Shown here: positions 1 to 37,476 of the stretch, piece by piece
Position numbering within the stretch: position 1 is the first letter of the stretch
Layout of the letters: each line of letters starts with the position of its first letter
Assembly (NCBI GenBank): GCA_027624175.1
Contig: JAQBXT010000017.1
Location: 1-37,476, forward strand
Length of the DNA: 37,476 nucleotides
Reading direction: 5' to 3'
Source: Pseudomonadota bacterium
Lineage (GTDB): Bacteria > Pseudomonadota > Gammaproteobacteria > Burkholderiales > SG8-39
The notes under the pieces: model-generated
Databases searched by the model: none
Seen by the model: the letters and a program-made list of their open reading frames with translations, nothing else
Told to the model about the DNA's origin: nothing
Position numbers and translations under genes: made by a program

Positions 1-2
1 GC

Positions 3-383
3 GAGGTGGTGGTGTGCGAGCGCTCGGCCGAGGGCATGGGCGCGAGCCTTGCCTGCGCGGTGCGCGCTGCGGGCGCGGCCGACGGCTACCTGGTGGCGCT
101 CGCCGACATGCCGTTCGTGCGCCCGAGCACCATCGCCGCGGTGCGCGACGCGCTGTCGCAGGGCGCGGCGCTGGCGGCGCCGTACTTTCGCGCGCGCCGC
201 GGGCATCCGGTGGGTTTTGCCGGCAGTTTTCGCGAGGCGTTGCAGGACCTCGCGGGCGACGAGGGCGCGAAGCGCCTGGTGGATGCGCATGCCGCGCAAC
301 TGGTCAAGGTCCCGGTGGGCGACCCGGGCGCGATCCGCGATATCGACAAGCCGGCGGACCTCGCGCCGCCGCTCGTAGTGTAG
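3..383 (+). CDS. MobA/MocA-like nucleotidyltransferase, 3' part (5' truncated by window edge)
   Basis: The reading frame is already open at the first bases, so this is the C-terminal part of a longer gene whose start lies outside the window. The visible 126 or so residues contain the LADMPFV motif typical of MobA-like NTP transferases, where the aspartate binds the metal and nucleotide. It also has a GHPVGF motif and the C-terminal DIDKPADL motif shared by the MocA/MobA family. Members transfer CMP or GMP to molybdopterin, making dinucleotide forms of molybdenum cofactor for oxidoreductases of the xanthine dehydrogenase or DMSO reductase type. The GHPVGF and DIDKPADL pair resembles MocA (cytidylyltransferase) more than MobA, but the nucleotide-binding N-terminus is missing, so specificity is inferred. 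Cytosolic enzyme. The cyclase-FHA gene follows after about 60 bases. Confidence 0.8.
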   Translation, partial: EVVVCERSAEGMGASLACAVRAAGAADGYLVALADMPFVRPSTIAAVRDALSQGAALAAPYFRARRGHPVGFAGSFREALQDLAGDEGAKRLVDAHAAQLVKVPVGDPGAIRDIDKPADLAPPLVV

Positions 384-446
384 GCGGCGTAGGCAAGGCG
401 CCTTCGGTTGCACTCGCGGCACTACTGCGAGAGGATAAATCACAGC

Positions 447-1352
447 GTGGAAACCGCGCAGCGCGGTGTGCTGTTCGTGGACGTTGCCGACAGCACCAGT
501 ATCTACGAGTTGCTCGGCGACACGCGGGCGCTGGCCCTCATCAATACCCTGTTCGGACTCCTGGATAAAACCTCGGCGCGCCATGGCGGCACCGTGGTGA
601 AGAAGCTGGGCGATGGCATGGTGTGCGCTTTTCCGGATCCCAACGCCACGTTCCACGCGGCCTGCGACATGCAGGTGGCGGCTGCGGCCGCTCACCCGGC
701 ACGCGCGCCGGACCGCCTGACCATCAAGATCGGTTTCACGTTCGGCCCGGTGGTGCTGTCCGAGGGTGACGTGTTCGGCGACACCGTCAACGTGTGTGCG
801 CGCCTGGTGGCGCTGGCCAACAGCGAGCAGGCGATCACCACGCAGCAGACCGTGGACGCACTGGAGCCGGGCCTGCGCGCGCGTTGCCGGCAGCTGTTCC
901 CGATCCGGGTACGCGGCCGCCACGAGGAAATCATCGCCTGCAACGTGCTCTGGCGCGCCGACCCGGATGCCACCGAGAGCAACCTGACGAGCGCCACGCT
1001 GACGCGCGGCAAGGAGACCGTGCTGAAGATCACCTACCAGGGGGAGCTGCACGTGGTGCGCTCGGGCGGCGCCGGCGCGCGCATCGGCCGCGACAAGGAG
1101 AACGACGTGGTGATCGAGAGCCACTTCGCGTCCCGCGTGCACGCCCGGCTGACCTGGCGCGAGGGGCATTTCGTGCTGCAGGACCAGTCCTCCAACGGCA
1201 TCTACCTGCTGGCGGACGGCAACAGCGCCGAGATCCTGCTGCGGCGCGAGGAGGCCGTGCTGAGCGATCGCGGCTGGATCGGGCTGGGCAACAGCGCCGC
1301 GCGCCACGGCGATCACACCCTGCGCTACCGGATCGAGCCCGAGGGCGACTGA
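447..1352 (+). CDS. Class III adenylate/guanylate cyclase with C-terminal FHA domain
   Basis: A two-domain signalling protein of about 301 residues. The first half is a class III nucleotide cyclase homology domain. It shows LFVDVADST (first metal aspartate), [11 protein letters not shown] (second metal aspartate) and [10 protein letters not shown], which holds the substrate-contacting Asp, Asn and Arg. All expected catalytic positions appear present, which favours an active adenylate cyclase. The second half is an FHA phosphothreonine-binding domain with [13 protein letters not shown] and the SSNGIYL asparagine. There is no signal peptide or membrane segment, so it is cytosolic. I chose the GTG at 447, preceded by GAGAGGA at 428-434, because it begins just before the conserved domain; an in-frame TTG at 408 would add 13 residues. 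The FHA domain suggests control by a Ser/Thr kinase or phosphoprotein, but none is encoded nearby. Confidence 0.85.
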
Positions 1353-1407
1353 GCGGGGCGGGCAGGGCCGGTCCTGTAAAATCGCGCTCTTCCCGCCCAG
1401 GCTCACC

Positions 1408-2649
1408 ATGTCCGCCTCCGACCTCCTCGCCCGCACCGACCCCGAACTCTGGGACGCCATCAGCCTGGAGAACCGCCGCCAGGAGGACCATGTCGAGCTG
1501 ATCGCCTCCGAGAATTACGTCAGTCCCGCGGTGCTCGCGGCGCAGGGGTCGCTGCTCACCAACAAGTACGCCGAGGGCTACCCCGGCAAGCGCTACTACG
1601 GCGGCTGCGAATACGTGGACCTCGCGGAGACGCTGGCCATCGAGCGCGCGAAGAAACTGTTCGGCGCGGACTGGGCCAACGTGCAGCCGCACTCGGGCTC
1701 GCAGGCCAACCAGTCCGTCTATGTCACGGTGCTCAAACCGGGCGACAAGGTGCTCGGCATGTCGCTGGCGCACGGCGGGCACCTGACGCACGGCTCGCCG
1801 GTGAACCTGTCGGGGAAGCTCTACAACTTCGTGTCTTATGGACTGAACGCGAAGGAAGAGATCGACTACGACGCGGCCGAGCGCCTCGCGCTCGAGCACC
1901 GGCCGAAACTCATCGTCACCGGCGCTTCGGCCTACTCGCTCACCATCGACTGGAAGCGCTTTCACGCCATTGCCGACCAGTGCGGCGCGCTGCTGATGGC
2001 CGACATCGCGCACACTGCCGGCCTGGTCGCGGTCGGGCTTTATCCCTCGCCCATCGGCGTTGCGCACTACGTCACCAGCACCACGCACAAGACGCTGCGC
2101 GGCCCGCGCGGCGGTCTGGTGCTCGGCATGGGGGAACTGGGAAAGGGAATCAACTCCGCCATTTTTCCCGGTATCCAGGGCGGGCCGCTGATGCACGTGA
2201 TCGCTGCCAAGGCGGTGGCCTTCGGCGAGGCGCTCAGGCCCGAGTTCAAGGTTTATCAGCAACAGGTGCTGGACAACGCCAAGGTCATGGCGCGCGTGCT
2301 GATGGCGCGCGGCGTGCGCATCGTGTCCGGACGCACCGAGTCGCACATGATGCTGCTCGACCTGCAGGGCAAGAACATCACCGGCAAGGAAGCGGAGGCC
2401 GCGTTGGGCCGCGCGCACATCACGGTGAACAAGAACGCCGTGCCGAACGACCCGGAAAAGCCGACGGTCACCTCGGGCGTGCGCATCGGCACGCCCGCCA
2501 TGACCACGCGCGGCTTTCGCACCGGCGAGGCGGAACTGCTCGCCGGGCTGGTCGCCGACGTGCTGGAGCGGCCGCGTGACGACGCGAATCTGCGGCGCGT
2601 TTCGCTCGAAGTGCAGGCGTTGTGCGCGCGTTTTCCGGTCTACGCGTAG
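1408..2649 (+). CDS. glyA: Serine hydroxymethyltransferase
   Basis: A 413-residue PLP enzyme, full length for the family. It interconverts serine plus tetrahydrofolate with glycine plus 5,10-methylene-tetrahydrofolate, the main entry of one-carbon units. Visible hallmarks are the N-terminal [10 protein letters not shown] motif, [10 protein letters not shown], the substrate and folate region HGGHLTHG, and the PLP-lysine motif [14 protein letters not shown] near residue 225. The C-terminal [16 protein letters not shown] motif is also present. The ATG start gives [15 protein letters not shown]. nrdR begins 11 bases after the stop, followed by ribD and ribE; glyA-nrdR-ribD is a frequent betaproteobacterial arrangement. 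Cytosolic. Confidence 0.98.
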
Positions 2650-2660
2650 GGTAAGGCGCC

Positions 2661-3125
2661 ATGCGCTGCCCTTTCTGCAGCAACGAGGACACCCAGGTGC
2701 TCGATACGCGCGCGAGCCTCGAGGCGAGTTCCATTCGTCGCCGGCGCAAGTGCCCGGCCTGCAACAAGCGCTTCACCACCTACGAGCACGTGGACCTGAA
2801 GATGCCGCGCCTGGTGAAGAAGGACGGCAGCCGCACCGAGTTCGCGCGCGACAAGCTGGTCGGCAGCATGATGCTCGCGCTCAGGAAGCGCCCGGTGGCC
2901 ACCGAAGCGCTGGAGGGCGCGGTGGCGCGGATCGAGGAGAAACTGCGCTCGCTGGGCGAGCGCGAGGTGAAAACCAGCCGCGTCGGCGACCTGGTGATGC
3001 GCGAGCTGGCCAAGCTCGACAAGATCGCCTACATCCGCTTCGCCTCGGTGTACCGCAGTTTCGAGTCGCCGGAGGATTTCCGCGAGGCGGTGCAGGAAGT
3101 GAAAAGCAAGAAGCGCAGGAAGTGA
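2661..3125 (+). CDS. nrdR: Transcriptional repressor NrdR
   Basis: A 154-residue regulator of ribonucleotide reductase genes. The N-terminus is a four-cysteine zinc ribbon (MRCPFC at the start and CPAC around residues 31-34), with the basic stretch RRRRK before the second pair. An ATP-cone follows from about residue 49 ([18 protein letters not shown]), which senses ATP and dATP. The conserved [11 protein letters not shown] motif closes the cone. Length and order match the family exactly. It overlaps the ribD start by four bases (GTGA), so the two are probably translationally coupled. Its targets (nrd genes) are not in the window. Confidence 0.97.
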
Positions 3126-4192
3126 GCGCTTTTTCCGCGTTCGACCAGGCGATGATGCAACGCGCGCTGGCGCTGGCGGAGAAGGGGTTGTACACCGCGA
3201 CGCCCAATCCGCGGGTGGGGTGCGTTCTTGTCAAAGGCGAGAAAGTCGTCGGCGAAGGCTGGCACGAGAAGGTCGGCGGGCCGCATGCGGAGGCGCGGGC
3301 GTTGGTGCAGGCGAGCGCCGGGGCCAAGGGCGCGACTGCCTACATCACTCTGGAACCCTGCAACCATTACGGCAAAACGCCGCCTTGCGCTGAGGCGGTG
3401 ATCAAGGCGGGGTTACTGCGCGTGGTGGCCGCGATGCGCGATCCGAATCCTCAGTCCAAGAAGGGCGGCGACGCGATATCTGCCGCCGGCATTGCCTTCG
3501 AGTCTGGATTGATGGAGGAGGAGGCGCGCGAGCTGAACATCGGCTTCGTGTCGCGCATGACGCGCGGGCGGCCTTGGGTGCGCATGAAGATCGCGGCGTC
3601 GCTCGATGGGCGCACGGCGCTGGCGAACGGCAAGTCGCAGTGGATTACGGGGGCGGAGGCGAGGAAGGATGGCCATCGCTGGCGCGCGCGGGCATGTGCC
3701 ATCGCCACTGGCGCGGGCACCGTGAGGGCGGACGATCCGCGGCTGACGGTGCGCGACGTCGAGACGCCGCGCCAGCCGCTGCGCGTGGTGATCGACAGCC
3801 ATGTGGAGACGCCGCCGCAAGCGCGGGTGCTGCAAGGGGAAAAAGCCCTGGTATTCGCGGCGGTAAGCGGCAAGAATCTGCCGAATGCGGAAATCGTGGT
3901 GTTGCCCGATGCGGGCGGGAAGGTGGACTTGAAGAAAATGCTCGAGGAACTCGCGCGCCGCGGCGTGAACGAATTGCACGTCGAAGGCGGGTTCAAGCTG
4001 AACGGTTCTCTGGTGCGCGCGGGCTGCGTGGATGAGTTCCTGATCTATCTGAATCCCAGTTTGTTGGGCGATTCGGCGCAGGGCATGGTCAACCTGCAGG
4101 AAATGACCGGCCTGGATCAGCGCATCGCGCTCAAGCTGCGCTCGGTCGACCGGATCGGCGATGATCTGCGTCTTGTTGCGAGGCTCGCCTGA
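3122..4192 (+). CDS. ribD: Bifunctional riboflavin deaminase/reductase RibD
   Basis: This bifunctional enzyme of about 356 residues carries out the second and third steps of riboflavin synthesis: deamination of the diaminohydroxyphosphoribosylaminopyrimidine, then NADPH-dependent reduction of the ribosyl chain. The N-terminal deaminase domain shows TPNPRVGCV, the zinc ligand motif GPHAEARAL and the second zinc site [14 protein letters not shown]. The C-terminal reductase domain begins near [15 protein letters not shown] and contains [16 protein letters not shown] and [12 protein letters not shown]. The frame stays open upstream through nrdR, so the start must be chosen. GTG at 3122 overlaps the nrdR stop by four bases and gives a normal N-terminus. 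ATG 3152 is the alternative. It runs into ribE with a TGATG junction. Confidence 0.95.
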
Positions 4193-4749
4193 TGTTCACT
4201 GGAATTATTGCGGCAGTCGGAAAGATCGTCAGCGTGAAGCCCTTCGTGGTGGATGCTGGCAAGCTTTCGCTTGCGGATGTGAGGGTGGGCGACTCGATCT
4301 GCGTGCAGGGGGCCTGCCTCACGGTGACGAAGAAGCGCGGCCGGCGGCTGTCCTTCGACGTCTCGCACGAGACGATCGAGTGCACTGCAGGGCTCGATCG
4401 CCCCGGTGCGGTGAACCTGGAGAAGGCGATGCGCTTGTCCGATCGTCTTGGCGGACACATGGTGAGCGGGCACGTGGACGGCGTGGGCCTGATGCTGCAG
4501 GCGAAGGGAAGCGTCTACACCTTCCGGGCGCCTAAGGCGGTGTCGCGCTACGTGGCACCCAAGGGGTCGATCTGCATCGACGGGGTGAGCCTTACGGTCA
4601 ATCGCGTGCGTGGGGCGGAGTTCCAGGTCAACCTGATCCCGCACACGCTGAAGGTGACGACGCTTTCGCGGCTCAAGCCGGGGTCCGAGGTGAACATGGA
4701 GGCGGATATGGTTGCCCGGTACGTTGAGGGATTCTCGAAGTCCGCTTAG
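4192..4749 (+). CDS. ribE: Riboflavin synthase, alpha subunit
   Basis: This 185-residue enzyme dismutates two 6,7-dimethyl-8-ribityllumazines to riboflavin. It opens with the canonical MFTGII and shows both internal repeats of the two-barrel fold: GACLTVT in the first, and GGHMVSGHVDGVG plus IDGVSLTVN in the second. The protein is shorter than the usual 200-215 residues. About ten residues are missing between MFTGII and the VGDSICVQGACLTV stretch when compared with the E. coli enzyme as I recall it, and the C-terminal tail is short. Both repeat signatures are intact, so I expect function. The start overlaps the ribD stop by one base. In related genomes ribBA and ribH follow directly, but here they lie 10.5 kb downstream. 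Confidence 0.95.
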   Translation: MFTGIIAAVGKIVSVKPFVVDAGKLSLADVRVGDSICVQGACLTVTKKRGRRLSFDVSHETIECTAGLDRPGAVNLEKAMRLSDRLGGHMVSGHVDGVGLMLQAKGSVYTFRAPKAVSRYVAPKGSICIDGVSLTVNRVRGAEFQVNLIPHTLKVTTLSRLKPGSEVNMEADMVARYVEGFSKSA

Positions 4750-4852
4750 GCGGTGCGGCGGTAGCGTCCTCGGGATCTGGTGGTATCTGGATTTGTGATC
4801 CTGGATTTAGGTACCTATCGGCGTAAACAAGCTCCTATCATTGGGAGCATGT

Positions 4853-4908
4853 TTCTAGCGGTGCATGATTTTTCGGGCGGTGACTTGCCGCCTAATCACT
4901 GGTTAGAT
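4853..4908 (+). repeat. Possible upstream attC-like site (or cassette entry junction)
   Basis: The 3' end is GTTAGAT (4902-4908), which fits the integron core GTTRRRY. The 5' end TTCTAGC (4853-4859) is complementary to it at five of seven positions. Between them TGATT (4866-4870) can pair with AATCA (4894-4898), and GGCGG (4876-4880) with CCGCC (4888-4892) around a 7-base loop. The pairing is less regular than in the downstream site. An insertion at a secondary site would leave only the core here, so a full attC is uncertain. Confidence 0.4.
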
Positions 4909-5867
4909 TCACTATGAAATGACACGCGTAGTACCTCTGGGTGCCGGCGCTAGCTTTGGAAGCCTTGACGCGTCGCCAACCGTACCGCCGCTCGGAGTTG
5001 GATTGTTCGACGCACTAGCTTCACGAACCGGTTTGGCCGCAAGCCTACCCGACAAATTGAAAGACGCGTTTCGGGCAAGCTTTGAAGCAGGAATGGCGGC
5101 GTACTATGAGTACGCTGATGGGGATGTGATGCGTTTCCAGAGAGAGCTCGCGCATTACATGGCCGAGTTTGTGCCGGGCCGAGGTAACGCCTATGTGCGA
5201 CTTGTTGAGGAACTAGGCCTCAGCCGCTGCATTCTATGTACCTTGAACTACGATCTACTGATTGAATTGTCGGCGTCGCGTCTCGGGCACAACACGGCTT
5301 ATACATCAGCACATAGCCCGGGCTTTTTACGGCTCCTCAAGCCCCACGGTTCATGCAATTTCTGGCCGCACATGCCTGGGATCACAATCAGCAACTCCAC
5401 TTTTAAACGCAGCGGCCGCGCTGACATCCAAGCCCCGATTCGACCGTTATCGCAGCAAGAGACCATAAACAAGTGCGTTACGGAAGACAGTGTGGCTCCT
5501 GCGATCGCAATGTACGCGGAAGGGAAACCGGTCAAGATCAGCCCGGACTATGTGGAGGAGCAGCAGCGCATGTGGGGACAAGCCATCGCGGAAGCTTCGA
5601 GGGTATGTGTCGCTGGAGCACATATTCACCCGCCAGATTCACACATCTGGACACCGCTGTCTAAGACCAAAGCTGCTTTGTTCTATTTTGGTCTGGCGGC
5701 TGACCGAGAATCATTTGGTGCGTGGCAAGAAATATCGAAGAAGCGCAATGCATTTTTTGTCGAGGCCGACTTCGCGGCTGCTGTGCCTGGGATATCTCGG
5801 AGAATGATGTGAATCTAAGCTGTCAATGCATTGGACGCGTTTTTCGCCGCGCCAGTGATTTCGGGCG
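4903..5867 (+). mobile_element. Putative integron gene cassette carrying a SIR2-like gene
   Basis: The boundaries are set by the expected crossover (between G and TT) in two GTTAGAT cores, at 4902-4908 and 5867-5873. Inside is a single gene whose ATG begins 16 bases after the left junction and whose stop codon directly abuts the right-hand attC-like element. This is the compact arrangement of integron cassettes. Two 60-base rows counted by hand (5101-5160 and 5641-5700) are 50% GC, against 62-63% in sampled rows of the neighbouring dehydrogenase and hrpA, so the segment looks foreign. No integrase gene is present in the window, so if real it is a lone chromosomal cassette or part of an integrase-less attC cluster. 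Confidence 0.65.
4919..5812 (+). CDS. SIR2-like NAD-binding domain protein (cassette-borne, candidate defence gene)
   Basis: A 297-residue single-domain protein that I recognise only by motif as a member of the SIR2-like superfamily. GAGAS at residues 8-12 fits the NAD-binding loop. TLNYDLLIE (108-116) matches the usual T-x-NYD motif with Asn110. LLKPHGS (139-145) holds the candidate catalytic His143, and GAHIHPPDSHIW (233-244) matches the terminal G...D segment. Relatives in Thoeris, DSR and short-Argonaute systems hydrolyse NAD during phage infection; whether this one does is inference. It lacks any extra sensor domain, signal peptide or membrane helix. There is no clear Shine-Dalgarno, and an ATG-AAA-TGA triplet run at 4914 overlaps the start. 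Codon use is much less GC-biased than in its neighbours. Its packaging between attC-like elements suggests acquisition as an integron cassette. Confidence 0.75.
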   Translation: MTRVVPLGAGASFGSLDASPTVPPLGVGLFDALASRTGLAASLPDKLKDAFRASFEAGMAAYYEYADGDVMRFQRELAHYMAEFVPGRGNAYVRLVEELGLSRCILCTLNYDLLIELSASRLGHNTAYTSAHSPGFLRLLKPHGSCNFWPHMPGITISNSTFKRSGRADIQAPIRPLSQQETINKCVTEDSVAPAIAMYAEGKPVKISPDYVEEQQRMWGQAIAEASRVCVAGAHIHPPDSHIWTPLSKTKAALFYFGLAADRESFGAWQEISKKRNAFFVEADFAAAVPGISRRMM

Positions 5868-5873
5868 TTAGAT
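5813..5873 (+). repeat. attC-like recombination site downstream of the SIR2-like gene
   Basis: A 61-base imperfect palindrome starting one base after the SIR2-like stop codon. The 5' core ATCTAAG (5813-5819) pairs with the 3' core GTTAGAT (5867-5873) at six of seven positions. The inner arms TGGACGCG (5832-5839) and CGCGCCA (5848-5854) pair with a single unpaired A, like the extrahelical bases of attC sites. An AAT/ATT pair and a GC/GC pair lie between inner arms and cores. The GGGCGTTAG ending is characteristic of many attC sites, and the length fits short attC elements. Confidence 0.68.
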
Positions 5874-5956
5874 CGGTCCAACTGCATGCGCATTGAGTGT
5901 CTGCATGGCAGTCGTCTCCCCTACAGCTTGGCAAGAATCTGGTCAAGGACATGCAT

Positions 5957-6778
5957 ATGTTTAAACGGCAGTGCTGGTGGATCACAGGCGCATCGTCAGG
6001 AATCGGGGAAGGTCTTGCACGGGCGCTGGCTGCCCGGGGCGCAATCCTCATCCTTTCCGGACGGAATGTCACCGCACTCGAAGCTGTGGCACGGGACTGC
6101 GCTGAAGCGCTCGTACTGCCGTTCGAAGCGACCGATTTTCAGGCGATTCCAGGGATCGCAGAGCGGGCATGGTCGTGGAAAGGCCGCGTCGACGGGCTGG
6201 TAAACAATGCGGGCGTCTCACAACGCTCGCTCGCAATCGAAACCGCATTCGCGGTGTACGAGAAGATGATCGCGGTTGACCTGCTGGCCCCGATCGCGCT
6301 GACGCAGGCGCTCCTCCCCAAAATGGTGAAAGCCGGAGGTGGCAGGATCGTCGCGATTTCGAGTGTGGCCGGAATCGCCGGCATTCCGGCGCGCTCCGCG
6401 TACTCCGCGGCCAAACACGGCGTGATCGGTTATCACGACGCGGTGCGCGCCGAAAACGAGCACCTCGGCATCCAGGTCCACGTCATTGCGCCCGGATCGG
6501 TCAGGACCAACGTATCGAGAAACGCGCTCACCGCCGACGGCTCGAAGCGCGGTGTGAGCGATGCGGCGATCGACAATGGCCTGCCGCCGGAGGAAGTGGC
6601 GAAATCGATTCTGGCAGCCATCGAATCAGGCAAGCGCGAGCTCATTCTGGCGAAACCGGCGGAGTACGACATCGCCGTCCTGCGCCGGAAGGACCCCGAG
6701 GCGCTGTTCGACCGCATGTCGGCCATGGTCCGGGAGGGATATGCCAAGAAACTGGCCGCGGACAAGACTAAAGCCTGA
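5957..6778 (+). CDS. Short-chain dehydrogenase/reductase (SDR family)
   Basis: A 273-residue classical SDR. The dinucleotide-binding motif is TGASSGIG near the N-terminus, NNAG follows around residue 77, and the catalytic set is the serine of ISSVAG plus YSAAK. All catalytic residues are intact, so it should be an NAD(P)(H)-dependent alcohol/ketone oxidoreductase of unknown substrate. Several animal and bacterial SDRs have this look (DHRS7-like). The ATG at 5957 has AAGGA at 5945-5949 with good spacing; ATG 5951 is too close to that site, and the longer frame from 5897 has no support. It stands alone just downstream of the attC-like site. It converges on the TPMT-like gene with six bases between them. 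I see no attC after it, so it is not obviously a second cassette. Confidence 0.88.
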   Translation: MFKRQCWWITGASSGIGEGLARALAARGAILILSGRNVTALEAVARDCAEALVLPFEATDFQAIPGIAERAWSWKGRVDGLVNNAGVSQRSLAIETAFAVYEKMIAVDLLAPIALTQALLPKMVKAGGGRIVAISSVAGIAGIPARSAYSAAKHGVIGYHDAVRAENEHLGIQVHVIAPGSVRTNVSRNALTADGSKRGVSDAAIDNGLPPEEVAKSILAAIESGKRELILAKPAEYDIAVLRRKDPEALFDRMSAMVREGYAKKLAADKTKA

Positions 6779-6784
6779 ACTGAC

Positions 6785-7396
6785 TCACCCCCGACGCTCG
6801 AGCACCACGGCGAGCTCGGCAATCCCCGCTGGATGTGTGGTGCGCGGATAAGGCGGCTTCGGCCACGCCCAGCTTGGCTCTGGAAACAGCGCGCGCATCG
6901 CGTTGACGTCGCAGTGGTAGGGCGGGCCCTGGATATTGCCTTCCGCAGCGCCCTCCCGCAGCCACTGCATGAATAGCGCAAACAGCTTCCCGCCCGGCGC
7001 TATCCAGCGGTGCAACCGGTCGGCGTACTCGCGCCACTGGTCCGGATACAGCGCACACAGGCAGGTCTGTTCATAGATCGCATCGAACGCGCGATCCGGC
7101 TGCCACGCGAGCACATCGGCCTGAACGAGCGTTGCATCAACGTCCGCCTTCTCGAGTCTCCGGTGCGCTCGCCCAATCGCCTCATCGGCATAGTCCAGCC
7201 CCGTCACCTCGAATCCCGCCAGCGCCAGGTCGATGACTTCGTACCCCGACCCGCACCCCGGCACCAGGATCCGGCAGGGCTTCAACACTCCAGACCGAAG
7301 CCAAGCCGCGAGCTGCGGGCTCGACGCGCCCCGGTCCCAGGGCGTATTCCCCTCGGCGAAGCGCTGCTCCCAGAATTCCTTCGTCGGTCCGGTCAT
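6785..7396 (-). CDS. TPMT-family SAM-dependent methyltransferase
   Basis: A 203-residue class I methyltransferase. It begins FWEQRFAEGNTPWDRG, a signature of the thiopurine S-methyltransferase-like family in bacteria. The SAM-binding motif I is LVPGCGSGYEV, followed by the acidic end of strand two (GLDYADEAI) and FDAIYEQTCLCAL. The C-terminal PPYHCDVNAMRALF is also family-like. Bacterial members methylate thiols, selenium or tellurium compounds, or are of unknown substrate; nothing here decides between these. Cytosolic, monocistronic, on the minus strand. Its start lies close to a sequence that repeats the hrpA leader. Confidence 0.85.
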   Translation of the reverse strand: MTGPTKEFWEQRFAEGNTPWDRGASSPQLAAWLRSGVLKPCRILVPGCGSGYEVIDLALAGFEVTGLDYADEAIGRAHRRLEKADVDATLVQADVLAWQPDRAFDAIYEQTCLCALYPDQWREYADRLHRWIAPGGKLFALFMQWLREGAAEGNIQGPPYHCDVNAMRALFPEPSWAWPKPPYPRTTHPAGIAELAVVLERRG

Positions 7397-7410
7397 GGTG
7401 ATCTGCGAAA

Positions 7411-7438
7411 CTTATGTCCTCGCGCACGTTCCGCAGAT
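7411..7438. repeat. Direct repeat of the hrpA leader, copy 1
   Basis: The block CTTATGTCCTCGCGC (7411-7425) followed by ACGTTCCGCAGAT matches the segment 8147-8176 just before and across the hrpA start. Differences are a few substitutions and a 2-base indel. The two copies enclose 708 bases that hold vapBC. The hrpA start codon ATG is ATT in this copy. Confidence 0.6.
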
Positions 7439-7485
7439 TCCGGTCGCGCGAGAACCATGAGCGTGCAGCGGGCCGTTGAGTTGTC

Positions 7486-7863
7486 CTATCCTTTTCTCGC
7501 CACGTACTTCACGCCTTCGATGCCGTGGAAGTCAGCATCCTGCGTCCAGAAGGTGGCGCCAAGGGTGTGAGCAGTCGTGAGCATGATGCTGTCGGCCATC
7601 GGCAGGCGGTGCTCGATGCTCGCCTTCGGGGCGCAGAGCGCAATTGCCGCCGTCAGATCGACGATCTGCCCCTGCTGCATCAGCGCCACTGCCTGCAAGG
7701 CCGGTCCCTCGCCGCGCTGTTGCAGGACGCGCTTGAACACCTCGTACAGGCTCAACGTCGGGACCAGCAGGTCGCGCGTGGCCTCGACTGCCGGAGCGAA
7801 AAACGCGGCGTTGCGGCCGTCGGCGAAATACTCCAGCCAGCCGGAAGAATCGACCACGTTCAC
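7486..7863 (-). CDS. vapC: VapC-type PIN-domain toxin ribonuclease
   Basis: A 125-residue PIN-domain protein, standard size for VapC toxins. The acidic residues expected in the active site are visible: NVVDSSGW near the N-terminus, SLYEVFK around residue 40, PMADSIMLTTA near residue 90 and FWTQDADFHG close to the C-terminus. VapC toxins cleave specific RNAs, often initiator tRNA or 23S rRNA, and are held inactive by VapB. The start overlaps the end of the upstream antitoxin gene by four bases, as expected for a coupled toxin-antitoxin operon. Target RNA cannot be predicted. Confidence 0.88.
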   Translation of the reverse strand: MNVVDSSGWLEYFADGRNAAFFAPAVEATRDLLVPTLSLYEVFKRVLQQRGEGPALQAVALMQQGQIVDLTAAIALCAPKASIEHRLPMADSIMLTTAHTLGATFWTQDADFHGIEGVKYVARKG

Positions 7864-8066
7864 GCGCGGTCATCCTCGCGCTGCACGTCGGTAGCCACGC
7901 CCTTGAGGAACCCCCGCATTTTCTTCATCGGCCGCTGTGGAATCAGCTCGATGCGGTTTTCATACACGATGGCCTGGACCTTCTGCCCCGGGGCGAGCTT
8001 GAGCGAATCGCGGATCTCCTTGGGAATGACAACCTGGAACTTGGGGGAAATCGTGACGGTATCCAT
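7860..8066 (-). CDS. vapB: VapB-type AbrB-fold antitoxin
   Basis: A protein of about 68 residues with the swapped-hairpin AbrB/MazE DNA-binding motif at its N-terminus (VTISPKFQVVIPKEIRDSL). The short polar C-terminal tail would wrap and inhibit the PIN toxin. The ATG at 8066 has AGGA five bases upstream; a TTG at 8084 would add six residues without a ribosome site. It overlaps vapC. A perfect 6-3-6 palindrome at 8087-8101 lies just upstream and is the likely operator, which would give autorepression by the VapBC complex. Confidence 0.85.
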   Translation of the reverse strand: MDTVTISPKFQVVIPKEIRDSLKLAPGQKVQAIVYENRIELIPQRPMKKMRGFLKGVATDVQREDDRA

Positions 8067-8086
8067 GGCCTTCCTATCGATCAAAC

Positions 8087-8101
8087 AATCGTATGACGAT
8101 T
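8087..8101 (-). promoter_or_regulatory. Probable vapBC operator palindrome
   Basis: AATCGT-ATG-ACGATT is a perfect inverted repeat 21 bases upstream of the vapB start. On the minus strand a GATAAT or TACGAT sequence lies at its upstream edge and may be the -10 box, so bound VapBC would block transcription. Binding is inferred from position and symmetry. Confidence 0.55.
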
Positions 8102-8146
8102 ATCGTATCGATCCGGTAGCGGGTCAAGCGAGCGGCGGGAACAATT

Positions 8147-8176
8147 CCTATATCCTCGCGCGCTCGTTCCGCAGAT
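8147..8176. repeat. Direct repeat, copy 2 (hrpA leader and start codon)
   Basis: CCTATATCCTCGCGC (8147-8161) followed by GCTCGTTCCGCAGAT is the partner of 7411-7438. This copy contains the real hrpA start at 8175. See the matching entry for copy 1. Confidence 0.6.
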
Positions 8177-11100
8177 GAAACCGCGCATAGACTTTGATCC
8201 CGCGCTCCCGGTCAGCCAGAAACGGGAGGAGATCGCGCGCGCGGTCGCCGCGCACCCGGTGGTCATCGTCTGCGGCGAGACCGGCTCGGGCAAGACCACG
8301 CAGATCCCCAAGATCCTCCTCGAGATGGGCCGGGGCGAAAAAAAATACATCGGCCACACGCAGCCGCGCCGCATCGCCGCGCGCTCGGTGGCCGCGAGGA
8401 TCGCCGAGGAGTTGAAGGTCGAACTGGGCGGCGTGGTGGGCTACAAGGTGCGCTTCACCGACAGGGTCGGGCCGCGCACGCAGATCAAGCTGATGACCGA
8501 CGGCATCCTGCTCGCCGAAACGCAGGGTGATCCCGACCTGCGCGCCTACGACACCATCATCCTGGACGAGGCGCACGAGCGCAGCCTCAACATCGATTTC
8601 CTGCTCGGCTACCTCAAGCGCCTCCTGCCCAGGCGTCCGGACCTGAAGGTCATCGTCACCTCGGCCACCATCGACGCCGAGCGTTTCTCGAAGCACCTCG
8701 ACGGCGCGCCGGTGATCGAGGTCTCGGGACGCCTGTACCCGGTGGAAGTGCGCTACCGCCCGGTGGGCGGCGACGAGGAGGACACCACGCGCGACGAGGA
8801 GGAGCAGGCGCTCGCCGACGCGGTGCAGGAACTGTTTCGCGAAGGCCCGGGCGACGTGCTGGTGTTTCTCCCCGGCGAGCGCGAAATCCGCGACGCCACC
8901 GCCGTGCTGGCGAAGGCGAATCTGAAGGGCGCCGAGATCCTGCCGCTCTACGGCCGCCTGTCGGTGGCGGACCAGGACCGCGTGTTCCACCCCGCCGGCG
9001 CCCGCCGCGTGGTGCTCGCCACCAACGTGGCCGAAACCTCGCTCACGGTGCCGCGCATCCGCTACGTGGTGGACGCGGGGCAGGCGCGCGTCAAGCGCTA
9101 CTCGTATCGCAACAAGGTGGAGCAGCTGCGCGTGGAGAACATCTCGCAGGCGGCGGCGCAGCAAAGAGCCGGGCGCTGCGGCCGCGTGGCCGACGGCATC
9201 TGCATCCGCCTGTACAGCGAGGACGAATTCAAGCTGCGCCCCGCGTACACCGACCCGGAAGTGCTGCGCGCCTCGCTCGCCGCGGTGATCCTGCGTGCGC
9301 TTTCCCTGAACCTGGGCAAGGTCGAAGATTTCCCGTTTCTCGATGCGCCGAACTCACGCGCCATCGCCGACGGCTACGGCCTGCTCGCCGAGCTGGGCGC
9401 GGTGGACGACGACAACGCGCTGACCGACGTGGGGCGCGAGCTCGCCCGGCTGCCCCTCGACCCGCGCGTGGGCCGCATGCTGATCGCCGCGCGCGCCGAA
9501 GGCTGCCTGGAGCAATTGCTGGTGATCGCGGCGGCGCTCTCGGTGCAGGACCCGCGCGAGCGGCCGCTGGCCAGGCAAAGCGCGGCGGACGAGCACCACG
9601 CGCGCTTCGCCGACGAGCGTTCGGATTTCCTCGCGCTGTTGAAACTGTGGAAGTTGCAGGACGAGCAGGGCCTGCGGCGCATCTGCCGCGACAATTTCCT
9701 CTCCACCCCGCGCATGCGCGAGTGGCGCGACGTGCACACTCAGCTGCAAACCGCGGTGGACGAGCTCGAGTGGAAGCACTCGAGCGCCCGGATGGACAAG
9801 CCCGATGGCTACCGCGCCATCCACCGCGCGCTGATCGCCGGGCTGCTCGGCAACGTCGGCATGAAGGACAAGACCGACAACAACCACACCGGGGCGCGCG
9901 GCATCAAGTTCTGGGTGCACCCAGGCTCGGGCACGAAAAAGCCCGGCCAGTGGGTGATCGCGGCGGAACTGGTCGAAACGACGCGCCTGTTTGCGCGCAC
10001 CGTGGCGACGATCGAGCCGCAGTGGCTGGAGGAACTGGGTGCGCACCTGCTCAAGCGCCACCGCGACAACCCGCACTGGGAGAAGATGCGCGCGCAGGTG
10101 GTGGCGCTCGAGCGCGGCACGTTGTACGGCCTGCCGCTGTATACCAGCCGGCGCGTGCATTACGGGCCGCTCGACCCCGGGCTCTCGCGCGGGATCTTCA
10201 TCCGCTCGGCGCTGGTGGAAGGCGAATTCGACACCAAGGCGCCGTTTTTCGCCCACAACCGGCGCCTGGTGGCGGAGATCGAGCGCATGGAGCACAAGTC
10301 GCGCCGCCCGGACATCCTGGTGGACGACGAGCTGATCCACGCCTTCTACGAGGAGCGTGTGCCTGAGGGCATCCACAACGGCGCCGATTTCGAAACATGG
10401 CGCAAGGAGGCCGAGCGCGAGCACCCGAAGCTGCTGCACCTCAAGCGCGATGACCTGATGCGCCACGAGGCGGCGGGCATCACCACCGACAATTTCCCGC
10501 ACGAGTTCAGGCTCGGCGCCAACGCCGTCAAGCTCGAATACCACTTCGATCCGCGCTCGCCGCGCGACGGCGTGACGATGACCGTGCCGGTGGCGCTGCT
10601 CAACCAGGTGCCGGCGGCGCGCTGCGAATGGCTGGTGCCGGGGTTGCTGAAGGAAAAGGTCCGTGCGCTGACGAAATCGATGCCGCAGCACCTGCGCCAC
10701 AAGCTCGGGCCGCTGGAGGACTTCGCCGAGGAATTCGCGGCACGCGCCGCGCGGGCGGACACGCCGCTCGCGCAGGCGCTCGCGCGCCACATGCGCACGG
10801 AACTCAACCTCGACGTGCCGCTCGACGCCTTCCGCCCCGATTCGGCGCCGCCGCACCTGCACATGAACTTCCTCGTCATCGACGAGCACGGCCGGCAGCT
10901 GGGCATTGGCCGCAACCTCGCCGAGTTGAAGCGCGAGCTGGGCGCACACACCTCGTCGGTCCTGCAGCAGGAGGCGCCGGTGGGCGAGGGCGAGCGCTTC
11001 ACCGGCTGGGCCATGGGCGAGCTCGCCGAGATGATGGAGATCGAGCGCGGCGGGCAGACCCTGGTGGGCTATCCGGCGCTGGTGGATGGCGGCGACGCGG

Positions 11101-11798
11101 TGACCCTGCAAGTGTTCGACGCGCCGGAAAAGGCACGCGAGCTGCATCAGTCTGGGGTGCGCCGGCTGCTGGCCATCGCCTTCAAGGACCGCGTGCGCGA
11201 CCTGGAGCGGAGCTGGGCCAGGGACGTGGTCCTTGGCCCGGTGAAGGAGGATCTGGTCGCCGCGGCGCTCGACCGGGCGTTCCTCGGCGAATCGCTGCCG
11301 ATGACGCAAGGGGATTTTGCGCGACGCGTGGAGGAGGGCCGTTCGCGCTTCATGCTCGTCGCGCAGGAAGTGGCACGCACCGCGGCGGCGATTCTTGCCG
11401 CGCATGCCGACCTGAAGAAGAAGCTCGCGCCCGCGGCAAAGTCGTTTGCGCAGGCGGCCCAGGACATCGAGCAGCAGCTCGCGCGGCTGCTGGGCAGCGG
11501 ATGGCTGGCAAACACGCCCTGGGCGCGGCTGCAGCACTTCCCGCGCTACCTGAAAGCGGCCGAAGCGCGCCTGGAGAAGCTGCGCACCGACCCGGCGCGC
11601 GACGCGCGCCTGATGACCGACCTGCAGCCGCTGCTCGCCGCCTGGCTGCGCGCGCCGCGACCGCTCGATGCAGAGCAGGCGCAGTTCGGCTGGCTGCTCG
11701 AGGAGCTCCGGGTGTCGCTGTTCGCGCAGCAGCTCAAGACGCCCGTGCCGGTGTCCGCCAAGCGCCTGGCGAAACTGTGGCAAAGTATCCGCCGATGA
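8175..11798 (+). CDS. hrpA: ATP-dependent RNA helicase HrpA
   Basis: A 1207-residue DEAH-box helicase, slightly shorter than the about 1300 residues of E. coli HrpA. In order it shows Walker A GETGSGKTTQIPK (about residue 35), TQPRRIAARSVA (motif Ia), the DEAH box in LDEAHERSLNIDF, and SAT (motif III). It continues with TNVAETSLTVP (motif V) and QRAGRCGR (motif VI). The HA2 and OB-fold regions follow, then the long C-terminal DUF3418-type region. HrpA resolves stalled or collided ribosomes and processes mRNA in E. coli. The ATG at 8175 has no clear Shine-Dalgarno, and a TATATC at 8149 could be a -10 box. Its stop overlaps the next gene by four bases (ATGA). Much of the opposite strand is open through this gene, a high-GC artefact. 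Confidence 0.96.
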   Translation: MKPRIDFDPALPVSQKREEIARAVAAHPVVIVCGETGSGKTTQIPKILLEMGRGEKKYIGHTQPRRIAARSVAARIAEELKVELGGVVGYKVRFTDRVGPRTQIKLMTDGILLAETQGDPDLRAYDTIILDEAHERSLNIDFLLGYLKRLLPRRPDLKVIVTSATIDAERFSKHLDGAPVIEVSGRLYPVEVRYRPVGGDEEDTTRDEEEQALADAVQELFREGPGDVLVFLPGEREIRDATAVLAKANLKGAEILPLYGRLSVADQDRVFHPAGARRVVLATNVAETSLTVPRIRYVVDAGQARVKRYSYRNKVEQLRVENISQAAAQQRAGRCGRVADGICIRLYSEDEFKLRPAYTDPEVLRASLAAVILRALSLNLGKVEDFPFLDAPNSRAIADGYGLLAELGAVDDDNALTDVGRELARLPLDPRVGRMLIAARAEGCLEQLLVIAAALSVQDPRERPLARQSAADEHHARFADERSDFLALLKLWKLQDEQGLRRICRDNFLSTPRMREWRDVHTQLQTAVDELEWKHSSARMDKPDGYRAIHRALIAGLLGNVGMKDKTDNNHTGARGIKFWVHPGSGTKKPGQWVIAAELVETTRLFARTVATIEPQWLEELGAHLLKRHRDNPHWEKMRAQVVALERGTLYGLPLYTSRRVHYGPLDPGLSRGIFIRSALVEGEFDTKAPFFAHNRRLVAEIERMEHKSRRPDILVDDELIHAFYEERVPEGIHNGADFETWRKEAEREHPKLLHLKRDDLMRHEAAGITTDNFPHEFRLGANAVKLEYHFDPRSPRDGVTMTVPVALLNQVPAARCEWLVPGLLKEKVRALTKSMPQHLRHKLGPLEDFAEEFAARAARADTPLAQALARHMRTELNLDVPLDAFRPDSAPPHLHMNFLVIDEHGRQLGIGRNLAELKRELGAHTSSVLQQEAPVGEGERFTGWAMGELAEMMEIERGGQTLVGYPALVDGGDAVTLQVFDAPEKARELHQSGVRRLLAIAFKDRVRDLERSWARDVVLGPVKEDLVAAALDRAFLGESLPMTQGDFARRVEEGRSRFMLVAQEVARTAAAILAAHADLKKKLAPAAKSFAQAAQDIEQQLARLLGSGWLANTPWARLQHFPRYLKAAEARLEKLRTDPARDARLMTDLQPLLAAWLRAPRPLDAEQAQFGWLLEELRVSLFAQQLKTPVPVSAKRLAKLWQSIRR

Positions 11799-12535
11799 AC
11801 ACGATCCCGAACTCGCTCGCCTACGCGCTCGCCAACGTCCTGCATCCGCGCATGATCTGGCTGATGGTCTGGCCGCTGGTCATCGCGCTCGGCCTGTGGG
11901 GGACGCTGGCGATCGTGTTCTGGGCGCAGATCGCGCTCGCCATCGCCGAGTGGATGCAGAGCGGCCTGGCGTACCTGCCCTTCATCTCGGACTGGGACTT
12001 CGCGACGGCGACGCTGTTCGCGGCGAAGCTCCTCATCCTCGTGATGCTGGTGCCGCTCATCCAGCTCACCGCGCTCCTCATCCTGTCGATTGCCGGCATG
12101 CCGTCGATGGTCGAGCACGTGGCGAGCCGCAGCTCTCCGGGCCTGCAGCGCCGCAACGGCGGCAGCCTCGCGGGCAGCGTCTGGAATTCGAGCGTCGGGT
12201 TGCTCGGCCTCATCGGCCTGGGTCTGGTCTCGATCCCGTTCTGGATCTTCCCGCCGCTCTGGCCGCTGATCCCGATCGCCATCCTCGGCTGGGTCAACCA
12301 GCGCGTGCTGCGCTACGACGCGCTCGCCGAGCACGCCGACGCCGGCGAGATGCGGCAGGTGTTTGCCGCCAACAGCGGCGGGCTCTACCTGATGGGGCTG
12401 ATTCTGGCGCTCGCGGCGTACATCCCGATCCTCGGCTTTTTCGCGCCGGTGCTCCTCGGCCTGAGCTTCATCCATTACCTGCTTGCCGCGCTGCAGGCGC
12501 GGCGCGAGGCGCCGGTCGAGGCCAGGGCGCTGTGA
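11795..12535 (+). CDS. EI24-domain integral membrane protein
   Basis: A 246-residue membrane protein with several hydrophobic segments. These include MIWLMVWPLVIALGLWG near residue 18, a long one around 75-105, the stretch VGLLGLIGLGLVSIPFWIF, and a C-terminal pair around 205-235. The pattern and the YDALAEHAD segment resemble the EI24/CysZ-like family; CysZ itself is a sulfate transporter, but most betaproteobacterial EI24 proteins are uncharacterised. It is coupled to hrpA upstream (ATGA overlap) and to the CinA-N-like gene downstream (GTGA overlap), suggesting one transcript. Inner membrane location is predicted from hydrophobicity. No function is claimed. Confidence 0.8.
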   Translation: MNTIPNSLAYALANVLHPRMIWLMVWPLVIALGLWGTLAIVFWAQIALAIAEWMQSGLAYLPFISDWDFATATLFAAKLLILVMLVPLIQLTALLILSIAGMPSMVEHVASRSSPGLQRRNGGSLAGSVWNSSVGLLGLIGLGLVSIPFWIFPPLWPLIPIAILGWVNQRVLRYDALAEHADAGEMRQVFAANSGGLYLMGLILALAAYIPILGFFAPVLLGLSFIHYLLAALQARREAPVEARAL

Positions 12536-13287
12536 CCGGATTCGGCGCCTTCGTCTTCGGCGACGAGATCCTCGTCGGCAAGCGCCAGGACAAGCATTTC
12601 CCGTGGCTCATCGAGGCGCTGGGAAAACGCGGCCTGCGCCTCGCCTGGTGCGAGCACCTGGGCGACGAGCCGGCGCGCGTCACGCAGGCGCTCGAGCGCA
12701 CCTTTGCCACCGAGGACATCGTGTTCTGCTTCGGCGGCATTGGCGCGACGCCCGACGACCATACGCGCCAGTGCGCCGCCGAAGCGCTCGGCGTCGGTCT
12801 GGCGCTGCATGCGGACGCGGAAAGCGAAATCCGCGGCCGCTTCGGCGCGGACACCAACCCGCAGCGCCTGAAGATGGGCGAATTCCCGGTCGGCGCGGAA
12901 ATCGTTCCCAATCCGTTCAACCGCATTCCGGGCTTCGCGCTCGCCCACCATTACTTCGTGCCCGGCTTTCCGCAGATGGCCTGGCCGATGATCGAGTGGG
13001 TGCTCGAGCAGAAATACCGGCACCTGTTCGACTCGCAGCGCTGGGCGGAGGGCTCGGTGCTGGTGTACGAGCTGCCCGAATCGGCCGTGGCGCCGCTCAT
13101 GGAGGAGCTGAACCGGACCTTCCCGGGCCTCAAGGCCTTCAGCCTGCCGAGCATGGGCGAGGGCGGCGCGCGCCGGCACATCGAGCTCGGGGTGCGGGGC
13201 GCGCCCGCCGAGATCAGTCCGGCGATGGAGCGGCTGCGCACGGGCGTGGCGCAACTGGGCGGCCGCCTGGACATTCCAAATAGCTGA
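12532..13287 (+). CDS. MoCF/CinA-N-type molybdopterin-binding domain protein
   Basis: A protein of about 251 residues with the MoaB/Mog fold used by the N-terminal half of CinA. It opens with FGAFVFGDEILVGKRQDKH, a variant of the G-DE-L-G motif. FCFGGIGATPDDHTRQC follows, matching the GG-G-T--D-T core of the family, and then a proline-rich VPGFPQM loop. Stand-alone members are annotated as competence/damage-inducible CinA-like or molybdopterin-binding proteins, without a firm biochemical role in bacteria. The start is a GTG overlapping the stop of the EI24-type gene by four bases; the frame is open far upstream but that part is a shadow. The CinA C-terminal partner domain is a separate gene here (pncC at 18628). 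Confidence 0.85.
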   Translation: MTGFGAFVFGDEILVGKRQDKHFPWLIEALGKRGLRLAWCEHLGDEPARVTQALERTFATEDIVFCFGGIGATPDDHTRQCAAEALGVGLALHADAESEIRGRFGADTNPQRLKMGEFPVGAEIVPNPFNRIPGFALAHHYFVPGFPQMAWPMIEWVLEQKYRHLFDSQRWAEGSVLVYELPESAVAPLMEELNRTFPGLKAFSLPSMGEGGARRHIELGVRGAPAEISPAMERLRTGVAQLGGRLDIPNS

Positions 13288-13296
13288 TTTCTCCCG

Positions 13297-13318
13297 TATA
13301 ATCCGCGCCTTTTCGCGG
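13297..13318 (+). promoter_or_regulatory. Probable rpsP-operon promoter -10 box and small leader hairpin
   Basis: A perfect TATAAT at 13297-13302 lies 34 bases before the rpsP start, with only a weak -35 (TTCCAA at 13274). It is followed at once by CCGCG-CCTTTT-CGCGG (13303-13318), a 5-base-pair hairpin in the presumed leader. Assignment rests on the -10 match and position. Confidence 0.55.
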
Positions 13319-13335
13319 TTCACGGGGTTTCCAAA

Positions 13336-13587
13336 ATGGTGGTGATTCGACTGGCGCGCGGCGGCGCGAACAAGCGTCCTTTTTTCAGCATGGTGGTGGC
13401 GGACTCGCGCCGTGCGGTGAAGGGCAAATTCATCGAGCGCGTCGGCTTCTACGACCCGAAGGCCCCCGAGGGCCGCGAGTCGCTGCGCGTGAATGTGGAG
13501 CGGCTCAAGCACTGGCAGGGCAAGGGCGCGCAGCTCTCGCCCACCGTGAAGCGGCTCGTGAAGCAGTTTGGCAAGAAGGCCGCCTGA
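13336..13587 (+). CDS. rpsP: 30S ribosomal protein S16
   Basis: An 83-residue protein of normal S16 length. It starts [17 protein letters not shown] and contains [21 protein letters not shown], split by the usual short loop, so identification is secure. S16 binds 16S rRNA and is needed for 30S assembly. It is first in the conserved rpsP-rimM-trmD-rplS operon, with its own -10 box upstream. A GGGG at 13324 gives the ribosome site. Its end overlaps the chosen rimM start. Confidence 0.98.
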
Positions 13588-14065
13588 TCTGATCGAGCTG
13601 GGCCGCGTCGCCGGGTCCTACGGCGTGCGCGGCTGGATCAAGGTGGCGCCGCAGCGCGGCGTGGCGGAGGCGCTGGTGGCGGCGAAGGAATGGTGGCTCG
13701 GCGAGGAACTGCGCCGGGTGGACGAGGCGAAGGTGCACAGCGCCAAGGTGGTGGCCAAGCTCGCCGGGGTCGAAACCCGCGAACAGGCACTGGCGCTGAA
13801 GGGCACGACGATCTCGGTGCCGCGCGCGGCGCTGCCGGATGCGAATGACGGGCGCTACTACCTCTCCGACCTGGTCGGCCTGGAAGTGGTGAACGGGCAG
13901 GGCGAGAAGCTGGGCGTGGTGCGGCAGTGGTTCACGCACGGCCCGCAGGATGTGATGGAAATTGCCGGCGACCGGACGCGCTTGCTGCCCTGGGTGCCGG
14001 CGGTGGTGAAGCAGGTGGACCTCGAAGCGAAGCGCATCGAGGTGGAATGGGAGGCGGACTGGTGA
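13568..14065 (+). CDS. rimM: Ribosome maturation factor RimM
   Basis: A protein of up to 165 residues that helps fold the 3' domain of 16S rRNA and binds S19 during 30S assembly. The N-terminal RimM domain shows [16 protein letters not shown]. The C-terminal PRC-barrel includes [13 protein letters not shown] and the conserved [19 protein letters not shown]. The start is uncertain. The TTG at 13568 overlaps rpsP by 20 bases and gives a typical N-terminus, but no strong ribosome site is present; the only later candidate before the motif is a CTG at 13589. The stop overlaps the trmD start (GTGA). Confidence 0.95.
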
Positions 14066-14811
14066 TCCGCTTCGACGTGGTGACGCTGTTCCCGGAGATG
14101 TTCGCGGCGCTGACGCACAGCGGCATCACGAGAAAGGCGCTGGAGGCAGGGTTGTGGCGCCTGCAGACCTGGAATCCGCGGGATTTCACCACGGACAACT
14201 ACCGGACGGTGGATGACCGTCCCTACGGCGGCGGGCCCGGCATGGTGATGCTGGCCGAGCCGCTGGAGCAGGCGCTGGACGCGGCGCAGTCGGAAGGCGG
14301 AGGCAGGGTGATCTACCTCTCGCCGCAGGGACGCAGGCTCGATCACGACAAAGTGATGGAGCTGGCGGGCAGGCAGGCGCTGACGCTGTTGTGCGGCCGC
14401 TACGAAGGCGTGGATGAGCGGCTGATCCGGCGCCGCGTGGACGAAGAGCTGTCGCTCGGGGATTTCGTGCTCTCCGGCGGCGAGCTGGCGGCGATGGCGG
14501 TGATGGACGCGGTGGTGCGGCAGTTGCCCGGGGCGCTGGGCGACGGGCAGTCGGCGCTCGAGGAGTCGTTCGCCGCGGGGTTGCTGGACTGCCCGCAGTA
14601 CACGCGGCCCGAGACGTACGCGGGCGAGGGCATTCCGGAGGTGCTGCTGTCGGGGCACCACGAGCAGATCCGGCGCTGGCGGTTGCAGCAGGCGCTGGGC
14701 AGGACCTGGCTGAGGCGGCCGGACCTGCTTGCCGCGAGGCGGATGAGCGACGAAGAATCGAAACTGCTTGAAGCGTTCAAGCAGGACATGCAGAGCGGAG
14801 CGCAAAAATGA
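14062..14811 (+). CDS. trmD: tRNA (guanine-37-N1)-methyltransferase TrmD
   Basis: A 249-residue SPOUT-family methyltransferase that makes m1G37 next to the anticodon and prevents +1 frameshifting. It starts [14 protein letters not shown]. The substrate motif [13 protein letters not shown] is present, with [11 protein letters not shown] and the knotted SAM site [29 protein letters not shown] and the C-terminal [13 protein letters not shown] follow. GTG at 14062 overlaps the rimM stop; the frame is open upstream but lacks support. The stop overlaps rplS (ATGA). Confidence 0.98.
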
Positions 14812-15191
14812 ACTTGATCGAGAAACTCGAGCAGGAAGAAATCAAGCGGCTGGCGAAGAACGTGCCCGATTTCTCCCCCGGCGACACCGTGATCGTCAAC
14901 GTCACCGTGGTCGAGGGCGAGCGCAAGCGCGCCCAGGCCTTCGAGGGCGTGGTGATCGCCAAGCGCAACCGCGGCATCGGCTCGTCCTTCACCGTGCGCA
15001 AGATCAGCTCCGGCGAAGGCGTGGAACGCACCTTCCAGACCTATTCGCCGCTCATCGCCTCGGTCGAAGTGAAGAGGAAGGGCGATGTGCGCCGCGCCAA
15101 GCTGTATTACCTGCGCCAGCGCTCGGGCAAGTCCGCGCGCATCCGCGAAAAGATCGTCGCGGCCAGGACAGAAAACGGCGCGGAAGAGTAA
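14808..15191 (+). CDS. rplS: 50S ribosomal protein L19
   Basis: A 127-residue L19 of standard length, located at the 30S-50S interface. It shows [18 protein letters not shown], the [20 protein letters not shown] region and the C-terminal [18 protein letters not shown] motif. It is the last gene of the rpsP operon, coupled to trmD by ATGA. A perfect 12-base-pair inverted repeat begins 12 bases after the stop. Confidence 0.98.
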
Positions 15192-15202
15192 TTGACGCAG
15201 TA

Positions 15203-15228
15203 GGGGACAGACCTGAAGGTCTGTCCCC
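15203..15228. repeat. Perfect GGGGACAGACCT inverted repeat (REP-like or terminator)
   Basis: GGGGACAGACCT (15203-15214), two loop bases, and the exact complement AGGTCTGTCCCC (15217-15228). There is no T-run after it, so it is not a standard intrinsic terminator, though it may still cap the rpsP transcript. GGGGACAGACC-type palindromes occur as dispersed elements in proteobacteria, sometimes near REP-associated tyrosine transposases; that link is from memory and unproven here. Confidence 0.7.
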
Positions 15229-15244
15229 GGTGCATAATCCCGTT

Positions 15245-16366
<1,122 letters not shown>

Positions 16367-16369
16367 GCC

Positions 16370-16789
16370 ATGCGCCTCGGCATCGTGGCGAGCCGGTTCA
16401 ACGAAGAACTCTGCTCCAAGCTCCTGCAGCGCGCCCAGGCCGAGGCGGCGAAGCTCGGCGTGCAGGACATCGCCGTGGAGCAGGTGCCCGGGGCGCTCGA
16501 AATACCGCTCGCACTGCAGTGGATGGTGCAATCCGGCAAGTTCGATTGCCTCGCCGCCGTCGGCTGCGTGATCCGCGGCGACACCTATCATTTCGAGATC
16601 GTGGCGAACGAATCGGCGCGCGGCGTGATGGACGTGGCGCTTGAATCCGGCATCCCGGTCGCCAACGGCATCCTCACCACCGATACCGAAGCGCAGGCCG
16701 AGGCGCGCCTGGACAAGGGGGCCGAGGCGGTGCGCACGGCCGTGGAAATGGCGCGCCTGCGGGCGAAAATCACCGCGGCGTCCAAATGA
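16370..16789 (+). CDS. ribH: 6,7-dimethyl-8-ribityllumazine synthase
   Basis: A 139-residue enzyme that condenses the RibB product with the RibD-derived pyrimidine to give lumazine, the substrate of RibE. Visible are [23 protein letters not shown], the [20 protein letters not shown] active-site stretch with the catalytic histidine, and [15 protein letters not shown]. It is slightly shorter than typical (about 155) because the N-terminus begins directly at the first strand; no earlier in-frame start fits after ribBA. It overlaps nusB by four bases (ATGA). Confidence 0.97.
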
Positions 16790-17214
16790 AGACCGCGCGG
16801 CACCGCTCGCGCGAGGCCGCCCTGCAGGCGCTCTACGCCTGGCAGCTCGCCGGCGGCGATGCGCTCGACAAGCTGAAGTCCCTCGACGACGACGGGCGCA
16901 GCGACCTCGCCCTCGCGCAGCGCATCGTGCGCGGCGTGTTCGAGCGCAGCGACGAACTGGAGGCGTTGATCACGCCTTGCCTGGACCGCGCGTTCGGGCG
17001 CCTCTCGCCGGTGGAACGGGCGATCCTGTACATCGGCGCCTTCGAACTGGTGGCGCATCCGGAAACGCCGTTCAAGGTGGTGATCAACGAGGCGATCGAG
17101 CTGGGCAAGAGTTTCGGCGGCAGCGGCGGCCACCGCTTCGTCAACGGCGTGCTGGAGAAGCTCGCCGGGATCCTGCGGCCGCAGGAAGTCGCGCGCGGCA
17201 GGCAGACGGCGTAG
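16786..17214 (+). CDS. nusB: Transcription antitermination factor NusB
   Basis: A 142-residue all-helical protein. It starts with the family's [19 protein letters not shown] and contains [19 protein letters not shown] and the C-terminal [19 protein letters not shown] plus [11 protein letters not shown]. NusB with S10 binds boxA in rRNA leaders and supports antitermination. The ribH-nusB-thiL order is conserved across proteobacteria. It is translationally coupled to ribH and followed by thiL 11 bases after its stop. Confidence 0.98.
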
Positions 17215-17225
17215 AGGGGGGCGCG

Positions 17226-18143
17226 ATGCCCTCCGAATTCGAGATCATCCGCAAGTATTTTTCACGTCCGGCGCGCGATGCGCTGCTCGGCGTCGGCGAC
17301 GACGCCGCGCTGCTGCAACCGGAGGCGGGCGCGGTGCTGGCGGTCTCCACCGACCTGCTGCTCGAGGGCCGGCATTTCGCGCGCGGCGCGCAGCCGCGCT
17401 CGCTCGGGCACAAGGCGCTGGCGGTCAACCTTTCCGACATGGCGGCGATGGGCGCGACGCCGCGCTGGGCGACGCTGGGCCTCGCGCTGCCTGCCGCGGA
17501 CGAGGACTGGATCGCCGCGTTTGCCGAGGGCTTCTACGCGCTGGCTGCGCGGTTTCGCGTGGACCTCGTCGGCGGGGATACCACGCGCGGGCCGCTGTGC
17601 ATCTGCGTCACGATCCTCGGCGAAGTGCCGGCGAACCTGGCGCTGATGCGCGGGGGCGCGCGGCCGGGCGATGACCTCTGGATCTCGGGCGAACTGGGCG
17701 GCGCCGCTTACGCATTGCAGGGGGCCGGCGGCGCGGAGGCCGCGCGGCGCCTGCATGAACCCGAACCGCGCGTCGAACTTGGCGAGCGCCTGCGCGGCAT
17801 TGCCACCGCGGCGATCGACGTGTCCGACGGATTCGCCCAGGACCTCGGGCACCTTCTTGAGCGCTCCGGAGTCGGCGCCGTGGTGCATTACGGCCTGCTG
17901 CCCAAGTTCGCGATCGACGATCCCGCGCTCGAGCGGCGCTGCGTGCTCGCCGGGGGCGACGATTATGAACTTGCGTTCACCGCCCCGCAGGCGGCGCGCA
18001 CCGAGATCGAAGCGCTGGCGGGGGCGCTCGGCATTGCGCTCGCGCGCGTCGGCTCGATCCAGGGCGGCGCAGTGAAGCTGCAGGTACTCGACGCGCAGGG
18101 CAAGCTGATGGCCGCCGTTGGCGGCTACGACCACTTCGCATGA
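17226..18143 (+). CDS. thiL: Thiamine-monophosphate kinase
   Basis: A 305-residue ATP-dependent kinase that converts thiamine phosphate to thiamine diphosphate. It begins with SEFEIIRKYFS and shows the metal and nucleotide motif GVGDDAALL. Further motifs are STDLLLEGRHF, GHKALAVNLSDMAAMGA, the VGGDTTRG loop, AAIDVSDGFAQDLGHL and AGGDDYELAFT. A GAGGGGG run gives a strong ribosome site before ATG 17226; the longer frame crossing nusB is a shadow. It overlaps pgpA by four bases (ATGA). Confidence 0.97.
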   Translation: MPSEFEIIRKYFSRPARDALLGVGDDAALLQPEAGAVLAVSTDLLLEGRHFARGAQPRSLGHKALAVNLSDMAAMGATPRWATLGLALPAADEDWIAAFAEGFYALAARFRVDLVGGDTTRGPLCICVTILGEVPANLALMRGGARPGDDLWISGELGGAAYALQGAGGAEAARRLHEPEPRVELGERLRGIATAAIDVSDGFAQDLGHLLERSGVGAVVHYGLLPKFAIDDPALERRCVLAGGDDYELAFTAPQAARTEIEALAGALGIALARVGSIQGGAVKLQVLDAQGKLMAAVGGYDHFA

Positions 18144-18631
18144 TCATCTTCCGTCCCAGCGCGCGGTTCGTGTTCACGCATCCCGCGCATTTCGTCGCCT
18201 TCGGCTTCGGCGCGGGCCTGTCGCCGTTCGCGCCCGGCACCGCCGGCACGCTGCTCGCGTTTCCGATCTGGTGGCTGATCGGCGGCGCCTACGATCTGCC
18301 GGTTCTGCTAGGCATCCTCGCGTTCCTGTTCGTGGTCGGCGTGTGGGCCTGCGACATCACGGGGCGGCACCTGGGCATCGCCGACCACGGCGGCATGTGC
18401 TGGGACGAGGTGGTGGCGTTCCTGCTCATCCTGGCCGTCGCGCCGCAGGACCCGTGGTGGCAGGCGGCGGCGTTCTTCCTGTTCCGCGCGTTCGACGTGG
18501 TGAAGCCGCCGCCGATCCGGCAGCTGGAGCGGCGCATGAAAGGCGGTTTCGGGGTGATGTTCGACGATCTGCTGGCGGCCGGGTATACGCTGCTGGTCCT
18601 CGCATTGGCGAAGCGCTTCCTCTCCCCGTGA
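18140..18631 (+). CDS. pgpA: Phosphatidylglycerophosphatase A
   Basis: A 163-residue inner-membrane phosphatase that dephosphorylates phosphatidylglycerol phosphate in phospholipid synthesis. The family motif GAGLSPFAPGTAGTL is near residue 30. Hydrophobic segments follow around 35-70, and CWDEVVAF and FRAFDVVKPPPI match the conserved acidic sites. The thiL-pgpA order is widespread. It overlaps thiL at its start and pncC at its end (GTGA). Confidence 0.96.
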   Translation: MIIFRPSARFVFTHPAHFVAFGFGAGLSPFAPGTAGTLLAFPIWWLIGGAYDLPVLLGILAFLFVVGVWACDITGRHLGIADHGGMCWDEVVAFLLILAVAPQDPWWQAAAFFLFRAFDVVKPPPIRQLERRMKGGFGVMFDDLLAAGYTLLVLALAKRFLSP

Positions 18632-19095
18632 ACGAACTCGCACTCAAAGTCGGCGCTGCCCTGAAGGACCGCGGCCTGCTGCTGGTCACGGCCGAGTCCT
18701 GCACCGGCGGCTGGGTGGCGATGGAGGCCACCGCGATCCCCGGCAGTTCGGACTGGTTCGAGCGCGGCTATGTGACCTATTCGAACGCCGCCAAGCGCGA
18801 GTCGCTCGGCGTGGCGGAGGACACGCTCGTGCGCCACGGCGCGGTGAGCGAGGAAACCGCGCGCGAGATGGCGCTCGGGGCGCTCAAGCACAGCCGCGCC
18901 CAGGTGGCGCTCGCCATCACCGGGGTTGCCGGCCCGACCGGCGGCTCGCGCGACAAGCCGGTCGGCACCGTATGCCTCGCGTGGGCGCAGGGGAGTAAGA
19001 TTTCAAGCGAGACGAGGCGGTTTGAGGGCGACCGTGAAAGCGTGCGCCGCCAGTCCGTGGTCCGCGCCCTGCAAGGGGTACTGGAGTTGCTGTGA
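18628..19095 (+). CDS. pncC: Nicotinamide-nucleotide amidase (CinA C-terminal family)
   Basis: A 155-residue amidase that converts nicotinamide mononucleotide to nicotinic acid mononucleotide, recycling NAD breakdown products. It shows TAESCTGGWVAMEAT with the catalytic serine region, GYVTYSNAAKRESLGV, HGAVSEETAREMA and the highly conserved ITGVAGPTGGS. A GTG start overlaps the pgpA stop; the long frame running through from 18118 is a shadow. The CinA N-terminal domain is not fused here but exists as a separate gene at 12532. It overlaps the next gene by four bases. Confidence 0.96.
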   Translation: MNELALKVGAALKDRGLLLVTAESCTGGWVAMEATAIPGSSDWFERGYVTYSNAAKRESLGVAEDTLVRHGAVSEETAREMALGALKHSRAQVALAITGVAGPTGGSRDKPVGTVCLAWAQGSKISSETRRFEGDRESVRRQSVVRALQGVLELL

Positions 19096-20431
19096 ACCAG
19101 GTCCGTCCCGCCGCCGTGGCGGGCATGTTCTACCCGCGCGACGCGCGCGAGCTGGAGAGCGAGGTCGCCGAGCTGATCGACGGCGTGGAGAACCTCGCGC
19201 CGCGCTTCGGCCATCCCAAGGCCCTCATCGTGCCGCACGCCGGCTACGTGTATTCCGGCCAGGTGGCGGCGCGCGCCTACGACGAGCTTTCGGCCGCGCG
19301 CGGCGTGGTGAAGCGCGTGGTGCTCCTCGGCCCGGTGCATCGCGTAGCGGTGCGCGGCCTCGCCCTGCCGGGCGCCGAGGCCTTCGACACGCCGCTCGGG
19401 CGCGTGCCGGTGGACGCGGAAGCCGTGCGCATGCTCGCGCCCTTTCGGCAGGTGGTGGTCAGTGCCGAAGCACATGCGCGGGAGCACTCGCTCGAAGTGC
19501 AGCTGCCATTCCTGCAGAAGATGCTCGGCGAATTCGCGCTGCTGCCGCTCGCGGTGGGCGACGCCAAGCCGCAGGAGGTGCGCGAGGTGATCGAACTGCT
19601 GTGGGGCGGTGTGGAGACGCTGTTCGTGCTGTCCACCGACCTGTCGCACTACCACGCCTATGAAGAGGCGCGCGCCATCGACCGCGTCACGTTGTCGCGC
19701 ATCGCGGGCTTCAGTGCCGACATCAACCACGAGGAGGCCTGCGGTGCGACGCCGCTGAACGGCTTCCTCGCCGCCGCCAAGGCCCGCGGTCTGTCGATGC
19801 GGCTGCTCGGCGCCTGCAATTCGGGCGACACGGCTGGCGGCAAGGATCGCGTGGTCGGCTATTCCGCGTTCGCACTGTACGAAGGCGAGCGCGTGTCGCT
19901 CGAGGATGCGGGACAGGCGCTGCTCGCCATCGCGCGCGCGGCGATTGGCCACGGCCTCGGCGTGCAGGCGCAGGCGCCGCGCAGCGACGGCGCGCCCTGG
20001 CTTACGCGTTTCGGCGCGACCTTCGTCGCCCTGCAACTGGACGGCAAGCTGCGCGGCTGTATCGGCAGCCTGAGCGCGACGCGCGGCCTGGGCGAGGATG
20101 TGGCCTGGAACGCGCAAAGCGCCGCGCTGCGCGACCCGCGCTTCGCTCCGCTCAGCGCCGCGGAGTGGACGCGCTGCGCGCTCGAGGTGTCGGTGCTCTC
20201 GCCGGCCAAGCCGCTGCGTTTCGCCGACGAAGCGGAGCTGCTGGCGCAGATTCGCGCCGGCGAGGACGGGGTGATCCTGGCGCACGAGGGCAAGCGCGCC
20301 ACCTTCCTGCCGCAGGTGTGGGAAAGCCTGCCCGACAAGCGCGCTTTCCTCCTGGAACTGGTGCGCAAGGCCGGCCTGCCGGCGGATACGCGCCTCGCGC
20401 GCTGCAAGCTGTGGCGCTACCGCGTGATCAA

Positions 20432-20456
<25 letters not shown>
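19092..20456 (+). CDS. AmmeMemoRadiSam system fusion: Memo (B) plus AMMECR1 (A)
   Basis: A 454-residue fusion of two conserved families. Residues 1-265 are a Memo domain, related to LigB-type extradiol dioxygenases. VPHAGYVYSG carries His49, GPVHR carries His83, REHSLEVQLPFLQ and STDLSHYH follow, and CGATPLNGF carries Cys217. These His/Cys positions resemble the metal site described for human MEMO1. From about 270 to the end is an AMMECR1 domain with the signature LRGCIGS (320-326) and DPRFAPLSAAEW. The two are usually separate genes next to a radical SAM enzyme, as here. The reaction catalysed by the trio is not established as far as I know. GTG start overlaps pncC; the stop overlaps the radical SAM gene by 25 bases. 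Confidence 0.93.
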
Positions 20457-21528
<1,072 letters not shown>

Positions 21529-21532
<4 letters not shown>

Positions 21533-22767
21533 TCCCGGCGCCCGGGTCCGGGCGCTGGCTGGCGCTGCTGTGCGCGAGCCGCGTGCTCTCCGCCACGTGG
21601 TTCGTGGCCTACTCCGCGGTGCTGCCGCTGGTGCGCGAGGACTGGGGCCTGTCGGCGCGCGATGCCGGCATGATCCAGGGCGCGTTCCACCTCGGCTACC
21701 TCGCCTCGCTGTTCATCGTCGGTTTCATCGCCGATTACTTCGGCGCCAAGCGCGCCTTCCTCGTCACCGGCGTCGCGGGCTTCCTCAGCCCGATCGCTTT
21801 CGTGCTGCTGGTCGACGGCTTCTGGTCGGCGTTGTGGCTGCATGCGCTCACCGGCCTCACGCAGGGCGGCTACTACACGCCGGTGCTCGCCATGGTGAAC
21901 GAGCACGTCGAGCGCCAGCGGCGCGGACGCGCGATGGGATTCATGATCGCCGCCTCGAGTGCTGGCTATGCCCTTGCGCTCGGCGTCGCGGGGCTGGTGC
22001 TCACGTTCGCGGGCTGGCGCGCGGCGCTCGCCGTGGTGGCGGCGATGCCGGCGCTATCCTGGCTGGTCGCGGTGGTGGCCATGCGCTCGACGCCCAATAC
22101 CGTGCACCCAAGGCCCGAGGGACACACGGTGCTTTCGTCGATACCAGCGGTATTGCGCAATCGCAAAGGCATGCTTTCGGTATGGGGCTACACTTGCCAC
22201 AGTTGGGAGTTGCTCGGGTTGTGGGCCTGGCTGCCCGCGTTCCTGACGGCGGCGCTGGTCGTCAACGGTGCGGGTGCCGGAGAAGCGGCGGCGCTGGGAC
22301 TTGCGCTCTCGGCATTGACCTACGTGGCCAACATCGCCGGTTCCATCGTCGGCGGCACGATGGCCGACCGTTGGGGCCGCACGCAGACCATCCTGTTGTG
22401 GTCGTGCGTGAGCCTGGCGCTGTCGTTCTCGATCGGCTGGATGATCGCGCTGCCCGTGGCGCTGCTCGTCGCGATCGCGTGCCTGTACAACTTCTCCGCG
22501 ATCGCGGATTCTTCGGTGCATTCGACCGTGGTCGCGGAAAGCGTGCCCCCGCACATCCTGGGCGCCGCTTACGCGGTGCGTTCGGTGGTCGGATTCGGCA
22601 CGGGCGTGATCAGCCCGGTGGTGTTCGGCTGGGCATTGGACCTGGCAGGCGGCGGCAAGATGTCGGGCGATGCGTTTGCGTGGGGAGTGGCGTGGATGAC
22701 GCTCGGGCTGGGCGGGTTGCTGGGGCCGGTGGCGACGTGGAGGCTGCAGAGGATTATGCGAGGTTAG
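21529..22767 (+). CDS. Major facilitator superfamily transporter
   Basis: A 412-residue inner-membrane transporter with about twelve hydrophobic segments. The loop between helices 2 and 3 shows the MFS motif as GFIADYFGAKRAF, repeated in weaker form in the second half as GGTMADRWGRTQTI. Other features are GAFHLGYLASLFIVGF and GLTQGGYYTPVLAMVNEHV. The sequence resembles nitrate/nitrite- or cyanate-like MFS groups only loosely, so no substrate is assigned. It is translationally coupled to the radical SAM gene; whether it belongs to that system is unknown. It ends 19 bases from the convergent hipA. Confidence 0.88.
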
Positions 22768-22786
22768 GGCGCACGGCGCGCCAGGC

Positions 22787-24049
22787 TCAGCCTTGCGGGG
22801 ATTCCTCAAAGAAGAAGCAATCGGGCAAGAACGCCGGCGCAATGTGCTCGATGTCCGTCGCGGAAACTCCGCTGGCGCGGAAGCGGTCCTGCCAGATTCG
22901 GACGGTCGCTACGATGCTCGCAATTTCCTTGCTGGCTGACTCCGCGTTAAGTCCGAACCGCTCACATTGGGAAACCAGGTTGTAAACGCTCGCCGTGCGC
23001 CCGTAGGTGCCGATCGTCATCGCGAGATCCCGGCGCTCCAAGCTCACCAGCGGCGCGGGCACAAGATCGTACGCCGGCGCCAGCCGCCAGCCGCGCGCCG
23101 TGCGCCGCACCGCATGGTTGCGGGGATGGTCGTCGTTGTTCGTCACGGCGGCATTGAACACGATCCGCCGGAATAGTTCGACGCGATCGTCGTCGGGCTT
23201 CTCCGACCACCGGCGCAGCTCATCGGCAAGCAGGGGATAGGACCAGCGTTCCCGGTCGAGATAATTCTCGTCGCCGTCGAGCAGGGTGAGCCCGCTGACG
23301 AGCCCGAAGCGGAGATAGCCGCCCTCGGTGTGTTCGCGGTCGAAACGCTCCACCATGAGCACGTCACGTCCACCGATGGACTCGAGCCGTGCGTTGCAGG
23401 CGGCGATGCCGCAGCGGCGCGCAAGCTCGATGGTCGCGTATTCGATGCGCTGCAAGTTGCAGCGGTCCGCTTTTTCCGGAAACTTGCCGATCCACAGGCG
23501 ATTGTCGTCTTCGACGGTGGCCTTGGGCCGCGCGCCGCCCATCGACGTGCCGGGCTCGAGTTGCTCGAGAATCTGCTCGGGCACGCGTTTGCCTTCTTCG
23601 ATCGCCTCCGCAGCCGCGACCAGGTCCGCCAGTTGATGGGTGCGGTTGTAGCGGCGTTTCGGCGCGCGAGTGTCGAGCTTCGAGCCGAAGCTCAGATATC
23701 CGGCGCCATCCTGAGGGCCGCTGAGGAGGTAATCGATTTCTTCCAGATCGCCGGGGCTGCGCTGCAGCTTGTGCTCGATCACGCGCCGACCCCAGGCGTC
23801 GGGCCCGGCGTCGCGCACGGCGCCGGGAATGCCCTTGAGCTTGGTGAATTCGTGGACGGTGTTGCCAAGCTGAAGTCGGAAGGGATCGAACGAGATCGCA
23901 TCCTTTCGCTCGAGGTAGCGATCGCCGTAGCGGAAGCGGCCGACGAAGGTCCCGTCGCGCAGCTTCTCGACCTTCAGGAGCGCCGCCGGCACTGTTTCGA
24001 GGGTGCCGGGGAGCTGGACGTAGATGTAGGCCTGGCGCTCAGAAGTCAT
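22787..24049 (-). CDS. hipA: HipA-family serine/threonine kinase toxin
   Basis: A protein of about 420 residues of the HipA kinase family. The N-terminal subdomain has YVQLPGTLETVPAALL. The regulatory loop is GTSMGGARPKATV (168-180), with a serine that is autophosphorylated in E. coli HipA. The catalytic motif is NNDDHPRNHAV (304-314) and the metal aspartate is in APAYDLVP (325-332). HipA phosphorylates glutamyl-tRNA synthetase in E. coli and other targets in relatives, slowing growth. ATG 24049 overlaps the hipB stop by 11 bases; the longer frame is a shadow of hipB. The catalytic residues are intact. Confidence 0.92.
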   Translation of the reverse strand: MTSERQAYIYVQLPGTLETVPAALLKVEKLRDGTFVGRFRYGDRYLERKDAISFDPFRLQLGNTVHEFTKLKGIPGAVRDAGPDAWGRRVIEHKLQRSPGDLEEIDYLLSGPQDGAGYLSFGSKLDTRAPKRRYNRTHQLADLVAAAEAIEEGKRVPEQILEQLEPGTSMGGARPKATVEDDNRLWIGKFPEKADRCNLQRIEYATIELARRCGIAACNARLESIGGRDVLMVERFDREHTEGGYLRFGLVSGLTLLDGDENYLDRERWSYPLLADELRRWSEKPDDDRVELFRRIVFNAAVTNNDDHPRNHAVRRTARGWRLAPAYDLVPAPLVSLERRDLAMTIGTYGRTASVYNLVSQCERFGLNAESASKEIASIVATVRIWQDRFRASGVSATDIEHIAPAFLPDCFFFEESPQG

Positions 24050-24374
24050 ATTCGCTCTTCGACTGCTTCGATTTTCGAACACGCGCTGGCCGGCGCGACG
24101 CCTCCAGCGTTTTTCCGTGCGCGTCCGCATCGGGGTCAGCGACGCTGTCCAAAGACTTGTCCAGACCGAGCGCCCAGAGCACAGTGACGTACGCTCCGAG
24201 CGCTACGCCGGGCCTTCCCAGCTCCAGCGCGTTGAGAGTGTTGCGGTTGATGCCGGCCTTCGCCGCCACCTCCGCGATGGACATGCCGCGGCGAGCCCTG
24301 GCCAGACGGAGCCGGTGGCCAAGGTCTTTGACCCGATCAGTGGTTACAATCGGGAAAACCTTACTTTTGCCCAT
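24039..24374 (-). CDS. hipB: HipB-type XRE-family antitoxin
   Basis: A 111-residue DNA-binding protein with an XRE-type helix-turn-helix at about residues 20-60 (LRLARARRGMSIAEVAAKAG then NRNTLNALELGRPGV). It has a polar basic C-terminal tail (RKSKQSKSEYDF). It binds and restrains HipA and represses the operon. ATG 24374 lies next to a perfect 10-5-10 palindrome at 24380-24404, the probable operator. It is coupled to hipA by overlap. Confidence 0.9.
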   Translation of the reverse strand: MGKSKVFPIVTTDRVKDLGHRLRLARARRGMSIAEVAAKAGINRNTLNALELGRPGVALGAYVTVLWALGLDKSLDSVADPDADAHGKTLEASRRPARVRKSKQSKSEYDF

Positions 24375-24379
24375 ATTGA

Positions 24380-24404
24380 TAGGCGTTAAGTTATTTAACG
24401 CCTA
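24380..24404 (-). promoter_or_regulatory. Probable hipBA operator
   Basis: TAGGCGTTAA-GTTAT-TTAACGCCTA is a perfect inverted repeat with 10-base arms, starting five bases upstream of hipB. The AT-rich TATTATATT just beyond it on the minus strand can serve as -10. A further TAGGC half-site lies at 24411. HipB-type repressors bind such sites; binding here is inferred. Confidence 0.7.
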
Positions 24405-24464
24405 ATATAATAGGCTAAACATAAATTACCAGTCAACCTGTCGCCTGCGGAGATAATCCAGCTC

Positions 24465-25238
24465 ATGCGCGATAACCCCGTCAAGAAGAAACTCGCCACC
24501 GGCGGCACGGCCCTCGGCTCGATGATCTTCGAGTTCTTCACGCCCGGCATGCCGCGGCTGCTGAAGAACGCCGGGGCCGGGTTCGCCCTGTACTGCATGG
24601 AGCACACGGGGGTGTCCCACGAGACCCTCAAGCCCCAGTTCGCGCTGTGCCGGGCGCTCGGCGTGGTGCCACTGGTGCGCGTGCCGGGCACCGAGTACGA
24701 CTTCATCGCGCGCGCGCTCGATTGCGGTGCGCTCGGCGTGATGGTGCCGCTCGTCGATACCGCGCAGCAGGCCGAATTCATCGTCTCCTGCACGCGCTAC
24801 CCGCCGGCGGGCGGCCGGCGCGGCGCCGCGTTCGGCTTCGCGCACGACGATTTCGAAGGCGGGGATGTGGTGCAGAAGATGAACATGATCCACGAGCGTA
24901 CGCTGGTCATCGCGATGATCGAGACCAGGAGCGGTCTGGAGAACGTGGACGCGATTGCCGCGGTGCCGGGCGTCGATGTGCTGTGGCTCGGTCACTTCGA
25001 CATGAGCAACTTTCTCGGCATCCCCGGGCAGTTCTCGCACCCGATGTTCCAGGACGCGATCAAGCGCATCGTCGGCGCCGCGAACAGGCACGGCAAGGCC
25101 GCAGGCTATATGGCGGCGAGCGCCGCGCTCGGCAAGGAGTATCTCGGCCACGGTTTTCGCATGCTCGCCACCGGCACTGACCAGGGCATGCTGCAGGAAG
25201 CGACGCGCGCCATGCTCGACGGGATGCGCGCGCCGTGA
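24465..25238 (+). CDS. HpcH/HpaI-family aldolase
   Basis: A 257-residue class II (metal-dependent) pyruvate aldolase-type TIM barrel. It shows GSMIFEFFTPGMPRLL at the N-terminus, the VRVPGTEYDFI segment and LDCGALGVMVPLVDTAQQA. AMIETRSGLENVDAI supplies the metal glutamate and LWLGHFDMSNFLGI the metal aspartate. Relatives cleave 4-hydroxy-2-oxoacids or 2-keto-3-deoxy sugar acids to pyruvate and an aldehyde. The exact substrate is not readable. ATG 24465 follows the hip operator region. It overlaps the dehydrogenase gene by four bases (GTGA), so both probably act in one pathway. Confidence 0.9.
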   Translation: MRDNPVKKKLATGGTALGSMIFEFFTPGMPRLLKNAGAGFALYCMEHTGVSHETLKPQFALCRALGVVPLVRVPGTEYDFIARALDCGALGVMVPLVDTAQQAEFIVSCTRYPPAGGRRGAAFGFAHDDFEGGDVVQKMNMIHERTLVIAMIETRSGLENVDAIAAVPGVDVLWLGHFDMSNFLGIPGQFSHPMFQDAIKRIVGAANRHGKAAGYMAASAALGKEYLGHGFRMLATGTDQGMLQEATRAMLDGMRAP

Positions 25239-26257
25239 GCTTCAAGGTCGGCGTCACCAGCGACATCCTCGATGCGAGGGGCGAGCCGGTGTTCGGCCGC
25301 GAGCCGTTGCAGGCGCTGGATGCGGCGCAGGGTCTCGAGTGGGAGTGGCTGCCCAAAGGGATCCGCGAGATCACCGCGGAGCACGCGGCGAAGTACGACG
25401 CGCTGTACGTGAACTCGCCGAAGGTGCCGGCGGCGGCCGTGGCAAGCAAGGACCTGCGTCTGAAAGTGGTCTCGCGCCACGGTGTCGGCTACGACAGCGT
25501 GGACGTGGCGGCGATGACCGCCGCAGGCGTGCTCGTCTGCAACACGCCGAACGCCATGCCGCGGCCGGTGGCCACCATGGCGCTCACCCTCGTGCTGGCG
25601 CTCGCGCACCGCCTGCTGGCCAAGGACCGCATGACGCGCGAAGGCCGCTGGAACGACCGGGTCGATCACATGGGCATGGGGCTTACTGGCCGCACGCTCG
25701 GCGTGGTGGGGGCAGGTCGCATCGGAAAAGAATTTCTGCGCATGGCGCGCGTGTTCGACTTGAAGCTCCTCGCGGCGGATCCTTACGCCGAGGAACTCGA
25801 ACTCAACTACATCGGCGCAAAGAAGGTGCCGCTCGAAACGCTGATGGCCGAAGCGGATTTCGTTGTCGTCACCGCCCTGCTGAACGAGGAAACGCGCCAC
25901 TTGATCGGCGCGAAACAGCTCGTGCGCATGAAGCCCACTGCCTACCTGATCAACGTCGCGCGCGGTCCGGTGGTGGACGAAAAGGCGCTGTATGAAGTTC
26001 TCGCGGCGAACAAGATCGCTGGCGCGGCGCTCGACGTGTTCGAGGAAGAGCCGACGCCGGCGTCCAATCCGATCCTCAAGCTGGACAACGTCATCGTCAC
26101 GCCGCACGCGCTGTGCTGGACCGACGAGCTGTTCGGCAACATCGCGCGCACCGCAATCGGCGCGGTGCTCGCGGTGCACGCGGGCCGCGCGCCGCGCTTC
26201 ACGGTCGACGCTGGGGCGCTCACGCACCCGCGGGTGCGCGCCTGGATGCAGGCGTAG
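25235..26257 (+). CDS. D-isomer-specific 2-hydroxyacid dehydrogenase
   Basis: A 340-residue NAD(P)-dependent enzyme of the SerA/glyoxylate reductase family. The Rossmann motif is LGVVGAGRIGKEF, with an acidic end at LAADPY. The catalytic arginine lies in NVARGPVVDEKAL, the glutamate in DVFEEEPTP and the histidine in TPHALCWTDELF, where the usual TPHxxGxT is altered by a Cys-Trp pair. The family reduces 2-oxoacids or oxidises D-2-hydroxyacids. Coupling to the aldolase suggests oxoacid metabolism. Substrate is unknown. Confidence 0.92.
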   Translation: MSFKVGVTSDILDARGEPVFGREPLQALDAAQGLEWEWLPKGIREITAEHAAKYDALYVNSPKVPAAAVASKDLRLKVVSRHGVGYDSVDVAAMTAAGVLVCNTPNAMPRPVATMALTLVLALAHRLLAKDRMTREGRWNDRVDHMGMGLTGRTLGVVGAGRIGKEFLRMARVFDLKLLAADPYAEELELNYIGAKKVPLETLMAEADFVVVTALLNEETRHLIGAKQLVRMKPTAYLINVARGPVVDEKALYEVLAANKIAGAALDVFEEEPTPASNPILKLDNVIVTPHALCWTDELFGNIARTAIGAVLAVHAGRAPRFTVDAGALTHPRVRAWMQA

Positions 26258-26298
26258 CGCTGTTGCGCCAGCGCGGTGACCGGCACGCGCGAGCCCGG

Positions 26299-26316
26299 GG
26301 TGTCATAATGGACACC
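26299..26316 (+). promoter_or_regulatory. Palindrome over a -10-like box before the ndvB remnant
   Basis: GGTGTC-ATAATG-GACACC is a perfect 6-6-6 inverted repeat 29 bases upstream of the ndvB remnant start. It contains CATAAT, a good -10 match, so it could be an operator overlapping the promoter. No good -35 box is visible. Confidence 0.4.
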
Positions 26317-26344
26317 CTCCGCGCGCAGGGCAGTAAAGGACAGA

Positions 26345-27220
26345 TTGAAATCGGCAATTCTCCGCGCCTTCGGGCGCGCGTCGCAGGCGGTACCGTGGAA
26401 TAGCGAAGAATCGATCCGCGAGGAGCTCTTCAGCGCCGAGCGACTCGAGGAGCATGCCGAAAGCCTTGCTGCGGCGCAATCCGTCACCGCGCGGCCGATG
26501 GCCGGGCGATCACTCGCCGTGCGACTGAAGGACAACGAGTCGGTATTGCTCGAAGCGTATCGCGCCATTGCCAGCGCGGTCGGCGAAGGTCGGGCCATTA
26601 CACCGGCCGCCGAGTGGCTGCTCGACAACTATCACCTCGTCGAAGAGCAGATCCGCGAAATTCGCGACGATCTGCCGCCCGGCTACTACCGCCACCTGCC
26701 GAAGCTGGCCGGCGGCCCGTTCGCCGGCTATCCGCGCGTGTTCGGTGTGGCGTGGGCGTTTGTCGCGCACACCGACAGCCGCTTCGACCCCGAGATGCTC
26801 CTCCGGTTCGTGCGCGCCTACCAGCGCGTTCAGCCGCTGACGATCGGGGAGTTATGGGCGGTTGCGATCACGCTGCGGATCGTGCTCGCGGAGAATCTTC
26901 GACGCGGGGCGAGGCGCATCGTGGCGAGCAGCGCCGCGCGCCAGGAAGCGGACGCCCTGGCCGACCGGCTCCTGGGCGTGAACTCGCACCCGGCCGAGCT
27001 GATGCGCTCGGTCTTTCAGCGTTATGAACAGGCACCCTTGCCGCGGGCCTTCGCCGTCCAGCTCGTGCAACGGCTGCGGGACCAGGATCCGAAGGTCACG
27101 CGGGCGCTGATGTGGCTCGAGGCGCGCCTTGCGAGCTTCGTGGCGATCGCCAAGGGCGACGTCCCGCCGCGGCACTGGTTCCGGCTCGGGCGCGCCGTCA
27201 CGCCGATCGGGCGCGGCGCT
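26345..27220 (+). pseudogene. ndvB: Cyclic beta-1,2-glucan synthase NdvB, N-terminal fragment (internal deletion and frameshift)
   Basis: About 290 codons from a TTG at 26345 (AAGGA at 26335-26339) match the N-terminal region of NdvB/Cgs proteins, with AAEWLLDNYHLVEEQIREIR, GYPRVFGVAWAFVAHTDSRF and VQPLTIGELWAVAITLRIVL. At about 27114-27135 (LEARLAS) the sequence passes straight into FVAIAKGDVPPRHWFRLGR, which in full-length relatives lies about 1000 residues later, inside the glycoamylase-like domain. The membrane-spanning glucosyltransferase (GT84) module is therefore missing. At 27210-27222, in a GC-rich run, the frame then shifts. The domain continues one frame over as [14 protein letters not shown]. 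The gene cannot make a synthase. Homology is from memory of the family; sequencing or assembly error could explain the frameshift but hardly the large gap. Confidence 0.75.
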
Positions 27221-27239
27221 CATCTCCTGGTCGGGATCG

Positions 27240-30200
27240 ATGTTCGAGTATCTGATGCCCTCGCTGGTCATGCGCGCGCCAGCGCGCAGCCTGCTCGGGC
27301 AGACCAGCCGTTTCGTGGTTCGCCGGCAGATCGCCTATGGCGCCGCGCTCGGTCTGCCGTGGGGGATTTCGGAATCCGCCTATAACGTCCGCGACCTGGA
27401 GCTCACCTATCAATATTCGAACTTCGGCGTCCCGGGTCTGGGTTTGAAACGCGGTCTGAGCCAGGACGCCGTCGTCGCGCCCTACGCGACGGCGCTCGCG
27501 GCCATGGTCGATCCGGGAGCGGCGGCGCGCAACTTCGCCCGACTCGCCGCCCTGGGCGCGCAAGGCCGCTACGGATTCTACGAGGCGCTGGATTACACAC
27601 GCACGCGTTTGCCCGAAGGGAAAGACGTCGCAATCGTCCTCGCCTACATGGCGCACCATCAGGGCATGACGGTGGTCGCTATCGCCAACGGGCTCCTCGA
27701 CGGGAAGATGCGGGGGCGGTTTCATGCCGAGCCGAGCGTGCAGGCGACGGAGTTGCTCTTGCAGGAACGCACGCCGCGCGATGTCGCGGTCGCTTATCCC
27801 AGGGCGGAGGAAGTCGAGACGGCAGCGATGGTCCGCGACCTGGAGCTCCCTACGGTGCGGCGGCTGCGCTCCGCGCACGGCGCCACGCCGGAGGCGCATC
27901 TGCTTTCGAACGGCCGGTATACCGTGATGCTGACGGGCGCCGGTTCCGGCTACAGCCGCTGGGGCGATATCGGAATCACGCGCTGGCGCGAGGACGTGAC
28001 CCGCGACGACTGGGGCGCTTACGTGTTCCTGCGCGACGTCGAGAGCGGCAGCGTGTGGTCCGCGGGCTACCAGCCGAGCGGCGTCGAACCGGACAGTTAC
28101 GCCGTCACGTTCACCGAAGATCGCGCCGAGTTTGTCAGAAGCGACGGAACCATCACCACGACGCTCGAAGTCGTCGTCTCCCCGGAGGACAACGCAGAGG
28201 TGCGCCGCGTCTCGGTCACGAACGTGGGAAATTCGGACCGGGACATCGAGCTCACCTCCTACGCCGAGCTGGTGCTGGCGCCGCCCGCCGCCGACACGGC
28301 GCACCCGAGCTTTTCCAAGCTGTTCGTGCAAACCGAATATCTCGCCAAGATCGGCGCCATCCTGGCGACGCGGCGGCGTCGCTCGCCCGGTGAGCCAGAA
28401 ATCTGGCTGGCGCATCTTGCCGTCGTCGAGGGCGAGACCGTGGGCGAGCCGGAGGTCGAAACCGATCGTGCCCGTTTCCTCGGCCGTGGACGCGTAGTCC
28501 GGACGCCGATGGCAGTGATCGACGGCCTGCCGCTTTCCAATACGGTCGGCACCGTGCTCGATCCCGTTTTGGCGTTGCGCCGCCGCGTGCGAGTACCGCC
28601 AGGCAGGACGGTGCGCATCGCATTCTGGACCGTCGTCGCGTCCTCCCGTAGCGAGGTGCTGGACCTGGCCGACAAGCATCACGACGCGACGGCCTTCGAG
28701 CGCGCGGCCACATTGGCGTGGACCCAGGGTCAAGTGCAGTTGAGTCATCTCGGCGTCGATGCGGATCAGGCGAGCCTGTTTCAGCGCCTCGCGGGCCACG
28801 TGCTCTACGTCGATCCGTCGCTGCGTCCGTCGCCGGAAGTTATACGCGGCGGCGGCGGCGGGCCGGCGGCACTGTGGACGCAAAGCATTTCCGGCGACAT
28901 CCCGATCGTCCTCGCGCGGATTGACAACATCGAAGAGGTCGCCATCGTCCGCCAGTTGCTGCGAGCCCATGAATACTGGCGGATGAAGCAGCTCGCCGTG
29001 GATCTCGTGATCCTGAACGAACGCGCGTCTTCCTATGCGCAAGACCTTCAAATCGCCCTCGAGACACTGGTCCGGACGAGCCAGTCCCGACCGCAGATTG
29101 GAGCGGACATCGCGCGCGGCGCCGTGTTCGTGCTCCGTGCCGATCTCATTTCGGCGGAGACGCGCGCCCTGCTTCTCTCGATGGCCCGGGCCGTGCTGGT
29201 CGGAAGAAACGGAACGCTATCGGAACAGCTCGACCGTCTCCAGGAAGCGGACACTACCTCAACGCCGGCAAAATTTGTCCCGCCGCCAAGACGCGTGTCC
29301 CCCGCGGCCGTGCCGCAGACGGTTCCGCTGCCGCCGAACCTCGAATTCTTCAATGGGTTCGGCGGATTCGCCGCCGACGGACGGGAGTACGTGACCTTTC
29401 TCGACGCCGGGCGTTGGTTACCGGCCCCTTGGATCAACGTCATCGCCAATCCTTCGTTCGGCTTTCAAGTCGCGGTCGAAGGCAGCGGCTACACCTGGTC
29501 GGCGAACAGTGGCGAGAACCAGCTCACGCCCTGGTCGAACGACCCGGTCACCGATCGACCTGGGGAGGTCATCTATCTGCGGGACGACGAGTCGGGCGAA
29601 CTGTGGGGACCGACGGCCCTGCCGATCCGTGACGAGGCCGCGCCCTATATCGCCAGGCACGGCCAGGGCTACAGCCGGTTCGAGCACAACGCGCACGGTA
29701 TCGCGCTCGATCTCCTCCAATACGTGCCGCTCGATGATCCCCTCAAGATCTCACGGCTGACGATCCGCAACACGTCGGGGCGACTCCGGCGGCTCTCGGT
29801 CACGGCCTATGTGGAGTGGGTGCTCGGCCGGTCGCGCAGCGCGTCCGCGCTTTCAGTCGTGACGGAACTCGATCCGGAGACCGGCGCGATGCTCGCGCAC
29901 AACCCCTGGAACACGACGTTCGGTTCCCGTGTCGCCTTCGCGGATCTGGGCGGACGACAGACCCACTGGACCGGCGACCGGCGGGAGTTCCTCGGGCGCA
30001 ATGGCACGCTCGACAACCCGGCCGCGCTTGCGGGGGAAACCGCTCTTTCCCAGCGGGTCGGTGCCGGCCTCGATCCCTGCAGTGCTCTGCAAACCCCGGT
30101 CGAGCTCGAGCCGGGCGGCACGGTGGAAATCGTCTTCTTCCTCGGCGAGGCGGCGACGGCGGCCGATGCGAAATCCCTGATCGCACGCTACCGGGCGGCC

Positions 30201-31748
30201 GATCTCGACGCGGTCCTGCGCGAGGTCGTCGGGTATTGGGACGAGGTGCTCGGCACCGTCCAGGTGAAAACGCCGGACCGCTCCATGGACATCATGCTCA
30301 ATCGCTGGCTGCTCTATCAGACGCTCGCCTGCCGCGTTTGGGCGCGAGCGGCGTTCTATCAGGCAAGCGGCGCTTACGGTTTCCGCGACCAGCTCCAGGA
30401 CGGCATGGCGCTCGCCCTGTCGCGGCCGGCTCTGACGCGCGAGCATCTGCTGCGCGCCGCTGCCCGGCAATTCGTCGAAGGCGATGTCCAGCACTGGTGG
30501 CTGCCGCCGTCCGGCCAGGGCGTGCGCACCCGCATTTCCGACGATCGCGTCTGGCTCGCCTACGCCGCCGCCCACTATGTCGAGACGACAGGCGACATCG
30601 CGGTGCTGGAGGAGCCCGTTCCATTCCTCGAAGGCCAGGTGCTGCAGCCCGGCGAACACGATGCCTACTTCCAGCCTATGATCGCGGACGCGAGCGCGAC
30701 ACTCTTCGAGCACTGCGCACGCGGACTCGATCAGAGTCTCGCCGTCGGCGAACACGGCTTGCCGTTGATCGGCACGGGCGACTGGAACGACGGCATGAAC
30801 CGCGTCGGCGAGCAGGGCAAAGGCGAGAGCGTCTGGCTCGGCTGGTTCCTGCACGCAACGCTGGCGGCGTTCGCGCCGCTCGCGACAGCGCGCGGCGAAT
30901 TGGCGCGCGCCACGCTGTGGCGGGCGCACGCCGAGCGGCTGCGCGGCTCGCTCGAGCGGGACGGCTGGGACGGTGACTGGTACCGGCGCGGCTACTTCGA
31001 CGACGGCACGCCGCTCGGTTCCTCAACCAGCGAAGAATGCCGGATCGACTCGATCGCACAATCCTGGAGCGTGATCTCGGGAGCGGCGGATCCCGCTCGT
31101 GCCCTGCGCGCCATGGCTGCCGTGGACGCGCAACTCATTCGCGGCGACGCGGGTCTCGCGCTGCTGTTCACGCCGCCGTTCGAGCGTACGCCGCTCGATC
31201 CCGGATACATCAAAGGCTACCCGCCCGGCATCCGCGAAAACGGCGGCCAATACACGCATGCCGCCGCCTGGTCGGTGATCGCTTTCGCGGCGCTGGGCGA
31301 CGGCGAAAAGTCCGCCGCACTGTTCTCGCTCCTGAATCCGATCAATCGCACCAGCACCCGGGCGGATGTGCAGCACTACAAGGTCGAGCCCTACGCAGTC
31401 GCCGCCGATGTCTATTCAGTCGCCCCGCACGTCGGGCGGGGCGGATGGACCTGGTACACCGGGTCGGCCGGATGGCTGTACCGCGCGGGCATCGAAGCGA
31501 TACTCGGCTTTCGGCTGCAGGGCGCCTGCCTGTGCCTCGCCCCCTGCATTCCCAAGTCGTGGCCGCGATTCGAGATCGTGTTCAAGTATCGCTCCGCGCG
31601 TTACGAGATCGCGGTCGAGAACCCGAACGGCGTCTGCCGTGGCGTCGCTTTCGCAGAGCTGGATGGCAAGCGGCTGCCGGAGGGTCCGGCGCGCGTGCCG
31701 CTCGTGGATGACGGACAAACCCACGGGGTACGCGTGATCCTCGGCTGA
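27240..31748 (+). CDS. NdvB C-terminal half: glycoamylase-like domain plus GH94 phosphorylase-like domains
   Basis: This 1502-codon open frame continues the broken ndvB, starting at the first ATG after the frameshift ([14 protein letters not shown]). Residues up to about 200 are the glycoamylase-like region ([38 protein letters not shown]). Two GH94 (formerly GT36) repeats follow, each with a YSRWGD- or [19 protein letters not shown]-type beta-sandwich segment. The C-terminal catalytic barrel has RFRDQLQD-like [25 protein letters not shown] with the expected acid aspartate, and [14 protein letters not shown]. In NdvB this half controls glucan chain length. With the active-site motifs intact it might work as a free beta-1,2-oligoglucan phosphorylase-like protein, but without a clear ribosome site expression is doubtful. 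Confidence 0.8.
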
Positions 31749-31761
31749 AGAGGCTGGCGGG

Positions 31762-32637
31762 CTAGCCCTTCGCCAGCAGGCCCATCAGCGCGGTGTTGTC
31801 CCAGCGCCCGTGCCCGGCGGTGCTGATGCGGCCGAAGTACTGCTCGATGAGCGCGGTGCCGGGCATGTGGGAGCCGTTCTTCTTTGCTTCCGCGAGCGCG
31901 ATGTTGAGGTCCTTGCGCATCCAGTCGCTGGCGAAGCCGAAGCCCTCGAACTTGCCCCCGACCATGGTCTTCCAGCGGTTCTCGAGCTGCCAGGACTGGG
32001 CCGCGCCCTTGGAAATGACGGCTACCACTTTTTCCATGTCCAGGCCGGCGTTCTTGCCGAAGTTGAGCGCTTCCGAGAGCCCCTGCAGCAGGCCGACGAT
32101 GGCGACCTGGTTCACCATCTTGGTGAGCTGGCCGGCGCCTGGCGCGCCGATCAGGGCGCACATCTTGGCGTAGACGTCGAGCACCGGCTTGGCGCGGTCG
32201 AAATCGGCCTGCTCGCCACCGCACATGATGCCCAGCTGCCCGGTCACCGCGCCGGCCTGGCCGCCCGAGACCGGGGCGTCAACGAAACCGACGCCTTCTT
32301 CCTTGCATTTGGCGTGCAGCTCGCGCGCAACAACGGCGGAGGCGGTGGTGTGATCCACCAGCACGGCGCCTTTCTTCAGTCCCGCCAGCGCACCGCTGTC
32401 GCCGTAGGCGACCGCGCGCACGTCGTCGTCGTTGCCGACGCACATCATGACGAAGTCGCAGCCCTGGGCGGCCTCCTTGGGGGTGGGGGCGGACTTGCCG
32501 CCGTATTCCTTCGCCCAGGCTTGCGCCTTGGCCGCCGAGCGGTTGTAGACGGTCACGTCGTGACCGCCCTTTTTCAGCAGGTGACCCGCCATCGGGTAGC
32601 CCATCACGCCCAATCCGAGGAATGCGACCTTGGCCAT
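31762..32637 (-). CDS. Beta-hydroxyacid dehydrogenase (GarR/HIBADH family)
   Basis: A 291-residue NAD(P)-dependent dehydrogenase of the 3-hydroxyisobutyrate / tartronate semialdehyde reductase family. The Rossmann motif [16 protein letters not shown] is at the start. The substrate motif is [11 protein letters not shown], the catalytic lysine lies in [12 protein letters not shown] and the cofactor end is [17 protein letters not shown] 32637 has a GGGAGA ribosome site upstream; a longer frame to 32712 would enter the recA promoter region. It converges on the ndvB remnant (13 bases apart) and diverges from recA. Substrate is not determined; glyoxylate/tartronate semialdehyde is one possibility. 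Confidence 0.92.
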
Positions 32638-32694
32638 CTTATTTCTCCCAAGCTGTTGTCTGTATTGCGAAAACCGGATGGTACCGCAGGCGCG

Positions 32695-32742
32695 TTGACA
32701 GCTCCGCGTCAACGACTACAATACATGGACGTTTATACAGTA
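32695..32742 (+). promoter_or_regulatory. recA promoter with LexA-like site
   Basis: TTGACA (32695-32700) and TACAAT (32717-32722) are separated by 16 bases, a near-consensus sigma-70 promoter. Immediately downstream, 32723-32742 resembles a LexA box: the right half ATACAGTA is perfect and the left half is poor (ATGG in place of CTGT). This position over the start point suits SOS control of recA. Confidence 0.7.
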
Positions 32743-32817
32743 TCCGGTGTCGGTCCAGGGGTCCTGGTTCCAGGGCAGCCTGCCGCAGAAGCCGACAGCC
32801 AGAACAAGAGGTACAAC

Positions 32818-33900
<1,083 letters not shown>

Positions 33901-33902
33901 GG

Positions 33903-34364
33903 ATGGACGGTCCTGACACGCCCGCGGCGCTCAAGGCGCGGGCGCTAAGGCACCTCGTACGGCGCGAGCATTCGCGCTCCGAGCTCGCCCGCAAGCTGGC
34001 GCCATTCACGCCATCGCCCGAGGCGCTCGAGCAGCTGCTCGATGCGCTGGTGGCCGGGAAGCAACTGTCCGACGAGCGCTACGCGGAATTGCGGGCGCAC
34101 CAGCTCTCGCGCAAGTACGGCGCGGCGCGCATCCGCCAGGACCTGAAGTCGAAGGGCGTGGACGGGGGCATCGTCGAACGCGTGTCCGCCGAGGACGAAG
34201 TGGCGCGCGCGCGCGCCATCCTCGCGCGCAAGTACCGCACGGGCGCTGCGACGCGCGAGGAGCGCGCGCGCCGCATGCGTTTTCTGCAGTCGCGCGGTTT
34301 TTCCCACGACACCATCCGCCGCGTCGTGTCATCCGCTGACGACGACGACGCGTTAAACCCCTAG
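33903..34364 (+). CDS. recX: Regulatory protein RecX
   Basis: A 153-residue helical repeat protein that binds and inhibits RecA filaments. It shows ALRHLVRREHSRSELARKL (first repeat), LSDERYAELRAHQLSRKYG (second) and RMRFLQSRGFSHDTIRRV (third), the normal three-repeat order. ATG 33903 lies two bases after recA, a common coupled arrangement. The long open frame entering from recA is a shadow. Confidence 0.96.
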   Translation: MDGPDTPAALKARALRHLVRREHSRSELARKLAPFTPSPEALEQLLDALVAGKQLSDERYAELRAHQLSRKYGAARIRQDLKSKGVDGGIVERVSAEDEVARARAILARKYRTGAATREERARRMRFLQSRGFSHDTIRRVVSSADDDDALNP

Positions 34365-34394
34365 CGCGATTCGCGCGGAAAGGGGGTGATGGGA

Positions 34395-34733
34395 ATGGAA
34401 CAGGCACAGGCATTGGCAATCGTGAAATCGCTCGCCAACGGCGTCGACCCGGACAGCGGCGAAGTGTTCCCGGCGGAAGGCGCCTACCAGCGGCCGCAGA
34501 CGGTGCGCGCACTGTACACGGCGGTGGAAGCGCTGGAACGCGCCGCGCAGTTCGAGCGGCGCAAGCAGCAGCTGCCGGCGAAGACCGGGGAGCCGTGGAC
34601 CGAAGACGAGGACCGCAAGCTGCTCGCGTCGTTCGACGCGGGGAATACGCTCGGCGAACTCGCCATGGCGCATCAGCGCACGCAGACGGGTATCCGCGCA
34701 CGGCTGGTGAAGTACGGCCGGCTCGCGGCCTAG
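34395..34733 (+). CDS. Small hypothetical protein with C-terminal HTH/Myb-like motif
   Basis: A 112-residue protein I cannot assign to a named family. The N-terminal half (residues 1-50) begins MEQAQALAIVKSLANGVDPD and has EVFPAEGAYQRPQTVRALYTAV split by a few residues. The C-terminal part (about 68-112) has EPWTEDEDRKLLASFDAG followed by LGELAMAHQRTQTGIRARL, which looks like a SANT/Myb- or GcrA-like helix-turn-helix. A DNA-binding role is therefore plausible. ATG 34395 has a GGGGG ribosome site at 34382-34386 eight bases upstream; GTG 34386 and ATG 34389 are closer alternatives. It lies between recX and alaS, probably on the recA-recX transcript, and is followed by a strong palindrome. Confidence 0.75.
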   Translation: MEQAQALAIVKSLANGVDPDSGEVFPAEGAYQRPQTVRALYTAVEALERAAQFERRKQQLPAKTGEPWTEDEDRKLLASFDAGNTLGELAMAHQRTQTGIRARLVKYGRLAA

Positions 34734-34744
34734 GGGACCGGGGA

Positions 34745-34770
34745 GGCTGCGGCGCCCGGGCGCCGCAGCC
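34745..34770 (+). terminator. Perfect 26-base palindrome, probable terminator
   Basis: GGCTGCGGCGCCC is followed at once by its exact complement GGGCGCCGCAGCC, then CCCTCCTTT. It starts 11 bases after the upstream stop codon. The T-run is only three, so termination is likely but not certain. The stem also occupies the region expected for the alaS -35. Confidence 0.55.
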
Positions 34771-34792
34771 CCTCCTTTAGAATAGCTGGCCT

Positions 34793-37408
<2,616 letters not shown>

Positions 37409-37476
37409 CTAGTGTAGTGCTTCGTAAATACAGGAACTAATTGATGCGCTATCTGTCTCATTGCTATTGTGCAAGA
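37409..37476. other. AT-richer intergenic tail at the window edge
   Basis: These 68 bases after alaS are clearly less GC-rich than the gene. An ATG at 37443 opens an 11-codon frame running off the window, which may be the start of a gene or the end of an insertion element. Nothing can be decided from this length. Confidence 0.3.

Follow-up and report, generated by a model that had tools for sequence, protein, structure and literature searches.

A lone integron cassette with a predicted SIR2-fold gene, joined to an attI-like element beside ribE

The cassette between ribE and an SDR gene

The window, meaning the whole 37,476-nucleotide stretch analysed here, carries the genes glyA, ribD and ribE in that order, followed by a lower-GC stretch and an SDR gene. 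The features of this interval are listed below; in sequences, an arrow marks a cut point.

4192..4749, + strand: ribE (riboflavin synthase, lumazine-binding domains), the upstream host gene; Pfam Lum_binding 136 bits; orthologues adjoin ribD in relatives
4783..4902, + strand: putative attI-like element with three inverted repeats, ending CCTAATCACTG before GTT; homologues in genome G003 and at two loci of genome G002
4902..4908, + strand: recombination core GTTAGAT, cut between 4902 and 4903, the left cassette boundary; homology with locus L003 begins at G↓TTAG
4903..5867, + strand: integrated gene cassette, 965 bp, 54.4% GC; both junctions from the comparison with L003, and GC
4919..5812, + strand: SIR2-fold ORF, single domain, 297 amino acids, ATG start; translation, homologue alignment, AlphaFold2, Foldseek and VIA
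5813..5873, + strand: candidate attC site ATCTAAG ... GTTAGAT, R boxes pairing at 6 of 7 positions; fold, and a homologous site in L003
5957..6778, + strand: SDR-family dehydrogenase gene, the downstream host gene; Pfam adh_short 153 bits; orthologue 3' of ribE in genome G001, where the insert is absent

The boundaries of the cassette come from comparison with L003, a Gallionellaceae MAG locus found in a genome-collection scan, whose SIR2 protein is 83% identical to that of the window. At the left junction the two sequences are alike from G↓TTAG onward and unlike before it. At the right junction they are alike through attC and diverge at GGCG↓TTA, and the flanks of the two cassettes are unrelated. 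The homology, running from G↓TTAG to GGCG↓TT, bears out the coordinates proposed for the cassette in the first-pass annotation, 4903-5867. On each strand GTTRRRY turns up here roughly every 3.4 kb, and we estimate the chance of both junctions falling on GTTRRRY within a base or so at about 1e-6. The core GTTAGAT is found at 4902-4908 and 5867-5873 and nowhere else in the window; two or more copies arise in 15 of 100 shuffles, so copy count by itself is weak evidence. Because it is the comparison with L003, not hairpin folding, that shows the boundaries, we assign cassette status on that comparison: 4903-5867 is a single integron cassette, a precise unit bounded by G↓TTRRRY points. The window holds one candidate attC site, whereas the default threshold for a CALIN is at least two (PMC12444791).

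The internal layout agrees with the initial description. The ATG of the cassette ORF lies 16 bases past the cut between 4902 and 4903, and its TGA directly abuts a 61-base element (5813-5873) that ends GGGCGTTAGAT. The GC content, first put at about 50%, is 54.4%, which is indeed far below the GC-rich surroundings (other 965-base stretches of the window average 67.7%, s.d. 2.2%). The 61-base element had also been called foldable. Its R boxes do pair at 6 of 7 positions, but the stem is imperfect and its folding energy (−10.0 kcal/mol on one strand and −9.2 on the other, each with z about −1) is at the shuffled background, with 28 and 30 of 200 shuffles folding as well. A scan for paired R boxes with a hairpin returned one site in the window versus about 1.5 per shuffled window. 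Folding of attC was rejected as stand-alone proof of a cassette, since shuffled DNA performs equally. A possible second attC at 4852-4908 was also rejected; its R boxes are unpaired in the predicted fold, and the stretch belongs to an element conserved at other loci. An Rfam scan of the window gave zero matches.

A near-identical version of the window locus, L002 (JAQCIA010000238.1), was not counted as independent evidence. The L002 MAG carries a Verrucomicrobia label, and genome kinship assigns the window to the same order as the genome with the Gallionellaceae-type copy; the L002 label or bin is probably wrong. The 45-50 bases 5' of the Gallionellaceae cassette (L003 5916-5965) recur in the same genome at G186:C21 (L116) and G186:C74 (L117), one of the recurrences lying, by reading, near an apparent IS110-type transposase start.

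An attI-like element and a distant integrase

Upstream of the cassette, 4783-4906 recurs within the genus: on contig C324 of G002, after ribE; on contig C348 of G002; and on contig C75 of G003, with 79% identity and at a locus different from that of the window. The element is known from four copies in three genomes (window 4783-4902; L037 1497-1624, minus strand; L038; L104 115-221, minus strand). Alignment and a consensus fold show inverted repeats and an invariant TAATCACT common to all four. Three of the four copies are joined to a cassette or cassette-like ORF, always at one core, TAATCACTR followed by GTT. In the window, AATCACTG is followed by GTTAGAT and the SIR2 cassette. The G003 copy, AATCACTA followed by GTTAGCG, opens directly onto an array of several cassettes whose attC sites are canonical, and the G002 C348 copy, AATCACTA followed by GTTGGGC, leads into an ORF that by reading resembles the start of an alpha/beta hydrolase. 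The ribE-side copy of G002 has the core GATAGCA and no SIR2 gene after it. When 98 family genomes were searched for exact matches to TAATCACTRGTTRRRY, the window copy and G002 C348 were the only ones returned; the G003 core differs at its last two bases and hence falls outside such a search.

Related genomes show the site in other states. G001, of the same genus, has ribE and the SDR gene, with both the element and the cassette absent. G002 has ribE and the element, and lacks the SIR2 cassette. The cassette does stand alone next to ribE, as first described, but the DNA it entered was not unmarked: an attI-like element of 120 bp ends where the cassette begins. Likewise, the statement that there is no integrase is true of the window, where we found no intI, but not of the genome: contig C69 carries an uninterrupted IntI gene at 104-1129 (TIGR02249, 485 bits; cut-off 265). 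Of 37 family genomes, 23 have a strong IntI match (E below 1e-100), counted by hand, and ordinary arrays lie beside some family IntI genes, such as those on G010:C70 and G018:C17. In the SIR2-homologue genomes checked, those of L003, G112 and G145, no IntI scored above the cut-off, and the SIR2 gene therefore also persists without an integrase.

Contig C69 (L033) begins 103 bases upstream of intI, and the intI contigs of several relatives likewise start shortly upstream of the gene, which suggests that assemblies are broken by cassette arrays near intI. The genome also holds fragments of a second IntI gene, at G000:C47:30580-30964 (L065), which share 85% and 59% identity with the intact IntI and represent an integron relic.

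Like the attI sites of class 1 and 2 integrons, the element is joined to its cassette at G↓TT. In length and in the layout AAT...GTTRRRY, AATCACTRGTTRRRY matches the minimal attI2 consensus, AATAAAATGTTRRRY (PMC12901181). The core is GTTRRRY in the window and at G002 C348, and partly so in G003. Unlike attI1 and attI2, the element occurs at several loci in one genus and is not intI-adjacent; its nearest neighbour in the window is ribE, and IntI lies on contig C69. By eye, it shows no similarity to the intI-adjacent regions of the same family. An ORF-less cassette was considered for the element and rejected, GTTRRRY being absent at the 5' end of the copies read. From these sequence features we infer that 4783-4902 is an attI-like site, specific to the genus and lacking an intI of its own, which IntI would use.

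The chances are about even, in our judgement, that the element is no attI at all and is instead either a leftover of complete integrons minus intI or an unrelated repeat with attG-type entry. Generic attG sites are described as able to admit cassettes into genomes (Loot et al. 2024, cited in PMC11641012; PMC12444791). None of the four copies lies beside intI, G002 carries two of them without a full-length IntI match, and four copies in three genomes are few. The cores GTTAGCG in G003, only partly GTTRRRY, and GATAGCA at the G002 ribE copy also speak against attI. What favours attI is that at three loci with different host neighbours TAATCACTR and GTT lead straight into a cassette or cassette-like ORF, and that the 33 bases between ribE and the element leave no room for an intI relic.

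If the element is an attI-like site, the genus may, more tentatively, have a split integron, in which stand-alone attI-type landing sites are kept at several chromosomal loci and a distant IntI acts in trans. We lean somewhat against this extension. If true, cassettes would be loaded beside housekeeping genes and not gathered in a single array at the integrase. Dispersed attI-like sites, if working, would mean that an integron need not have a single docking site beside its integrase, and they would account for some lone cassettes. Seen as four copies in three genomes, such sites would be a less expected and more novel finding than the SIR2 cassette.

The SIR2 protein and its relatives

The 297-residue protein contains the motifs GAGAS (8-12), NYD (110-112) and HGS (143-145). 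GAGAS, N110, Y111, D112, H143, G144 and F148 are invariant in a 23-sequence alignment. The AlphaFold2 model has a pLDDT of 93.9 and a pTM of 0.91, and its best solved match in Foldseek is 8sub_A, the SIR2 chain of SIR2-HerA (E 1.2e-8). VIA likewise gave a SIR2-HerA entry as best (Z 18.4 over 252 residues), with KomC at 16.0, CobB at 15.7, and SPARSA and ThsA at 15.1; SIRT5 and archaeal Sir2 are also among the matches. The modelled protein, with a Rossmann-type fold and the GAGxS, N and H motifs, is confidently a SIR2 fold. All 297 residues fall within the SIR2 alignment, in keeping with the initial description, in which the protein had one SIR2-like domain and a complete set of motifs.

Curated models hardly recognise the family, in line with the first suggestion that the protein is possibly undescribed. 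Pfam SIR2_2 scores 13.9 bits against the protein, under its cut-off of 24.5. PADLOC and NCBIfam models gave nothing firm for the window protein, which falls under every curated cut-off and has no match at 0.01 to PDC-S21, PDC-S25 or AbiH. Other family members match AbiH (PF14253), PADLOC SIR2, PDC-S21 and PDC-S25 weakly, all below cut-off or marginal. A search of solved structures by sequence returned no significant match.

The dN/dS ratio between the window and L003 copies is 0.064, a rough value because dS, at about 1.5, is near saturation. Third codon positions hold 138 of the 199 differences. As judged from these substitutions, the SIR2 gene is under strong purifying selection and, given this ratio, its protein is kept by selection.

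In an order-level sample, a SIR2 homologue occurs in 5 of 399 genomes, this genome included; one of the five copies is frame-shifted and another is a deleted remnant. A phylum sample added 2 other genomes of 398. Viral and prophage contigs hold 23 homologue loci, cassette-borne members occur in three genomes, and one haloarchaeal (Halorubrum) record provides a plasmid homologue at 34%. The phage record collection held no homologue of the window protein or of the prophage copy L079, and the E. coli genomes held none of L079. The G112 homologue, likewise cassette-borne, at about 40% and frame-shifted, follows an HNH-type gene with an attC site (...GAGCGTTAGGC), and the attC-like hairpin 3' of this homologue has a z of −7.8.

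At the viral loci inspected, the SIR2 gene stands alone, as judged from neighbouring ORFs by reading. By the same kind of reading, it follows a P2-type integrase in L082 and tail genes in L084, and lies between portal and gpA-like genes in L094 and between tail fibre and umuC in L079 and L081. These placements are typical cargo positions. The flanks differ at every inspected SIR2 locus, with no recurring neighbour gene. The SIR2 family is itinerant cargo of cassettes, prophages and one plasmid.

A SIR2-family remnant with an internal deletion, on G016:C130 (L075), adjoins by reading a HigB/HigA-like toxin-antitoxin pair.

A putative defence role

Antiphage sirtuins are NADases, and their activation often comes with a change of multimer state (PMC12700824). 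The cassette protein shares with SIR2-HerA (Nezha; GAO_19) the SIR2 motif residues and the SIR2 fold along nearly the whole chain. In contrast to that system, the chain here is shorter, identity is about 16%, and no HerA gene is adjacent, the neighbours being ribE and the SDR gene. In the Kongming system, KomC is similarly a single-domain SIR2 chain, of 260-280 residues, but shares 16% identity and is switched on by KomB with dITP (PMC12948488); neither KomA nor KomB is found at the cassette flanks. Nor does the SIR2 domain here carry a SLOG fusion or a long sensor region, as it does in Thoeris (ThsA) and DSR2. PDC-S21 and PDC-S25 (PADLOC) and AbiH are single-gene candidate or abortive-infection families, and here too there is one gene. 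Integron defence cassettes are known (Darracq 2025, Kieffer 2025, as reviewed in PMC12409362). As presented in that review, through which we compare them, they resemble the present cassette in being small single-gene defence candidates, and differ from it in that ours is of SIR2 type and stands alone outside an array. Integron defence cassettes and SIR2 effectors are already known; what is new is a single-domain SIR2 family that occurs in cassettes as well as prophages and that curated models for the most part fail to pick up.

We consider it reasonably likely that the cassette was placed by a trans-acting IntI at the attI-like site and that its cargo is a one-gene, NAD-depleting phage-defence effector. 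IntI, encoded on another contig, would have acted in trans on the attI-like site and placed one cassette there, with ribE upstream and the SDR gene downstream. Upon phage infection, the SIR2 protein would hydrolyse NAD+, with N110 and H143 as predicted catalytic residues, and the loss of NAD+ would arrest or kill the cell before phage release. We infer this defence role from the modelled fold together with the prophage and cassette location. Points against the overall reading are the rarity of the family, the scores of the window protein under every curated cut-off and the failure to find a promoter-like site. With no fused sensor and no linked partner, the protein would sense a phage product itself or borrow a host protein. 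The trigger would most likely be a phage product or signal that alters the oligomeric state, directly or via a host protein, which would be unlinked because no partner gene is linked. The first-pass annotation had held that lack of a sensor domain calls for a new mechanism or a host partner. This was too strong, as KomC, a single-domain SIR2 protein of similar length, works with a partner. If the defence reading is right, this compact family links integron cassettes with prophage cargo spots as carriers of defence genes, and its small protein lends itself to studying how a SIR2 effector becomes active when no sensor is fused to it.

The cassette could instead be real and its gene not one of defence. 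The product would then be a SIR2-fold deacylase that depends on NAD, or an enzyme that processes NAD in some other way, and the gene would be either adaptive or neutral cargo. The fold likewise resembles CobB, SIRT5 and archaeal Sir2, and function is described as unassigned for most integron cassettes (PMC10963911). However, past H143 the protein lacks the cysteine pairs of the zinc module that deacylase sirtuins typically have. That module is not present in all sirtuins. The closest solved matches are antiphage SIR2 chains and the gene occurs repeatedly on its own in prophages, and we regard a non-defence role as unlikely.

It also seems improbable that the defence effector depends on a partner encoded elsewhere, in KomC-KomB or SIR2-HerA style, and that this copy may be silent in its host. 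The best structural matches are partner-dependent SIR2 chains, KomC being turned on by KomB (PMC12948488), and no promoter-like site was found upstream of the SIR2 gene. However, flanks vary across the inspected loci with no recurrent adjoining gene, and purifying selection argues against long silence, at least across the history of the family.

A two-codon ORF (ATG AAA TGA, 4914-4922) overlaps the SIR2 start codon, and a clear ribosome-binding site is absent from it. Its L003 counterpart (ATG ATA TGA, about 5993-6001) likewise overlaps the SIR2 start, an arrangement that possibly reflects translational coupling.
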